Of a DNA stretch of 64,000 nucleotides, positions 1-64,000 are shown piece by piece; position 1 is the first letter of the stretch; each line of letters begins with the position of its first letter. The translations under genes were made by a program, and so were the position numbers. The notes under the pieces are model-generated. The model did no database searches. It was not told the origin of the DNA and was given only the letters and a program-made list of their open reading frames with translations. The DNA comes from Weissella paramesenteroides ATCC 33313 (lineage in GTDB: Bacteria; Bacillota; Bacilli; Lactobacillales; Lactobacillaceae): assembly GCF_000160575.1 (NCBI RefSeq), contig NZ_GG697130.1, forward strand, positions 1 to 64,000, read 5' to 3'.

Positions 1-20
1 TAACATCATTAATGATGTTA
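1..20 (-). terminator. Hairpin after tRNA-Gly, probable terminator cut by the window edge
   Basis: Positions 1-20 are a perfect 20-base inverted repeat lying directly after the 3' end of the minus-strand tRNA-Gly. This is where its intrinsic terminator would sit. Any following U-run lies outside the window, so the terminator call is inference. Confidence 0.5.
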
Positions 21-92
21 AGCGGACGACGGGAATCGAACCCGCATTCCCAGCTTGGAAGGCTGGAGCACTAGCCATTGTACTACATCCGC
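21..92 (-). tRNA. tRNA-Gly (anticodon TCC)
   Basis: The minus strand folds into a 72-base cloverleaf. The 7-bp acceptor stem GCGGATG pairs with CGTCCGC with one G-U pair. The anticodon stem CCAGC/GCTGG encloses loop CTTCCAA, giving anticodon TCC. The T-arm is GCGGG TTCGATT CCCGT. The CCA end is not encoded. It reads GGA and GGG glycine codons. A good promoter lies upstream and a hairpin downstream, so it is probably a single-gene transcript. Confidence 0.95.
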
Positions 93-123
93 AAAGTGTT
101 TCTCTGTATCAGCAACAATATAT

Positions 124-152
124 ATAATACACACTTGTTCTGACAAAGTCAA
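124..152 (-). promoter_or_regulatory. Promoter of tRNA-Gly
   Basis: Read on the minus strand, TTGACT (147-152) and TATTAT (124-129) are separated by 17 bases, close to the vegetative sigma consensus. They lie about 30 bases upstream of the tRNA-Gly 5' end. Confidence 0.75.
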
Positions 153-188
153 CACTTTTGTTATTTAACTTGCCTTTATATCTATTTC

Positions 189-1235
189 TTAATGATGAAT
201 AAACATTGCATCACCAAAACTGAAGAAACGATACTTTTCAGCAACCGCATGCTTATAGGCATTTAGAATATTATCACGACCTGTAAATGCGGCAACTAAC
301 ATTACTAAAGTTGATTTAGGTAAATGAAAATTAGTAATAAAAGCATCAACTACTCGCCACTCAAATCCTGGTTTAATAAATATATCTGTCCACCCAGAAT
401 CCGCGTGTAATTCACCATCAAATTTGGCACCAATCGTTTCCAGAGTACGAATTGAGGTTGTCCCAGTAGCCACAATACGGCCACCGTTAGCGCGAACTTC
501 ATTCAATGTTTGCGCGGCTTCTTCACTCAATTGATAAAATTCTGAATGCATCTTATGATCGTCAATATTATCTTCCTCAACTGGCCTAAATGTGCCTAAC
601 CCAACATGTAACGTTAGCTCAACCAATTTAATTCCCTTGTCAGCAACTTTTTGCAAAAGCTCTGGTGTCCAATGCAACCCAGCTGTTGGCGCAGCTGCTG
701 ATCCATTAACTTTTGAATAGACAGTTTGATATCTTTCCTGATCTGCCAACTTTTCCTTAATATATGGTGGTAATGGCATTTCACCCAGTTCTTCTAATAT
801 TTCTAAAAAGATGCCATCATAATGGAATTTAATCATACGTCCACCATGTTCTAATTCTTCAATTACCTCAGCCGTTAATTGTCCGTCACCAAACACTATT
901 TTTTGGCCAACTGGATACTTACGTGCAGGTTTAACAAGCGTTTCCCAGACATCATCCTTTTCTTGACGAAGTAATAATACTTCAACATGACCGCCAGTTT
1001 CTGGCCGAACACCATAAAGACGTGCTGGTAACACACGCGAATTATTCATCACTAATGCATCACCTGGATTTAGATAGTCTATAATATCGTAAAAATGGCG
1101 ATCATGAAGTTCACCAGTATCCGCATTCAACTCTAATAATCGCGAACCATCACGCCTTTCTAGAGGTGTTTGCGCAATCAATTCGTGTGGTAATTCATAA
1201 TCAAAATCATTTAAACTTGTATAATTTTCAGTCAT
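189..1235 (-). CDS. queA: S-adenosylmethionine:tRNA ribosyltransferase-isomerase QueA
   Basis: QueA transfers the ribosyl part of SAM to 7-aminomethyl-7-deazaguanine at wobble position 34, making epoxyqueuosine in tRNAs for Asn, Asp, His and Tyr. The 348-residue length and the whole sequence match the family, including the N-terminal [13 protein letters not shown] and the central segment with [13 protein letters not shown]. The start is supported by AGGAGT upstream of the ATG. The gene follows ruvB by only 12 bases, so ruvA-ruvB-queA looks like one transcript. That order is conserved in Lactobacillales. No other queuosine genes are in the window. Confidence 0.97.
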
Positions 1236-1247
1236 TTATTTGTACTC

Positions 1248-2258
1248 CTAATTATTTTTATCGGGTAAAGGCAAATGCAGATGTTCATACGCTGCCAAAG
1301 TAACAACACGTCCCCGTGGTGTTCGTTGTAAGAAGCCAATTTGTAATAAATATGGTTCATACACTGATTCAATCGTATCAACTTCTTCACCAATATTAGC
1401 GGCGATTGTACCAACACCAACTGGTCCACCTTGATAAAATTTAATCATTGTTTCTAAAATTTTGTGGTCTACTTCATCCAATCCCATGCCGTCTATTTGC
1501 AATAAAGCAAGCGAAAAATTGACCATTTCGTCAGTAATTGTTTTTAATCCCTTAACAGTTGTAAAATCACGAACGCGTCGCAACAGGCGATTTGCTATAC
1601 GAGGTGTTCCTCGCGATCGTCTCGCAAGTTCGTACGCACCTTCATCCGCAACTTCAATATTAAAGATATCAGCCGAACGCTGAATTATCTTTGAAAGTTC
1701 ACCCGGCGTATAGTATGCCATATGCTCAACGATACCAAAACGATCACGTAATGGTTGCGACAACATACCTGCTCTTGTTGTCGCACCAACCAATGTAAAT
1801 GGTGGTAATGGAAAATGAATTGGATGCGCAGTTGGACCTTCTCCGGCTATAATATCGACATAAAAATCTTCCATTGCAGAATATAACATTTCTTCAACTT
1901 GCTTAGGTAAACGATGAATTTCATCGATAAAAAGAACGTCACCCGGTGCCAGTTCGTTTAACAACGCCAATAGATCCCCTGATTTTTCAATTGCAGGGCC
2001 AGACGTTGTTCTCAAGCCAACGCCCATTTCGTGAGCTACAACCATTGCAAGGGTTGTTTTCCCTAACCCTGGTGGTCCATATAACAAAATATGGTCTAAC
2101 GGTTCTGAACGTTGTTTTGCTGCCTCAATATAGACATGCAATCTTTGTTTCAAATCTTCTTGGCCAATATACTGCTGTAATGTACTGGGTCGCAATGTTT
2201 GTTCAATCGACTGTTCACCAGTGTCAGTAGACATATCATGTAAAAAGTCCTCTGCCAT
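1248..2258 (-). CDS. ruvB: Holliday junction branch migration ATPase RuvB
   Basis: RuvB is the hexameric AAA+ motor that, with RuvA, drives branch migration of Holliday junctions in recombinational repair. The sequence shows the Walker A motif GPPGLGKTT near residue 61, a Walker B DEIH, the sensor and arginine-finger region with [14 protein letters not shown], and the C-terminal winged-helix DNA-binding domain. The 336-residue length is normal. It lies between ruvA (17 bases upstream) and queA (12 bases downstream), consistent with a ruvA-ruvB-queA operon. Confidence 0.98.
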
Positions 2259-2275
2259 TTATTTCTCCCCAAAAA

Positions 2276-2866
2276 TTACTGCAATAATCTTAAACCAGAG
2301 CTAACATAGGCTGCAGTAGTTAAGTTTGTCTGTTTTGTTAACTCTTTTTCAACACGCTTAATATCTTTTTTAGCATATCCCAACGCCTCTAGTGCTAGTA
2401 AAGCATCAGCTAATTCTGAATCCGTCGCTTCTTCTTGTACCGACACGTTGTTATCGTCAATTGATAGCGTCAAATCCGAGAGTTTATTTTGCAAGTCTAA
2501 CACAATTTGTTGCGCCGTTTTTTTACCAATGCCTGGGAATTTTGTCAAAAAGCCAATATCATTTTGCGTGATAGCGTTAATTAACCCGGTATGATCACTG
2601 TTTGCTAAAATTGCTAATGCAGATTTGGGTCCAATTCCTGAAACATTCAGCAGTTTCTGAAATAGATCTTTATCTTCTTTAGTTAAAAATCCATATAAAT
2701 TCTGATCATTATCGCGAATTATCTGCTCAACATAAACAGTCATTGTACTGTTCAAAGAAAATGCATATGGATTAGCAACTAACACACGATACCCAACTCC
2801 CTGTATATCAATCACAATATAGCTTGGTAATATTGCGGTTATCGTACCTTTTAGATATTCGTACAT
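2276..2866 (-). CDS. ruvA: Holliday junction DNA helicase subunit RuvA
   Basis: RuvA binds four-way junctions as a tetramer and loads RuvB. The 196-residue protein has the N-terminal OB fold starting MYEYLKG, two helix-hairpin-helix motifs (around SGIGPKSA and FPGIGKKTA), an acidic linker and the C-terminal RuvB-binding three-helix domain. A GTG four codons upstream also opens the frame, but it lies inside the Shine-Dalgarno sequence (GTGGAG). The ATG at 2866 is therefore the likely start. It is the first gene of the ruvA-ruvB-queA unit and is divergent from the MFS pump. Confidence 0.96.
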   Translation of the reverse strand: MYEYLKGTITAILPSYIVIDIQGVGYRVLVANPYAFSLNSTMTVYVEQIIRDNDQNLYGFLTKEDKDLFQKLLNVSGIGPKSALAILANSDHTGLINAITQNDIGFLTKFPGIGKKTAQQIVLDLQNKLSDLTLSIDDNNVSVQEEATDSELADALLALEALGYAKKDIKRVEKELTKQTNLTTAAYVSSGLRLLQ

Positions 2867-2943
2867 GTTTTTCTCCACTTCTACAAGTCACTGTTTTCAT
2901 TATAGCAGAAAAAAATCACTAACCTTCGATTTACTGAATGATG

Positions 2944-2997
2944 ACATTTTTAAAATGTGAAATTTTGTACAATAATATTCACATTTTGTTCACATTT
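2944..2997. promoter_or_regulatory. Cluster of ACATTTT-type inverted repeats (operator-like) between ruvA and the MFS gene
   Basis: A 15-base near-perfect palindrome, ACATTTTTAAAATGT, lies at 2944-2958. Its right half is also the left arm of a second inverted repeat: AAAATGTGAA at 2952-2961 with TTCACATTTT at 2978-2987. A third TTCACATTT follows at 2989-2997, overlapping the proposed -35 of the MFS leader transcript. Repeated palindromic half-sites at a promoter suggest a repressor or activator site. The regulator is unknown to me. Confidence 0.4.
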
Positions 2998-3016
2998 CCT
3001 GGTTAGTATGTAATTA
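2989..3016 (+). promoter_or_regulatory. Predicted promoter of the MFS leader transcript
   Basis: TTCACA (2989-2994) and TAATTA (3011-3016) are 16 bases apart, with TATG just before the -10. The promoter would start a transcript near 3023 that covers the leader ORF, the terminator and the transporter. The -35 is imperfect. Confidence 0.4.
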
Positions 3017-3034
3017 TCGACTTAAAGATAAGTA

Positions 3035-3103
3035 ATGAGCAAGCCTACACTCATCACTTGGTCGTTTCGTCACCCACATGACGAAGAGTTTTTACTTTCC
3101 TAG
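3035..3103 (+). CDS. Predicted 22-residue leader peptide upstream of the MFS pump
   Basis: A short ORF runs ATG to TAG and encodes a peptide beginning MSKPTLITWSFRHPHD and ending EEFLLS. It lies between the predicted promoter and an intrinsic terminator, with the transporter further downstream. Its start codon is inside a hairpin (3030-3039 with 3050-3059, one mismatch). Its middle forms a second hairpin, TTCGTCA with TGACGAA. Only a weak AAAGAT-like ribosome site precedes it. This arrangement resembles the leader ORFs that control antibiotic-induced pumps by attenuation in Firmicutes. The assignment is inferred from architecture; I do not recognise the peptide. Confidence 0.5.
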   Translation: MSKPTLITWSFRHPHDEEFLLS

Positions 3104-3140
3104 TAAATCTACTCAATTAACATATCTCTTATTAAACCTA

Positions 3141-3181
3141 CAACAAAAAAGAACTGGTTAATAGCCAGTTCTTTTTTGTTG
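3141..3181 (+). terminator. Intrinsic terminator in the MFS leader (candidate attenuator)
   Basis: A 17-bp perfect inverted repeat (3141-3157 with 3165-3181) has a 7-base loop and a T6 run on the 3' side. It is symmetrical, so it could stop transcription in both directions. It lies 91 bases before the MFS start codon and 37 bases after the leader ORF stop. There is no gene for it to terminate on the plus strand except the leader itself. Confidence 0.75.
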
Positions 3182-3271
3182 TTTAATGAAAATATTAATA
3201 ACGTGCACGAATATCACAAAACGAGTAGAATAAATGGTTATAAAAAACAATTTAATTAGGAGACAATAATC

Positions 3272-4501
3272 ATGTTGAAAGAAAAATTGTCAGAAATGCC
3301 TACCTGGCGGCGAAATCTATTCGTACTTTGGTTTGGTGTATTCATGACTGGCATAGGTTTTAGTGAGGTCATGCCTTTTTTGTCTCTCTACGTAGACACT
3401 CTAGGTAACTTTACCAAAGACCAATTAACACTTTATAGTGGCATAACTTTTTCCATTACCTTTTTAATGACTGCAATCATATCACCTTTTTGGGGTAAGT
3501 TAGCTGATAGTAAGGGACGCAAACTCATGCTATTACGTGCATCATTAGGCATGGCTGTTGTGTTCTTCTTAATGGGTGCTGCTCAAAATATTTGGCAACT
3601 TATTTTCTTCCGAGCATTACAAGGGCTATTTGGTGGTTTCATTTCAAATGCGAATGCAATGATTGCTACACAAACACCAAAAGAAAAAGCCGGCTACGCA
3701 TTAGGAACCTTAGTAACTGGCGTAACTGGCGGTCAATTACTTGGCCCATTTATTGGTGGTATATTAGCTTCAATTGTCAGTTATCGTTTATCTTTCATTA
3801 TTACAGGTATCATATTTTTACTAGTATTTGTACTTGTACTAACACTAGTAAAAGAAGAATTCACGCCCGTTGCACGTGGTGAATCTCTTTCACGCAAAGA
3901 AGTATTTAAACAACTAAAGCACCCGCAATTAACTATCAGTTTATTTCTAACCACTTTTATCATTCAAATTGTTAATCAATCAATCAGTCCTATCGTAGCT
4001 CTCTTTGTCCGCGAACTAAATCATGGTGCAGTTGGTACAACGTTCTGGGCTGGTGTTGTGGCCGCCATGCCTGGTATAGCAACAATGCTGGCAGCCCCTA
4101 GATTTGGTCAATTAGGTGACCGAATTGGTACACATCGGATTATGTTGATTGGCTTTACACTTGCCTTTTCATTTATGTTACCAACAGGTTTTGTTACTGC
4201 AGTCTGGCAACTAGCCATCTTACGTTTTATGATTGGTATCTCTGACGCAACCATGTTACCTGCTGTACAAACATTACTAACGAAAACGACACCGACACAA
4301 GTCACCTCACGCATATTTGCTTACAATCAATCATTTCAATCACTAGGTTCTGTAGCTGGACCAGCTATGGGAACTGTCGTTGCAATGTTCTTTGATTATC
4401 GAGGTATATTCATTGCCAGTGCAATGCTCATTGTTGTTAATGCTGGTTTATTCTTTTATCGCACGAATTCATTAAAAAATGATGATTCACTAAATCTTTA
4501 A
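3272..4501 (+). CDS. MFS multidrug-type efflux transporter (PmrA-like)
   Basis: The 409-residue membrane protein has about 12 hydrophobic segments and the MFS motif A (GKLADSKGRK) between segments 2 and 3. It also has a GP-rich motif C region around residue 150 (GQLLGPFIGG). It resembles drug:H+ antiporters such as pneumococcal PmrA, which export quinolones and dyes. The exact substrate cannot be read from sequence. The ATG follows a good AGGAGA. It is the only plus-strand gene between minus-strand neighbours and has its own promoter and leader ORF/terminator, so inducible control by attenuation is likely. The downstream terminator is shared with the convergent DUF1361 gene. Confidence 0.88.
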   Translation: MLKEKLSEMPTWRRNLFVLWFGVFMTGIGFSEVMPFLSLYVDTLGNFTKDQLTLYSGITFSITFLMTAIISPFWGKLADSKGRKLMLLRASLGMAVVFFLMGAAQNIWQLIFFRALQGLFGGFISNANAMIATQTPKEKAGYALGTLVTGVTGGQLLGPFIGGILASIVSYRLSFIITGIIFLLVFVLVLTLVKEEFTPVARGESLSRKEVFKQLKHPQLTISLFLTTFIIQIVNQSISPIVALFVRELNHGAVGTTFWAGVVAAMPGIATMLAAPRFGQLGDRIGTHRIMLIGFTLAFSFMLPTGFVTAVWQLAILRFMIGISDATMLPAVQTLLTKTTPTQVTSRIFAYNQSFQSLGSVAGPAMGTVVAMFFDYRGIFIASAMLIVVNAGLFFYRTNSLKNDDSLNL

Positions 4502-4504
4502 ATT

Positions 4505-4570
4505 AAAGACCTTGATATACTTTAGCAAGTTGAGACTACCAACTAATGTTTAAAGTATATCAAGGTCTTT
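4505..4570. terminator. Bidirectional terminator between MFS and DUF1361 genes
   Basis: A 20-bp perfect stem (4505-4524 with 4551-4570) carries an A-run on one side and a T-run on the other. It sits between two convergent genes whose stop codons lie within 4 bases of its ends. The 26-base loop holds a small AGTT/AACT hairpin. Confidence 0.85.
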
Positions 4571-4571
4571 T

Positions 4572-5186
4572 TTAATCTATATTTATACGACGAACCATAT
4601 GGTAAAGCACTAACAAGGCAAATTGCAATGCGCCAAATGAAATAACAAACACTAAACTATGCATTGATATGGAAGCCATAAAAAGTTTTATGACTTTTTG
4701 TGGATCACTGACTATTTCCCACGAATTAATGCGCAAAAATCTGCCCAAATAAATACCATATGCAGAAACAAATGATAAAACGACATAAAACATAATTGTC
4801 CAAACGGTTGATAATTTCTGGCAGTATACCCGACCAACAATATGGGCTGAAGAAATCCCCAATATTAATCCGGTCAATACACCTACTGCTAAAATTGCAT
4901 AATTGAAAAACTGTGTCTCCGTCATTAATCCGGTACCGATTGATGATAAATGACTAAAATCAGTTACCATATACATGGCATTCGGGAAGAACACTAACCA
5001 AACAATTGTTATTAAAATCTGTACTAGGCGGTACTTTTTAAAATAACGAATCAATAAGGCCAAGTCAAATGGGATTAGCGCTAAAATTATATTCCAAATT
5101 AAAAAATTGTAATTGGTTGGTACCAACCAAATAATCAAAAGTAAACCTAAAATAACTAAGTGTACTCTTACAATATCTGTTTTCAT
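4572..5186 (-). CDS. DUF1361 family integral membrane protein
   Basis: This 204-residue protein has about six membrane segments. It matches the DUF1361 family by the LIWNIILALIPFDLA segment and the conserved WLVFFPNAMYMVTDFSHL block. No function is established for the family. The longest frame starts at 5237, but an ATG at 5186 is preceded by GGAAG at correct spacing, so I use 5186. The gene stands alone, converging on the MFS gene. Confidence 0.8.
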   Translation of the reverse strand: MKTDIVRVHLVILGLLLIIWLVPTNYNFLIWNIILALIPFDLALLIRYFKKYRLVQILITIVWLVFFPNAMYMVTDFSHLSSIGTGLMTETQFFNYAILAVGVLTGLILGISSAHIVGRVYCQKLSTVWTIMFYVVLSFVSAYGIYLGRFLRINSWEIVSDPQKVIKLFMASISMHSLVFVISFGALQFALLVLYHMVRRINID

Positions 5187-5268
5187 CTTTTTCTTCCAAT
5201 ACTCTGTTATTAATCTGACACGAATACCCCATATCATACAGTAACCAAAATAAATGCATCATAAAAAC

Positions 5269-5970
5269 TTACTTTAGTGTTGCCGTTTTAGCATTTACTT
5301 TATTGATGTACGGTACTTCATACCAATTAATTCCGCCCAACTCAATTTGTACTTGTCCAGCCATCTCATTTGTCAGCGCTTGCTTAAATACCGTCATTTC
5401 CGAATCGGCAACAGCAATCGTAACAGTCACATCAGCAGCAAATAATGTATCCAAAATTTGATAATTTTTTTGCTCTAACCAATATTTTAGCGGATCAAAT
5501 TGCTTATACGCAATTTTTAAATTGACTTCATGTCGTTGAATGCGTTCAATCAACCCACTTGCCTCAATACCACCAACAACAGTTCCAGCATAAGCTCTAA
5601 CAAGGCCACCCGCTCCAAGTTTAATGCCTCCAAAATAACGTGTCACAACGACAGCAACATCACGAATAGCATTGTTTTTCAAAACCTCTAATATAGGTAC
5701 GCCAGCAGTTCCAGCCGGTTCACCATTATCAGAGTACCGTTGAATTTCATTACGATTTCCTATCAGATATGCCCAAACATTATGCGTTGCTTTTCGGTGG
5801 GTCAAACTAATATCGTCAATGAACTGTTTGGCTTCTTCTTCATTGGCTATTCGAGCAATATTCACAATAAATCGTGACTTTTTAATCACTTGTTCCCAAG
5901 TATTTTGTTTGTCCGCAATTGTTATATATTTTCCTAACTGGCTAACATGCTCAGCTTGATTTCCTGCCAT
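5269..5970 (-). CDS. YigZ/IMPACT family protein
   Basis: The 233-residue protein carries the N-terminal UPF0029/IMPACT domain. Typical motifs are KSRFI near residue 30, SDNGEPAGTAGVPIL near residue 75, and VVVTRYFGGIKLGAGGLVRAY near 105. A C-terminal DUF1949 ferredoxin-like domain follows. Bacterial members (YigZ, YvyE) have no firmly assigned activity; eukaryotic IMPACT regulates the Gcn2 kinase. The open frame extends 21 codons upstream, but a strong AAGGAGG four bases before the ATG at 5970 fixes the start. Confidence 0.88.
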   Translation of the reverse strand: MAGNQAEHVSQLGKYITIADKQNTWEQVIKKSRFIVNIARIANEEEAKQFIDDISLTHRKATHNVWAYLIGNRNEIQRYSDNGEPAGTAGVPILEVLKNNAIRDVAVVVTRYFGGIKLGAGGLVRAYAGTVVGGIEASGLIERIQRHEVNLKIAYKQFDPLKYWLEQKNYQILDTLFAADVTVTIAVADSEMTVFKQALTNEMAGQVQIELGGINWYEVPYINKVNAKTATLK

Positions 5971-6067
5971 GGTTCCTCCTTCCATTTCAATAAATGAATA
6001 AAACTCGCTTATTCTCAGCATTACCGAAAACAAACGAGCTATAAACTTGTCAAATTAACAATCAATC

Positions 6068-7378
6068 TTACTCTTCATATTCAAATTGGAAATCTAAAAT
6101 TTGTACAACGTCACCATTTTCTGCACCTGCTTCATGAAGGGCTTCATCTACACCCATAAACCTGATTTGTCGTGCAAAACGCATCAATGACTCAGTAAAG
6201 TTCGTATTTGTACGTTTGAACAATCGTTCAATTTCATTACCAGATAGAATCCAAGTGCCATCTTCATCTCGTGATAACTCAAATGGTTGTTCTCGTTCTT
6301 CAAATTCATAATTTGCTTGCTCATCGTCAGCATCCACCATACCCTTAGGTATAAAGACTGGTGTCTCGTCTAGCAAGTCCGCTGTTCGACGTAACAACGG
6401 CTCCAACCCTTCACGCGACAATGATGAAATTGGCATAATTTCAATGTCATCTGGCACATTATCATCGTTTCGTAATTGCTCTTCAAACATCTCAAGAGCC
6501 GTTTGTGCATCGGGCATATCCATCTTAGTTGGCACAATAATTTGTGGTCGTTCCAATAGTGCTGGATCATAGGCTGCTAATTCTTGATTGATTTTTAAAT
6601 AATTGTCATAGGGATCTTGTTCGGGATCAACCCCTGACATATCAATCATATGTAAAATTACTCGCGTACGCTCAACATGGCGGAGGAATTGAATACCTAA
6701 GCCAACTCCTTCAGAAGCCCCTTCAATCAATCCAGGTAAGTCCGCCATAACAAAGTCACGACCGTCATCTAAACGAACCATCCCCAAATTAGGTACTAAT
6801 GTGGTGAAGTGATAAGCTGCCACCTTTGGCTTTGCTGCTGTTACAACTGACAACAAGGTTGATTTCCCAACAGAAGGAAAACCAACTAACCCAACATCCG
6901 CCAAAACCTTTAACTCTAAGGAAATGTCTAATTCTTCACCTGGCTCACCATTTTCAGCAATTTCTGGCGCCGGATTTTTCGATGAGGCAAACCGGATGTT
7001 ACCACGGCCACCACGACCACCTTGCGCAATGACTAACCGTTGACCTTTTTCAGTCAAATCGCCAATCACTGCGCCAGTCTCTGCATTTGTAATAGTCGTT
7101 CCTTGTGGTACCTTAATGATCAGGTCTTCTGCCGATTTTCCAGTCATCCCCTTGGTTGCACCATTACCACCCACTTGTGCTTTAAAGTGACGCTTATACC
7201 GAAAATCCATCAGCGTACGTAGTCCTTCATCTACGACCATAACGACTGAGCCACCATGACCACCATCGCCACCGAATGGACCTCCCATATTAATATATTT
7301 TTCATGACGGAATGAAACTGCACCATCCCCGCCTTTTCCTGCTTTAACAAAAATTTTTACTTGGTCGACAAACGCCAT
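6068..7378 (-). CDS. obgE: GTPase Obg/CgtA
   Basis: Obg is an essential GTPase that binds the 50S ribosomal subunit and links ribosome maturation to growth and stress. The 436-residue sequence shows the glycine-rich Obg fold at residues 1-158 and G1 GFPSVGKST near 165. It also has the switch II segment [13 protein letters not shown]4 TKMD and a C-terminal OCT domain (residues about 355-430). Length and order are those of Firmicute Obg. It has its own ribosome site (GAGG) and lies between uvrC and the yigZ-like gene, all minus strand. Confidence 0.97.
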
Positions 7379-7470
7379 CGTTCATGACCTCACTTTCTTT
7401 TTAGCTTTCTTGTAGCCAACTGTAAACTGTCGACTTACATTTTACAGTACTTTTTCAGGTTTGACCACCT

Positions 7471-9264
7471 TTAGTCATCGTGATTTTGCATTGCTGCCAA
7501 TGATATTCGAATATTATTGGCAACCCTCTCAGATATACCTAGCTTTTTCAAATCGTCTAATGAAGCAGAGGCCATTTTGTTCATTGAACCGTAGGTCGTT
7601 AGTAATTTTTGGCGTGTTTTGGGTCCCACACCAGCAATGCCATCTAGTCTTGATCCTAATGAACTTTTAGAATGTAGCTGTCGATGAAATGTAATCACAA
7701 ATCGGTGAACCTCATCTTGAATGCGCTGTAGCAAATAAAAGCCTTGCGAATTAGGATCAAGGTGGACATGTGCCGCCCCCTCTTCTTTTAACAAATCAGC
7801 TGTTTTGTGCTGATCATTTTTAACCATAGCTGCAACTGGTATTGAAAGACCTAACTCATCTTCAATGACTTCTCGAGCAGCATTTAGTTGAATAACACCC
7901 CCATCCATCAAAATGAGATCAGGCATTTCACTATGTTCTTTCAACAATCTTGTATAGCGTCTACGAATAACTTCCATTGTTTCTGCACGTTCATCAGCAT
8001 TTTCAACGGTTTTATTTTTATACTTACGATATTTATTTTTATTCGGTACACCATCTTCAAAGACAACCATTGCAGAAACCATATCTGAACCCTGTAAATG
8101 AGAATGATCAAACGCTTCAATGCGGTGAATTTCAGGAATATTTAATGCATCAGCAATTTCTTGCATCGCGCCACTTGTTTTTGATTCATTCATCTCTAGT
8201 AAACGGAACTTCTCATCTAGGACAATCTTGGCATTTTTACCTGCAAGTTCTAGTAAAGCACGTTTTTCACCTCGTTGTGGTGTTCGTACTGGAATATTTA
8301 ATACTTGGGAAATGGCCTCTTTATCTACCCCCGCTGGCACCAAAATTTCCTTAGGTAACACAGCATTCTGTCGATTATAAAATTGAAGAATGAAACTGGT
8401 CAATTCTTCTTGGGCAGAACCAACGATAGCAAACAAACGCTTTTCTCTTTTCATTAAACGTGCTTGCCTAATAAAGAAAACTTGAACAGATAACCAACCT
8501 CTATTCATATAGAAATTAAATATATCTCTTGGTGTACCATCACGTGAGATAATTTTTTGCTTTTCAACAGTTGCTTCAATAAACTTCAATTGATCTCTCA
8601 AGTCTGCTGCTCGCTCATAGGCTAAGTTTGCTGCAGCTTCTGCCATTTTTTTCTGTAACATTTTCGTGACAACTTTAGTATCACCGTCTAAGAAGCGTTT
8701 AATCTTTTTTATTTGCTCGTTATAGACCTCTTCAGGAACTTCTTTATAACATGCTCCCAAACATTGCCCAATGTTAGCATATAAGCAAGGACGCCCTTGG
8801 TAACCATTGCAACGACGTAACGGATACACTTTTTGTAAAAAGTGTAACGTTTCCTGAGCAGCATAAACATTAGGATACGGTCCAAAATAATGACCACCAT
8901 CATCTGCAACTTCGTTTGCTAATAGAATTTGTGGATCCCGCTCATTAGTTATCTTGATATATGGATACCCTGTACCACGTTTTAACCTAATATTGTAATA
9001 CGGTTGGTATTTCTGAATCAGGGTAATTTCTAAAAGCAATGATTCTTTTTCGGAACTGGTGACAATAAAATCAAAATCTGCGATATTTGCCACCAGTTGC
9101 TCTGTTTTTCCTGTATGTTCACTTTTAAAGTAAGAGCGAACTCTATTTTTTAAATTTTTAGCTTTCCCGACATAGATTATCTTCCCATCCTTATCTTTCA
9201 TCTGATAAGAACCTGGTAATTCAGGTAGTAAAGCTAGTTTTTGCTCAATATGTTCTGATGCCAT
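7471..9264 (-). CDS. uvrC: UvrABC system protein C (excinuclease subunit)
   Basis: UvrC makes both incisions around a lesion in nucleotide excision repair. Residues 12-90 form the GIY-YIG nuclease domain (LPGSYQMKDKDGKIIYVGKA). A UVR domain that contacts UvrB lies near 200-235. The RNase H-like nuclease follows, with EAFDHSHLQGSD near 395 and LILMDGG near 460. Tandem helix-hairpin-helix motifs end the protein (LDGIAGVGPKTRQKLL). The 597-residue length is normal. Its ATG follows AGGGAAGG. Confidence 0.97.
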   Translation of the reverse strand: MASEHIEQKLALLPELPGSYQMKDKDGKIIYVGKAKNLKNRVRSYFKSEHTGKTEQLVANIADFDFIVTSSEKESLLLEITLIQKYQPYYNIRLKRGTGYPYIKITNERDPQILLANEVADDGGHYFGPYPNVYAAQETLHFLQKVYPLRRCNGYQGRPCLYANIGQCLGACYKEVPEEVYNEQIKKIKRFLDGDTKVVTKMLQKKMAEAAANLAYERAADLRDQLKFIEATVEKQKIISRDGTPRDIFNFYMNRGWLSVQVFFIRQARLMKREKRLFAIVGSAQEELTSFILQFYNRQNAVLPKEILVPAGVDKEAISQVLNIPVRTPQRGEKRALLELAGKNAKIVLDEKFRLLEMNESKTSGAMQEIADALNIPEIHRIEAFDHSHLQGSDMVSAMVVFEDGVPNKNKYRKYKNKTVENADERAETMEVIRRRYTRLLKEHSEMPDLILMDGGVIQLNAAREVIEDELGLSIPVAAMVKNDQHKTADLLKEEGAAHVHLDPNSQGFYLLQRIQDEVHRFVITFHRQLHSKSSLGSRLDGIAGVGPKTRQKLLTTYGSMNKMASASLDDLKKLGISERVANNIRISLAAMQNHDD

Positions 9265-9329
9265 CTATTTGCCTTCCCTAATTATTAGCTGACAATCTAA
9301 TATGTTATGTTTATCCCAATTTTTCTCAT

Positions 9330-9360
9330 TTAACCAAATTTTAATTAAACATGCTATAAT
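9330..9360 (+). promoter_or_regulatory. Extended -10 promoter of the 43-residue small protein gene
   Basis: TGCTATAAT at 9352-9360 is a perfect extended -10 element. The -35 region (TTAACC near 9330) is poor, as usual for extended -10 promoters. The start codon follows 32 bases later. Confidence 0.65.
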
Positions 9361-9391
9361 AATGCTAATTATTAAATAGGAGGTCCTTTAC

Positions 9392-9523
9392 ATGCCACTA
9401 CAAACCAAAAGAAATGATGAATTATCTCGCCAAATTGACGAAGTATTTGATATTCCTGATTTGAAAGACAAGAACAAAGATCGTTTCCTCGGAAATAATA
9501 AAGACGAGGAAGAAGAAAAATAG
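9392..9523 (+). CDS. Small acidic protein of 43 residues, unknown function
   Basis: An independent plus-strand mini-gene: extended -10 promoter, strong TAGGAGG ribosome site 9 bases before the ATG, 43 codons, TAG stop, and an intrinsic terminator 10 bases later. The peptide starts MPLQTKRNDELSRQ, has a central FDIPDLKDK and ends in a charged DEEEEK tail, with no membrane segment. It faintly recalls small streptococcal proteins of the SPJ_0845 type (basic start, then PD-L/F-K motif), but I cannot verify homology. All neighbours for 20 kb are on the opposite strand. Confidence 0.75.
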   Translation: MPLQTKRNDELSRQIDEVFDIPDLKDKNKDRFLGNNKDEEEEK

Positions 9524-9532
9524 TGATAACCA

Positions 9533-9560
9533 AACGCCGTATTTTTCGGCGTTTTTCTTT
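9533..9560 (+). terminator. Terminator of the 43-residue small protein gene
   Basis: AACGCCG (9533-9539) pairs with CGGCGTT (9547-9553) around a 7-base loop, followed by TTTCTTT. Confidence 0.85.
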
Positions 9561-9608
9561 ATTGATAAGTATCATATCAATAATAACTGTCAATAATCAC
9601 TTCTACAT

Positions 9609-9653
9609 CATAACAACCCTATGCTACTTTCTCAATAGCATAGGGTTGTTATG
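9609..9653 (-). terminator. Strong hairpin just after the ABC permease stop codon
   Basis: An 18-bp perfect stem (9609-9626 with 9636-9653) begins one base past the permease stop on the minus strand. The following minus-strand sequence is not U-rich, so it may act as an mRNA 3'-end stabiliser rather than a classical intrinsic terminator. Confidence 0.55.
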
Positions 9654-9654
9654 G

Positions 9655-10905
9655 TTAATCTTCAATTGTTTTTTTACTGAATAATCCTTTTAAGCTTAGT
9701 AATGCTGCTTTAGTAATATTACCATCTGTATATGTCAACACATTTTTCTTATAAACACGCAACCCGTATCTGGCAAGGAAAATCAACACAACTACTTCCA
9801 ATAATAGTGCAATTAATGCATCTGTCATATTGGCATATTGTAGTCCTAATCGTGCTGGCATTAAAGTTTGCGAAATGAATGGTACATATGACAAGACATT
9901 GATCAAAAGATTATGTGGTTGCCCTTCCAATACAAATGATAAAATATACCCAATCATTGCTACATAAGTAATTGGCGATACAGCCTGTTGCACTTGACTT
10001 AAATCATTAATCATTGCTGAGATAATTGCAGTCAAAATCATATACAAGAATATCCCAACAATCGCTAATAATCCGGTCATTATGGCGAAGTTAATATCAA
10101 CACCAGCTAGCATATCCCTAACCATATCAATATACTGATTTTTAGGCATAAAGATTGCAAAAATTCCGCCAGCTAAAACATAAACAAGACCATGTGTGAT
10201 TGCAAGACCAGCCACTCCTAAAAGTTTACCGAAAAATTGTACACCTGGTGAAGTGACCGCTAACAAAATTTCCATAATCCTAGAAGACTTTTCGTTGGCA
10301 ATTTCTTGAGCTATCATGCCAACATATGCCGTTAGAAAAATAAATATAAAAATGCCTAATCCCCCAGCCAACATACTGTTGGCAGTATTAGAAGTTGCAC
10401 CACCTGCAGATGATTTACCATTTTTATTATAAACAGTCGAATCAAATGCTGGTGGATCCATCAGCGTCTGTAACTGATCCGCGTTTAAGTGCAATTTTGT
10501 CGCTTGATTAAGCATATAATACTGATTAATTGTTGATTGTAATGTATCTTCAGATAATGAATCTGCATCAGTAGACATTGTCAGATGATATTGCTCATTA
10601 GCAGAGGTTAAATAGCCATCAATTTTATCTCGTTTCAAAGCTTGCTTCGCTTTAGTAGCTGATGGCATATTTTTATATCTTGCACCCACGGCCTTATTTT
10701 GTTTTAGATAGGTGGTTAATGATGCATTATTTACAACCGCAACTGTTGGTTTCTCAGTACTTTTAGTGGCGTCCATAACAAATACGATGCCACCAATGAC
10801 TAACAAGATCAATATTGGTGCTAAGACAATTGACCAAAATCCAAATGTCTTTAGGCGATTAGTGTATGTTTGTCGGGCAACCAAAAATAATTGATGTTTA
10901 GTCAT
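9655..10905 (-). CDS. ABC-2 type transporter permease (NatB-like)
   Basis: The 416-residue protein has one N-terminal membrane segment near residues 20-45, a large extracellular part to about residue 175, and then five or more membrane segments. This is the NatB/ABC-2 exporter architecture. It pairs with the ATPase encoded just upstream: its ATG at 10905 overlaps the ATPase end by 8 bases and is preceded by GGAGGTGAT, which is why I reject the longer frame starting at 10944. NatAB in Bacillus exports Na+; relatives export peptides or drugs. The substrate here is not known. Confidence 0.85.
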   Translation of the reverse strand: MTKHQLFLVARQTYTNRLKTFGFWSIVLAPILILLVIGGIVFVMDATKSTEKPTVAVVNNASLTTYLKQNKAVGARYKNMPSATKAKQALKRDKIDGYLTSANEQYHLTMSTDADSLSEDTLQSTINQYYMLNQATKLHLNADQLQTLMDPPAFDSTVYNKNGKSSAGGATSNTANSMLAGGLGIFIFIFLTAYVGMIAQEIANEKSSRIMEILLAVTSPGVQFFGKLLGVAGLAITHGLVYVLAGGIFAIFMPKNQYIDMVRDMLAGVDINFAIMTGLLAIVGIFLYMILTAIISAMINDLSQVQQAVSPITYVAMIGYILSFVLEGQPHNLLINVLSYVPFISQTLMPARLGLQYANMTDALIALLLEVVVLIFLARYGLRVYKKNVLTYTDGNITKAALLSLKGLFSKKTIED

Positions 10906-11800
10906 TTGTATCACCTCCAGCCACTTCACGACGGAAAATCTCATCTAAAGTTGGTGGTTGTTGTGCAAATACTGGCACATAACCATCTTTAGAAACCGTC
11001 CGAAACACTTCTTTTCCCGCATCATCATTAGATAACTTCAAATGTCGACCACGACCATCTTGTTCAACTGATAACACCCCAGGTATTGCCAATAATTCAG
11101 CATCAGGAACTGTTGACTCTAAATAAATTTCACTACGCCCAAATGACTCTCTAATCTCTACTAATCCACCACTTAGAACTGTCTGTCCGTGCTTTAACAT
11201 TAATAATTCATCGGACAATTTTTCTACCCCACTCATATTATGCGAACTAAAGATAATCATGGCGCCATTTTTCTTTAATCGTGAAATTTCATTCATCATT
11301 AATTGTGTGTTAACTGGATCAAGACCGGTAAACGGTTCGTCTAGTATAAGTAATGATGGCTCAGTAATAACTGTAGCAATTAATTGTACCTTTTGTGCAT
11401 TACCTTTTGACAAACTTTGTACTTTGTCAGTGACTTTACCCACCACATCTAATCGTGTCATCCAATGTTTTAATTTTTGTTTTGCATCGGCCTTAGTCAT
11501 CCCATGAAGTTCAGCAAAATAAATCACCTGCTGCTCAATGCTTAATTTTTGGTATAAACCACGCTCCTCAGGTAAAAATCCAATATTCTGTTTATCATGG
11601 TTGGTTATTGCGTGATTATCCCAAGTAATCGTACCGTGAGTTGGCTTAATGAAGTCTAACATCATGCGAAAAGTTGTTGTTTTCCCCGCACCATTTTGTC
11701 CAATTAAGCCGATAACATGCCCTTCTTCTAACCGCATATTCATATTATCAACTGCAATCTTATCACCAAATTTTTTGGTTAAATTTTTTAATTCTATCAT
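10898..11800 (-). CDS. ABC transporter ATP-binding protein (NatA-like)
   Basis: This 300-residue ATPase shows Walker A (GQNGAGKTT near residue 34), the signature region SLSKGNAQKVQ (LSKGN in place of the common LSGGQ), Walker B LLILDEPFTGLD, and the H-loop SSHN. The C-terminal 80 residues form the DUF4162-type extension seen in NatA-like exporters. Cotranscription and translational coupling with the permease (8-base overlap) show they form one exporter at the membrane. Confidence 0.9.
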   Translation of the reverse strand: MIELKNLTKKFGDKIAVDNMNMRLEEGHVIGLIGQNGAGKTTTFRMMLDFIKPTHGTITWDNHAITNHDKQNIGFLPEERGLYQKLSIEQQVIYFAELHGMTKADAKQKLKHWMTRLDVVGKVTDKVQSLSKGNAQKVQLIATVITEPSLLILDEPFTGLDPVNTQLMMNEISRLKKNGAMIIFSSHNMSGVEKLSDELLMLKHGQTVLSGGLVEIRESFGRSEIYLESTVPDAELLAIPGVLSVEQDGRGRHLKLSNDDAGKEVFRTVSKDGYVPVFAQQPPTLDEIFRREVAGGDTND

Positions 11801-11930
11801 TTAGAAAACTCCTAACATAGTAGTTTTTAATTTATTGGCAGTTAACACACTATTAGGATAGCATACTTTACCAAGCCCTTTTGGTTTTAAATTAAATGCA
11901 ATATGACATAATGACTCCTTATAAATGAAT

Positions 11931-11974
11931 AGAGCTGCTAATCCACCAAATTAATTGGTTTGATTAGCAGCTCT
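11931..11974 (-). terminator. Terminator after ftsK
   Basis: A 13-bp stem (11931-11943 with 11962-11974) with an inner CCAA/TTGG pairing lies about 60 bases beyond the ftsK stop. The minus-strand tail is only moderately T-rich (ATTCATTTAT). Confidence 0.6.
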
Positions 11975-12035
11975 TAAACTCACTTTAAAAAGTGAAGTTG
12001 ATTCAAAATATTAATTCACATTATCCATATAACAC

Positions 12036-14810
12036 TTATTGTGCGTTCTTTTTAAAACGATCCATCATTTCTGGCGTGAATTTTAATTCACGAGGTTTTG
12101 ATCCATTTGCCGGACCAATCAACCCCCGATCCTCTAATGAATCAATGATACGACCAGCACGATTATATCCCATACCAAAATGTCGTTGAATAGATGATGT
12201 TGATGCACCACCTGCTCTAAGAATGAATTCCAATACTTCATCCCATTTTTCATCTAATTCATCAGTCCCCGAATTGTTGCCATTTTCTAATGCCTGTACC
12301 TCAGCATCTGATACTGACATTGACTCATCATACTGTGCACTACCTTGTTGCTTAATAAAATCAGTAATTGCAGCAACATCATCGTCAGATATAAAGGCAC
12401 CTTGCACACGCTGTGGTCCGTTTGAACCAATCGGAGCAAATAGCATATCACCTCGACCTAACAATTTTTCAGCACCATTACCATCTAAGATAGTACGAGA
12501 ATCAACACCTGAAGAAACCGCAAAAGCCATTCGTGAAGGCACATTCGCTTTTATCAAACCAGTAATGATATCAACAGAAGGTCGTTGTGTAGCAACAATC
12601 ATATGAATACCAGCCGCACGACCCAACTGGGCAATGCGCACAATGGCATTTTCAACATCTCCAGAAACTGCAGAAGTCATCATTAAGTCAGCCAACTCAT
12701 CAATGATAACAACTAAATATGGCATTTTCTGAGAAACAACACCTTTTTCTGTTTCGTCACGTTTTGCCACTAATTTGTTATAACCATCAATATTACGGAC
12801 GCCTTCTTCAGCAAGTAACTTAAACCGTCGATCCATCTCTGCGACAACCTTCTTTAATCCTAGTGCCGCCTTTTTAGGATCTGAAACGACTGGTGTAATC
12901 AAATGTGGAATATCGTTATATACTGACAATTCCACTTTTTTGGGATCAACCAGCATCAATCGGACTTGTGATGGTTTTGCCTGCAATAGAATTGATGCTA
13001 AAATGCCATTAATAGCAACTGACTTTCCTGACCCTGTTGAACCAGCAATCAATAAGTGCGGCATTTTAGTTAGATCCACTTTTACAACACCACTCGTAAC
13101 ACCTCTTCCAATAGGAACAATCAATGGTTTATCTGTGTCAACACCAGCCTCTTCAACCATATCTCGAAAACCAACTGTTGCTTGTTGATCATTTGCAACT
13201 TCAATACCCACAACATTTTTACCAGGAATTGGTGCTTCAATACGTAACGACTTTGCTGCCAATGCTAATGCCAAATCATCAGCCAAGTTTTGAATTTTTG
13301 ACACCTTGACACCAACCGCTGGTTTAATTTCATACTGAGTAACTGTTGGCCCCAATACAACCTTTTCGACCGTCGCATTAATTTTGAAACTCTGCAATGT
13401 TTGATGAAGAATTCGCGCTTTTTCACTTAATGCATCACGTTCTTGTGACTGATCAGTAGAGCCAATATGTTGCAATAACTGTGTTGTGGGCAAACGGTAA
13501 TTTTTATCACTAACTATCGTTCCTAATCCACTCGCATCAACATCTGGTGTTGGTTCAGTCATTGCTGATGGTGTCACATGTCGATTGGCATGATGTGTTA
13601 CCTTGTTAGCAGCTTCTTTTTCTGCACGATCTAGAATATCTACATGTGATAATGGCACATCCTGACCAGGTAATAACTCATCATCCGCCAAGTCTTCACC
13701 ATAAACAACTGGTTCTACTGGATCAGCTGATTGAATCACCCGTTGAGAATCAAAATTTGTTGTCGCTTGTTGTGATGCACTTGGTGCCACAGAAGCAGAA
13801 ACATTTTTTGTCCGATCAGCAGTCTTTGGCACACGACTAGCTTCACTGTTCTTCATTAACGTTGAATCAACAGACATTGTGGCTTGTTGTTCATGTTGGG
13901 AAGTTGGGGCGACAATTTCGGGTACCACAAACTTCGTTACGCTAGCCTCTGAATCGTCATCAGTTAGCGATTGTTTTTTATTGAAATGAACCTCGCCAGA
14001 CGAAGAGGCCTCGGGTAGCGGTTTTTCTTTCTTTCCCTTTCGTGGACTAAATGGTTCTTCATTAAAGAATTCATTCATCGCCTCTTGTTGCCGGTCTTTT
14101 TGTTTGGTACGGAAAGTATTGATAGACTCTGTCACCTTTTCATGAGCAGTGGTTGCTTGTGTTTGGACTAAATCCCCTGCCCCTTCGGCAAACGTAAAGA
14201 AATTATCGAATACACCGCGTAATGGCAATCGAAACATAATAACCGTGCCGACAATCAATAAAATAATTGCAATTAACCACGAACCAAAATTACTCATGGT
14301 CAAATAAGTATATTGATAGATAATTGCTCCAATAATTCCGCCACCAACAGGTGTTGTTACTGCATGATTATTTAAATCTTGGTTGATCAATTGTTGAATG
14401 GTTGCAACATAATCACTATGCAAATTCATTTTGTTAAACAGTAGGATTGATCCTATCAACATTATACCAACATAAAACAATGTAAACCCTAGATAATGAT
14501 GCCATTTCAATCGAGGTGGCCATGTTCCATATGCCATGACGACTAAGAGTGGTACCAACAAAACAATCAACAATAGTTGATATGATCCGCCAACCAATAA
14601 TCGAATTAAATTTGCAACTAACTTCCCGATTAAACCAACTTTTGCAATAGCCAATACGGTTAAGATGACTGCAATTAACCCCGAAATCTGTGGTAATCGC
14701 GAAATAAACCAGGCTAATGTATCATTATTGCTCTTTTTCTTCCGACTAGATGTCTTTCTTGGTCGCCGATTTGTCGTGCTTTTTCTAGTTGTCGTTTTTT
14801 TATATGCCAT
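12036..14810 (-). CDS. ftsK: DNA translocase FtsK/SpoIIIE
   Basis: FtsK is a membrane-anchored hexameric pump that clears chromosome termini from the division septum. The 924-residue protein has a basic N-terminus, four to five membrane segments (about residues 30-200), and a Ser/Thr/Glu-rich linker (about 210-440). The motor has Walker A AGSTGSGKS near 598 and Walker B VVIIDELADLMM near 705. A C-terminal gamma winged helix (about 855-920) reads KOPS-like sequences. The start is supported by AAAGGAGGATCAT. It begins the run of minus-strand genes after trmL. Confidence 0.96.
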   Translation of the reverse strand: MAYKKTTTRKSTTNRRPRKTSSRKKKSNNDTLAWFISRLPQISGLIAVILTVLAIAKVGLIGKLVANLIRLLVGGSYQLLLIVLLVPLLVVMAYGTWPPRLKWHHYLGFTLFYVGIMLIGSILLFNKMNLHSDYVATIQQLINQDLNNHAVTTPVGGGIIGAIIYQYTYLTMSNFGSWLIAIILLIVGTVIMFRLPLRGVFDNFFTFAEGAGDLVQTQATTAHEKVTESINTFRTKQKDRQQEAMNEFFNEEPFSPRKGKKEKPLPEASSSGEVHFNKKQSLTDDDSEASVTKFVVPEIVAPTSQHEQQATMSVDSTLMKNSEASRVPKTADRTKNVSASVAPSASQQATTNFDSQRVIQSADPVEPVVYGEDLADDELLPGQDVPLSHVDILDRAEKEAANKVTHHANRHVTPSAMTEPTPDVDASGLGTIVSDKNYRLPTTQLLQHIGSTDQSQERDALSEKARILHQTLQSFKINATVEKVVLGPTVTQYEIKPAVGVKVSKIQNLADDLALALAAKSLRIEAPIPGKNVVGIEVANDQQATVGFRDMVEEAGVDTDKPLIVPIGRGVTSGVVKVDLTKMPHLLIAGSTGSGKSVAINGILASILLQAKPSQVRLMLVDPKKVELSVYNDIPHLITPVVSDPKKAALGLKKVVAEMDRRFKLLAEEGVRNIDGYNKLVAKRDETEKGVVSQKMPYLVVIIDELADLMMTSAVSGDVENAIVRIAQLGRAAGIHMIVATQRPSVDIITGLIKANVPSRMAFAVSSGVDSRTILDGNGAEKLLGRGDMLFAPIGSNGPQRVQGAFISDDDVAAITDFIKQQGSAQYDESMSVSDAEVQALENGNNSGTDELDEKWDEVLEFILRAGGASTSSIQRHFGMGYNRAGRIIDSLEDRGLIGPANGSKPRELKFTPEMMDRFKKNAQ

Positions 14811-14845
14811 ATGATCCTCCTTTCATAAAAAGTTTAACCTAAAAA

Positions 14846-15361
14846 TTACTTAAGCTTATCGTAATCATATTCATGCGTCAGATCAAGATTAGGGAAACTC
14901 TGCTGACGTAAGACCTCATAAATAATAATTGCTGCTGTATTTGATAGGTTTAATGAGCGAATATGCTCGTCATTCTGCGGAATACGCAATGCTTGATCTG
15001 GATGCTCTTTCATAAAAGGTTCTGGCAGACCAGTCGTCTCCTTACCAAATAAGAAATAGTAGTCATGATCAGTATTTGTGTAGTCAGCCTGATGGTATGA
15101 TTTTTTTGCAAACTTCGAAATCAGGAACAATTCATCAGTATCTTTTAAAGTTGCCATAAAAGCAGGCAAATTTTTATGAACTGTAATATCGACGTTATCC
15201 CAATAATCCAAACCAGCACGCTTAACATGCTTATCATCTAATTTAAATCCCAAGGGCTCAATTAAGTCTAATTTCGTATTAGTTCCTGTTGCCGTTCTAG
15301 CAATATTTCCCGTATTTGCTGGCATCAATGGTTCAAATAAAACAATATGATTTGTACTCAT
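14846..15361 (-). CDS. trmL: tRNA (cytidine(34)-2'-O)-methyltransferase TrmL
   Basis: This 171-residue SPOUT methyltransferase modifies the wobble ribose of leucine tRNAs with SAM. Conserved segments are the N-terminal LFEPLMPANTGNIARTA, the central FLFGKETTGLP, and the C-terminal knot with IPQNDEHIRSLNLSNTAAI. The length is typical (E. coli TrmL has 157 residues). It lies 35 bases upstream of ftsK on the same strand, so the two may be cotranscribed. The ribosome site AGGAG precedes the ATG. Confidence 0.93.
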   Translation of the reverse strand: MSTNHIVLFEPLMPANTGNIARTATGTNTKLDLIEPLGFKLDDKHVKRAGLDYWDNVDITVHKNLPAFMATLKDTDELFLISKFAKKSYHQADYTNTDHDYYFLFGKETTGLPEPFMKEHPDQALRIPQNDEHIRSLNLSNTAAIIIYEVLRQQSFPNLDLTHEYDYDKLK

Positions 15362-15422
15362 AATTAACTTCTCCTATTTTCTCTAGGTTATTTTAACCTA
15401 CACGTGATTAATGCATACAAAA

Positions 15423-15464
15423 ACAAGTATAGCACGTACATTCAGTACCTTGTGCTATACTTGT
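15423..15464 (-). terminator. Terminator after the AI-2E family gene
   Basis: A 13-bp perfect stem (15423-15435 with 15452-15464) is followed on the minus strand by TTTTTG. It lies 18 bases past the stop codon of the upstream gene. Confidence 0.8.
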
Positions 15465-15481
15465 CAAAATTTATTAATGTC

Positions 15482-16630
15482 TTAATTCTGATCCGTTTCT
15501 TTAAACAAATCCGAACTCGTCTGCCACCAATTATAAAAACGATAAATCAATACCTTTAGAATAGCATACCCAGGTACACCAAAGATAACTCCTAAGATAC
15601 CAAAAATATTACCCGCAGATAGTAAGACAATCAAAACTGTTACAGGATGAATTTTCATAGAAGATCCTAACAATTTTGGTGAAATAATTCGTCCTTCTAA
15701 CGTTTGTTCGATCATAAAGACGACTAGCACTGAAATTAGCATTACTGGTGACACAAAAATTCCGACAACAACAGCTGGTACCATCGCTAAAAATGAGCCA
15801 AGAAAAGGAATAATATTCAAAATTCCTGCAACAATTGCAATTAACCAACCATATGGTAAGCCAATAATCGTATAACCAATTGCAAACATTATCATGACTG
15901 CAAAAGCAACTGAAATCTGTCCTCGAATGTAGTTTGAAATTTGAGTACTAATTTCCTTTAGCATTTCCAAAAATGAGCGACGCGCTTTCACTGGTAAAAA
16001 CTTCGCAATATATGCCGGCATTTGATGCCCATCTTTAAGCAAATAGAAGAGGACAAACGGAAACGTGATAATTGCAATAACAACGCTAGTTACTGTGCCA
16101 ACAACTGAAGAAACGCCATGTAATCCCTTTTTAGCATATTCAGCTGAGTAGTCTTTCAACCAAGTTGATATTTCACTATTCGTTGTATTGAACCACTTAT
16201 TAACCGCATTAAATTGTTTATTAGAGGTGAAATGATTAATCATCGTCACAATTTTATGCCAATATGTTGGCCATTCATTAACCAGGCTAATAATTTGACT
16301 ACTCATCCAAGGGATAAATACAGCTAATCCCCAAATAATCAGCACTGCCAAGACAATAAATTGTATTGAAATCGTTGCAATTCTTGGAAAGTTAAAGCGT
16401 CGTTCAGCCCAGTCAACCATCGGATTTAGTAAGAAATAAAACACACCAGCAATAATTATTGGTGCACCAACTGCACTAAAAAATTCTGCAACCGGATCAA
16501 AAATAAAGGCCACCTTATGAATCATGAAGACAATAATTAAGAACAACAAAATCATAAACATGGCGGATACGATTTTATTATCCAGCAACCAGCGGTGAAA
16601 AATTGATTGGCCATTTGACTTTTCTTTCAT
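15482..16630 (-). CDS. AI-2E family transporter (PerM/YueF type)
   Basis: This 382-residue protein belongs to the AI-2E (UPF0118) family. It has paired N-terminal membrane helices, a soluble middle region with amphipathic helices, and four to five C-terminal helices. Family motifs are GLPYGWLIAIVAGILNIIPFLGS and the C-terminal GNIFGILGVIFGVPGYAI. Members include the AI-2 exporter TqsA and Na+/H+ antiporters, so the substrate is open. It stands alone, with a terminator on each side. Confidence 0.88.
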   Translation of the reverse strand: MKEKSNGQSIFHRWLLDNKIVSAMFMILLFLIIVFMIHKVAFIFDPVAEFFSAVGAPIIIAGVFYFLLNPMVDWAERRFNFPRIATISIQFIVLAVLIIWGLAVFIPWMSSQIISLVNEWPTYWHKIVTMINHFTSNKQFNAVNKWFNTTNSEISTWLKDYSAEYAKKGLHGVSSVVGTVTSVVIAIITFPFVLFYLLKDGHQMPAYIAKFLPVKARRSFLEMLKEISTQISNYIRGQISVAFAVMIMFAIGYTIIGLPYGWLIAIVAGILNIIPFLGSFLAMVPAVVVGIFVSPVMLISVLVVFMIEQTLEGRIISPKLLGSSMKIHPVTVLIVLLSAGNIFGILGVIFGVPGYAILKVLIYRFYNWWQTSSDLFKETDQN

Positions 16631-16677
16631 GTGTTTGCTCCTTTACATATAACATTTAAATAAATCAGTCTTTTTAT

Positions 16678-16732
16678 AAAAAAGCCCCCATTTGGATGTT
16701 CATACATCTTATGTACATCACCATAAGGGGGT
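16678..16732 (-). terminator. Terminator after the lactonase gene
   Basis: CCCCC/GGGGG arms with an inner GATGT/ACATC stem form a long hairpin, followed on the minus strand by a T6 run (16678-16683). It lies about 30 bases past the lactonase stop codon. Confidence 0.8.
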
Positions 16733-16760
16733 TATCATTCAAGATTGGTAATAAAAACTA

Positions 16761-17786
16761 TTAGACAAACAAAACACGAATTGCTTCTGGCACAGCAAAA
16801 TCCTTTTGAACCAGACGAAGCTTTCCTGTCTCGCTATCACGTGCATAGACTGAAACATTGTCTGTATTTTGATTAGCCGCAACCAAGAATTTCTCATCTG
16901 GACTTAAGGCAAAATCTCTTGGGAAATCTCCTTCAGTCGAAATCCATTGTATATGTTCAACCGTTGCGCCATTTTCTTTAACAGCAAATACTGCAATTGA
17001 ATTATGGCCGCGATTTGACGTGTAAATAAATCGTCCGTCATTTGAAACATAAATGGCAGCACCACCATTATGTGCATCCCAATCTTCTGGAATCATCAAC
17101 ACAGTTTGTAATAAAGTGAATGAGCCATCTGCATTATACTTTAATACTGATAGTTTTGATGACAATTCTCCTAATAAATAGGCATATTGACCATCAGGAC
17201 TAAAGCGAATATGACGAGGTCCAAAGCCAGCTTCAGTAGTAAAAGTAGCAACTAATTTTAGTTTTCCTGAATCAGAAACATCAAAAGTCAAGACCTTATC
17301 AGCACCCAAATCAACAACGACCACACGATTATCCGGCGTTAAATTGCTAAAATGTACATGTGTGCTTTCTTGCTCAGGACGTGGTCCCTTACCTTCGGAT
17401 TGATATGAGTCCGTCAATGTCAAATCACCATTTTCGGCGATTGCATATACGTCTAACGTTCCCTTATGATAGTTTCCTGTGTATACTAATTGGCGAGATT
17501 CATCGACTGCAACATAGGCAGGTGAAGCCCCTTCACTAAGCACTTCCTGTTGTAATGTTGCATGGTCATCTTTATAATCATAGACAGCAACACCACCTTC
17601 ACCATTGCCCTTATCAACTGCGTACAATTTATTGGCATTGCTTAAGGCCAAATATGTTGGTGACCCAAGTTCTGCGACAAGGTTGGCATTAGATAGTTGA
17701 CCTGTTTTTGAATCAAAATCCGCAGCATAAATCCCCTTTGATACACGTTTTGTATAAGTTCCAAATAAAATATGTTCTGTTGCCAT
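16761..17786 (-). CDS. pgl: Lactonase family protein, probable 6-phosphogluconolactonase
   Basis: The 341-residue protein is a seven-bladed beta-propeller of the YkgB/Pgl lactonase family. Blade-repeat motifs such as FGPRHIRFSPDGQYAYLLGEL and ISTEGDFPRDFALSPDEKFLVAANQ are visible. The family hydrolyses 6-phosphogluconolactone in the oxidative pentose/phosphoketolase route, the main sugar pathway of heterofermentative lactic bacteria. That assignment is plausible but rests on the family. It is a single-gene unit with its own terminator. Confidence 0.88.
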   Translation of the reverse strand: MATEHILFGTYTKRVSKGIYAADFDSKTGQLSNANLVAELGSPTYLALSNANKLYAVDKGNGEGGVAVYDYKDDHATLQQEVLSEGASPAYVAVDESRQLVYTGNYHKGTLDVYAIAENGDLTLTDSYQSEGKGPRPEQESTHVHFSNLTPDNRVVVVDLGADKVLTFDVSDSGKLKLVATFTTEAGFGPRHIRFSPDGQYAYLLGELSSKLSVLKYNADGSFTLLQTVLMIPEDWDAHNGGAAIYVSNDGRFIYTSNRGHNSIAVFAVKENGATVEHIQWISTEGDFPRDFALSPDEKFLVAANQNTDNVSVYARDSETGKLRLVQKDFAVPEAIRVLFV

Positions 17787-17876
17787 TTATTTGCTCACTT
17801 TCTTAGTCATATTGTATTTTAAATCGCTTACATTATATCATAATTTGAATATATAATTAACTAACATCGCCGCAGT

Positions 17877-18827
17877 CTAAAGCCTACGACGTTTTTCTAC
17901 ACGACCAACTATAACTGAAGCAACAATTGCAATAGTTAATAGACTAATAATAATAACTAATGAAAATATATTAGAAATATGCAACGTACTACCCAGTGCT
18001 TTCATTCCTTCGTTGAAAATCATTTTTACACCGATGAACGCTAATATACCGGCTAAAGCATACTTAATGTAACGAAACATTGGTAAAATACTTGACAATG
18101 CAAAGTACAAAGATCGCAATCCCATAATTGCAAAAACATTTGATGTTACCACAATAAATGTATTTTGCGTTACGGCTAATACTGCTGGAATTGAATCTAC
18201 AGCAAATAATAGGTCTGTCCCCTCAATGAATAATAGTGCAATTAAAAACTGAGTTGCATAGCGTTTACCATTCTCTTTGACTATAAAATGTGGCTCAATA
18301 ACATCTTCTTTCATTGGCAAAATTTTCCTTAATAACTTTATCAAACGATTATCATTAAGATCCTGTTGCTCTTCCTTCTCAAAGAGCATTCTAATTCCCG
18401 TAATGATTAAGAAAATACCGAACAAATACATTAACCAAACGAAGCGTTCTAACAATGCCGCACCACCAAAAATAAATAGCACACGCATAATCAAAGCACC
18501 AAAAACACCCCAAAATAACAATCTATGTTGATATTTTATATCAATATTGAAAAAGCCAAAAACCAATATAAAAATAAATAAATTATCGATGCTTAAGGAT
18601 TTTTCCAATAAGTAGGCCGTAATAAAGTCTAGAGCATGGCCACTTCCCATTGTCGTCCAAATGATGCCACTAAATATGAATGCTAAAATTATCCAAAAGG
18701 CACTCCATAATAATGAAGACCGCATCGTTGGTGCATGATTTCCTCTATGAAAGACTCCCAAATCCAATGCTAGCATGATAATAACAAAGATAAAAAACAA
18801 AACCCAATAACCTAAACTTACCTCCAT
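17877..18827 (-). CDS. TerC family integral membrane protein
   Basis: This TerC-fold protein of about 316 residues has roughly nine membrane helices. The conserved acidic membrane motifs are MLALDLGVFHR near residue 20, EKSLSIDNLFIF near 75, and DLLFAVDSIPAVLAV near 200. Family members (Alx, MeeF, MeeY) act in manganese or metal-ion export. The open frame runs 49 codons further upstream to 18974, but that part runs into the glyS terminator hairpin. I chose the ATG at 18827, although its ribosome site is weak (AAAGAAAG). I saw no yybP-ykoY manganese riboswitch upstream. Confidence 0.85.
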   Translation of the reverse strand: MEVSLGYWVLFFIFVIIMLALDLGVFHRGNHAPTMRSSLLWSAFWIILAFIFSGIIWTTMGSGHALDFITAYLLEKSLSIDNLFIFILVFGFFNIDIKYQHRLLFWGVFGALIMRVLFIFGGAALLERFVWLMYLFGIFLIITGIRMLFEKEEQQDLNDNRLIKLLRKILPMKEDVIEPHFIVKENGKRYATQFLIALLFIEGTDLLFAVDSIPAVLAVTQNTFIVVTSNVFAIMGLRSLYFALSSILPMFRYIKYALAGILAFIGVKMIFNEGMKALGSTLHISNIFSLVIIISLLTIAIVASVIVGRVEKRRRL

Positions 18828-18955
18828 CGATATCTCAACTTTCTTTTGTGGTACTGATAGTGTGACAATGTATACAATACATAATCTATAAAGTATACCT
18901 GACGAAACCTTAAACATAATTAAAAAGATTGAGATTACAGTAGATATTATAAATA

Positions 18956-19000
18956 AAATCCATGAATCAACCAATTTGATGTTGGTAGATTCATGGATTT
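18956..19000 (-). terminator. Terminator after glyS
   Basis: A 13-bp perfect stem (18956-18968 with 18988-19000) with an inner CCAA/TTGG pairing is followed on the minus strand by TTTTATTTAT. It lies about 40 bases past the glyS stop. Confidence 0.8.
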
Positions 19001-19041
19001 AAACATGTTACAAATAATGAAATCAATTGTAGCAATAATTT

Positions 19042-21126
19042 TTAATTTGATTTAACATCAAGCGCCATAAAGTTAGCCACTTTTTCTGCTTCATTAGAAA
19101 CAATCTGCAAAGTTGCCAAACGGTTTTGTTTGACAGCTTCATCTTCAACCATGACCATTGTTTGATCAAAGTATGCAGCAATTGCCGGTTGCAAACCTAA
19201 TAATGATGAAACTAAATCATCAGTTGTCAACGACTCATTTACCAATAATGATGTTTCTGAATAGAGTTGTTTCTCAGCATCGTTTTCAAATAATGCTGGA
19301 TTTACAGTAGCCTCTGTTGGGTTTTTAGAAGTTAGACGCATTACTCGAGTTAGTGATTCCACACCCTCACGGAATGTTTGATCATTACTATGAGCTAACA
19401 AAGCATTAGCTGAAGTAAACATTTGTGTGGTATCGGTCAATTTACCAGTTGTCACCGCATTAATGACATCATAACGAATTTTTTCGGTCTGCATCGCTTT
19501 GACAACACGATCTGTTAAGAAAGTAATTACATCATTAATGACTGACTTCAAATTATTAGCAGCTTCTTCAGGCAGTCCAAAATGTCCATCATCAGCCAGT
19601 ACTTCATCAACTAATTCTGAAAGAATGATATCGATTGGCAAATGCCAGTCATTTGCGTGCAAAATATTAACAACGCCAGATGCAGCACGACGTAGTGCAT
19701 ATGGATCATTAGATCCTGATGGCATCATACCACCCGCAAAGAATGACAATAAACTATCTAATTTATCAGCTAATGCTAATACTTTACCAAGCACTGATTC
19801 TGGTAGAGCACCATCCGCAGAAATTGGCATATAGTGTTCACGAATAGCTTGCGCAACAGCTGGATCTTCGCCAAATAGTAACGCATACTTTTCACCCATA
19901 ATTCCCTGCAACTCGTCAAACTCTCCGACCATCCCAGTCATCAAATCAAACTTATATATTTCTGCAGCTCGAGCTAGTTGCATTTGTTGATCTGAAGTTA
20001 GTGAAATTTGTTGACCAATAATAGCTGCTAGTGCTTGCGCACGTTTTGTATGATTGGCAACAGAGCCTAACTTTGCATGGAATGATACCACTTGTAACTT
20101 ATCATTATAGAAATCAATGTCATTCTTTTGGTCTTCATGATAAAAGAATTTTGCATCTTCTAAACGAGCAATTAATACTTTCTCATTTCCAGCAATCACG
20201 TTATCTAAGTGCTCGCTGTTTCCATTACGAACAGAAACGAAATAAGGTAATAATGCACCTGAATCATCAATAACATGGAAGAAACGCTGGTGTTCACGCA
20301 TTGAAGTGATCAAAACCTCTTCCGGAAGATCTAGGTACTCAGAATCAAAACGGCCAACGAAAGCGGTTGGATATTCAACAATGTTATTGACTTCCTCCAA
20401 TAAATCGGCATCCTTTTCAACATGCCAATTATTTTCAGCTGCAAGTTTATCAATTTGAGAAACAATGTTAGCCTTGCGCACACTGGCATCCGCTTGAACA
20501 TATACTTTTTCTAGATCATTAACATAATCACTAGCCTGAGCAATATTGATTGATTGACCTAAGAAGCGATGTCCACGTGTTTCACGTCCTGAATCTACGT
20601 CGACTACGTTAAATGGCACAACCATATCATCTAATAAGGCAACAATCCAACGAATAGGTCGTACATATTCAAACGTATGGCGCGCCCACTTCATTGTCGT
20701 TGTAAAGGTCATACTCATAATAACCTCTTTAAAGCCACTTAACACTTCTATGGCTGGCTTTCCAGCTTCAAATTTTGTGACATAAATATACTCATTGCCT
20801 TTGAACTCTTTAAAAGTAATATCATCGGTCGTTACTCCTTGACCACGAGCAAATCCCTGTGCAGCTTTTGAATAATTTCCTTCTTTGTCAAAGGCGGCCT
20901 TTTTTGCGGGTCCTTTAACTTCTTGTGTTAAATCATCGGCCTTATCTGCAACCTCTGAAATCAAGATAGCTAAACGACGAGGAGTTGAAAATGGCTTGAT
21001 ATCACCATATTGTAATCGATTCTCCTTCATGAAAGTTGCTGCACGTTCAACCAGTTGGTTAATCGCTGGTGTAACCAAATGTGCTGGCATTTCTTCCAAA
21101 CCAATTTCTAGTAAAAAGTTTGCCAT
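19042..21126 (-). CDS. glyS: Glycyl-tRNA synthetase beta subunit
   Basis: The beta subunit of the alpha2beta2 glycyl-tRNA synthetase binds tRNA-Gly through HD-like, B3/B4-like and anticodon-binding domains. At 694 residues it has normal length. The start segment MANFLLEIGLEEMPA is typical. The frame opens 7 codons earlier, but GAGGAGG sits 9 bases before the ATG at 21126. That ATG lies one base after the glyQ stop codon, giving tight translational coupling. The pair is under the upstream glycine T-box. Confidence 0.97.
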   Translation of the reverse strand: MANFLLEIGLEEMPAHLVTPAINQLVERAATFMKENRLQYGDIKPFSTPRRLAILISEVADKADDLTQEVKGPAKKAAFDKEGNYSKAAQGFARGQGVTTDDITFKEFKGNEYIYVTKFEAGKPAIEVLSGFKEVIMSMTFTTTMKWARHTFEYVRPIRWIVALLDDMVVPFNVVDVDSGRETRGHRFLGQSINIAQASDYVNDLEKVYVQADASVRKANIVSQIDKLAAENNWHVEKDADLLEEVNNIVEYPTAFVGRFDSEYLDLPEEVLITSMREHQRFFHVIDDSGALLPYFVSVRNGNSEHLDNVIAGNEKVLIARLEDAKFFYHEDQKNDIDFYNDKLQVVSFHAKLGSVANHTKRAQALAAIIGQQISLTSDQQMQLARAAEIYKFDLMTGMVGEFDELQGIMGEKYALLFGEDPAVAQAIREHYMPISADGALPESVLGKVLALADKLDSLLSFFAGGMMPSGSNDPYALRRAASGVVNILHANDWHLPIDIILSELVDEVLADDGHFGLPEEAANNLKSVINDVITFLTDRVVKAMQTEKIRYDVINAVTTGKLTDTTQMFTSANALLAHSNDQTFREGVESLTRVMRLTSKNPTEATVNPALFENDAEKQLYSETSLLVNESLTTDDLVSSLLGLQPAIAAYFDQTMVMVEDEAVKQNRLATLQIVSNEAEKVANFMALDVKSN

Positions 21127-21127
21127 A

Positions 21128-22054
21128 TTAGTTTTCCTCCTCATCAACTGGTAGATACTTTGTACGCAATGCCTCGTCCTTCAATAGCGGGAATCCAAGC
21201 TTTTTGCGCTCATCAATAAATGCACGAGCAACTGAACGAGCCATGTTTCGGATACGTGACAGATACTTTGCACGCTCCGTAACAGAAACCGTTCCCCGAG
21301 CATCTAGCAAATTAAATGTATGTGATGATTTCAAAATATAATCATATGCTGGATGAACAAGTCCTTCAGCCAACAATTTCTTAGCTTCTGCTTCGTATTC
21401 ATTAAAATGACGTAATAACATCTCTGAATCTGACTTTTCAAATGAGTAAACTGAATGCTCGTACTCTGGCTCCTTAAAAATATCACCGTATAATACGCCA
21501 TTTCCCCATTCCAAATCGTAAACTGTTGGGACATCTTGAATATATGATGCAAGACGCTCCAAACCGTAGGTAATTTCAGATGTCACTGCATCAACTTGAA
21601 TACCACCTACTTGTTGGAAATATGTAAATTGGGTAACTTCCATACCATCAAGCCATATTTCCCAACCAATACCGGCAGCACCCATTGATGGGTTCTCCCA
21701 ATTATCTTCAACAAAACGAATATCATGTGCTAAGGGGTCAATACCTAGTGCCTTTAATGAATCCAAATATAACTCTTGGATGTTATCAGGTGATGGCTTC
21801 ATAACCACTTGGAATTGGTGATGCTGATAAAGACGATTTGGATTATCACCATATCGACCATCGGCAGGTCGACGTGAAGGCTCAACATATGCTGCATGCC
21901 ATGGCTCCGGACCATTTGCACGTAAAAAGGTATATGGGCTCATGGTACCCGCACCCTTTTCAGTATCATAAGCCTCCATCAACATGGCTCCTTGATCAGC
22001 CCAAAACTTTTGTAACGTCAAAATAATATCTTGCACACTCATTTTTGCGCTCAT
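21128..22054 (-). CDS. glyQ: Glycyl-tRNA synthetase alpha subunit
   Basis: The alpha subunit carries the class II aminoacylation site that makes glycyl-AMP. The 308-residue sequence shows the family start with [12 protein letters not shown], the [13 protein letters not shown] segment, motif 2 [12 protein letters not shown], and the tail [15 protein letters not shown]-like region (here [15 protein letters not shown]). It is the first gene of glyQS, preceded by a complete T-box leader. Two ATGs lie close together; the first (22054) has the AAAGGA site. Confidence 0.97.
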
Positions 22055-22091
22055 TATGACAAATTCCTTTCTTTTGACTGGATAAAACCAT

Positions 22092-22305
22092 AAAAAAGCC
22101 CCACATCAACCATAAAACAATGGTTAATGTAGGGACGATAGTTTCGCGGTTCCACCCTACTTCTAGCATCGAAACACTAGCAGCTTTTTTAATTGAGTTT
22201 ATTAATTAATAGTGCCCCTTAACCATTGATAGACCACCCTCACATTAACGATGGCTCGCTGAGCTAACAACAAGTTAATTTTTCTATTAATTTCTGTAAT
22301 CATTA
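22092..22305 (-). promoter_or_regulatory. Glycine T-box leader of glyQS (specifier GGC)
   Basis: On the minus strand the leader contains a Stem I whose lower helix AATTAATAG pairs with CTATTAATT and whose upper helix TTAAC pairs with GTTAA. The specifier loop between them reads GG-GGC-A, so the specifier codon is GGC (22214-22216), glycine. The T-box sequence AGGGTGGAACCGCG lies at 22145-22158. A strong terminator with a T6 run ends the element (22092-22134). Uncharged tRNA-Gly should favour the antiterminator and turn on glyQS. Confidence 0.95.
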
Positions 22306-22352
22306 CAACTTATAAGTTTAGCACGCCTTACTTACTTGTCAATAAGGATATT

Positions 22353-23144
22353 TCATGACGTTTGGTCACCATTATGTTTCTCTCGTGGCATCACTCGATT
22401 TTGCCAAGATGATAATTGCTGAATGAATGATTTTGATTTTAAATGAATCCCTACTTGATCATCATACAATTTATCCATAACCCGTGCCATTTCTTGTTTT
22501 GTCTGTGCTTTTAAACTCAAGGTACCAATCATTTTTAAATCAATCTGCGCTAGCTTTGATAGGATACGTACAGCTTTAGTATCTGCATGTAATCGATGTT
22601 CGTCAGCTGACCAATGCTGTTGACACAAAGTACCATTGAACTCTTCGGAAAAATCTAATGGTAAATCACTACGACCACAAATCACACACTTTCCCCAAGT
22701 TGGTTGCATACCAAAAACTGGTAATAATTGTATTTCAAAGTAATTTGCAATACCTTGTGGATCAAGACCACTATTTAATTTATTCAGCGCTTCTATTACC
22801 AAATCATACCATCTCGGAATCGGTTGATTGTCTACAAAAGCTGCGTCAATTAATCCAAGAATATAGGTCATATATGCATTTAAGACAATATCCGTCATTA
22901 AAAAAGATGTATCTTTGGTTGCTTTCACATCGTTGATAAAACTCATTCCCGTTGAATTAATTGTGCCTTCAAATGTTGCTGTACGCAAAGGTTGGATTTC
23001 GGCAGAAAATTGATATCTCTGGCTTTTACCATGACGAATATAGAACATTCGTTTACCAGCTTGACGAGTTAACATTTTGACCATCAAATCTTTTTCTTTA
23101 TGATCACGTTGATACATGACAATTGCATCAAAAACTTCTGTCAT
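22353..23144 (-). CDS. recO: DNA repair protein RecO
   Basis: RecO helps load RecA onto SSB-coated DNA in the RecFOR pathway. The 263-residue protein has an N-terminal OB fold and a helical C-terminal part with the zinc-type cluster KCVICG followed by LCQQHW (around residues 170-195). The longest frame begins with GTG at 23153, but AGGTGA there is the ribosome site for the ATG at 23144. It follows era by about 60 bases in the conserved era-recO-glyQS order. Confidence 0.93.
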   Translation of the reverse strand: MTEVFDAIVMYQRDHKEKDLMVKMLTRQAGKRMFYIRHGKSQRYQFSAEIQPLRTATFEGTINSTGMSFINDVKATKDTSFLMTDIVLNAYMTYILGLIDAAFVDNQPIPRWYDLVIEALNKLNSGLDPQGIANYFEIQLLPVFGMQPTWGKCVICGRSDLPLDFSEEFNGTLCQQHWSADEHRLHADTKAVRILSKLAQIDLKMIGTLSLKAQTKQEMARVMDKLYDDQVGIHLKSKSFIQQLSSWQNRVMPREKHNGDQTS

Positions 23145-23204
23145 TTTATTCACCTACTAAAAAAGAGTGAGACAAACATGTAAGATGTCAAACTCTAATT
23201 TTTA

Positions 23205-24113
23205 CTATATATCTGAATCTTCCTTATAACCATATGATTGTAGGGCTTGTGGCTTATCACGCCAACGATCTTCTACCTTTACCCAGGTCTCAAGAAAAAT
23301 TTTATCTCCAAGTAAACGTTCAATATCCTTACGAGCACGTGTACCAATTTCTTTAATCATTGCGCCACGTTTACCAATAATAATATTCTTTTGACTTGGT
23401 CGTTCAACAACAATTGTCGCTTGAACATGCAATCGTTGTTCATCTTCCCGTTCAATCTTATCAATGACTACTGCAACAGAGTGTGGTACCTCTTGACGAG
23501 TTAATTCTAAAACTTTTTCACGAATCAATTCACTCATAATAAAGCGTTCTGGATGATCAGTTAATTGATCTGCCGGGTAATACTGTGGTCCAGCCGCCAT
23601 ATGATCCATCGTAAACGCTAATAATTCTGGCACACCCTCACCCGTTAGCGCAGAAATTGGGAAAATTTCTGCAAAGTCCATTTGTGCACTGTAATCAGCA
23701 ATTTGGTTTAGAACCTCTGCACGATTGATTAGATCAACTTTATTGATAATTAAATAAACAGGCGTATTTGATTCCTTTAAGCGTTTAATAATGAAATCAT
23801 CACCGACTCCACGCTCTTGATCCGCATTCACCAATAACCAAACCATATCAGACTCACGTAAAGCTGACATAGCTGTTTTCACCATGAAATCTCCAAGTGA
23901 GTTGTGAGGCTTATGAATACCTGGCGTGTCCATGAAAATCATTTGACCTTCGTTTGTCGTATAAATCCCCTGAATTTTATTTCGAGTAGTTTGTGCTTTA
24001 GGTGACATGATGGCAATTTTTTCACCAATCATTTTATTTAAAAGTGTAGATTTTCCAACATTTGGTCGACCAACCAAGGCAATAAACCCCGATTTAAATT
24101 CTTGTTCGCTCAT
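23205..24113 (-). CDS. era: GTPase Era
   Basis: Era binds 16S rRNA near its 3' end and is needed for 30S maturation. The 302-residue sequence shows G1 GRPNVGKS near residue 16, G3 [10 protein letters not shown] near 63, G4 NKVD near 125, and a C-terminal KH domain with [14 protein letters not shown] near 245. Length and order are standard. The ribosome site is modest (AGAGAGA). It sits in the conserved phoH-ybeY-dgkA-era-recO cluster. Confidence 0.98.
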
Positions 24114-24140
24114 TAAAATTCTCTCTATTTTCTTTGTTTA

Positions 24141-24566
24141 TTATCTAAAAATCATTTGTAGGTTAGGTAGTAAATAAGGTTGAAATATCAATATACCAAC
24201 GATAATCGCAAAAGCAACTGCCGCTAATACACCACCTGATGCAACATCCTTGGCCACCTTAGCTAGTGGATGATACTTCTCACCAACTATCAAATCAACA
24301 ATTGCTTCCACAACTGTATTCAAAAATTCAGCACTTATCACCGTAAAGACTGCCACCGATATCCACAACCAATCTGAGCGCCCTAAATCTACATAAATAC
24401 CAACTATCAGAACAACACAGGCAGCAAATATGTGAAAGCGCATGTTACGTTCACGTACCAACAATTCACCAATTCCAGCAATGGCATGCCCAAAGGCTTG
24501 GACAAAATGGGAATTTTTGTGAACTTGGTGAGTCTCTTCAGTTTTTTTATTATCTTTTGAGTCCAT
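24141..24566 (-). CDS. dgkA: Diacylglycerol/undecaprenol kinase (DgkA family)
   Basis: This 141-residue protein has a soluble charged N-terminus and three membrane helices, as in DgkA/UdpK. Motifs are ERNMRFHIFAA near residue 40, SAEFLNTVVEAIVDL near 80, and LAKVAKDVASGGVL near 105. In Gram-positives the enzyme mainly phosphorylates undecaprenol for cell-wall carrier recycling. Its start overlaps the end of ybeY by 17 bases, so translation is probably coupled. The yitT-to-era neighbourhood is typical of Firmicutes. Confidence 0.92.
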   Translation of the reverse strand: MDSKDNKKTEETHQVHKNSHFVQAFGHAIAGIGELLVRERNMRFHIFAACVVLIVGIYVDLGRSDWLWISVAVFTVISAEFLNTVVEAIVDLIVGEKYHPLAKVAKDVASGGVLAAVAFAIIVGILIFQPYLLPNLQMIFR

Positions 24567-25032
24567 AACTATCTAATATTTCACGCTGCAAGTCAAACAT
24601 GATCTTTTCATCTGCTTCACTTCGCATGTGGTCGTATCCGTTTAAGTGTAAGAATCCATGTACAACCAGAAAACCTAATTCTCGTTCATAAGAGTGTTCG
24701 AGATATTCAGCTTGCTCACCAATTTTATCAACCGAAACAATGATATCACCAATATTCTTCGCAATATCATCTGCCATCTCGTCATCTATCAACAATGGTA
24801 AGTCATCACCATCATCTTCAATAGCAAAAGAAATCACATCAGTTGCTTTATCTAAGCCCCGATACTCACGATTATATCTCTGAATTTCATCATTATTAAC
24901 AAAAGTTACCGACATTTCGGTATTTTCAGGCAATGACAAATATTTACCAGCATAATTTAAAACATCATTAACTAATTTTACTTGTTCCTCTGGCACGCCT
25001 GGTTTTGATTGATCAATTATTGCTAAATCCAT
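24550..25032 (-). CDS. ybeY: Endoribonuclease YbeY (16S rRNA maturation)
   Basis: YbeY is a zinc-dependent single-strand endoribonuclease involved in 16S rRNA 3'-end processing and ribosome quality control. The 160-residue sequence contains the signature HGFLHLNGYDH (three metal-binding histidines) near residue 128 and the conserved YRGLDKATDVISFA near 57. It starts 2 bases after the phoH stop, with AAAGGA upstream. Confidence 0.96.
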   Translation of the reverse strand: MDLAIIDQSKPGVPEEQVKLVNDVLNYAGKYLSLPENTEMSVTFVNNDEIQRYNREYRGLDKATDVISFAIEDDGDDLPLLIDDEMADDIAKNIGDIIVSVDKIGEQAEYLEHSYERELGFLVVHGFLHLNGYDHMRSEADEKIMFDLQREILDSYGLKR

Positions 25033-25034
25033 TT

Positions 25035-26018
25035 TTAATCCTTTTCAACTGTTTGTTTTTTTACATCATATGCTTCATAAGCATTAATAATTGCGCCAAC
25101 AACTGGATGACGAACAACATCATCAGCATTAAATGTTACAAAAGCGATATGATTGACTTCCGCAAGAACTCTTTGCGCCTGAATTAACCCAGACCGTGTC
25201 TTAGTTGGTAAATCTATTTGTGAAATATCACCATTAACTAACATTGTTGACCCAAATCCCAGACGTGTTAAAAACATCTTCATTTGTTGCGGCGTTGTGT
25301 TTTGTGCCTCATCTAAAATAATAAAAGCATTGTCCAATGTTCGACCACGCATATAGGCCAATGGCGCAATTTCAATCGTTTCACGTTCCATTAGACGTTC
25401 AGTATGTTCTTTACCTAAAATAGCATACAAAGCATCATAGATAGGTCTTAGATAGGGGTCAACTTTTTCTTTCAGATCACCAGGTAGAAATCCAAGACTT
25501 TCTCCCGCTTCAACTGCTGGACGTGTGATGATGATGCGTTCAACATCCCCTCGTTTTAATGCCGCAACAGCCATAACAACAGCTAGATATGTTTTACCTG
25601 TTCCTGCCGGTCCAATTCCGAAAGTAATATCATTCTGACGAATAGCATGAATATAACGTCGTTGACCATAATTTTTAACTCTTACTGGGCGACCTTTAAC
25701 ATCACGCAAAAGTGTCTCAGTATACATATCTTCAAAATACTCGATTGTACCACGTTCAGCCATATTTATAGCGGATACAATATCAGCAGGACTCACCTTA
25801 ATACCACGTTTTATCAGCGAAGTTAATGCTGTTACAACTGAATGCGTCGCCTCAACTTTGTCTTCATCACCCTTTATCGTTAATTGATCACCAAAAACCG
25901 ATAAATTAACTGCTAACCCCTCTTCAATCAATTTTAGCTGACTATCTTGCGGCCCAACTAAACCAATTTCTTGTTCTGCATTTTCAAAATGATAAATTTT
26001 TTCAACTTGAGTTGCCAA
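25035..26018 (-). CDS. phoH: PhoH family ATPase (PhoH-like, YqfO/PhoL type)
   Basis: The 327-residue protein has an N-terminal KH-like region and the P-loop PhoH domain, with Walker A GPAGTGKT near residue 138 and Walker B FIILDEAQN near 235. It is probably an RNA-associated ATPase acting with YbeY; the role is known mainly from gene linkage. The frame opens with TTG at 26018, nine bases after GAGGG, and no better ATG precedes the conserved N-terminus. This looks like a genuine TTG start. Confidence 0.93.
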   Translation of the reverse strand: MATQVEKIYHFENAEQEIGLVGPQDSQLKLIEEGLAVNLSVFGDQLTIKGDEDKVEATHSVVTALTSLIKRGIKVSPADIVSAINMAERGTIEYFEDMYTETLLRDVKGRPVRVKNYGQRRYIHAIRQNDITFGIGPAGTGKTYLAVVMAVAALKRGDVERIIITRPAVEAGESLGFLPGDLKEKVDPYLRPIYDALYAILGKEHTERLMERETIEIAPLAYMRGRTLDNAFIILDEAQNTTPQQMKMFLTRLGFGSTMLVNGDISQIDLPTKTRSGLIQAQRVLAEVNHIAFVTFNADDVVRHPVVGAIINAYEAYDVKKQTVEKD

Positions 26019-26083
26019 CCGTTAAATCCCTCGCATTTCAAAGTTTTTTGCTTAAGTATAGTATACCGCAATTATCTATGTAT

Positions 26084-26102
26084 CGGGGAGAACCCCGTTT
26101 TT
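26084..26102 (+). terminator. Small GC hairpin with T-run on the plus strand
   Basis: CGGGG (26084-26088) pairs with CCCCG (26093-26097) and is followed by TTTTT on the plus strand. Both flanking genes, yqeY and phoH, are on the minus strand, so the T-run faces the wrong way for them. It may simply be a hairpin at the end of the yqeY message. Confidence 0.5.
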
Positions 26103-26106
26103 GAAT

Positions 26107-26547
26107 TTATAACAATGATTGCACTTTTTGGCTAACTAGCTTACCATCAGCTTTTCCTTTAACTTTTGGCATCAATGCTCCCATTACTTTTCCCATATCA
26201 GCTTTGCTAGTTGCACCGACTTCACTAATTGTCGCCTTAACAATCTCTTCAACCTCTGATTCAGATAGCTGCTTAGGCATATATTTGTTTAGAACAGCAA
26301 TTTGTTGTTGAATACCCTCTGCCAAATCTTCACGGTTAGCTTCTTGATAAGAAGTTAATTCTTCAACACGCTGCTTCATTTCACGTGACAATACTGTCAT
26401 TTCATCATCAGCCGTTAAATCGTGTCCCAACTTAATTTGCTCATTCGATAATGCTGATTTGACCATACGGATAACACTAAGCGTTTCTTTATCCTTTGCC
26501 TTCATTGCTGTTTTCATATCTTCTGTTAATTGTGCTAATAGTCCCAT
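26107..26547 (-). CDS. yqeY: GatB/YqeY domain-containing protein
   Basis: The 146-residue all-helical protein is the stand-alone YqeY domain that resembles the tail of GatB in the Asp/Glu-tRNA amidotransferase. Recognisable segments are MKAKDKETLSVIRMVKSAL and MGKVMGALMPKVKGKADG. Its precise function is unsettled. It follows rpsU by 73 bases, the same rpsU-yqeY-phoH order as in Bacillus and lactobacilli. GGAG precedes the ATG. Confidence 0.93.
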   Translation of the reverse strand: MGLLAQLTEDMKTAMKAKDKETLSVIRMVKSALSNEQIKLGHDLTADDEMTVLSREMKQRVEELTSYQEANREDLAEGIQQQIAVLNKYMPKQLSESEVEEIVKATISEVGATSKADMGKVMGALMPKVKGKADGKLVSQKVQSLL

Positions 26548-26582
26548 GTCTAACTCCCGTTTTTTCTACATTATACAACAAA

Positions 26583-26610
26583 ACCGGACTATCAACGAGG
26601 ATAGCCCGGT
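26583..26610 (-). terminator. Terminator between rpsU and yqeY
   Basis: ACCGG-CTATC arms pair with GATAG-CCGGT around a 6-base loop, followed on the minus strand by TTTTGTTG. A TATAAT close after it may restart transcription for yqeY. Confidence 0.65.
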
Positions 26611-26620
26611 ACGAACCGTT

Positions 26621-26806
26621 TTACCGGCCCTTCTTGTTCTTACGCTTACGTGCAGCCTCAGCCTTCAACTTACGTTGTACTGATGGCTTGATGTAAAATT
26701 CACGCTTACGGTATTCTTGTAGAGTACCGTCCTTTGATACACCACGCTTAAAGCGACGGAGAGCATCATCAAGAGACTCATTCTTACGAACAACAGTCTT
26801 TGCCAT
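26621..26806 (-). CDS. rpsU: 30S ribosomal protein bS21
   Basis: The 61-residue, highly basic protein matches bS21. It has an N-terminal [19 protein letters not shown] and a lysine/arginine-rich tail ending RKRKNKKGR. bS21 sits near the anti-Shine-Dalgarno region of the 30S platform and aids initiation. A very strong GGAGGG lies before the ATG. It is followed by its own terminator. Confidence 0.98.
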
Positions 26807-26931
26807 AATGTTTACCCTCCCTTCACGTGTGAAGATTTCAACTTATATGTATGTAATATATGTCGCACACTTTGTTCTTTACTATTCTACCAAAACAGGC
26901 TTTTTTGTCAATGTTTACTTTTAAACATTAT

Positions 26932-27813
26932 TTATAATTTTGGCTCATAGAAACCGCCAAAAATACGATCAATACGCCATAATGAAGCCCATGCCGTTGG
27001 ATCTACACGATATATCGCCTCGTGGAGTTCAAATTGTTCATACATTGAAATAACTGTAAACAGAATTTCTTTTTTATGATGGTTATAACCACCTTCAGCA
27101 TGGTGAACGATGGTAATACCACGACGTAATCCCTCTTGAATCTCAGCAATCACTTTTTCTGGTTCCTCTGTGACAATCATCACTTGCATTTTTTGCTGTC
27201 TAGTATAGACTAAATCAATCACGCGGGCGTTAACCACTAGTCCAATTGCGGTAAATAAAGCATATTGGATACCAAACATAATGCCAGATGCAACTAAAAT
27301 AAAGAAATTAAAGGTTAGATTAACTGCCCCCATTTTGGCACCAGTCTTACGTCGAATAAGAATTCCAATAATATCTAATCCACCCGTAGATAAACCATTA
27401 CGTAAGGCAAATCCAGTTCCAAATCCATTGACTGCCCCACCAAAAATAGCCATTGCTAGTGGATCATCTGTCCACAAATGCGTCGGCTGTTTTATCCAAT
27501 TCATCGCCATGGCTGCTAATAAGATAGCCACGCCAGTAAAGAATGCAAATCGCTTACCAATTTTACGATAGGCTAAAATGAATAACGGTAAATTAAGCAA
27601 TATCAGCCAAATACCAACTGGTACTTGGACACCAATCAGTCTAAGTATAAGTGTATTCAATAATTGCGCTAACCCAGTAAATCCTGATGAATAAATGTGC
27701 CCGGGTGTCCAAAAGAAGTTCAACGCAACTGCTGATGCCAGGGCATAAACCATGGCACTACCAAAACGACTTGAATATTGATGATGATTAAAATACTGTT
27801 CTAACTGCTCCAT
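26932..27813 (-). CDS. YitT family membrane protein (DUF161 + DUF2179)
   Basis: The 293-residue protein has five to six membrane helices from two DUF161 repeats. Typical motifs are SSGFTGLAQLL near residue 33 and LRNGLSTGGLDIIGILI near 140. A cytoplasmic DUF2179 domain follows (about residues 205-290). The family has no settled function. The frame is open 41 codons further up to 27936, but the ATG at 27813 gives the usual family length and follows AGGA closely. The start is moderately sure. Confidence 0.85.
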   Translation of the reverse strand: MEQLEQYFNHHQYSSRFGSAMVYALASAVALNFFWTPGHIYSSGFTGLAQLLNTLILRLIGVQVPVGIWLILLNLPLFILAYRKIGKRFAFFTGVAILLAAMAMNWIKQPTHLWTDDPLAMAIFGGAVNGFGTGFALRNGLSTGGLDIIGILIRRKTGAKMGAVNLTFNFFILVASGIMFGIQYALFTAIGLVVNARVIDLVYTRQQKMQVMIVTEEPEKVIAEIQEGLRRGITIVHHAEGGYNHHKKEILFTVISMYEQFELHEAIYRVDPTAWASLWRIDRIFGGFYEPKL

Positions 27814-27970
27814 TTTTCCTGTTCTTTCATAATACGGTGCGATAAGTCTGTTTATGATTTTATCATGTGCTGTGAATTTATCCAAATAATTAAAAATGTT
27901 TGTCAAAATAGTTTGAACTTTTAAACAACCTATCAAGAAACTGATAAGTCACCAATCATTATAAATTGGA

Positions 27971-28011
27971 ACAGGGCGTCAATCTACCCATCCGGTAGAT
28001 TGACGCCCTGT
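27971..28011 (-). terminator. Strong hairpin between aspS and yitT
   Basis: An 18-bp perfect stem (27971-27988 with 27994-28011) with a 5-base loop lies about 55 bases past the aspS stop. There is no clear T-run on the minus strand, so termination efficiency is uncertain. Confidence 0.55.
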
Positions 28012-28066
28012 AAATGTGTTCAAAAAACTGAATCCTCACTATAATAACTATTTTATAATCGGACTT

Positions 28067-29872
28067 TTACTCTTCGGCCATATTTGGTGCCGTTACATCA
28101 GCGTAGACTGGTGCCGTCAACTTTAAATCTCCAATAACTTGTGCCTTAGCAACAGGTGTTGGTGCCTCAGTCATTGGTTCTGTAGCCTTTGAATTCTTAG
28201 GGAATGCAATCACTTCACGAATATTATCTTGACCCGCTAATAACATTGCCAATCGATCAAGTCCCAAAGCAATACCACCCATTGGTGGGAAACCGTATTC
28301 CATTCCTTCCAATAAGAAGCCAAATGCTTCATGAGCTGCTTCTTTTGTAAATCCTAGCGCTGCCAACATTTTTTCTTGAACATCCATTTGATGAATACGG
28401 ATTGACCCAGATCCTAATTCATACCCATTCAAAACCAAATCATAGGATTGTGCATGTGCTTGATGTGCACCTTCAGTCGTTGCCAACAATGGTAAATCTT
28501 CTTCATTTGGCATTGTGAATGGATGATGTGCAGCAATCCAACGATCTTCTTCTGGTTGGTAATCGAATAATGGCCAGTTAACAACCCAAGCAAAAGCCCA
28601 ATTATTTTCATCGATTAATTCAAGTTCTTGTGCTGTTCGACGGCGAAGAGCGTCCAAAGTTGCTGCGACAACATTTGCATTATCCGCCGCAAACAGTAAC
28701 AAATCACCAGACTTGGCATTTGTTGTTTCTAGTAAAGCTGCTTCCTTCGCCTTAAGGAACTTTGCAATTGGTCCAGAAACTCCCTCATCACCAACTTTTA
28801 GCCAGGCAAGTCCTTTTGCACCAAAGCGGGTCACGTATTGTGCCATCTTATCAATATCTTTACGAGAGTAATGATTTGCACCACCTGGCACAACAATGGC
28901 CTTTACCTCGCCACCATTCTTAATTGCATTTGCAAAAACACCAAATTCTGCATCGGCCATCAATGCTGACAAATCTTGAAGCTCCATGCCAAACCGCATA
29001 TCTGGCTTGTCTGTCCCAAAGCGACGCATTGAATCGGCATAATCAAGAACTGGAATAGTTGCTTTATCCAAATAATAGTTCACAGTTCGCTTCATAATAG
29101 CAGCTACCCAATCAGAAACCAAATCCATAATTTCATCTTGGTTCATAAATGACATTTCAACATCTAACTGAGTGAACTCAGGTTGACGATCACCACGTAA
29201 ATCTTCATCACGAAAGGCCCGTGCAACTTGATAGTAACGATCAAAACCAGCACCCATCAATAATTGCTTAAATAACTGTGGTGACTGTGGTAATGCATAA
29301 AACGAACCCGGATAAACACGTGATGGTACCAAATAATCCCGAGCACCTTCAGGAGTAGACTTTGCAAGATATGGTGTTTCGATATCAATAAATCCATTGG
29401 CGTCTAAGAATTCATGCGTAGCTGCCGTTATCTTTGAACGAATCCGTAAATTACGTTGCATTTCAGGACGACGTAAATCTAAATAACGATATTTTAAGCG
29501 CAATTCATCGGAAACATTAATGTCGTCTTCAATATAAAACGGTGTTGTTTTTGATGCTGATAAAATTTTAGCACTTGTTACATGAACTTCAATTTTACCT
29601 GAGTGCAAATGTTCATTAACAGCACCCTCACCACGTGATTTAACATCCCCGACAATTTCGATAACATATTCTGTTCGCATATCTTCAGCGACTTTTAGAG
29701 CTTCTTCACCAAATTCATTTGAAAAAGCCAATTGTACAATCCCCTCACGGTCACGTAAGTCAACGAAAATTAAGCCACCTAAATCACGTCGCTTTTGTAC
29801 CCAGCCTTGGAGCGTTACTGTTTGGTCTAAATATTTTTCATCAATTAGGCCCGCATAATTTGTTCGTTTCAT
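28067..29872 (-). CDS. aspS: Aspartyl-tRNA synthetase
   Basis: AspS charges tRNA-Asp. The 601-residue bacterial-type enzyme has an N-terminal OB anticodon-binding domain starting MKRTNYAG, motif 2 with [18 protein letters not shown] near residue 216, the large GAD insertion (about 290-420), and motif 3 [13 protein letters not shown] near 530. A TTG two codons upstream, right after the hisS stop, is better spaced from AGGAG, so the start is ambiguous between 29878 and 29872. I prefer the conserved ATG. It is the second gene of hisS-aspS under a T-box. Confidence 0.97.
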
Positions 29873-29878
29873 TATCAA

Positions 29879-31186
29879 CTATTCTCCTTCATTCTCAGGT
29901 GACTCTACATATTCTGGTAAGTTCGTATATAGCTCAGCAAGTTTAACGGCTGTTTCCTTACCTGTTTGCATATTTTTTAAGTTTGCAGATTGTTCTGCCA
30001 ATTCACGTTCACCAATCGTAATCATGTAACGTGCATTTAATCGATTGGCCGTCTTAAATTGTGCTTTTAACTTACGATCTTCATAATCCCTGTCCGCACT
30101 ATAGCCAAACGAACGAATAGCTTGTACCATTTGCATCGCTGCGATGTCAGTATCTTGACCTTGATTAGCCACATAAATATCAAGCTTATTTTCATCTGGT
30201 AGCGGTGCATTTTCAGATTCAAGCAATAACATCAGTCGTTCTAGCCCAATTCCAAAACCGACTCCAGCCATCTCTGGCCCACCAAATTCTGATACTAAGC
30301 CATTGTAACGACCGCCACCAGTAATTGTTGACCACCCATGGCCCAACGCCTTAGCTTTGGTCATAACCTCGAAAATTGTATGGTTGTAATAATCAAGACC
30401 TCGAACAACAGTTGCATCAACTTCATAGTCAATTCCCAAAGCATCTAAATATTGTTGAACTTTCAGCCAGTGTTGTTGTGCATCATCAGATAAATAGTCC
30501 AAAATCGATGGCGCATTAGCAACAATTTCTTGATCCTTGGCATCTTTTGAATCCAAAACACGCAATGGATTCTTTTCCAAACGTTCTTGAGAATCATGCG
30601 ATAACTCTTCAAAATGAGGCTTTAAGAAATCAATCAAAGCTTGACGATAATTTTCGCGAGATTCTTTGTCCCCCAATGAATTCACTTTAACTTTTAAATT
30701 GGCAATTCCTAACGTCTGGAAAAAATCAACAGCCATTGCAATAACTTCGGCATCTAGTGCTGGTGACTCTGATCCTAGTGCTTCGACCCCAATTTGATGG
30801 AATTGGCGCATCCGCCCTGCTTGTGGCCGCTCATAACGGAACATAGGCCCAATATAAAATAGCTTATATGGCTTTGCATGTTCTGGTCCAAATAATTTAT
30901 TCTCAACAAACGCCCGTACAACACCAGCTGTTCCTTCAGGACGCAACGCAATATGGCGGTCACCTTTATCCTTAAAGTCATACATTTCTTTTGTTACAAC
31001 ATCTGAGGTATCTCCAGCAGAACGTGCAAAAATATCAAAATTTTCAAAAATTGGTGTACGAACCTCTGCATATTGATAGTCGCTGAATAATAACCTAGCA
31101 GTTTCTTCTACATAGTGCCACTTAAGAGACTCATTAGGTAGTAAATCAGCGGTCCCCTTTGGCTTTTGAAATAATTGCTTTGCCAT
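29879..31186 (-). CDS. hisS: Histidyl-tRNA synthetase
   Basis: HisS charges tRNA-His. The 435-residue class II enzyme shows the N-terminal [11 protein letters not shown], motif 2 [17 protein letters not shown] near residue 115, histidine-A motif [12 protein letters not shown] near 265, and a C-terminal anticodon-binding domain. The ATG has AGGAGA. It forms an operon with aspS, whose start adjoins its stop codon. Both are controlled by the T-box leader upstream, whose specifier appears to read aspartate rather than histidine. Confidence 0.97.
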
Positions 31187-31216
31187 AAAACTTTTCTCCT
31201 ATTCATTTTCAAAAAT

Positions 31217-31430
31217 AAAAAACACCCCCAACGATATCAAACATCGTCAAGGGTGCTAATCACAACAGCACGGTACCACCTTGTTTTTTGGCTAATAGCC
31301 GTAACGTGGCTCTACGCACAAAATTGTGACCTTAAAAGCGTCCCCTCAAAAACAACAACACGGACTTTCACCAATCACCGCTCGCTTTGCTTGTTCTAAA
31401 TGAGTTTTCTTTCTCATTGGTTTTATTTAT
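31217..31430 (-). promoter_or_regulatory. T-box leader of hisS-aspS (specifier read as GAC, Asp)
   Basis: The minus strand carries the T-box sequence AAGGTGGTACCGTG (31269-31282) and an intrinsic terminator with a T6 run (31217-31256). Stem I is recognised by AGCGAGC and GGTGATTGGTG. Aligning the specifier loop with that of the glyQS element, between upper stem ACTCA/TGAG and lower stem GAAAG/CTTTT, gives GG-GAC-G. The specifier would be GAC at 31340-31342, which pairs with tRNA-Asp. The element is certain; the specifier identity is inferred from the fold. Confidence 0.92.
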
Positions 31431-31476
31431 TACATCTCATTATCTTATAGTTCTAAAATGCCGTCAAGTAAACATT

Positions 31477-32361
31477 CTATTGCGCCGTTTTCGTTTGATT
31501 CGTTAAATAATTTTGAATACCAATTGGTATCGCCTTAGCAATTTTTTCTTGATATGCCTTTGATTTAATGTATTTAAAATCATGATTAGAATTCATATAA
31601 CCATTTTCAAGTAAGATTGCTGGCACCGAATTATCACGAATAACTAAGAAATTACCATATTCGACACCTTTATTAAGTAATGGCAATGCTAATTTAGCAT
31701 TGATACTCTTAGCAAGTGCATAAGAACCATTATCTTTATGGTAGTAGTAAGATGTGTACCCTGTTGCTGTATTTGGATCAGGGGATGAATCAAAGTGAAA
31801 TGAAATAAACATATCTGCATGATTATCTTCAGCCACTTTTGGTATCTTAGCCAAATAAACAATTTTATCTGTGTTACGCGTCATAATCACCCGGGCGCCT
31901 GTCTTACGTAATTGTTTGGCAACTCGTTTCGCTAATTGCAATGTATAAGTTTTTTCATATTTGTTATTCGTTGATAGCGAACCAGCATCAGAACCACCAT
32001 GACCTGGATCAAGTACGATTGTCGTTTCTGATAAAGGCGTGACTGACTTTAGTGGTTGTTGTCGATGTAATAGCCATCCTGCAACCCAGCCAGTTGATTC
32101 ATCCTCACGTCGAACTTCATACCAGCCTTCTGACTTTTTTAAAATCTGTAAGTGCTCACCTTTTTTAAGTACTGAAATCGGCGCACTTTCAACACCCTTT
32201 TGCTTTCGCAATGTCAAATTAGGTATTTGTACGGTTATTTGCTGTTTATGCAACAACACAACCGTCAATGAGACCGCAGTCCCAAGCATAACAATCACAA
32301 TTGTTAATGGCACCCAGAATTTCATTAACCAAAGTCGCATTAATTGTACTAACTTTTTCAT
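31477..32361 (-). CDS. N-acetylmuramoyl-L-alanine amidase with SH3b domain
   Basis: The 294-residue protein has one N-terminal membrane anchor (about residues 15-38), an SH3b-like domain (about 42-100, with GWYEVRREDESTGWVAGWLL), and an Amidase_3 catalytic domain. Catalytic features are LDPGHGGSDAG (zinc His), FISFHFDSS (zinc His) and LLENGYMNS (catalytic Glu). It cleaves the MurNAc-L-Ala bond of peptidoglycan outside the cell, probably for daughter-cell separation or turnover. It stands alone upstream of the hisS T-box. Confidence 0.92.
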   Translation of the reverse strand: MKKLVQLMRLWLMKFWVPLTIVIVMLGTAVSLTVVLLHKQQITVQIPNLTLRKQKGVESAPISVLKKGEHLQILKKSEGWYEVRREDESTGWVAGWLLHRQQPLKSVTPLSETTIVLDPGHGGSDAGSLSTNNKYEKTYTLQLAKRVAKQLRKTGARVIMTRNTDKIVYLAKIPKVAEDNHADMFISFHFDSSPDPNTATGYTSYYYHKDNGSYALAKSINAKLALPLLNKGVEYGNFLVIRDNSVPAILLENGYMNSNHDFKYIKSKAYQEKIAKAIPIGIQNYLTNQTKTAQ

Positions 32362-32544
32362 GATCTGACCTCATATTTTGGTTATATATACCAATTAGTT
32401 TACCCTTTTTTATATTAAATAGCGATACAAACAAATAAAAAATGAGGATGCGACAAAAAATAATTTAAAATACTTGATAATGGTATCTGCATCATATAAA
32501 AGCTATCTCCGTAATTATTTAATTTTTTTGAGGGATATTTAAAA

Positions 32545-32584
32545 GCCATCAATCTCCCAGTTTTAAACTGGTCGGATCGACGGC
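32545..32584 (-). terminator. Terminator after the nucleoside deoxyribosyltransferase gene
   Basis: A 10-bp stem (32545-32554 with 32575-32584, two G-U pairs) encloses a second CCAGTTT/AAACTGG stem. It is followed on the minus strand by TTTTAAAT. It lies about 20 bases past the stop. The rest of the gap to the amidase gene (32362-32544) shows nothing I recognise beyond A/T-rich sequence. Confidence 0.7.
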
Positions 32585-32603
32585 CTTAGCAAGTAAGCTA
32601 ATA

Positions 32604-33044
32604 TTAAAAGGTCTTACCTGTCCACTTATTCGCAGGTAATTTATCAAAATCATAAGTCGCAATATCTGCAACATCTGTCACGACGGCATGCGCCGGTGCA
32701 GACATCATCAAATTAATGGCACCTTCTTTTTCCTTCACTAGGATAACCGGTTTCTTAGTTGCTTCTGAATACCCGATTTCCCATGCAGTACCTGGGTCAA
32801 CGTGTTCATTATCATAATCGATAACTGCAACAACTACTTCAGCTGGATCCAAATGATCCTTATCACCTTTATAAATCGCTTCAGCCCATTCTGGAGATCC
32901 AAATTCAAACTCATCATGCACTTCTGTACGTGGACTAAAAAAATCAGAGACTGTTTGATTCTCTGTTAATGCTTTTTCTAAACGCTCAATACGATCAATT
33001 TGTTCATCATCAAAAAATGGACCAGCAAGGTAAACACGCTTCAT
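32604..33044 (-). CDS. ndt: Nucleoside 2-deoxyribosyltransferase
   Basis: The 146-residue enzyme exchanges purine or pyrimidine bases between 2'-deoxynucleosides, a salvage activity common in lactobacilli. It begins VYLAGPFFDDEQ. It carries the acidic catalytic region AVIDYDNEHVDPGTAWEIGYSEA (nucleophile Glu in the EIGY segment, about residue 90). The length fits PDT/NDT-type enzymes (about 150-167). It is a single-gene unit with a GAGGA ribosome site and its own terminator. Confidence 0.92.
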   Translation of the reverse strand: MKRVYLAGPFFDDEQIDRIERLEKALTENQTVSDFFSPRTEVHDEFEFGSPEWAEAIYKGDKDHLDPAEVVVAVIDYDNEHVDPGTAWEIGYSEATKKPVILVKEKEGAINLMMSAPAHAVVTDVADIATYDFDKLPANKWTGKTF

Positions 33045-33173
33045 ATAATTATCCTCTTTTATTATTCATTTCACTATATTCTATCGAATAAACAACGAAC
33101 AATCAATTAAAAATAGTGCATTTTAAGGATAATTTGTGAACAAAAATAGATTTTACCAACATTTTATAAACTT

Positions 33174-34340
33174 TTAATTGCAAACATACTGACGTTGCTC
33201 ATTTTTTTGACCATGAAGGGTAAATTTAGCACCATCATCTTTTATATCAATTACACGATCCTCTGGACCACGTAATTGGTTATTAAATATTTTTTCATAA
33301 TCTGGAATTGATACATATTGCCGATTAGCTAATAATGATTCAATCTGACCAGTTACTAATCCAGAATTAAAATGTGGTTGCAAAGTCAGTGAGTAAAACT
33401 CACCTTCTGCACCAGAACCATACGAGAACATACCAATTCGATCACCAGCTTCAAGCGATTGTGAATTTTCCAATAACGAATACAAACTCAAATATAAAGA
33501 ACCTGTATATAGATTACCAATTCGCTTATTGTAGACACGGCTAGCTTCAAATTCATCTAATAATGCTGCTTGTTGCTCATCATTAGCCTCGGGTAACACG
33601 TCACGCAAGGCTTTTAACCCCATTTTCGTAAATGGCAAATGGAACGCTAACGCTTTAAAATCAGAAATATCACGACCAGATTTTTCCTTATAGCGTTGCC
33701 AAACTGCTTTGAAAAAATCCTGATAAACATTCGATGAATATTTACCATCCACTCTGGCGGTATCAGCATAAATTGGTCGCCAGAAATCCATGATATCACG
33801 TGACAAAAATTGATTATCTTGATTAATTTCAGCAATCATTGGATTAGCAGAAACTAGCATCGCCACAGCACCACCACCTTGAGTTACTTCACCACTGGTT
33901 TGTAGTCCATATCGTGCGATATCTGATGCAACCACAAGTACCTTTTCTTTCGGGTGCAATGTGACATAATCTCTCGCTTGCATTAGTGCAAAAGTTCCTG
34001 CATAACAAGCTTGCTTCAACTCAATCGTTCGGGCATATGGATTGATTCCCAATAACCGTTGTAAATAAACAGCACCCGACTTTGAATTATCAATTCCTGA
34101 TTCAGTCGCAAATAAAATCATCGTAATTTCCTTACGATCTGAAGCCGTCAACATTTCATCAGCAGCATTGGCGGCCATTGTCACAACATCCTGTGTTGCA
34201 GGAATCACGGCTTGCTCTGTTTGACCAATGCCAATTAAATACTTGTTTGGTTCTTCACCACGTGCATTAGCTAATTCAACCATATCAATATACTGATGTG
34301 GTGAAAAGAAACTCATTTTATCAATTCCAATAACTGTCAT
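33174..34340 (-). CDS. mvaS: Hydroxymethylglutaryl-CoA synthase
   Basis: MvaS condenses acetyl-CoA with acetoacetyl-CoA to HMG-CoA, the first committed step of the mevalonate isoprenoid pathway used by Gram-positive cocci and lactobacilli. The 388-residue sequence starts VIGIDKMSFF. It has the catalytic cysteine in ELKQACYAGTFAL (near residue 110), a glutamate in the ATESGID block, and a histidine in LAFHLPFTKMG. Its ATGA start overlaps the coaBC stop, so the two are translationally coupled. Confidence 0.96.
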   Translation of the reverse strand: MTVIGIDKMSFFSPHQYIDMVELANARGEEPNKYLIGIGQTEQAVIPATQDVVTMAANAADEMLTASDRKEITMILFATESGIDNSKSGAVYLQRLLGINPYARTIELKQACYAGTFALMQARDYVTLHPKEKVLVVASDIARYGLQTSGEVTQGGGAVAMLVSANPMIAEINQDNQFLSRDIMDFWRPIYADTARVDGKYSSNVYQDFFKAVWQRYKEKSGRDISDFKALAFHLPFTKMGLKALRDVLPEANDEQQAALLDEFEASRVYNKRIGNLYTGSLYLSLYSLLENSQSLEAGDRIGMFSYGSGAEGEFYSLTLQPHFNSGLVTGQIESLLANRQYVSIPDYEKIFNNQLRGPEDRVIDIKDDGAKFTLHGQKNEQRQYVCN

Positions 34341-35551
34341 TTTTCTACCTGTCCATTGATTGCAATACTAATTTTCTTCATAATTTCACGAGCCAACGTG
34401 ATTTTACTTTGTAAGGGTAACATCTCTGGCTCTTTATCTTTTGTCAAAATTGTGACCTGATTCGTATCATAACCAAACCCAACTTGATCCTTTGATACAT
34501 CATTTGCGATTAACATATCAGCATTCTTCTTTTTTAACTTATTTTGTGCGTAAGTCATCAGGTTCTGTGTTTCAGCAGCAAAGCCCACCAAATACTGTCC
34601 TGTCTTCGCTGAGCCCAACTGAGCCAAAATATCAGGATTTTCAACTAAGGTCAAGTTAAGCTCACCGGAATCTTGTTTTTTTATCTTGTTTTGAGCCGTT
34701 TGTGCCATACGGTAATCCGAAACTGCTGCTGCCATAATGATAACGTCTGCATGCGGTAAAGCCGTAAACATTTGTTCTGACAACTCCTGAGCAGATTGTA
34801 TATGGATAGTCCGTACACCGACTGGGTCCGGTAATTGAGAAGTTGCTGATATTAAGGTAACATCTGCCCCCTGTTCAACTGCTGCACGAGCCAATGCATA
34901 TCCCATTTTACCGGATGAACGATTTGAAATATAACGTACGGGATCAATTGCTTCCACGGTACCACCCGCAGAGATAACGACATGTCTACCCTTTAATTGA
35001 CCGTTTTTTTGGTAAAGTGCAAGTTCACTATACGCTAAAATTTCATTTGGTTCAGGTAACCTGCCTTTTCCAGTATATCCTTCTGCTAATAGACCATCCA
35101 CGGGATCAATAACTATATCACCATCGTCTTTAATTTGTTTTAGATTTCTTTGAATAGCTGGTTGCAAGTACATATTCTCATTCATTGCTGGGACGACAAT
35201 CAGTGGTGAATGCCTTGCAGCCAAAACCGTACTAGCCGCATCATCAGCCACGCCATTCGCTATTTTAGCAATAATGTTTGCGGTCGCTGGGACAACAAAA
35301 AAATAATCTGCCCAATCAGCAAGCGTTATATGATCAATTGATTCTCCAGTCTTCTCCGCAAATAAATCAGTCAGAACTGGTTGATTCGTTAGTACAGCCA
35401 TCGTCTTCGCTGTAATAAATTCTGTTGCGGCAGACGTCATGACAACTTTAACATTCGCATCCATCTTTATTAATAACCGGGCAAATATTGCTGCTTTATA
35501 TGCTGCAACACCACCACTAATGACTAATACAATGTTTTTTTTTGAAAACAT
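34337..35551 (-). CDS. coaBC: Bifunctional phosphopantothenoylcysteine decarboxylase / phosphopantothenate-cysteine ligase
   Basis: CoaBC performs two middle steps of coenzyme A synthesis. Residues 1-175 form the flavin-dependent decarboxylase (SGGVAAYKAA; VPATANIIAKIANGVADD; VPAMNENMY). From about 185 the CTP-dependent ligase follows (VISAGGTVEAIDPVRYISNRSSGKMGYALA). The 404-residue length fits the fused enzyme. It shares an ATGA overlap with mvaS downstream, a link between CoA supply and HMG-CoA formation. The ribosome site is AAGGAG. Confidence 0.96.
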   Translation of the reverse strand: MFSKKNIVLVISGGVAAYKAAIFARLLIKMDANVKVVMTSAATEFITAKTMAVLTNQPVLTDLFAEKTGESIDHITLADWADYFFVVPATANIIAKIANGVADDAASTVLAARHSPLIVVPAMNENMYLQPAIQRNLKQIKDDGDIVIDPVDGLLAEGYTGKGRLPEPNEILAYSELALYQKNGQLKGRHVVISAGGTVEAIDPVRYISNRSSGKMGYALARAAVEQGADVTLISATSQLPDPVGVRTIHIQSAQELSEQMFTALPHADVIIMAAAVSDYRMAQTAQNKIKKQDSGELNLTLVENPDILAQLGSAKTGQYLVGFAAETQNLMTYAQNKLKKKNADMLIANDVSKDQVGFGYDTNQVTILTKDKEPEMLPLQSKITLAREIMKKISIAINGQVEK

Positions 35552-35694
35552 ATGCTGTTCTCCTTAGTTTAAAAAATCCAGATATAATTAGTTTACCATG
35601 AACGACAAGACTTAAATTAAAAACAAATTGCTACCCGTCATTTTAACGAGAACAACCATAAATAGCAATATTCTAGTTTTTTTTAAATAAAGTC

Positions 35695-35723
35695 TTGCAT
35701 CAATTTAATTCATCTGGTATATT
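35695..35723 (+). promoter_or_regulatory. Promoter of the tRNA-Glu pair
   Basis: TTGCAT (35695-35700) and TATATT (35718-35723) are 17 bases apart, about 45 bases upstream of the first tRNA-Glu. Confidence 0.7.
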
Positions 35724-35767
35724 ATTATCTGTTGTTGAAACAGAAACATTCCGATCAACATTTACAT

Positions 35768-35839
35768 GGCTCATTGGTCAAGCGGTTAAGACTCCGGTTT
35801 TTCACACCGGCATCCAGGGTTCGACTCCCTGATGAGCTA
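35768..35839 (+). tRNA. tRNA-Glu (anticodon TTC), copy 1
   Basis: A 72-base cloverleaf. Acceptor stem GGCTCAT/ATGAGCT has an initial G-U. Anticodon stem CCGGT/ACCGG encloses loop TTTTCAC, anticodon TTC. The T-arm is CAGGG TTCGACT CCCTG. Identical to the second copy 30 bases downstream; both should come from one promoter. Confidence 0.96.
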
Positions 35840-35869
35840 TTGGTTTCGACCATCAAACTTCATAATTTT

Positions 35870-35941
35870 GGCTCATTGGTCAAGCGGTTAAGACTCCGGT
35901 TTTTCACACCGGCATCCAGGGTTCGACTCCCTGATGAGCTA
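35870..35941 (+). tRNA. tRNA-Glu (anticodon TTC), copy 2
   Basis: Base-for-base identical to the tRNA-Glu at 35768-35839, a tandem duplication separated by 30 unrelated bases. An intrinsic terminator follows 9 bases after its end. Confidence 0.96.
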
Positions 35942-35950
35942 TTGATGTTA

Positions 35951-35978
35951 CTAGGATACTTGTTATCCTAGTTTTTTT
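35951..35978 (+). terminator. Terminator of the tRNA-Glu pair
   Basis: CTAGGATA pairs with TATCCTAG around a short loop, followed by T7. Confidence 0.85.
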
Positions 35979-35982
35979 GTAC

Positions 35983-36011
35983 TTGAAACATACAAATGAT
36001 ATCGGTATAAT
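35983..36011 (+). promoter_or_regulatory. Promoter of tRNA-Ser
   Basis: TTGAAA (35983-35988) and a perfect TATAAT (36006-36011), 17 bases apart, lie 13 bases upstream of the tRNA-Ser 5' end. Confidence 0.85.
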
Positions 36012-36024
36012 GATTAATTGTGAT

Positions 36025-36113
36025 GGAGCTATGGCAGAGTGGTAATGCAGCGGACTCGAAATCCGCCGAACCGGTGTCGAACCGGCGCACGGGTTCAAAT
36101 CCCGTTGGCTCCT
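36025..36113 (+). tRNA. tRNA-Ser (anticodon CGA)
   Basis: An 89-base class II tRNA. Acceptor stem GGAGCTA/TGGCTCC; anticodon stem GCGGA/TCCGC with loop CTCGAAA, anticodon CGA; a long variable arm with CCGGT/ACCGG; and T-arm CGGG TTCAAAT CCCG. It reads UCG. It has its own promoter and a terminator just downstream. Confidence 0.95.
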
Positions 36114-36136
36114 TAATAGATTTTTAATCAATGATT

Positions 36137-36165
36137 AACACCCTTCTATATGGGGTGTTTTTTTT
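36137..36165 (+). terminator. Terminator of tRNA-Ser
   Basis: AACACCC pairs with GGGTGTT, followed by T8. Confidence 0.85.
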
Positions 36166-36317
36166 ATTCTATTAATTAGCTTTATTCTTCTAAATCGCCA
36201 TAATTCTTTTATCAAAAGTAACTACTAAGCTCTTTTTAAGTTAACAAGCGTAATAATTACTTATTAAATATACTCACATTAAGTAAGGATTTTATCTTAA
36301 AAAAGTTGGAGATAGTA

Positions 36318-37025
36318 ATGAATAAAATTTTTCAACACGGCACCCTTGAATTAATTATGGCTGGTTTATACGATGGTACCCTTACCTTTTCAGAGTTACT
36401 TGAAAATGGTGATACTGGGATTGGCACTACCCACGGTTTAGATGGCGAAGTAACCATTATTGATGGTCATGCCTATCAAACAAAGTCTTCAGGTGAGACC
36501 GTAGAAATTGTCGACTTAAACACCACCACGCCATTCGCATCAGCTCATAAGTCATCAACAAACAGTTTAAAGATCAAGTCGTCTCCATTAACCTTTAATT
36601 TATTAGATGAATTAATTAATCAACAAAAGTTAACTAACTCATTTTTATCAATCAGGGCTCATGGTACGATTAAAAACCTTCAAGTTCGCGTAGCTCCCAA
36701 ACAGAATAAGCCTTACCCAGATTTTAGCACAGTAGCAGCAAGTCAACCGGTATTCAATTACGAAAACGTTACTGGTACATTGGTTGGCGACTTCGGCAAC
36801 GATTTATATACTGGTGTAATGGCTGGTGGCTGGCATATCCATTTCATTAGCGATGATCGAACAATAGGTGGTCATGTGCTATATTTCGATACGGATAACG
36901 TTGATCTAGAAATAGACGTATTCGATACACTAAACTTACATTTGCCAACTAACAATACAGACTTTACTGCACACGATGTTAATTTTGCTGATTTACAGGC
37001 AGCTATCGCCCAAGCCGAAAAATAA
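36318..37025 (+). CDS. budA: Alpha-acetolactate decarboxylase
   Basis: The enzyme converts alpha-acetolactate to acetoin, diverting pyruvate from acid formation and from valine/leucine synthesis. The 235-residue sequence starts with IFQHGTLELIMAGLYDGT. It holds the zinc-binding histidines in GGWHIHFISDDRTIGGHV (about residue 175-192) and the catalytic glutamate/arginine region near residue 60. A TTG four codons earlier lies in the Shine-Dalgarno TTGGAG, so the ATG at 36318 is the start. No acetolactate synthase gene is adjacent. It is a single plus-strand unit that shares a terminator with the convergent aminotransferase. Confidence 0.93.
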   Translation: MNKIFQHGTLELIMAGLYDGTLTFSELLENGDTGIGTTHGLDGEVTIIDGHAYQTKSSGETVEIVDLNTTTPFASAHKSSTNSLKIKSSPLTFNLLDELINQQKLTNSFLSIRAHGTIKNLQVRVAPKQNKPYPDFSTVAASQPVFNYENVTGTLVGDFGNDLYTGVMAGGWHIHFISDDRTIGGHVLYFDTDNVDLEIDVFDTLNLHLPTNNTDFTAHDVNFADLQAAIAQAEK

Positions 37026-37041
37026 CAATTTTATCTAATAC

Positions 37042-37092
37042 AAAACGACGAACCAAGCATCCCCATGTTCATGCTTAGTTCGTCGTTTTTTT
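37042..37092. terminator. Bidirectional terminator between budA and the aminotransferase gene
   Basis: A long stem (AAAACGACGAAC with GTTCGTCGTTTT, plus an inner AAGCAT/ATGCTT) ends in T7 on the plus strand and in a matching run on the other side. It lies between two convergent stop codons. Confidence 0.85.
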
Positions 37093-37094
37093 AG

Positions 37095-38444
37095 TTACCA
37101 ACCAATATGATGACGTCCATTTGGTTCAAGTAACTCACCAGCTTGATAGCCAGCAAACACCTTATGGATAACATCAAATGCTTGTTGTAATTCTTCTTTT
37201 TTAATGACTAGTGGTGGTTGAAACCTTAGCGTATTACCACGTAATGAGATCATCAGCACACCATTTTTAAATAGGTTATAGATAATGGTATTGGTCCCTT
37301 GCTCATCTCCCAAACCAGTTTCAGGATCAATAATATCAATACCACCATTTAGACCATACAATCGGACATCGCCAATAAAATCAAATGTTGCTTGCTCTTT
37401 TTCAAAAAATTGCTTTGCAAATTTACCAAGCTCAGCAGATCTTTCAATCAATTTTTCAGACTTAATCACGTCCAATGTTGCTAATGCTGAAGCAGCACTG
37501 ATAACATTACCAGCAGTTGTATAAACATTTGCAGGTGCATCAAGACTTTGCATGATTTCCCGTCTACCCAAGACAGCACTTAACGGCAAACCTGAAGCCA
37601 TTGATTTTCCCATCGCAATCAAATCTGGATGGATGCCAAAATGTTCAAATGCCCAGAATTTACCTGTACGACCATAACCTTGGTTAACCTCATCAACAGC
37701 TAACAGGATACCATGATCATGCGCAAAGTCTGCTACCTTTTGCCAATAACCCGCTGGCGGAGCCATAATACCACCATCTCCTTGAATTGCTTCAATCATG
37801 ATGACTGCTGTTTCTTCAGCTGGCAAATAATTTTCGAATGGTTCTTTAAAAGCAGCAAACATACGCTCAGAAAAAGCTTCATCATTCTCACCAGGTAAGC
37901 GTTTATCAGGGGATGGAAATGGTACTTTATAAAATCCAGGCAATAGTGGTCCAATTTTACGACTCATGTTTAAGCTGACTGCTGATGCAGAAATCGAACC
38001 ATAAGTTGAACCATGATATGCCCCGACAAATGAGACAACATTCGTCCTACCTGTATATCCGCGAGCAAACTTAATGACTGCATCATTAGCATCGGAACCT
38101 GAATTACCAAAAACAACCATCCAATCTTTCCAATCTTTTTCATCACCGGGTGCTAATTTTACCAATTCTGAAGCTAATTTAGCCTCTGTTGATGTGGCAA
38201 AATATGCAGCAGTATAATGAACTAGCTTTTCAGCCTGATCCTGGATAGCTTTCACAATCTTTGGATGTGCATGCCCTGTATTTGTTGCACTAGCACTTGC
38301 TAACAAATCAATGTACTCATTCCCAGCAACATCTTTTAAAATTGCCCCTTTACCTGAGTCAAGAACCACATCAAAATAATAAACGCGCCCAGCGCCAGCA
38401 AAATGCTGTTCTTCTTGATTTAAAACATCATTATTTTCAACCAT
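37095..38444 (-). CDS. Class III aminotransferase-fold enzyme, probable isoleucine 2-epimerase
   Basis: This 449-residue PLP enzyme has class III motifs: NSGSDANDAVIKFAR near residue 112, GAYHGSTYGS near 140, AVDEVNQGYGRTG near 252, the PLP lysine in MGKSMASGLPLS near 285, and TTAGN near 315. From memory it resembles the Lactobacillus buchneri isoleucine 2-epimerase over its whole length, including LASASA, the N-terminal VDGNEYIDLL-like segment and the IGW ending. That enzyme interconverts L-isoleucine and D-allo-isoleucine. A 4-aminobutyrate aminotransferase role is the alternative. It follows an amino-acid permease gene by 33 bases, fitting uptake then epimerisation. Confidence 0.8.
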   Translation of the reverse strand: MVENNDVLNQEEQHFAGAGRVYYFDVVLDSGKGAILKDVAGNEYIDLLASASATNTGHAHPKIVKAIQDQAEKLVHYTAAYFATSTEAKLASELVKLAPGDEKDWKDWMVVFGNSGSDANDAVIKFARGYTGRTNVVSFVGAYHGSTYGSISASAVSLNMSRKIGPLLPGFYKVPFPSPDKRLPGENDEAFSERMFAAFKEPFENYLPAEETAVIMIEAIQGDGGIMAPPAGYWQKVADFAHDHGILLAVDEVNQGYGRTGKFWAFEHFGIHPDLIAMGKSMASGLPLSAVLGRREIMQSLDAPANVYTTAGNVISAASALATLDVIKSEKLIERSAELGKFAKQFFEKEQATFDFIGDVRLYGLNGGIDIIDPETGLGDEQGTNTIIYNLFKNGVLMISLRGNTLRFQPPLVIKKEELQQAFDVIHKVFAGYQAGELLEPNGRHHIGW

Positions 38445-38477
38445 TTTTGCTATCTTACTCCCCCTACTAAGTACTAT

Positions 38478-39950
38478 TTACTTACCTGATTTGCTTCTCA
38501 ATACTGAATGTTTTGCTCCATAAAGGAAATACACAACAATTCCGATAATAAACCAAATTAAAGCATAAATCTTTGCCTCGGCACTAAGTCCCCAAAATAC
38601 CCATGCTGACAAAATTGCACCAATTGCTGGGGTGACAGGATAACCTGGCATTTTAAACCCAGCTTCTGGCAAGTCTTTACCTTCTCGCTTATGCAATGAA
38701 TACATAGCTAGTGAAACAAAAATAAACGCAATCAGAGTTCCTGCAGAAATTAATTCTGAAAGGAACGAAAATGGGAAGAATGATCCAACCAGAACCGCAA
38801 CAACAGTCAAGACTAACAAGCCACGATTTGGCAATCCCTTGTTTTCAGTAACTTGACCCAACCATTTTGGTAACATACCATCACGTCCAAATGAGTATAG
38901 CAACCGTGACCCAGCCATCATCATACCAATCAATGCTGTCAACATTCCAACAACAGCAATAGTTGAAACTGTAGCCGCAACGATTGGATGACCAGCTTGT
39001 CGCAATGCCCAACCAACTGGTTCAGCGTTATCAACATACTTGGTGTACTTAAACATACCAACAAGAACCAGTGAAACACCAACAAACAAGACAACGGCAA
39101 TTAGTAATGATCCTAAAATACCACGAGGCATTGTTTTTTGTGGATTAACGGCTTCTGCGGAATTTGAAGCAATTGAGTCAAAACCAATATATGCTAGGAA
39201 AATACCAGACACACCAGCCCAAATTCCTTGGAACCCACCTAACGTCGTGCCATTTGGGTTATATGCAGGAACAAATGGTGAATAATTTTCTGGATGAATG
39301 GCTGTTAAGCCAACCACAATAAATAGCAAAACGGCGAGTACTTTGATAACAACTAGTGTCACTTCAACACGAGATGCTTCATGTACACCATGTGATAATA
39401 GCCATGCGACTAAAATAATTGCTATAAAGGCCACGATATCAACAAAGCCGCCCTTAGGACCGCTGACAGATGAGGCCCACCCAAATAGTGAATGCGTATC
39501 TAATGCACCAGATAATGCTGGTGGCAAATTAATACCAATCTGAGAAATTAATCCTCTAAAGTTTGCTGATAAACCAGAACCAACGAATGCAACTGCAATG
39601 ATGTATTCAGCTAACAAAGCCCAGCCGGCAATCCAACCGAAGCCTTCACCAAACAAAACATTGATCCATGAATATGCTGAACCAGCAACAGGTAAAGTAG
39701 ATGCCATTTCGGCATATGCCAAGGCAACAAATCCTGCAACAACTGCTGCCAATAAGAATGAAAATACAACTCCAGGGCCAGCATAATTAGCCGCCACAAC
39801 GCCCGGTAAAGTAAAAATAGCCGTTGAAACAATTGTTCCAACACCTAATGCTAAAAAGTCCTTCGTATGTAAGATACGTGGCATATCCGCATCTTTGCTA
39901 ATATATGTGGAAGCATCCTCGCGCTCCAAAAATTTTGACCATAGCCCCAT
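38478..39950 (-). CDS. APC family amino acid permease
   Basis: The 490-residue protein has about 12-14 membrane helices and the APC/CAT-type motifs GVGTIVSTAIFTLPG near residue 36, AYAEMASTLPVAGSAYSW near 78, and FLAYIGFDSIASNSAEAVNPQKTMPRGI near 250. It resembles YfnA/YhdG-like cationic or branched-chain amino acid transporters. The exact substrate is not readable. It is first in a two-gene unit with the epimerase-like enzyme, which suggests a branched-chain amino acid. It has an AGGAGA ribosome site and a 5' leader of about 200 bases. Confidence 0.88.
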   Translation of the reverse strand: MGLWSKFLEREDASTYISKDADMPRILHTKDFLALGVGTIVSTAIFTLPGVVAANYAGPGVVFSFLLAAVVAGFVALAYAEMASTLPVAGSAYSWINVLFGEGFGWIAGWALLAEYIIAVAFVGSGLSANFRGLISQIGINLPPALSGALDTHSLFGWASSVSGPKGGFVDIVAFIAIILVAWLLSHGVHEASRVEVTLVVIKVLAVLLFIVVGLTAIHPENYSPFVPAYNPNGTTLGGFQGIWAGVSGIFLAYIGFDSIASNSAEAVNPQKTMPRGILGSLLIAVVLFVGVSLVLVGMFKYTKYVDNAEPVGWALRQAGHPIVAATVSTIAVVGMLTALIGMMMAGSRLLYSFGRDGMLPKWLGQVTENKGLPNRGLLVLTVVAVLVGSFFPFSFLSELISAGTLIAFIFVSLAMYSLHKREGKDLPEAGFKMPGYPVTPAIGAILSAWVFWGLSAEAKIYALIWFIIGIVVYFLYGAKHSVLRSKSGK

Positions 39951-40155
39951 ATAAAAATTCTCCTAACTTGGGTGACTTTATCAAGCATGATTTCAAAAAC
40001 TTAAGCTTAAAAAATTAAAATATTTTTTATTTTAAGTAAAAAATCACCTAATATAATATTACTGGATGAAATTAATATTGCTATCACATAACTAAAAATT
40101 AAAAAAATAATAGCTTTATAATATAGTGCTAGCAATGTATCAACCAATTATTTCA
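39951..40155 (-). other. A/T-rich leader of the permease-epimerase operon, no element recognised
   Basis: About 200 bases separate the predicted promoter from the permease ATG. I looked for a T-box, a lysine or other riboswitch, a leader ORF and a terminator and found none. The region is very A/T-rich, with only a short AAGCTTAAGTTT-type palindrome. Confidence 0.5.
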
Positions 40156-40183
40156 ATGATACCGCGCTGATTATAAAAGTCAA
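40156..40183 (-). promoter_or_regulatory. Predicted promoter of the permease-epimerase operon
   Basis: On the minus strand TTGACT (40178-40183) and TATCAT (40156-40161) are 16 bases apart, about 205 bases before the permease start. Confidence 0.55.
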
Positions 40184-40255
40184 TATTTTTCTAATTTTTT
40201 TATCATTTTTTGACTAAATCAGTTATAAGATTAACGTTCTTAAATAAAAAAGAAC

Positions 40256-40283
40256 GGTTTTTTTGAAATCACTCAAAAAAGCC
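40256..40283 (-). terminator. Terminator after ccpA
   Basis: An 11-bp inverted repeat (40256-40266 with 40273-40283) is followed on the minus strand by GTTCTTTTTT. It lies 80 bases past the ccpA stop. Confidence 0.6.
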
Positions 40284-40362
40284 ATCCTATTTTTCTTATT
40301 CCGTCACTTAATAAGACTACTGTTTATGAATTCCAAAACAGATTTAAAATCTTATCGTACAC

Positions 40363-41376
40363 CTACATATTGTCATGCTTAGTTGATCCACGATCTACAT
40401 AACCATGTGGGAGAACAATATTATTAACTGCCAGTTCTTCATGATTCATCAACTTTGTTAACATGCGCATGGCAACTGCACCAATATCATAAATTGGTTG
40501 TGTAATTGATGACAATTGTGGTCGTGTAATCACCGCAACCTTTGAATCATTGCCTGTAATGATTTCAAAGTCGTCTGGTACATTAACACCTGCATCTGTT
40601 AGACCGTTAATCACACCAGCAGCCATTTCGTCATTGGCAACAATTGCTGCAGTCGCCTCTGAATCTTTAATTTCTTGAGCGAGTTGATAACCTGACTGAT
40701 AGTCATATGTTCCTTGGAAAACTAGCTTCTCATCATAAGCCACATCGTACGCAGCCAAAGCATCTTGATAACCAAGTAGTTTATGTGCCTTGTTCATATA
40801 ATGATCTAAATCGCCAGTGACGAAAGCAATTTTGGTATGACCCGCTTGCAGCAATCTTGTTGTTGCATCACTCATTGCTGATCTATATTCGATATTAACT
40901 GATGGCTGTTCTTCATACTCATCTAACAAGCCAGCCAAAACTACAGGTACATCAGCTTTCTTAAATTCATCACGAATATCATCATTTAAAATGTTACCCA
41001 TAAATACAATACCATCAACTTGCTTACCAAGAAGATTTTCCATCACTTGAATTTCTTTAGTATTTGACTCATCGGAATTCGCTAAAATAATTTGATAATG
41101 ATACATTGCCGCAACATCATCAATACCACGAGCTAATTCAGCAAAATAATGGTTGGTAACATCAGGGATAACGACACCAATTGTCGTTGTTCGCCGTGAG
41201 GCCAATCCTCGAGCAACTGCATTTGGACGGTACCCCAACTTAGCAATCACCGCATTAACTTTTTCTTTTGTTTCAGCTTTAACATTTGCATTACCATTCA
41301 CGACACGTGAAACAGTTGCCATTGACACTTTTGCTTCTCGCGCCACATCATAAATTGTGACAGTTTGTTTATCCAT
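40363..41376 (-). CDS. ccpA: Catabolite control protein A
   Basis: CcpA is the LacI/GalR-family master regulator of carbon catabolite control. With HPr-Ser-P it binds cre sites. The 337-residue protein begins with the helix-turn-helix VTIYDVAREAKVSMATVSRVVNG, then the hinge RPNAVARGLASRRTTTIGVVIPD, and a periplasmic-binding-like core. It is divergent from pepQ, the classic ccpA-pepQ arrangement of lactobacilli. A cre site lies in the shared intergenic region, so autoregulation is likely. AGGAGA precedes the ATG. Confidence 0.95.
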   Translation of the reverse strand: MDKQTVTIYDVAREAKVSMATVSRVVNGNANVKAETKEKVNAVIAKLGYRPNAVARGLASRRTTTIGVVIPDVTNHYFAELARGIDDVAAMYHYQIILANSDESNTKEIQVMENLLGKQVDGIVFMGNILNDDIRDEFKKADVPVVLAGLLDEYEEQPSVNIEYRSAMSDATTRLLQAGHTKIAFVTGDLDHYMNKAHKLLGYQDALAAYDVAYDEKLVFQGTYDYQSGYQLAQEIKDSEATAAIVANDEMAAGVINGLTDAGVNVPDDFEIITGNDSKVAVITRPQLSSITQPIYDIGAVAMRMLTKLMNHEELAVNNIVLPHGYVDRGSTKHDNM

Positions 41377-41467
41377 TACTATTCTCCTAAAAATACAAAT
41401 TTTTAATTCAGACTCGAGCGCTAGACAAATTTATTTAATCTAACAGCCATTAACTGATTTTATTTTA

Positions 41468-41481
41468 TGGGAACGCTTACA
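41468..41481. promoter_or_regulatory. cre operator between ccpA and pepQ
   Basis: The 14 bases at 41468-41481 read TGTAAGCGTTCCCA on the minus strand. This matches the cre consensus TGWAANCGNTNWCA except at one W position. The site is about 90 bases upstream of ccpA and 150 upstream of pepQ, where CcpA autoregulation is known in related genera. Confidence 0.75.
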
Positions 41482-41633
41482 ATGTGATTGTAACATGTTT
41501 TCATAATTTGTTTCATCATTTAATAATAATTTCACACAATGGTTAATTGTAACATAACTTTTTATCATAGATGGGCATTTTTTAAAAATGAGCGTACAAT
41601 TAATCATATATTTCAATTAAAGGAGAATTTTTA

Positions 41634-42734
41634 ATGACCAATAAACTTTCATCAATACAAAGTTGGCTAGAAGAACAACAACTAGATGTTGCATACTTCT
41701 CAGATTTTCATTCAATTGATTACCTAACGGGTTTCAATTCTGACCCTATTGAGCGTGTACTCGCTCTAGTGGTTTTCCCACAAGATGAGCCATTTATCTT
41801 TGCGCCAGCCCTTGAGGTTGAAGCTGTTAAAAGCTCAGGCTGGTCTCATCCTGTTTATGGTTATCAGGACCAAGAAAATCCATGGGCACTAATTAATGAA
41901 CATTTGCACGCCCATACACAACATACAGAAAAATGGGCAGTTGAACAAGAGCAACTCACACTAAAACGTGCTTCCCTTATTCAAACGGCTGTTCCAGAAG
42001 CAAAGTTTATCGGTAATTTATCACCATTAATGACCAAATTGCACTTGATTAAAACTCCTGATGAAATTATTAAATTACACAAAGCTGGTGAAGATGCAGA
42101 CCGCGCGTTTGAGTTTGCCTTTAATGCCTTGAAGGCTGGTGTTTCTGAACTCCAAGTAATGGCAAAATTAGAGTATGATTTAAAGTCTTCAGGTGTTGTT
42201 GGCATGTCATTTGATACACTGGTTCAATTTGGTGCTCATGCTGCCGAACCACATGGTGACACAGGTAACAATACATTGAAGCCTGGTGATCTTGCCTTAT
42301 TTGATCTTGGTACTATCTATGATGGTTACGTATCTGACGCAACACGTACGGTTGCTTTCCAATCAGTATCAGATCATCAACGAGAAGTTTATAATGTTGT
42401 CTTAGAGGCTGAACTAACTGCCCAAGCTGCCGCCAAGCCAGGCATGACTGCTGGTGAATTGGATGGCATTGCACGAGATATCATCACAAAGGCTGGTTAT
42501 GGTGAATATTTCGTACATCGACTTGGACACGGAATCGGTTCATCTGTGCACGAATCAATTCAAATTGCACAAGGCAATGACTTAGTTCTACAACCAGGCA
42601 TGTCATTTTCAATCGAACCAGGAATTTATATTCCTGGCGATTTAGGTATTCGTATCGAAGACTCAGTTATTGTCACAGAATCTGGTGTTGATCCATACAC
42701 GCACTCACCTAAAGAATTACGTATTATTGAATAA
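41634..42734 (+). CDS. pepQ: Xaa-Pro dipeptidase (prolidase)
   Basis: PepQ hydrolyses X-Pro dipeptides, the last step in using proline-rich peptides. The 366-residue pita-bread metallopeptidase has its dinuclear metal ligands in LFDLGTIYDGYVSDATRT (two Asp, near residue 222-233), GHGIGSSVHE (His, near 300), SIEPGIY (Glu, near 325) and GIRIEDSV (Glu, near 340). The ATG follows AAAGGAGA. It is divergent from ccpA, with a cre site between, and ends at a bidirectional terminator. Confidence 0.95.
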   Translation: MTNKLSSIQSWLEEQQLDVAYFSDFHSIDYLTGFNSDPIERVLALVVFPQDEPFIFAPALEVEAVKSSGWSHPVYGYQDQENPWALINEHLHAHTQHTEKWAVEQEQLTLKRASLIQTAVPEAKFIGNLSPLMTKLHLIKTPDEIIKLHKAGEDADRAFEFAFNALKAGVSELQVMAKLEYDLKSSGVVGMSFDTLVQFGAHAAEPHGDTGNNTLKPGDLALFDLGTIYDGYVSDATRTVAFQSVSDHQREVYNVVLEAELTAQAAAKPGMTAGELDGIARDIITKAGYGEYFVHRLGHGIGSSVHESIQIAQGNDLVLQPGMSFSIEPGIYIPGDLGIRIEDSVIVTESGVDPYTHSPKELRIIE

Positions 42735-42756
42735 TTTTAAAATTAATATATGTTAC

Positions 42757-42800
42757 AAAAAAACGTTAGCTCAAGCCAATCTGGTTGGGCTAACGTTTTT
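42757..42800. terminator. Bidirectional terminator between pepQ and the YtxH-like gene
   Basis: AAAACGTTAGC pairs with GCTAACGTTTT, with an inner CCAA/TTGG stem and T/A runs on both sides, between convergent genes. Confidence 0.85.
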
Positions 42801-42826
42801 CATTTATTTAATATAGAACTGAAGAA

Positions 42827-43417
42827 CTATTTATCAGCTTCCTCAGATAAACCTTTTTTATCGGTTTCTGATAGTCCAGTTGTTGGCTCCAATACTTCAG
42901 GCTCAACCTCATCTTCAAAGCTTTCAAAGGTTTCTGATGCAACTGCATCATCCGTTGGTGAAAGAACAATATCCTCTTCTGTCTGTTCAGCAACATCAGC
43001 TTTAATCTGTTCTCTAAAATCATCGGCCTTTGCTTTAGCTTGATTAGATAAGTCTTGTGCTTGATTTCGTAAATCCGTTGCCTTTGCTTGCGCTGAGGCC
43101 AACAATTCATCAGCCTTTGCACGTAAATCAGCAGACTTTTCTTCAGCTGATTCCTTAAGGTCTGTCACCTTGGTATCAAAGGCATAGCTCTTATCAGAAA
43201 CAAAATCATCGGCCTTATCACGAACTGATGCAACGGCATCAGTCGCAGCATAACTGTAATCCACTACTTTATCACGAAAATCAGCTACAACATCATCAAA
43301 CTTTTCTTTTAAGTCATCTTGTTGTTCAACAGTCAACATCTTGTAGTAACCGTATCCTGCAGCGGCAACTAAACTACCAAATGCGACACCAGCTAAAAAT
43401 CCTTTTGTCTTTGACAT
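42827..43417 (-). CDS. YtxH-like protein with one membrane helix and a long repetitive helical tail
   Basis: The 196-residue protein begins MSKTKGFLAG with a single glycine-rich membrane helix (residues 5-24), as in YtxH/gas-vesicle GvpP-like stress proteins. A long charged alpha-helical stretch follows (about 35-140) with recurring AKADDL/AKATDLRNQAQDL-type repeats, then an acidic, Ser/Thr-rich tail. It is probably membrane-anchored with a cytoplasmic coil. The function is unknown; family members are linked to general stress. A good GGAGGATA precedes the ATG at 43417, so the longer frame to 43444 is rejected. It follows the DUF948 gene by 30 bases. Confidence 0.8.
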   Translation of the reverse strand: MSKTKGFLAGVAFGSLVAAAGYGYYKMLTVEQQDDLKEKFDDVVADFRDKVVDYSYAATDAVASVRDKADDFVSDKSYAFDTKVTDLKESAEEKSADLRAKADELLASAQAKATDLRNQAQDLSNQAKAKADDFREQIKADVAEQTEEDIVLSPTDDAVASETFESFEDEVEPEVLEPTTGLSETDKKGLSEEADK

Positions 43418-43447
43418 GAATATATCCTCCGTTTTATTAACCAATGG

Positions 43448-43846
43448 CTATTTTTGCGTAGCTTCAGCTTTTTTTGCATTCTTACGATTCTTTCTAGCTG
43501 CATTAGCCGCAAAAAGTGCTGACGCTACTTTCGTCTTGTTTGAACTAGACGATGATCGTACTTTGTCTGTTAAATTATGCGTCGCATCATTTAATTCTGA
43601 TACTGAGGTCCCCAAATCAGCAATTGCCTGAAAGGCAGGATCAATTGTTGCCACCTTTCCATTCACATCATCTAGCAACGTGTCTACATTAGCTAATATA
43701 TCATTAGCCTCACGTGCAATAATGTCAACATCTTTCGTCACAACACCTAGTGTTTGCGTCAATCTCACTAAGAATAATCCAATAAATAGAACTAATAATA
43801 ATACTGCAATAGCTAAAATTATTAGAGCAATTTGTCCACCTGACAT
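43448..43846 (-). CDS. DUF948 domain-containing membrane protein
   Basis: The 132-residue protein starts MSGGQIALIILAIAVLLLVLF with one membrane helix. A DUF948 helical region follows with spaced threonine, valine and aspartate residues (TKDVDIIAREANDILANVDTLL), and a basic lysine/alanine tail ends the protein. The start at 43846 follows a strong AGGAGGG; the longer frame is rejected. It sits directly upstream of the YtxH-like gene, a pairing also common in staphylococci and lactobacilli. No function is established. Confidence 0.85.
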   Translation of the reverse strand: MSGGQIALIILAIAVLLLVLFIGLFLVRLTQTLGVVTKDVDIIAREANDILANVDTLLDDVNGKVATIDPAFQAIADLGTSVSELNDATHNLTDKVRSSSSSNKTKVASALFAANAARKNRKNAKKAEATQK

Positions 43847-43985
43847 ATTTTCCCTCCTAGCATTTCTGTGTATACCCACTATTTTAACGTTTTATACCTG
43901 TACTGGCAATTGTAAGAATTTTATAGATAAAAGTATACACCAGATATGATATCATCATTACTTTCTAAAATTACCTAACTTGACG

Positions 43986-45800
43986 TTACTCAAGGCCTAA
44001 TTCATTAACTAATTGTTCGAATTCATTTAAGCGCTGCTCAAAGACATTGAACGTCTCTCGTAGATAGTCAGGCTTCGTCATATCGACACCTGCTTTTTTC
44101 ATGACATCAATTGGAAATGCTGATGCACCAGCTTTTAGATACTCCTTATATGCATCAACCGCCGTCTGTCCCCCATGTAAAATTTTATCTGCCAGTGCCG
44201 TAGCGGCAGCAAAACCGGTACTATATTGGAAGACATAGAAGTTATAGTAAAAGTGTGGAATACGCTCCCACTCGTGTGCAATTTCTTCATCTACAGTCAA
44301 TGCTGGCCCATAATAACGTTGGTTCAACTCGCCATAAGCTTCATTCAATACTTCAGCAGTTAGCGGTGTACCACTAGCATCAGTTTCATGCATCCACTGT
44401 TCAAATTCAGCAAATTGTGTTTGTCTGAATAAAGTACCCTTGACACCATCGAGATACTGATTTAACACGTATGCCTTTAATTTTTTATCAGTAATGGTAC
44501 GTAATAGGTAGTCTGTTAACAAATTTTCATTCGTCGTCGATGCAATTTCTGCAAGGAAAATTGGATAGTCACCATATTGGTAAGGCTGACTCGTTCTTGT
44601 TAAGTAAGAGTGCACAGAATGACCCATTTCATGTACTAATGTACTTAAATTATTCAAATTATCAACCCAATTTAGTAGAATGAATGGGTTTGTATCATAA
44701 GAACCACCTGAATAGGCACCCGAACGTTTACCTTTATTCTCAATAACATCAATCCAACGATTATCAAATGCTTTTTGGACAATTGCTAGATAATCTTCAC
44801 CCAAAGGAGCTAATGCTTTTAATGCTTCAGCTTGAGCACGTGGATAATCAATTTCATAGTCTGGTTCACCAAGAATTGGCGTATACAAATCATAAGAATG
44901 TAGCTCTGAAAGTTTCAATAATCGTTTACGTAAATTCATATAGCGATGCAATAAAGGTAACGCCTTATTTACTTCAGCCACAAGCGTATCATAAACTATC
45001 TCAGGCACATTATTAGCAGCCAAAGCAGCTTGACGAGCTGAGTCAAAATGGTGCACCTGGGCTAAATAATTATGTCCCTTGACATGACTACCAATCAACG
45101 ACGCAAACGTATTATCTAGTGCCATGTATGATGCGTAAAATGTTTTAAACGCATTTCTACGTACATCCGGATTAACAGATTCTAATAATCGTGAATAAAC
45201 CCCGTCTGACAAGGTTTCTAATTCACCTTCATCATTTTCTACAGCATCAAACTGGATGTCAGCATTATCCAACATACCAAATGCTCGTTCTGAAGCACCA
45301 AAAACATCCCCTGCAGCAGCTAATAATTTTTCTTCATTTTCAGGAAGGACATGACCTTTTTGTGTCAAAATATCATCAAAGTAGTGTTGGTAATCATTTA
45401 GACGTGGCTCAGCTGCAAAAAATGCTGCAAGCTGCTCCGCAGAAAGTGAGAGAACCGTTGGGTCAAAAAATGCAATTGCGGCAGAAACCTTAGCGGCAAT
45501 TGTTTCGGCCTTATTACTTAATCCCTGATAAAAACCATTAGCTGTATCTTGATCTGATTTCATTGATGCATAGACGTATAGCTTCTCTAAGTCACGCATT
45601 AACCCTAAGCCGTATTGCAGTGCATTGTATAATGACGTGCCCGATTCTGTTGCACTGGTGGCAAAAAAATCTGCAGTGTTTAGACGCTCTGCTAATTCAT
45701 CATAGGCATCTTGCCAAGCTTCATCACTAGCAAAAATTGTACTAAGATCCCATGTTGCTGATTCTGGTAGTTCTTCACGTAAAGGTAGTTCTTTAACCAT
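43986..45800 (-). CDS. pepF: Oligoendopeptidase F
   Basis: PepF is a cytoplasmic M3-family zinc metallopeptidase that cuts oligopeptides of about 7-17 residues. The 604-residue sequence contains the zinc motif LVHEMGHSVHSYL near residue 386 and the downstream glutamate region FLAEIASTTNENLL. N-terminal PepF/M3 helical domains precede it. It follows coiA by about 60 bases on the same strand, a widespread coiA-pepF linkage. Confidence 0.95.
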   Translation of the reverse strand: MVKELPLREELPESATWDLSTIFASDEAWQDAYDELAERLNTADFFATSATESGTSLYNALQYGLGLMRDLEKLYVYASMKSDQDTANGFYQGLSNKAETIAAKVSAAIAFFDPTVLSLSAEQLAAFFAAEPRLNDYQHYFDDILTQKGHVLPENEEKLLAAAGDVFGASERAFGMLDNADIQFDAVENDEGELETLSDGVYSRLLESVNPDVRRNAFKTFYASYMALDNTFASLIGSHVKGHNYLAQVHHFDSARQAALAANNVPEIVYDTLVAEVNKALPLLHRYMNLRKRLLKLSELHSYDLYTPILGEPDYEIDYPRAQAEALKALAPLGEDYLAIVQKAFDNRWIDVIENKGKRSGAYSGGSYDTNPFILLNWVDNLNNLSTLVHEMGHSVHSYLTRTSQPYQYGDYPIFLAEIASTTNENLLTDYLLRTITDKKLKAYVLNQYLDGVKGTLFRQTQFAEFEQWMHETDASGTPLTAEVLNEAYGELNQRYYGPALTVDEEIAHEWERIPHFYYNFYVFQYSTGFAAATALADKILHGGQTAVDAYKEYLKAGASAFPIDVMKKAGVDMTKPDYLRETFNVFEQRLNEFEQLVNELGLE

Positions 45801-45864
45801 TATTGTCCCTCATTTCAGTCTAATATAATCTTCATTTTATCATAGTTTGTTTGTCTATTCAGTG

Positions 45865-46926
45865 CTAGTTCGATAGTTTCCTTGATAGGATATGAGAATC
45901 AATAAAATAAGCTTCTCGGAATGCTTCGAGTTTATCTTGATAAGTGTCAAACCATTTCACTAAGTTGCCTAGTTTAAATTTTCCATTTGTATATTCAATT
46001 TGATTCGCCTTAAGAGCATCATTTAAAAAATGATAAAGCCATAGTTTTTGTACATCCCTTACCATTACACAACCAAATTGCTGCCAATCTTGAACAATAC
46101 ATCGTTGCAGCATTTCATCCATACTAACCGACTTGTTCTCTAAAACCATAATAATACGAACAGCAACTTGCCAATGTGGTATCTTAAGCCCACCTGGGAG
46201 TGAATATTGCGCATGGCAAATCCAAGGAATGCCAACAATATTTCTATTTTGTTTATAAAGATACTCTTGTATCTCACGGATTTTTGGCTTTGCAAGTATA
46301 ACTGACTGTTGTATCTTTAACAATTGTTGCAGCTGATTATTTACTCGGGTTTTGCGAGTTACTAAACCACCATTATCAATTTGCCACCATCCCTGATAGT
46401 AAATATTATGCTTATAATTCCAAAAAAATATTTTTAATTCAAAATTATGGATAACTGCAAATTTCGCCATCGTTGTCGCTAATATTCGCTTTTTTTGATA
46501 AGTTTCACCTAAAATCCACAATGTCTGTAAATGTAAATTTCGATAACCAGCCATCCGCTTTCGAACCTGTTCAAGCGTAATGGGAGCACACTGAAACTCA
46601 ATTGCCGTCCATTTATCGCCTCTTCTTATCATTAGGTCTGGTCGCTGCTGGATTTCACTAAGCCAAGGCTCCAGCTTCACTTCATCATATTTTTTACTAA
46701 AGTATTGAAATAGAGCTAATTTTCCTTGAAGGTGCAATGCCGATTCGCCTTCACTACTAGCATCACAGTTTGCAAGAATTTTATGTGCGTAGTGGGCTAT
46801 CTTGATTTTGCCTTTTTTTAAACAAACGGACTCACCACACCCTGGACATACATACTCATCATTTAATCTTGCCAAATTAGCATCCATATACTCTTTTGTA
46901 TGTGCATGTCGCGCAATTAACATCAT
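45865..46926 (-). CDS. coiA: Competence protein CoiA family
   Basis: The 353-residue protein matches CoiA. It has an N-terminal CPGCGESVCLKKGKIKIAHYAHK zinc-type segment (two cysteines and histidines near residues 28-50). The nuclease-like core has DLMIRRGDKWTAIEFQCAPIT near residue 95, which carries the D...E-x-Q signature of restriction-like nucleases. The C-terminus is helical. CoiA is needed for natural transformation after DNA uptake. It lies upstream of pepF and downstream of mecA and spx. Whether the host is competent cannot be judged from here. Confidence 0.9.
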   Translation of the reverse strand: MMLIARHAHTKEYMDANLARLNDEYVCPGCGESVCLKKGKIKIAHYAHKILANCDASSEGESALHLQGKLALFQYFSKKYDEVKLEPWLSEIQQRPDLMIRRGDKWTAIEFQCAPITLEQVRKRMAGYRNLHLQTLWILGETYQKKRILATTMAKFAVIHNFELKIFFWNYKHNIYYQGWWQIDNGGLVTRKTRVNNQLQQLLKIQQSVILAKPKIREIQEYLYKQNRNIVGIPWICHAQYSLPGGLKIPHWQVAVRIIMVLENKSVSMDEMLQRCIVQDWQQFGCVMVRDVQKLWLYHFLNDALKANQIEYTNGKFKLGNLVKWFDTYQDKLEAFREAYFIDSHILSRKLSN

Positions 46927-46973
46927 TCAACCTCCATAAATAGAGACGAAAACTAATGTATTTTTTACAAAAA

Positions 46974-47001
46974 AACTGAGACAGAGATTTCTGTCCCAGT
47001 T
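46974..47001 (-). terminator. Terminator after mecA
   Basis: AACTGxGACAGA pairs with TCTGTCxCAGTT, followed on the minus strand by TTTTTTTG. It lies 13 bases past the mecA stop. Confidence 0.85.
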
Positions 47002-47014
47002 CCACTGGATCATA

Positions 47015-47785
47015 TTACTTAAAGTAGCTTAATACTTGTTCAAGCGCATTATCATTAAAAACAATTTGACCGTGTTCCACCAAAACCTCAGCAGATACTT
47101 CTGAGACTTTGGCAAATTCTCTAGCAACGCCTGTCAAATCCTTAATATCATAATTATTTTGCAGGGCTTGACCATCTATACCTAAGATATAGTAAAACTT
47201 ACTGTGATACTTTACTAATTTTGTGCTGAAAGCAAAATCTTGTTTTTGCATCATTAGTGAAAATTGAATGATATTCTCAAAATCATCAAATTGCAGTACC
47301 AACTCCTGATCATTAATGTTTTCTGAAGTTAATAATCTATCGACTAAATGGTTCTGCTTATCAGATGTAGAAACATCTTTCATCTGTGATTGCTTTATAA
47401 TTGATTGGTCTGCTACGTTCTGACTATCCTTACTGTCGCTAGCAAGCAATTTATCTAATAAGTCATCAGAAACATCATCATTAGACTCACCGGCATCTCG
47501 CTTACCAAGTACGGAATTCAGCATCCCCTCCATCATTGTTTTGTCATCAATATTTTTAGAAATAAATAGTTCTAAACCATTTCGATTAGGCAATACTTGG
47601 AAGGTTACGGCTTCGTTATCTTCAAAATCACCATCAACATCGACTTCTTCTAAAATACTATAGAAGAACTCTTCAATTTCATCTTGGTTGCCCAGCAAAT
47701 CAACAATTGAAATACTACGCTCCGCTAAATCATCATTTGTGACAACAACGCGAATGGTATCATCATTTATTCGTTCCATTTCCAT
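47015..47785 (-). CDS. mecA: Adaptor protein MecA
   Basis: MecA delivers substrates such as ComK or ComX-type regulators and Spx to the ClpCP protease. The 256-residue protein has the N-terminal substrate-binding domain (MEMERINDDTIRVVVTNDDLAERSI) and a C-terminal ClpC-binding domain (about 165-256, with FSTKLVKYHSKFYYILG). The acidic linker between them is long (about residues 95-160). The start at 47785 is chosen over a GTG three codons upstream that lies in the ribosome site AAAGGGGTG. It neighbours spx and coiA, both connected with its role. Confidence 0.93.
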   Translation of the reverse strand: MEMERINDDTIRVVVTNDDLAERSISIVDLLGNQDEIEEFFYSILEEVDVDGDFEDNEAVTFQVLPNRNGLELFISKNIDDKTMMEGMLNSVLGKRDAGESNDDVSDDLLDKLLASDSKDSQNVADQSIIKQSQMKDVSTSDKQNHLVDRLLTSENINDQELVLQFDDFENIIQFSLMMQKQDFAFSTKLVKYHSKFYYILGIDGQALQNNYDIKDLTGVAREFAKVSEVSAEVLVEHGQIVFNDNALEQVLSYFK

Positions 47786-47879
47786 AATGGGCACCCCTTT
47801 CTTCTCAACTAAATATGAGAAATCGTTCTAACAATATATTATAACAAATTCTTGGTTTATTCGTCGAATACATTGTAAA

Positions 47880-47910
47880 AAAGTTGATGCCATATTAGAA
47901 CATCAACTTT
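47880..47910 (-). terminator. Terminator after spx
   Basis: AAAGTTGATG (47880-47889) pairs with CATCAACTTT (47901-47910), followed on the minus strand by TTTTTT. It lies about 30 bases past the spx stop. Confidence 0.85.
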
Positions 47911-47938
47911 AAATAACTTATTTTGACAAAAATTAATT

Positions 47939-48337
47939 CTATAAATCAACCATAGCGGTGACGCGAGCCAATTCTGCCTGACGCATTTCATGAGGTAAGA
48001 ATCGTCGAATTTCATCTTCATTATAACCGACCTGCATACGTTTTTCATCCATAATCAATGGACGCTTCAATAGTGCTGGTTGATTATGCAACAAATCAAT
48101 CAATGAACTTAACGACATATCGTCTAATTTAATGTCTAATTCTGTAAATAGTTTTGACCTTGTTGAGATAATTTCTTCGGTACCATCCTCAGTCATACGC
48201 AAAATATTTTTAATCTCTTCACGAGTTAATGGTTCTTTAAATATATTTCGTTCTTGATAAGAAATCTCATTCTCCTCGAGCCATGCACGCGCTTTTCGGC
48301 ATGATGTACAACTTGGTGATGTATATAACGTTACCAT
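47939..48337 (-). CDS. spx: Transcriptional regulator Spx
   Basis: Spx binds the alpha C-terminal domain of RNA polymerase and redirects transcription under disulfide stress. The 132-residue ArsC-like protein has the redox switch CTSC at residues 10-13 and the family segment [27 protein letters not shown] (Arg near 92 of the RNAP contact). Spx is degraded by ClpXP and in some species by MecA-ClpC. Its proximity to mecA is conserved. The ribosome site is GAGGAGG. Confidence 0.95.
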
Positions 48338-48503
48338 AATGGGCCTCCTCTCGGCACTACAATGATACGACTATTCATACTAATGTTTCTTATAGTGTCC
48401 ATTATAACGGTATCGGCCAAAACATGTAACCCTTTTTTGTCAAATAATTGTAATAAATTAAAAAAATCTCATTTTTTAGTCAATCTCAGTTAAACTATAC
48501 GTT

Positions 48504-49616
48504 TTATATTGGTTTTTTATCTGATTCTGTTGCCATCGAAATGAGCGTCTCTTTCAGTTCTGATTCCATATCTTTCATTTGCTGTTCTGCTGCAACACGT
48601 TTGTCCCGACCTTCTTTTTGAATAATCATTGTTTCTTTGATAGTTTTAATCAATTGGTCCTGTGTGTGTTGCAATGTTTCGATATCGACAATGCCACGCT
48701 CATTTTCCTTGGCTGCTTCAATTGTATTTTGTTGTAACATATCCGCATTTGACTGCAGTAATTGATTCGTTGTATCAGACACAGCTCGTTGGGCATTTAC
48801 TGCTTTCTTTTGTTTCAACAATGTTAGGGCAATCGTAACTTGATTTTTCCACAGCGGAATCGCAGAGTTAACTGATGTTTGAATTTTTTCAGCCAGAACT
48901 TGGTTAGTTGTTTGAATCAGTCTAATTTGTGGTGCTTGTTGCAATGTCATTTGTTGCGTCAACTTTAAATCGTTCACTCGCTTTTCAAGCCGGTGCTGGA
49001 ATTGTATTAAATCTTGCACTTTTTGGGCTAATAATTGATTATCTGACTGCTGTGCCAGCTTTTGTGCAGCTGGTAATTCTCTTTTTTCAATATCTGTTAA
49101 TTTCATTTCTGCCCCAACAATGTGGACATTTAGCTGATTGAAAAAAGACATATTTTTACTGTACAAATCATCAAGCATACGGTTATCAGCCATTAATTCC
49201 GTTTGAAAATGTTGTAACTGTCCGGCAACATGATCAACTTGTGCGCCGATTTTTTGATATTTTGCCGTTAGTTCATAAATGGATTTTTGCATATTTTTAA
49301 ATATACGCGCAAAGAATCCCTGTTTAATAGGTGTTAATTCAGTTGGATTAGCCTGAGAAAGATTGAACATCAACTCTGTCAATGTGTCTCCAATTGGTCC
49401 AACATCTTGTGACTGTACCTTTTCCAGTACTTCCTGCGAAAAATCAGTTAGGTCTTTCTGGGTATCTTCACCATATGAAATAATTGAATCCAAATGTTCC
49501 ACATCAAGTTGTTGTGCAAGTTTTAAAGCTTCTGATCGATCCTTTGACGTTAACTGACCCACTCTATCGATTCTACTACTTGTCAAATCTTTTTGTGATT
49601 GTTGCTCTTCATTCAT
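48504..49616 (-). CDS. telA: Toxic anion resistance protein, TelA family
   Basis: The 370-residue, largely alpha-helical cytoplasmic protein matches the TelA/KlaA family: DFSQEVLEKVQSQDVGPIGDTLTELM near residue 60 and the DLKLTQQMTLQQAPQIRLIQ core near 220. The family is associated with tellurite, nisin and other envelope-active stress tolerance, mechanism unsettled. It starts within the last 8 bases of the xpaC gene, so the two are coupled, as in Bacillus xpaC-yceH and Listeria. Confidence 0.9.
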   Translation of the reverse strand: MNEEQQSQKDLTSSRIDRVGQLTSKDRSEALKLAQQLDVEHLDSIISYGEDTQKDLTDFSQEVLEKVQSQDVGPIGDTLTELMFNLSQANPTELTPIKQGFFARIFKNMQKSIYELTAKYQKIGAQVDHVAGQLQHFQTELMADNRMLDDLYSKNMSFFNQLNVHIVGAEMKLTDIEKRELPAAQKLAQQSDNQLLAQKVQDLIQFQHRLEKRVNDLKLTQQMTLQQAPQIRLIQTTNQVLAEKIQTSVNSAIPLWKNQVTIALTLLKQKKAVNAQRAVSDTTNQLLQSNADMLQQNTIEAAKENERGIVDIETLQHTQDQLIKTIKETMIIQKEGRDKRVAAEQQMKDMESELKETLISMATESDKKPI

Positions 49617-50385
49617 GCCTATCTCCCAATGTATCCTTTGTTGTATTCATCCGACTATTTAAATTATTCATATCCTCACTGATTACTAACCGGTAATCTT
49701 TACATATATTCATCGATAATTCTTTAATCAATTGTCGTGCCGTTTTTAACTGTTTTTTATCTTCATCACTAATAACAGAATGATTTGCAATTTCTACATA
49801 ACTCACTAACAATTGTTCTAAATTAGGTAATCTACGATATGCAAAGTCGTTCACCGTGAGCAATTGGGTTGGTTTCTCTGCTAATTTATTTAAAATAGCC
49901 TCAATATATGTGACAACTTTTGTTTCTATTGCAATTCTTCTAAGTCCCACAGTTTGCTGAAACAAAACTTTTACGTGCCATGCCGATTTCTGCATAGGCT
50001 TAAATGTTTGTTTAAAAACACGGCTATCACGTCGTGTTAAGCCACTCTTATTGATTTTTAAACGAGGATGTTGTTTTAATTGCGTGAGCTTAGCATGTGG
50101 CATGACAAATAATTCCCGTAACCCAACGACCAACATAATTAATAGTCCCTGTGATATTAATCCTAATTGTGGACTGCCCGCAACTAATAAAATAAGTACA
50201 ATTGGTAGAACCCATCGAAAGCTCTTTTTGATTGATACACCTAATACAGCAAGACTACCTATAAAAAGCCAAGCTGCTGCATTTGTATAATGACTAAAAA
50301 TGATGGCCAAAATGAATAATCCCCAAAATAATGTCCATCTTATTTTGCGAAAATATTGCTTTGGTATATGGTCCAAATCCATCAT
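49609..50385 (-). CDS. xpaC: XpaC family protein (5-bromo-4-chloroindolyl phosphate hydrolysis protein)
   Basis: The 258-residue protein has two to three membrane segments near residues 18-80 and a soluble helical C-terminal half typical of XpaC. The name comes from an old Bacillus phenotype and does not prove a phosphatase. The open frame extends to 50421, but GGAGG lies just before the ATG at 50385 (a second ATG follows at once). It overlaps telA by 8 bases, so the pair forms an operon with psiE probably upstream. Confidence 0.85.
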   Translation of the reverse strand: MMDLDHIPKQYFRKIRWTLFWGLFILAIIFSHYTNAAAWLFIGSLAVLGVSIKKSFRWVLPIVLILLVAGSPQLGLISQGLLIMLVVGLRELFVMPHAKLTQLKQHPRLKINKSGLTRRDSRVFKQTFKPMQKSAWHVKVLFQQTVGLRRIAIETKVVTYIEAILNKLAEKPTQLLTVNDFAYRRLPNLEQLLVSYVEIANHSVISDEDKKQLKTARQLIKELSMNICKDYRLVISEDMNNLNSRMNTTKDTLGDRHE

Positions 50386-50459
50386 ACTGTTCCTCCAACC
50401 TTCATTTTTTTCATTATACAATATTCAATCATTAAATTAGTAACAAAACCCCGTAATAC

Positions 50460-50930
50460 CTAATGTTCATCAGTTGCTTGTTGCAGTTGATGTTCTTCAG
50501 CAAATATCACTTCTTCTCTAGCTTCTTTTTGTTCCAAATCCGCCAAATATCGTCGTGACCAACGATAAACAATCAAAACTAAAATCATAATTGCAATAGA
50601 AATTGATTGAATCAATATTCCCATCGTGTCATCATGATAAACTAGTAAATTGCGGAGCATTGCTGTAATTCCAATATACATGAAATTTTGTAATGAAATG
50701 TGCTTTTGTAAAAAATATTCTTGTGTTAATACAACAAACTCAAAGAATAAAAACGTTTCTAAAATCAATCGCGCAATGCTATAAAAATTTTTCTGAAGGT
50801 CTGTTTGCCAAACCATTTGCACCAAAATCCACAAATCCTTGACAAAAAAACCAAACATAATTATTCCTAAGATAAGCATACCCACGCCTAAAAAAATGTT
50901 ATATCCTTTTTCAAGATGCTTATAACCCAT
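50460..50930 (-). CDS. PsiE family membrane protein
   Basis: The 156-residue protein has four membrane helices and PsiE-type motifs (ILETFLFFEFVVLTQEYF near residue 62; NFMYIGITAMLRNLLVY near 90). A charged helical tail of about 30 residues ends it. PsiE was named for phosphate-starvation induction in E. coli; its function is unknown. GGAGG precedes the ATG at 50930. It is the last host-type gene before the prophage and probably the first gene of a psiE-xpaC-telA group. Confidence 0.83.
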   Translation of the reverse strand: MGYKHLEKGYNIFLGVGMLILGIIMFGFFVKDLWILVQMVWQTDLQKNFYSIARLILETFLFFEFVVLTQEYFLQKHISLQNFMYIGITAMLRNLLVYHDDTMGILIQSISIAIMILVLIVYRWSRRYLADLEQKEAREEVIFAEEHQLQQATDEH

Positions 50931-51215
50931 ATAAGATCCTCCATTCATTTACTATCTCAATAGTACCAAACCGGCATCTGAAGTGATAGTTTTTTAAATA
51001 ACCGAACAAAAATAAAATTGTACATACCATAATACTTAATTTATGAGTGCTACAAAAATGTTACCAGTGCAAAATAAAAGCCCTAAAAATCCTAAAAATG
51101 AAGGATTCTTAGAGCTATTTTGAGTGCCGTCGACAGGCATTCACTTTCCTATTATATAGGTGTTTACGAGGTGTGTGTAGCAAACTTGTAGCAAATATCC
51201 TGTTTCAAATAATGC
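50931..51215. other. Host-prophage junction with putative attachment site and integrase-arm repeats
   Basis: This gene-free stretch separates host psiE from the phage small-RNA region. It holds a hairpin with CTAA-AATCC/GGATT-TTAG arms (51079-51110), an inverted repeat TGAGTGCC/GGCATTCA (51121-51128 and 51136-51143), and two direct repeats TGTAGCAAA (51176-51184 and 51187-51195) spaced by exactly 11 bases, one helical turn. Such repeats are typical of integrase arm sites beside an att core. No tRNA end is present. The core itself cannot be fixed without the other prophage end. Confidence 0.45.
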
Positions 51216-51259
51216 AAAAAGTCTCACCAGATAGAGTGACAGCTCTAACCAGTGGGGAT
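51216..51259 (-). terminator. Minus-strand terminator closing the phage small-RNA region
   Basis: CACTGG pairs with CTGGTG (two G-U pairs) and TAGAG with CTCTA, followed on the minus strand by TTTTT. Its arm sequence resembles the terminators of the two tandem units upstream. Confidence 0.7.
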
Positions 51260-51422
51260 TTTTAAAATGTTCTATCCTAGTTACAAATAACCAATAAGAT
51301 GAGATAAATCATGTAGTACGTAAATCAACAAACTTTGTAGGAATAAGTAGGATAACTAGTAGACGGTTATATCCACCAAATATCTACACAATTATTTTAA
51401 TACAATATTTTAAACAACCTAC
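51260..51422 (-). other. Possible third, diverged small-RNA unit
   Basis: This 160-base stretch lies between two minus-strand terminators and has no ORF with a ribosome site. Its terminator arms resemble those of the neighbouring units, but the body has no clear similarity and the promoter (TTGTTT with a weak -10) is poor. It could be a decayed or distant third unit. Confidence 0.25.
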
Positions 51423-51569
51423 AAAAAAACCACCAGTCGCATAATCTGGTGGTTTGAACCATGACAAATAGCAAATACAAAATGGTAAGATATCACAGTT
51501 TTAATAGTTATGTGACTCGATCAACACATAACTACTTGTAGAGCAGCTGGAAGAGATACTAAGCCCTAC
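51423..51569 (-). ncRNA. Predicted phage small RNA, unit A (distal copy of a tandem pair)
   Basis: On the minus strand an extended -10 (TGTTATGAT; -10 at 51576-51581) is followed by about 147 bases ending in a perfect terminator (51428-51454, stem AACCACCAG/CTGGTGGTT, then T7). Two hairpins are predicted: GTAGGGC/GCTCTAC and TAGTTATGTG/CACATAACTA with loop TTGATCGAGT. A largely unpaired segment of about 45 bases then leads to the terminator. Unit B repeats this design with substitutions that keep pairing. No protein similarity is visible. The function is unknown. Confidence 0.6.
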
Positions 51570-51591
51570 ATGATAATCATAACACATAGCA

Positions 51592-51747
51592 AAAAAGCCC
51601 ACCAGTCGCAATGACCAGTGGGCTGAACCATGAAAGGAGCAAATACAAAATGGTAAGATATCACGGTTTTAATAGTTACGTGACTCGATCAACACATAAC
51701 TAATGTAGAGCAGCTGGAGAATAGCTTCGATAGATATCATGCTCTAC
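51592..51747 (-). ncRNA. Predicted phage small RNA, unit B (proximal copy of a tandem pair)
   Basis: A perfect extended -10 TGTTATAAT (minus strand; -10 at 51754-51759) directly follows the endolysin terminator. About 156 bases later a terminator (51597-51623, then T6) ends the unit. The hairpins are GTAGAGC/GCTCTAC and TAGTTATGTG/CACGTAACTA with the same TTGATCGAGT loop as unit A. The single-stranded part contains CTCCTTTC, which can pair with GAAAGGAG ribosome sites, for example those of the tape measure and Dit genes. The RNA call rests on architecture, not on a known family. Confidence 0.6.
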
Positions 51748-51768
51748 GTAGGAATTATAACACACAAC

Positions 51769-51810
51769 AAAAAGCCCACCAAACTATTCAATCGAATAAC
51801 CTAGTGGGCT
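51769..51810 (-). terminator. Terminator after the endolysin gene
   Basis: AGCCCAC/GTGGGCT arms with an inner ATTC/GAAT pairing are followed on the minus strand by TTTTTG. It lies 31 bases past the endolysin stop and closes the late lysis transcript. Confidence 0.85.
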
Positions 51811-51841
51811 TAATTTTGCGACCGACATTAATGTCGGTCCC

Positions 51842-52945
51842 TTATTTAGTTAATAACGAATTGGCATTGTACCAGATGTTGCCATAAACACCTTCAACGA
51901 TACCAGCACCATTTGAGGCGTTATCGTATCGATCAATTGTACCATAGCTGTAACCAGTTTTGAACTTAACTGTATCGCCAACACGAGTTGCTGCATAGTT
52001 ACCACGAGTGATGTTATCTAGCATAGCTAGTGGAATACCATTGGCCGTCCACGAGGCGTCTTTACCGCCAGCAAGGTCGTAATTGATAGCCTGCCACATA
52101 CCATTGACATAAGCAATCTTGTCCACACGGAAGCTCTTGTAAGCCGTGAAACGATTACCCGCATTCTTAAACTGCTTGATGGCTAATGTGTCTGGCTTGT
52201 TCACCACTGGCTTACTTGGCGTGATATTTGGCACCACAGCGTTCTTATCAGTGCCAGCTGTAAAGAAGTTGTCGTACAGAATTGAAGCGTCAAAACGTCC
52301 CAATGAGCTGGCGAAGGTTTGGTTTGACGTCCATTGCCAAGCGTGCTCAGTTGAATAAAGCTTCATAGCCGATGTGGGTACGTATGGGTATTGCGCCAAC
52401 CACGCCTTTTCCCCAGCAGGACTGACACTTGATGAGTAACCACCAGTGTAAGTGGTTGAGCGGTAACCATACGCCCGCACACGGTTTTCAAACGCTGTTG
52501 CAACTGGTTGCATACGTGAGCCCATTGACAATTGGTATGAGTTCTCAATATCAACTGCCAAGACAGCACCAACAGGTAAGCCGTCAGCCTTTGCCATACG
52601 AACCGCATAATCAGCTTCAGCAATCGCCCCAGCAACTGTCGTTGATGACAGGAAATGGTACCCGTTGATGTAAACACCAGCAGCCTTAGCGGCTGCAATG
52701 TTTCCTGGTGCGGTGTAATCATGGAAAGTCGTTCCTTCTGAAATCTTGGTGGTGATTGCCTTAACACCGTAATTGTTGCGCATATACACGAACTCTGGCG
52801 CTGTCATTTGGCCGTTATGATTAGACGTATCGACCATATCCACACGAGGTGTGTCAGCATGGACAGTATCAGATGATACATAGCCAACACCTGCGAATGC
52901 TAAAAAAGCACCTGTCACAACAAGTGCTTGCTTTAATTTATTCAT
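51842..52945 (-). CDS. Phage endolysin: GH25 muramidase with signal peptide and C-terminal SH3b-like wall-binding domain
   Basis: The 367-residue lysin starts with a Sec signal peptide (basic MNKLK, hydrophobic core, cleavage near VHA-DT at residue 31). A GH25 lysozyme domain follows (about 34-225), with the catalytic-type acidic residues in VDMVDTSNHNG and AVLAVDIENSY and the substrate segment YHFLSS. After a short linker a C-terminal SH3-like repeat region (about 255-367) should bind the wall. Exported lysins of this kind are known from phages of Oenococcus and Lactobacillus. It is last in the lysis module, 10 bases after the holin gene. Confidence 0.92.
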   Translation of the reverse strand: MNKLKQALVVTGAFLAFAGVGYVSSDTVHADTPRVDMVDTSNHNGQMTAPEFVYMRNNYGVKAITTKISEGTTFHDYTAPGNIAAAKAAGVYINGYHFLSSTTVAGAIAEADYAVRMAKADGLPVGAVLAVDIENSYQLSMGSRMQPVATAFENRVRAYGYRSTTYTGGYSSSVSPAGEKAWLAQYPYVPTSAMKLYSTEHAWQWTSNQTFASSLGRFDASILYDNFFTAGTDKNAVVPNITPSKPVVNKPDTLAIKQFKNAGNRFTAYKSFRVDKIAYVNGMWQAINYDLAGGKDASWTANGIPLAMLDNITRGNYAATRVGDTVKFKTGYSYGTIDRYDNASNGAGIVEGVYGNIWYNANSLLTK

Positions 52946-52955
52946 AACATCTCCT

Positions 52956-53252
52956 TTATTTTAATTGGTCAGTCGTATCAGGTACTTGAGTGACCTTAGC
53001 TGGCGATTCTATTTGCGATTTAGCTGGTGTCTCAACAACACCACCACCTGATACAACACCGAGAATTCCTAGAATAGTCAGCATGGTGTTAACAACAGCA
53101 ACAATAGCGTTCCAGTCACCCGTAAATTTAATCCCAAAAGCCGCAAATAATTGCTGAATTAGGACAATCAATAAAGAAAGCAGACCAGCAATCATCTTTC
53201 CAGAGTAACTACCGTCTGCATTCTTAAGCGAATTATTTATTTTTTTAATCAT
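52956..53252 (-). CDS. Phage holin (phi-LC3 type)
   Basis: The 98-residue protein has two membrane helices (about 18-38 and 48-68) joined by a short turn with GDWNAI, then a polar charged tail, as in class II holins of the phi-LC3 family. It starts INNSLKNADGSYSGKMIAGLLSLL. It would set lysis timing and permeabilise or depolarise the membrane; with a Sec-exported lysin, depolarisation activates the enzyme. Its start overlaps the upstream gene by 8 bases and has AAGGAGG. Confidence 0.85.
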   Translation of the reverse strand: MIKKINNSLKNADGSYSGKMIAGLLSLLIVLIQQLFAAFGIKFTGDWNAIVAVVNTMLTILGILGVVSGGGVVETPAKSQIESPAKVTQVPDTTDQLK

Positions 53253-53526
53253 TGTGTTTGAAAACCTCCTTAGAAAGGTTGATTAGTTTTTCATCATGAC
53301 GTTCCAAGATACGATCATGACCATCTAAGCGTTTATCGATGGCATTAATACGAATTTCTTGCTTATCAAACGTCTTGTTCAGCCTATCCAGACTGTCAAT
53401 TAAACTATCCATGCGACTAGATATGGGATATAGCGAACCTTTGATTGCTGTTTTAAATATGAACCCTACAGCAGTTGATACACCACCGATAATACCAACA
53501 ATTGCTGCAATATCTGCCCAATGCAA
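53245..53526 (-). CDS. Small phage protein with N-terminal membrane helix and coiled coil (lysis-module associated)
   Basis: The 93-residue product has one glycine-rich membrane helix (about residues 6-27) and then a heptad-patterned coil (LIDSLDRLNKTFDKQEIRIN, then HDRILERHDEKLINL). The layout resembles an XhlA-like partner of holin turned round. The called start is TTG at 53526, but the strong AAAGAGGTGAT ribosome site is 15 bases away. An in-frame ATT at 53538 sits at ideal distance, so translation may begin at a rare ATT. Its end overlaps the holin start by 8 bases. Confidence 0.7.
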   Translation of the reverse strand: MHWADIAAIVGIIGGVSTAVGFIFKTAIKGSLYPISSRMDSLIDSLDRLNKTFDKQEIRINAIDKRLDGHDRILERHDEKLINLSKEVFKHND

Positions 53527-53572
53527 ATTAACAAAAATATGATCACCTCTTTTCGACTAACTTATTGCCTGA

Positions 53573-53851
53573 TTACTTAACATCAGTTTCACCTGTGGTT
53601 ACTGTTGTATCAGAGGCCTGACTAGCTAACTCAGTTGCCTTTTTGTCTGCCGCATCAAACACTGTGTTTTGGAAAGTCGTTAGACTATCACGGAATAACT
53701 TAGTGTTAGCACGATAAACGTCTTGATTAGAAATATAGTAATTCACGCTAGGTACTGCGCTCTCATCAACGGAACCGTTGAAGTTTACGAATGGTTTATT
53801 GTCAGCTGCTTGTAGTTGTGCTGAAAATGAAATTGATTGTTTAATATCCAT
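53573..53851 (-). CDS. Small phage protein of unknown function
   Basis: The 92-residue soluble protein begins MDIKQSISFSAQLQAADNKP. It has a central SVNYYISNQDVYRANTKLFRDSLTTFQ segment and ends in a Thr/Ser-rich tail. I do not recognise a family. Position between the tail gene block and the lysis genes is typical of small accessory structural proteins in lactococcal and Leuconostoc phages. Its ATG begins two bases past the preceding stop codon, with AGGAGA upstream, so it is clearly translated with its neighbour. Confidence 0.75.
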   Translation of the reverse strand: MDIKQSISFSAQLQAADNKPFVNFNGSVDESAVPSVNYYISNQDVYRANTKLFRDSLTTFQNTVFDAADKKATELASQASDTTVTTGETDVK

Positions 53852-53853
53852 GA

Positions 53854-54249
53854 TTAATTCTCCTGTTCTGTTTCTAGGGCATCAAAAAAAGCATCGAAAG
53901 CTTCTGCATATTGTGGATCAATATCTTCATTCCACTCTGCAAAATATTCTTTCAACGCTTTCATAAGGGTTGGTTGGTTAAGTTCAATAGTTACTTCTTC
54001 ATTTAATAGCACCGCATGTTCGGTATGATACTCGATTGGCGCAACGCCATCTGACCAATTAATTTGTCCCTGCTCATTAACCTCACCGTTAAAATCAGCT
54101 ACCAGTTGCTTTTCTGACTCGGCTAAGTTTTGTAACTCAGCGTTTAAACTAGCAACTAGTTTTGTTCTAGCTCGACTAACCTGTGCTGGCAAGGTTAATG
54201 ATTGTAGGAAATTTCCTACTGGTACGAGTGCTTTGTTTTGTAAATTCAT
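53854..54249 (-). CDS. DUF1617-like phage protein
   Basis: The 131-residue, acidic, mostly helical protein starts MNLQNKALVPVGNFLQSLTL. It resembles the DUF1617 family found next to tail-fibre genes in lactococcal and Lactobacillus phages. The family function is unknown; a structural or assembly role is inferred from position. AGGAG precedes its ATG, and it follows the large tail protein by 9 bases. Confidence 0.7.
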   Translation of the reverse strand: MNLQNKALVPVGNFLQSLTLPAQVSRARTKLVASLNAELQNLAESEKQLVADFNGEVNEQGQINWSDGVAPIEYHTEHAVLLNEEVTIELNQPTLMKALKEYFAEWNEDIDPQYAEAFDAFFDALETEQEN

Positions 54250-54258
54250 TTGTGTCTC

Positions 54259-57200
54259 CTAAATATTGTATCCTGCTTTTCTGGCTACATTGGCAAGCGA
54301 AACGACGTTATTACCGTGTTTTAAATAAATTTCTTCACTTCCAAATAAGATAGCACCCCCAGATGTTCCCTTATCCGACCCCATCATAGCTGGATAAGTT
54401 GTGCCGTTATATACAATTGGTCTAAATTGAAGCGCCTGGTAAGAACCAGGCACATCAAAATGCCCGTGTAGATTCAAATTTCCATACTTTTCCTCATTTC
54501 CAAAATGACGAAAATCATCCAACATTGTCCAACCTTGTGGGTAGTTTGTTTGTGATGAAGCATACTGACTATTCCACACTAGTAGGTCTGTAATACCATA
54601 ACTTGAGTTAGTTATTCCAAACTTTATACCATCACCACCATAAAAATTTTTTCCTCCACCTTTCCAAAAAATATCATCCTTCTTGGTTGTGTGCCAGCCC
54701 TTCAAAACAATCGACAAATAGTCAACCGTTGTATTATCAAGACGTAGCCAACCTGTATAACCTATACGCTCAGCGGAATCTGAAGTATAATCGATTTTTC
54801 CATTCGAAAGTTCAGTAACCGACCGACCAGTTGTCACAGCAAAACCAGTGTCTGAGATAGCCATATTAGAACTATCTGTAGATACAACCATTCCTGAACT
54901 ATCAATTTTCACACTAGAGTATGCACTATTCCAGTACGATTTAATAAAGTTCGTAATGTTACCACTTAGGCTGCTGACATCTAGATTAATAACGTTAATC
55001 TTTGCTGCATTGATTGTTCCAGTAGTAATATTTGAGGCATTCAAATTTTTGAAGTTACCACCTTTAGCATAAAAATCACCTGTAACAGTTACGTTACCGT
55101 CTAAGGTGATTTGCTTACCAACGATACGAGTATTGGATGTGTCACCATTAATACCACTGATTAATTTACCTGAATTGTCTTGAATACCAATTGCCCAGTT
55201 ATCTTTAAACAGTTGCAAAATGGTATCAGTATTATGGTAGCCACCAGGCATATAAGCCATGGCTGTATTTGTAAATGTCAACATTGGACGAGATAGATAA
55301 GCATTTGTTCCTTCACGTGTTTGGAAAGAAACACGTATGTGATGAGCATTTGTAGGAACTGAAACATTTTCCCATTTTTGTGTTTGCCACCCTTTACCTA
55401 CGGGTGTATCCCATCTTTTATTCACACTACTAATGGTTGACCCATCAGCATTTTTAAATTGAATCCATAAGTTGGCATAATTGTTCATCGTATTGGTAGT
55501 TGCGTCCCATGAAATTGAAACAACCGTTCCACCATTATTTCCTGGTAATGCTACATCTTGTTCCAAATAGGCATAATACTTAGTTGTATTCCCATCAACG
55601 TTCACGTTTACTGTATTAACACCGACAACTGTTTCTCCATTTCTTAGATAGCTACGATAAAAGTTGCTATTAAAGCCACCAGCTCCGTTATTAGCAACGT
55701 TCCAGCCTTGCAAATCTGGTGTAAATTGTGTGTTAAATAAGCGATTTACTTGCGATACACTGGCCATAATACCCTCGGCTGATTGTTCAATAGCTGATTG
55801 ATAACCAGTCGTTGCCGATTGAATTTGGCTGATAGTGTAATCCTTAGATTGCTGTAAAGTGTTTTTATCACCTGTTGTACGATCCTGAATTTCATCAGTA
55901 ATTTGATCGGCTAGTTGCGTATGAATTGATTCAACGGTTGCATTGTTATTGTAGTTACTTGGCGTATAAGTACCAATTGTTTTTTCGAATGCAAGCATCG
56001 GTTTAGCTAAATAAGCTGTAACTTTTTCTGACGCATAAAACATTACCTGCAACGTTCTGGCACCATCAGGTATCGCCAACCCTTCTATTTTTTGAACTGG
56101 CCACTTACCACTTGTGTCTGACCAATCAGCTTGCTTTGCTGTGCCAATAATTTTATTTGATGAATCATAAAATCCCAACGAAACTGTTTGTTTACCAGTC
56201 GTACTTGGATTGGTATATGATTGCCAACTTAATGAGACATATCCTCTAGCTCCTGGCGTTGAAGCCAATGTAACGGTCTGTGCAAGTATCGACACTGCAA
56301 CGTTGTCATTCATTGTATTAAAGCCAACCGTAACTTTATTGACAGTTTGGTCAAAATAGGAACGGTAAGGTGCTTTACCAACACTACTTGTATCCCAACC
56401 TTCTAAATCTGGATCGAATTCCGAGTTATTAAGATGGTTGACCTGACCCATACTCTCCACAGTAGTCTGTACACCCTTAGCTGTTTGGATAGCTGTTGTA
56501 GCATCAGACTGTGCCTTTGTAGCAACCGTCATACCGTTAGCTGCAAGCGCCGCTGTGGCAGATAGACCATTCTTTGGATCCATTACTAATCCGGTAATGT
56601 GGTCGATGCCTAATTCTAATGCTGCGACACGGGTGTTGTTGTTGTAATTTCCTGGGACGTAGTCACCGATGGTATTAGTAAAGCTTACCATTGGCTGGAA
56701 GATATAAGCGTTAGTTCCTTCTCTTGTTTCAAAACGAATATCAACTTGTTTGGCATCAATTGGTATTGAAATGTTTTCCCACTTTAAAACGTTGTACTTG
56801 TTCAAAGTGCTGTCGTTCCAATTACCCATTGTATTTTTACCAAGAGACACACCGTTTACATCTTGCCACACTAACCAAATATGACAATAATTATCCATTC
56901 TTCGAGTGTTGACACGCCATGTTAAAGACATAACATCTGTACTAAGACGTGTGCTTGGCAATAAAATGGTTTGTGATAACCTAGCAAATGTACTAGCATC
57001 TGCGTTTACAGTGTTAAATCCAATACCTCGTGAACCATAAGTAGCAAACGATGCATACGGAGCATTACTTCCTTTGTCGGCATATAAAGTCCACCCTTCC
57101 AAATCAGGATTAAACTCCGTATTCATCAACTGATTAACTTGCCCTTGCGCATTGGCTTTCGCTTGTAACTCGGTAACAGTCTGCGATATACCATTAATCG

Positions 57201-59109
57201 TTTGTTGCTGTACAGAATATTTGCCACTTAAATCACCAGTCGTTTTATCGAAGTCAGTCTGACTAACCTTAGAAGTGATCTGATTGTTCAGAGCGTTGAT
57301 ACTTGCGGTGTTCGCAGAAACTTTCTTATCATTTGCTGTTTCATACTTAGCCACATCTGCGGTAACTGCATCAGCAGTCGCTTTAACCTGACCGTACTTC
57401 GTGGTTAAGTCACGAGTGACAGTATCAAAATCATTCTGTGAAACTTTACCGGCTAATTCGTTATTAGCTGCAATAATATCAGATTGTGCTTTTGATACTT
57501 CTGAACCCAATTCTTGCTTAGCTTTCGCCAATTCTGAATTAGCACTACTTAACGCACTATTAGCTTGTGCCTTAGCGTATGCTGATGCACTGTTTGCCAC
57601 GGTGTCTGCATGAGCTGACGCACTGTTCGCCATTGATGCTGCATTACTAGAAAACACCGCCCGTTCAACAGCTGCACTACTTAATGCTGCATTAGCTTCT
57701 GATTGGAAAACAGCTGCTTCACTGGCACGCACTTCGTCCATAGCAGCTGCTTGTGATTTAGCAGTTTCGATTGTGTCTTCGACAGCCAAGTCTATTTGTT
57801 CACTGATATTACTTGAAACCTTTTCAACCCAAATTTCACCATTCCACTCATAAACCACCGTATCACCATTAGGCAGGTACTTAAAAAACGTATCTCCTAC
57901 TTTTGGATTTTCTGGAGCAACTGTACCAAATGTAACAGGATTACGTCCAACTTGGTTGATAGTCCATTGTGTTTGCTCACTGGCAATCGATTGCGAAGAA
58001 CTAACACTATTTATTTGTGAAGTGATGTCGTTTGAACTTAAATCGTCACCTAACGATATTTCAGTTTGCGCTGGATCTAGCAAGTCATAATTAACCTCAA
58101 ACACACGAGTTTTGTAACTTAAATCTCGTTCGCTGTGCATGATTAATACTGTATCACCAAGTGATAAACCGCCAACGTCAGCGACAGTTGCTGAATATTG
58201 AATTTTAGGATGGTTGACTGATTGTAATGTCTTGTAAGCTGAATTAATTAACGTATTAACATCATCAATTTCATCGTATGTTTCTAGCAGCAACCGATAG
58301 TTACCGTCAATTTGTCCCCATTCAGCATTCGCCGTTGGATCGTACAAAATGATTTCCCCAGCTGGTTTATCCAATGGCTTGCCGGATGATTTTTTCCAAA
58401 CAGCGTCAGCAATATTCAATCTGCGACCATAGCCATCGGGTGTTGATGCATCCTTATCACCATCAGTCTCAACACCTTTACCACGAGGTAGTATAGCCGT
58501 GTAAATACCTGAAGTATCGCTCTGCCGTTCAATAGTCAGCAAGTTAGATCCCTTGGCAAATACCTTAGATGTATCTTCTCCTTGGCGTGCCAAATAGTCC
58601 ATATAACGACCACTAATCGCATTACCTTCTATTTCTACATAGAATACAATCTCACCACCTAACAGGTCTACAACGTTACTTATTGCCGTTAAATGGTCCG
58701 TGTAATAAAAATTAGTTTTAGCAGTACCAGCCACATTGACGTTGTTCAGTTCCCAATTAGATTCATTGAGTGCTATCTCCATTAAGGTCTTAGCATCAGT
58801 TTCTGCTGGTCGTTTGTCTTCGATATAACCATAAGTAGCGAGCTCCTGATAAGCCAGTTCGTAGGCTGAATAATCAATCATATCAGCGTTATCCGTACGC
58901 TCTGTTAAGCGCAACATTACAAACTTGCTATCATCTAATGGATGCGGTACAGCAACAAATTTAGCGCTACTAGATAATGATTTATTCGCTGGTAATGAAA
59001 ATTCAAACGTTGTCGCTGTATTTATCTTAAAATCAAGATGACCAGCCGTTAAATCTTCATTGGTTAGTACCTTAATAATCTTTTGTTTATTATCAAAAAT
59101 GTAAATCAT
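54259..59109 (-). CDS. Large phage tail protein (Tal-like N-terminus, coiled coil, three carbohydrate-binding-like repeats, receptor-binding tail)
   Basis: The 1616-residue protein starts with a baseplate hub/tail-lysin-type region (about residues 1-380, with LLGGEIVFYVEIEGNAISGRYMD near 150 and LSLGDTVLI near 315). A short PKVGDTF-type module follows (about 395-440), then a long alanine-rich coiled coil (about 445-650). Three homologous beta modules come next, at about 662-823, 890-1056 and 1123-1288. Each starts F-PDLEGW or F-PDLQGW and ends near GNYNNN or a variant. A fibre-like shaft and a C-terminal head (about 1300-1616) finish it. Its ATG overlaps the Dit stop by 4 bases. The modules probably bind cell-wall polysaccharide; that is inference. 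Confidence 0.88.
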   Translation of the reverse strand: MIYIFDNKQKIIKVLTNEDLTAGHLDFKINTATTFEFSLPANKSLSSSAKFVAVPHPLDDSKFVMLRLTERTDNADMIDYSAYELAYQELATYGYIEDKRPAETDAKTLMEIALNESNWELNNVNVAGTAKTNFYYTDHLTAISNVVDLLGGEIVFYVEIEGNAISGRYMDYLARQGEDTSKVFAKGSNLLTIERQSDTSGIYTAILPRGKGVETDGDKDASTPDGYGRRLNIADAVWKKSSGKPLDKPAGEIILYDPTANAEWGQIDGNYRLLLETYDEIDDVNTLINSAYKTLQSVNHPKIQYSATVADVGGLSLGDTVLIMHSERDLSYKTRVFEVNYDLLDPAQTEISLGDDLSSNDITSQINSVSSSQSIASEQTQWTINQVGRNPVTFGTVAPENPKVGDTFFKYLPNGDTVVYEWNGEIWVEKVSSNISEQIDLAVEDTIETAKSQAAAMDEVRASEAAVFQSEANAALSSAAVERAVFSSNAASMANSASAHADTVANSASAYAKAQANSALSSANSELAKAKQELGSEVSKAQSDIIAANNELAGKVSQNDFDTVTRDLTTKYGQVKATADAVTADVAKYETANDKKVSANTASINALNNQITSKVSQTDFDKTTGDLSGKYSVQQQTINGISQTVTELQAKANAQGQVNQLMNTEFNPDLEGWTLYADKGSNAPYASFATYGSRGIGFNTVNADASTFARLSQTILLPSTRLSTDVMSLTWRVNTRRMDNYCHIWLVWQDVNGVSLGKNTMGNWNDSTLNKYNVLKWENISIPIDAKQVDIRFETREGTNAYIFQPMVSFTNTIGDYVPGNYNNNTRVAALELGIDHITGLVMDPKNGLSATAALAANGMTVATKAQSDATTAIQTAKGVQTTVESMGQVNHLNNSEFDPDLEGWDTSSVGKAPYRSYFDQTVNKVTVGFNTMNDNVAVSILAQTVTLASTPGARGYVSLSWQSYTNPSTTGKQTVSLGFYDSSNKIIGTAKQADWSDTSGKWPVQKIEGLAIPDGARTLQVMFYASEKVTAYLAKPMLAFEKTIGTYTPSNYNNNATVESIHTQLADQITDEIQDRTTGDKNTLQQSKDYTISQIQSATTGYQSAIEQSAEGIMASVSQVNRLFNTQFTPDLQGWNVANNGAGGFNSNFYRSYLRNGETVVGVNTVNVNVDGNTTKYYAYLEQDVALPGNNGGTVVSISWDATTNTMNNYANLWIQFKNADGSTISSVNKRWDTPVGKGWQTQKWENVSVPTNAHHIRVSFQTREGTNAYLSRPMLTFTNTAMAYMPGGYHNTDTILQLFKDNWAIGIQDNSGKLISGINGDTSNTRIVGKQITLDGNVTVTGDFYAKGGNFKNLNASNITTGTINAAKINVINLDVSSLSGNITNFIKSYWNSAYSSVKIDSSGMVVSTDSSNMAISDTGFAVTTGRSVTELSNGKIDYTSDSAERIGYTGWLRLDNTTVDYLSIVLKGWHTTKKDDIFWKGGGKNFYGGDGIKFGITNSSYGITDLLVWNSQYASSQTNYPQGWTMLDDFRHFGNEEKYGNLNLHGHFDVPGSYQALQFRPIVYNGTTYPAMMGSDKGTSGGAILFGSEEIYLKHGNNVVSLANVARKAGYNI

Positions 59110-59912
59110 AGTACTTTCACCTTATACGACAACGATATTGAGCTGGCTTGCGTACTAGCAATTTTTGTACCGTTTTTAATTTTAGCTTCAAAAATATCAC
59201 TGTTGTTAATATCAATCGTTGAATTGACTAACCTTTTAACATTGGTACTGGGTTTCAATTCAGTAATTGTTTTCGCCTTGTAATCAATGGTGTATATGTT
59301 ACCTGCTTCAAAAGAACCAGTGAGTGTTAATGTATAACTACCAACAGTCAACAAAATTTTAGAAACGTCAGCGCTATTAGTTAAAACAATTGTGTCAAAA
59401 CCTTGTGCATAACTTAGTGTTTTATCTGAAATGGTAATTGCATTCATACCAGATAAGTTCTTAGTTGCACCATACTTGTAAGGATCAGACATCGTAATTT
59501 CAAACACACCTGTCGTTGATAAACGACCAGGATTATCTAATACATTAGATGTCACGGTTCCGTATCGTGTGTAATCAGGTTCATCGGCAAATTTAAAAGC
59601 GACCTCATTGCCTTGGAGATAATTGTTTAAACTATCATTCAAGACATTGAAGTCGCTATTTGTTTTAGCAGCTACCATGTATTTCACATTAATCTTATTT
59701 GATTCTATCCGTGACGATAGGAATAAATCACCATCAAACAATCCAGTAGCTGTTGACACTGAACGAGTAAAATTCGAACGTCCCTCAACATTGAGAGTTT
59801 GGTAACCCACTAATTCACTGTCCAATTTATGACCATTGAACGTGATAGATTCACTTGGCAACGATAGTGCGGATGTTCCAACAGTCAAATCTGTAAATTC
59901 ATATAAGCTCAA
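59106..59912 (-). CDS. Distal tail protein (Dit), siphovirus tail component
   Basis: The 268-residue protein matches the Dit/siphovirus tail family. The N-terminal half forms the hexamer ring (SITFNGHKLDSELVGYQTLNVEGR near residue 23; ISDPY-like FEITMSDPYKYG near 145) and a C-terminal galectin-like half follows. Dit joins the tail tube to the baseplate. It opens with TTG at 59912, directly after a strong AAAGGAGGGG, so this start is convincing. It lies between the tape measure gene (18 bases) and the Tal-like gene (ATGA overlap), the canonical order. Confidence 0.87.
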   Translation of the reverse strand: MSLYEFTDLTVGTSALSLPSESITFNGHKLDSELVGYQTLNVEGRSNFTRSVSTATGLFDGDLFLSSRIESNKINVKYMVAAKTNSDFNVLNDSLNNYLQGNEVAFKFADEPDYTRYGTVTSNVLDNPGRLSTTGVFEITMSDPYKYGATKNLSGMNAITISDKTLSYAQGFDTIVLTNSADVSKILLTVGSYTLTLTGSFEAGNIYTIDYKAKTITELKPSTNVKRLVNSTIDINNSDIFEAKIKNGTKIASTQASSISLSYKVKVL

Positions 59913-59930
59913 TTCGTCCCCTCCTTTCTA

Positions 59931-62900
59931 TTAAAGTTGCACACTATTATTTCTCTTTAATAGTGCTGTCTTTCCTTGTTGATTATTAATATCAGCAACG
60001 TATGCTGTGTAACCGTGCTTATCGAAGCCAATTGTAATATTTGCTGGTTGTGTGTTGTTAGTCTGGTCTAGTGTCATTACACCATTGTATGATCCCGATA
60101 AATTAGTATTTAACGAGTTAATAGGTGCACTAATTGCATCAGTAGCCAAATTGCCAATACCGTTTGCGGCACTAACAACTGATCTATTCATAGATCCAAT
60201 ACCATTGACAAACCCTTCGGTTACATAACCACCAATTCCAAAGAACACTCGTGACGGTGAATGTATCTTCAAATTTCTACGTGCAGCGGCTGCAGCAGAT
60301 GCAGCTACAGATGCAGCGGCGGCCATTACTGAACCACGTTGTGCCAAAATTCCGTTGACCATTCCAGCGGCTGCATAACCACCAGCTGATGAAAATTCAC
60401 CTCTGGCACTTCTTGCTGAACTAGCAGCGCTTCTCATTGCAGAACTTACGGCAGAACGCAAGCTAGTCATTCTTGAACGAACAGCCGAAACCATACCACT
60501 GGCTGCAGATGATGCTGCTGATTTCATACTATTAAAGCCACTCGTAACAGATGATTTGGCTGAACTGATTGAACTTCTAATTGATGAACCAACGTTTTTG
60601 AACCCACTCGAAATAGATGATTTTATAGCACTCATTGATGAAGACACCCTAGATTGCAAACTAGAAAAACTAGAATTTGCACTCGATGTGAAGCTAGATA
60701 TTGTACTTCTAGCCGAACTTGCTGTGGAAGAAAATCCTGAAATAGCGCTTTTAGCTGAACCAACATGTCCCTTCATAGTAGCAAAGTTATTATCCATTGA
60801 AACAACAGCGGATGACAAAGATTTAATTTTTCCACCTACTAATGCGACCGCTACCCCCATTGCTGTTAAAGCTGCAGCACCAGCCGCAATACCAACTGCT
60901 CCTGCAACCATAGCTACTCCAGCAGCAGCTAATTTAGCTAAATTAGTCGCAAGCGTTCCAGTGGGCTTTGATGCCGATGTCACAGCTGTTCCAAACATTG
61001 AAACGCCTGTCGCAGCAACAACAATTCCTGTACCAATCAATGTAATGGCAGCTCCTGCAATTAAACCAGCAGCTCCTAATGCTGTAAGTCCAGCAGCAGC
61101 AACCACTGCTCCTGCGCCAAATACCACTGCTCCAGCTCCTGCAACAGTTAATCCTGCGCCTAAAACAACCATAGATGCACCAGCAGCAACAGCACTGACT
61201 GACAATGCTAAAATGGCTACCGAAGCTGACAAACCATATGTAGCTATCATTGGTAGTGATGATCCTACAATTGTTAATGACACGCCAAATAGTGTCGTTG
61301 CAGCAGCAACAACGCCAACAGCTAGTCCCAAAGCTGCAATCGCAACAGAGAACAAAGTAACACCTACTGCGGCTGCCGTTATGGCCACACTTGCTGCCAA
61401 TATAGCCACTGATAATGCAGCAATTCCAACTGCAGCGATTAATGAAGCTGCACCGAATGCAGCAATTGCTACTGATAATGCCAGTATAGCCACACTCGCA
61501 CTAAGTCCATAAGTTGCGATAAGTGGTAATTGAGTAGCTAATAATCCTAAACCAGCGGATGCAATTGCAATTGCAGTTCCAATAGCTAACATAGCGACAC
61601 CTACTGCAACTACAGCGACACTAAAGGCAGCTAATCCAACAACATTGGCTGTTAATACTGGTGCGAGCAAGGCAAATACAGCTACAATTGCAATAATTGC
61701 GACGGTCATAGCAGCAATCACTAGTAAACCAGCTGTTCCTGTGCCTGCTAGAGCAGTGAACGATGCTGCCATTAAGGCAATTCCAGCAGCTGCAATTGCA
61801 ACACCTACACCAATTGCTACTACTGCAGCACCAAATGCTAAAATGCCAACTGCACCTGCTGTCAAACTCGAAGCGCACAAGGCAACTATGACTACTAATG
61901 CGCCAACAGCAATTGTAATAGCAGCTAATGTAGCAATCCCTTGTGAACCTGTCTCGGCTAATTTAGCTATTCCCATTGCCATAACACCAATACCAGCAGC
62001 TGCGGCACCTATTCCGATACCAATACCAGCCGCTTTAACCCCCATACCAGCTAATTGACTGCCAGTTTTACCAGCTAGAGGTCCAACTGTCTTGGTGGCT
62101 TTCCCAAAGCTACTAATTGCCTTTATCGGTGCTGCAAATGCAGTAACAAGCTTACCAATTCCCAAAGCCAAACCACCAAATACTAACAATACACCAGCAA
62201 TAACTGGCGACCATGCAATCAAGCCTTTGATGAATGAAGCCATTGGTGACTTAGATGTTTGCAACCAAGTCGCAAAATCTCCTACTGCGTTAGCCACTGC
62301 TTTAATTTGTGGTGCAATAGAACCAATAGATGTTTTGATAAGTGCATCAAACGCATCCAACATCTGATCAATCGCTTGACCAACGTTTTTAGTCATATTT
62401 TGTGAGTTGTCAGTTAGATACTTATTGGCTTTTGCAGTTGAACCAGCGGCTTTATCAATAGAAGAGCTAAAACTATCCCAGCCTTTACCTGACTTCTTAG
62501 CTTTAGAACCAACACTATCAATCAAAGGCGCGATCGCTTTGGCACCAGCAGCACCAAACAGTGTATTTAATGCTGCTGTCTTTTGCGCACCACTCATTTC
62601 TTTAGTTGCTTTAGCAGTATCTTGAATAATTTGCTTTAATGGTTTCATATTACCTTGCTGATCAGTATATGAAAGTCCTAATTGTTCCATAGTAGCTTTA
62701 GCAGCTTTTGAAGGTTTAACCATTTGCGATAATGCATGATTTAAGTCCTGTGAAGCTTGTGCTGCAGGAATACCGGCGTTTGTCATCAAACCAGCAGCAA
62801 TTCCAACATCTTTAAGACTGAATCCCATATTTTTGGCAGTTGTACCAACGTTGGCAAACACCTGTCCCATGTCACCAATAGTTGCATTAGAGCGGTTTGC

Positions 62901-63428
62901 AACCACAGCTAATATAGCTGAATCTTTAGCAGCATTTTTAGCACCACCACCCCAAATGTTCATAGCTTGTTGAACGGTTGTGGCAGTTGCCGTCATATCT
63001 TCTCCAGATACAGCAGCAGCTTTAGCAATAGCTGGGAATTCTTTCTTTAATTCACCAACAGAAGCACCATTACGTGCCATTTCGACCATGGCTTGTGCAG
63101 CATCATCAGCTGATACGGGCAATGTTTTACCAAGTGATAAGGCTACTTTTTCAAGGCCTTTCATATCACCACTCAAAGACTTGTTACTTGAACCACCAAT
63201 AACAGCAGCTTGATTGATGCTATCTTGAAAATCACCATATGATTTAATTGATTTAGCAGCGAACAATCCAACTGCAGCACCGACAACTGTCGTTGCTTTT
63301 CCAACTGCAGCTAATGATTTACCAGAACGCTGTTGAAGTGTCTGTGTGGAATCGGCAGCCTCTTTAAAAGCACTGCTAAAGCCTTTATCAACTGCAGATA
63401 GCACAGCTTGCACTGAATAACTTTCCAT
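59931..63428 (-). CDS. Phage tail tape measure protein (TP901 family)
   Basis: The tape measure protein sets tail length and acts in DNA ejection. The 1165-residue protein has the TP901 core at about residues 60-350 (typical DDAAQAMVEMARNGAS and GLMTNAGIPAAQASQDLN-like segments). A very long alanine/valine/glycine-rich hydrophobic region runs from about 395 to 890 with some fifteen membrane-helix-like stretches. A serine-rich repetitive helix (about 900-1020) and a C-terminal part with RRNLKIHSPSRVFFGIGGYVTEGFVNGI follow. Two copies of LP(L/M)IATYGLSASVAILALS lie near 632 and 726. AAAGGAGGG precedes the ATG. Confidence 0.93.
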   Translation of the reverse strand: MESYSVQAVLSAVDKGFSSAFKEAADSTQTLQQRSGKSLAAVGKATTVVGAAVGLFAAKSIKSYGDFQDSINQAAVIGGSSNKSLSGDMKGLEKVALSLGKTLPVSADDAAQAMVEMARNGASVGELKKEFPAIAKAAAVSGEDMTATATTVQQAMNIWGGGAKNAAKDSAILAVVANRSNATIGDMGQVFANVGTTAKNMGFSLKDVGIAAGLMTNAGIPAAQASQDLNHALSQMVKPSKAAKATMEQLGLSYTDQQGNMKPLKQIIQDTAKATKEMSGAQKTAALNTLFGAAGAKAIAPLIDSVGSKAKKSGKGWDSFSSSIDKAAGSTAKANKYLTDNSQNMTKNVGQAIDQMLDAFDALIKTSIGSIAPQIKAVANAVGDFATWLQTSKSPMASFIKGLIAWSPVIAGVLLVFGGLALGIGKLVTAFAAPIKAISSFGKATKTVGPLAGKTGSQLAGMGVKAAGIGIGIGAAAAGIGVMAMGIAKLAETGSQGIATLAAITIAVGALVVIVALCASSLTAGAVGILAFGAAVVAIGVGVAIAAAGIALMAASFTALAGTGTAGLLVIAAMTVAIIAIVAVFALLAPVLTANVVGLAAFSVAVVAVGVAMLAIGTAIAIASAGLGLLATQLPLIATYGLSASVAILALSVAIAAFGAASLIAAVGIAALSVAILAASVAITAAAVGVTLFSVAIAALGLAVGVVAAATTLFGVSLTIVGSSLPMIATYGLSASVAILALSVSAVAAGASMVVLGAGLTVAGAGAVVFGAGAVVAAAGLTALGAAGLIAGAAITLIGTGIVVAATGVSMFGTAVTSASKPTGTLATNLAKLAAAGVAMVAGAVGIAAGAAALTAMGVAVALVGGKIKSLSSAVVSMDNNFATMKGHVGSAKSAISGFSSTASSARSTISSFTSSANSSFSSLQSRVSSSMSAIKSSISSGFKNVGSSIRSSISSAKSSVTSGFNSMKSAASSAASGMVSAVRSRMTSLRSAVSSAMRSAASSARSARGEFSSAGGYAAAGMVNGILAQRGSVMAAAASVAASAAAAARRNLKIHSPSRVFFGIGGYVTEGFVNGIGSMNRSVVSAANGIGNLATDAISAPINSLNTNLSGSYNGVMTLDQTNNTQPANITIGFDKHGYTAYVADINNQQGKTALLKRNNSVQL

Positions 63429-63866
63429 TTAGTTCCCTCCTTTCCTCTTTTGTTTTAACTCTTGTAGCTTTTCAAAACGTTCCTGAATCAACTGCTGTTC
63501 TCTCTTTTTCGTTATGAACTTAGAAGTGTAATCAGGTTCAAATTGTGCTCGTATTTCATCTTCTTGTTCTTCAGTGTTATAAAATTCTTTAAAGTTCTTG
63601 TAACGTGGCTTAGGGTGTTTATCACTCCCTTTTGTAGCTTGAACTGTTTGATTAAACCAAGCTTGCATAGCAATGTCTTCACGCCTTAACGTCTGCTTAA
63701 TTGCGTAAGCTTCCATAGCCAATTGATATTCAGGCAGCGTCATTGTTTCTATCTCGTACATTTGCGATATAGAAAAACCTAGACGAGTTAAGCAGTTTAA
63801 TACAATTTCGTGATACGTTTGTTCACTAGTTTTGTTTTCCTGCTTTTCATCGTCTAGGCTTTGGCG
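63429..63866 (-). CDS. Tail assembly chaperone, -1 frame extension (GT-like T domain)
   Basis: This frame is open from the slippery site at 63866-63872 to the stop at 63429, about 145 residues in the -1 frame of the upstream chaperone. An ATG at 63761 would give a 110-residue product, but no ribosome site stands before it. The protein is charged, with LAMEAYAIKQTLRREDIAMQAWF and a lysine-rich end QELKQKRKGGN. By analogy with lambda gpG/gpGT, it would be made mainly as a fusion that binds the tape measure protein and recruits tail tube subunits. It directly precedes the tape measure gene. Confidence 0.75.
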   Translation of the reverse strand, partial: RQSLDDEKQENKTSEQTYHEIVLNCLTRLGFSISQMYEIETMTLPEYQLAMEAYAIKQTLRREDIAMQAWFNQTVQATKGSDKHPKPRYKNFKEFYNTEEQEDEIRAQFEPDYTSKFITKKREQQLIQERFEKLQELKQKRKGGN

Positions 63867-64000
63867 TTTTTTAGCGCCACCTTAATAGCGTTAGCTTGTG
63901 ACATTTCCTTGATAACATCATCAAATAGTTTTTCAAGGTCATCTTCATAGTTATCAATAAAATCATCTACGTCATCTTGTGATGGACGAAATGCATTATT
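63854..64000 (-). CDS. Tail assembly chaperone (gpG-like), 3' end only
   Basis: The last 48 codons of a gene that starts beyond the window end. The visible part is acidic and helical (DDVDDFIDNYEDDLEKLFDD, then VIKEMSQANAIKVALKNAKA). It ends at TAG 63854-63856, ten bases after the slippery sequence. This position, size and acidity fit the upstream component of the tail assembly chaperone pair found before every long-tailed-phage tape measure gene. Confidence 0.7.
   Translation of the reverse strand, partial: NNAFRPSQDDVDDFIDNYEDDLEKLFDDVIKEMSQANAIKVALKNAKA
63866..63872 (-). other. Programmed -1 ribosomal frameshift site, A AAA AAC
   Basis: In the reading frame of the upstream chaperone the codons are CTA AAA AAC, containing the heptamer A AAA AAC of type X XXY YYZ. 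A -1 slip there enters the downstream open frame, which has no stop until 63429. The zero-frame stop follows three codons after the heptamer. Similar sites lie at the same place in most siphovirus tail modules. Confidence 0.8.

Follow-up and report, generated by a model that had tools for sequence, protein, structure and literature searches.

Two head-to-tail units on the minus strand of a Weissella paramesenteroides prophage, here called A and B, look like genes for a structured non-coding RNA of roughly 150 bases. They were found in the window (the whole stretch of 64,000 nucleotides that was analysed), between the endolysin gene and the attachment site (Table 1). Judged by sequence, each unit is non-coding and carries its own promoter and terminator inside the prophage. 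Comparison with homologous copies in other Weissella phage elements establishes the structure, the strand that carries it, its conservation, the lack of coding capacity and, in the prophages, the location of the units between endolysin and att. We are highly confident that the structure and the gene-like design are real, and a discrete RNA is expected to be made from these units.

Layout of the units and their place in the prophage

Both units start at an extended -10 element with the consensus TGTTATRAT and end in an intrinsic terminator, in agreement with a preliminary description of this DNA. Neither promoter was picked up by a simple two-hexamer promoter scan, because the -35 element is absent; the case for them is that every one of the six family members keeps the extended -10. 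A terminator scan found the terminators of A and of the endolysin operon, the terminator of B being visible only in the fold. The predicted RNA (145–160 nt) forms a first hairpin, P1, with arms GTAGRGC/GCTCTAC, a second, P2, with arms TAGTTATGTG/CACRTAACTA and the loop TTGATCGAGT, a third, P3, whose arms AACYGTGA/TCATGGTT enclose a long loop, and the terminator hairpin P4. The preliminary description counted two hairpins per unit, P1 and P2, which are both present, and overlooked P3. Its shared core of about 80 nearly identical bases was recovered as a core of 65 bases, repeated 168 bases apart with 97% identity, and the P2 loop that it gave as unchanged is present in A and in B. The folding energy is -50.8 kcal/mol for A (z -5.14) and -44.3 kcal/mol for B (z -4.07), each better than 200 of 200 dinucleotide shuffles.

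Table 1. Positions of the features in the window and of the related copies
Feature	Position	Strand	Remarks
Unit A, candidate small-RNA gene, promoter to terminator	51592..51759	-	
Extended -10 of A, TGTTATAAT	51754..51762	-	kept in 6/6 members
Predicted 5' end of A RNA	about 51747	-	
P1 of A	51705..51747; arms 51741-51747 + 51705-51711	-	
P2 of A	51673..51702; arms 51693-51702 + 51673-51682, loop 51683-51692	-	
P3 of A	51626..51668; arms 51661-51668 + 51626-51633; loop 51634-51660	-	
P4, terminator of A	51596..51624	-	terminator scan
Unit B, candidate small-RNA gene, promoter to terminator	51423..51582	-	
Extended -10 of B, TGTTATGAT	51577..51585	-	
Predicted 5' end of B RNA	about 51569	-	
P1 of B	51538..51569; arms 51563-51569 + 51538-51544	-	
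P2 of B	51505..51534; arms 51525-51534 + 51505-51514	-	
P3 of B	51457..51500; arms 51493-51500 + 51457-51464	-	anti-Shine-Dalgarno part degraded
P4, terminator of B	about 51428..51455	-	seen in fold
Unit C, conserved element next to B, having a promoter-like box and a terminator	51210..51390	-	
att core TGAGTGCCGTCGACAGG, prophage end	51121..51137; other copy at 90824 of contig	+	
Integrase gene	89599-90675		
GH25 endolysin gene	51842..52945	-	
Late/endolysin operon terminator	51772..51811	-	directly upstream of A promoter
C13 copy	C13:562632 onward		same genome as A and B; DNA search
C12 copy			W. thailandensis; DNA search
C36 and C77 copies			W. fangxianensis; DNA search

The position at the lysis end of a prophage, proposed earlier, is borne out by the two att cores and the adjoining integrase gene, which bound an element of 39.7 kb (51121-90840). 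A and B overlap no gene. They lie between endolysin and att, point the same way as the late genes and come directly after the late terminator, 0.3–0.7 kb from the att core; in the circular phage they would stand just before attP and the integrase gene. The att core sits within a plus-strand terminator-like hairpin (51121-51143). Downstream of B there is a further unit, C, and the same order is kept at the C13, C36 and C77 copies. Unit C was not found in W. thailandensis, has no covariation support among the relatives and folds with ordinary energy (z -1.57); it could represent a further RNA or belong to the attachment region.

Relatives in other Weissella phage elements

Beyond A and B the family has four members. 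W. fangxianensis contributes two and W. thailandensis one; the fourth is a further copy in the genome of A and B. A covariance model scores the six at 182–214 bits, by construction, as it was built on them. No further member above 36 bits was found among 28 genomes of the genus (one per species), 398 of the family and 395 of the order, samples that overlap partly; in the larger scans the filters were tighter, at the cost of weak matches. This search beyond the window, which the preliminary description had suggested as a check, gives relatives in Weissella only. Weak matches fall at 20–36 bits; a wider family was considered from them and rejected, as the best one (36 bits) proved to be the common terminator hairpin only. 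A pattern match in Nitrosospira was taken as chance because its locus has no covariance-model match. Neither phage or plasmid records nor, by pattern, IMG/VR gave a match, in collections where records near the source may be left out. The earlier statement that no described family fits holds against Rfam 15, which yields only tRNAs in the window and no family above its gathering cut-off for A or B (the best weak match being RsaOG, which scores 17.7 bits where 50 are required), and no comparable RNA turned up for Weissella or Lactobacillales in the papers searched. The units probably represent a new family of phage regulatory RNAs, ordinary in kind.

The order and orientation of endolysin, unit and att are kept in prophages that have different endolysins (GH25 or amidase) and use different integration sites; in two of the relatives the endolysin that precedes the unit is an amidase, and the integration site is another one. 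C13 and C36 stand beside prohead-protease genes or their remnants, near the gap gene. These varied neighbourhoods indicate one RNA unit in different phage backgrounds.

Several observations were made at these and similar places. In the C77 prophage of W. fangxianensis (L039:11606-12810), the gene for a SocA/Panacea-type antitoxin stands between the endolysin and the RNA unit together with an adjacent ORF that has no Pfam match, possibly as toxin-antitoxin cargo. The C36 phage-like region (L038:3347-4417) contains an FRG-domain protein, possibly defence or toxin cargo, beside an IrrE-type peptidase. The terminator hairpin CCCACTGGTCATTGCGACTGGTGGG (window 51596-51624) recurs at other Weissella phage ends (L006, L010 and L011, around position 1500), the other parts of the unit being absent; in one case it comes directly after an amidase endolysin. 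The genome that contains A and B also has an amidase endolysin, 81% identical to the one in W. fangxianensis, at C5:27873-28787 (L109, G000:C5:18000-36000), and the genome-wide search with the RNA-family model gave no match near it.

Conservation of a minus-strand RNA structure

The six members were aligned (C13 and C36 being nearly identical), and the consensus structure was derived from the same alignment with RNAalifold. All four helices are kept in every member, and 97% of the 233 pair cells are standard pairs; slid controls give only 31–49% pairing, a comparison that leans toward the structure since it was derived from this same small alignment. Two-sided changes across homologues, the test for a structural RNA family of its own, occur in 6 of the 39 pairs, spread over all four helices, and in 10 cells; the pair count was matched by 5 of 500 shuffles and the cell count by none of 500. 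The preliminary description held that the stem differences between A and B preserve pairing. They do fit the structure, but the changes CACATAACTA/CACGTAACTA and GTAGGGC/GTAGAGC are one-sided, from A-U to G-U, so they are not covariation, which comes from the relatives.

The strand is indicated by the wobble pairs: 13 pairs show G-U and one shows A-C, and among the inner pairs the count is 11 to 1 (p = 0.006, with pairs treated as independent), an asymmetry that is somewhat inflated because the pair choice of RNAalifold favours G-U. Such an excess of G-U over A-C argues that the minus strand is the RNA. The -10 is invariant in the six members save for one A/G position, whereas none of the next five bases is invariant. 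Several single-base indels separate the members, and no reading frame on either strand is common to the six, on which ground coding on either strand was rejected. The homologues thus keep the pairing and not the coding, and the minus-strand structural RNA suggested earlier gains the support of four helices, the wobble asymmetry and the conserved -10. The most conserved hairpin is P2, 76–97% identical between copies and with a loop that keeps TTGNNYGAGT in 6/6; the P3 loop ranges from 28 to 100%.

A and B as mosaics

The tandem duplication proposed earlier stands only in part. The P2-P3 core is nearly identical in A and B, but P1 is 59% and the terminator 70% identical, and parts of each unit are nearer to other copies: A matches the W. 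thailandensis copy at 93% in P1 and 97% in the terminator, while the B terminator is 91% identical to those of C13 and C36. By these identities A and B are mosaics rather than a plain duplication, and gene conversion, or the acquisition of two lineages, fits better than one recent duplication.

The P3 loop and the search for targets

Read as its complement, the P3 loop of A gives AAAGGAGCAAATACAAAATGG, a Shine-Dalgarno sequence followed by AUG about ten bases on; in C13 and C36 the complement, AAGGAGCAAATACAAAATGG, likewise holds Shine-Dalgarno plus AUG, and in C77 it is the weaker AAAAGAG-N9/10-ATGG. The arrangement, noticed after the fact, is clear in three of the six members (A, C13 and C36); B has a degraded form of it and the W. 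thailandensis copy none. Elsewhere in the genome of A and B nothing matched the complement of the P3 loop without gaps and within 3 mismatches, and other Weissella genomes gave a single such match, with 3 mismatches, at no evident translation start. When duplexes were scored, as an exploratory step, across about 136 kb of the A/B genome, the results stayed near chance: 5 of 100 shuffled loops did as well as the best score for A, 81 of 100 as that for B and 31 of 100 as that for the C13 type. An exact 17-mer searched against IMG/VR for a viral target had 25 matches, of which many are expected by chance. The endolysin mRNA was considered as target and rejected: the start of the W. fangxianensis amidase gene, AAAGGAAGCAAATAATGGTAA, is similar, but the W. 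thailandensis start and that of the window's GH25 gene are not, and the energies, covering two of the four endolysin starts, do not clearly exceed those of shuffled loops (29 of 300 in the best case).

Discussion

We infer that A and B are expressed and act in trans as antisense RNAs. In the proposed mechanism the extended -10 of each unit would drive synthesis of an RNA of about 150 nt, made up of three hairpins and an intrinsic terminator. This transcription would not depend on the late operon, which ends in a terminator immediately next to the first promoter. The RNA would then pair in trans with the translation start of an mRNA, in an antisense mode, with P1, P2 and P4 as the stable scaffold, P2 as the signature of the family and the P3 loop as a changeable recognition arm. 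It is the complementarity of this variable loop to Shine-Dalgarno and AUG that points to antisense regulation of translation by way of a loop that can change. Having two copies in tandem would increase the dose or cover two targets, the loops of A and B being unlike in their anti-Shine-Dalgarno part. That they are prophage-borne RNA genes with their own promoters, acting by trans antisense at a translation start, seems to us evenly balanced between right and wrong, antisense action itself having about even odds.

The main rival to antisense action is an RNA that serves as scaffold or sponge, its conserved P2 binding a protein or another RNA and its P3 loop being unconstrained. The conservation of P2 and its loop, the variability of the P3 loop and the failure of the target search would all suit such a role, which is nevertheless somewhat unlikely, as it would make a coincidence of the anti-Shine-Dalgarno and anti-AUG sequences in A, C13 and C36 and leave unexplained why the P3 stem itself is kept with compensating changes. 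Another possibility is that A and B are mainly serial terminators insulating the late operon from att and host DNA, with incidental promoter boxes and other hairpins. A terminator does follow the endolysin gene and recurs in each unit, and the same hairpin stands alone at other Weissella phage ends; yet insulation needs neither the paired changes in P1, P2 and P3 nor the conserved extended -10, and a promoter placed after a terminator defeats it, so that this explanation appears improbable.

More improbable still is that the repeats act as DNA, as integrase arm sites, packaging sites or other protein-binding inverted repeats. They do lie close to the att core, but palindromes have no preference for G-U over A-C (11 against 1, somewhat inflated by RNAalifold), the members are found at different integration sites, and promoter and terminator are in register with the fold. 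Hardly credible, finally, is a plus-strand gene for a short peptide, AAAGGAGCAAATACAAAATG, of 17–19 codons: a Shine-Dalgarno sequence and ATG are present in A, C13 and C36, but the Shine-Dalgarno is missing in B and the W. thailandensis copy, and the frame is not common, A reading MVRYHGFNSYVTRSTHN and C13 meeting a stop after five codons.

As candidate antisense RNAs, A and B can be set beside several known small RNAs. The streptococcal cia-dependent csRNAs, which are mostly chromosomal, have CiaR promoters and typically carry the pairing sequence between two stem-loops, are likewise short, multicopy RNAs of Lactobacillales with stem-loops, a terminator and an unpaired complement of Shine-Dalgarno and AUG (PMC3091779); in the A/B family that sequence lies instead inside the loop of the third hairpin, in only some copies. 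SprD and SprX of Staphylococcus aureus, pathogenicity-island or phage RNAs that block translation initiation sites, SprX in 1–3 copies, are alike by description in being borne on mobile elements, in copy number and in the kind of site that A and B would block (PMC12101431), whereas A and B have a different host and no Rfam match above cut-off. The Listeria LhrC1-5 RNAs (111–114 nt, under LisRK control, with UCCC motifs at three sites) also exist as several near-identical copies, and their CU-rich sites block a ribosome-binding site, but they are conserved across Listeria (PMC4132741) where the A/B family is phage-borne. The superinfection-exclusion RNAs STnc6030 of BTP1 and sas of P22 are prophage-encoded as A and B are, and are regulatory, but their antisense target is a phage gene of the locus that encodes them (PMC12197685), whereas A and B overlap no gene.

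A bolder proposal, which we put forward as rather doubtful, is that these are cassette RNAs specific to Weissella and carried by phages, in which the scaffold would stay constant while the targeting loop is swapped. Recombination would have spread them among unrelated prophages and remnants, and they would silence the translation starts of host genes or competing phages. Little seems to have been described of regulatory RNAs carried by phages of lactic acid bacteria, and if expression is confirmed the family deserves an Rfam entry. Compact, with well-marked ends, copies in tandem and loops that vary naturally, it offers a tractable case for how prophages acquire RNAs and re-aim them; if the P3 loop is the aiming part, the natural variants already supply the swap experiment.
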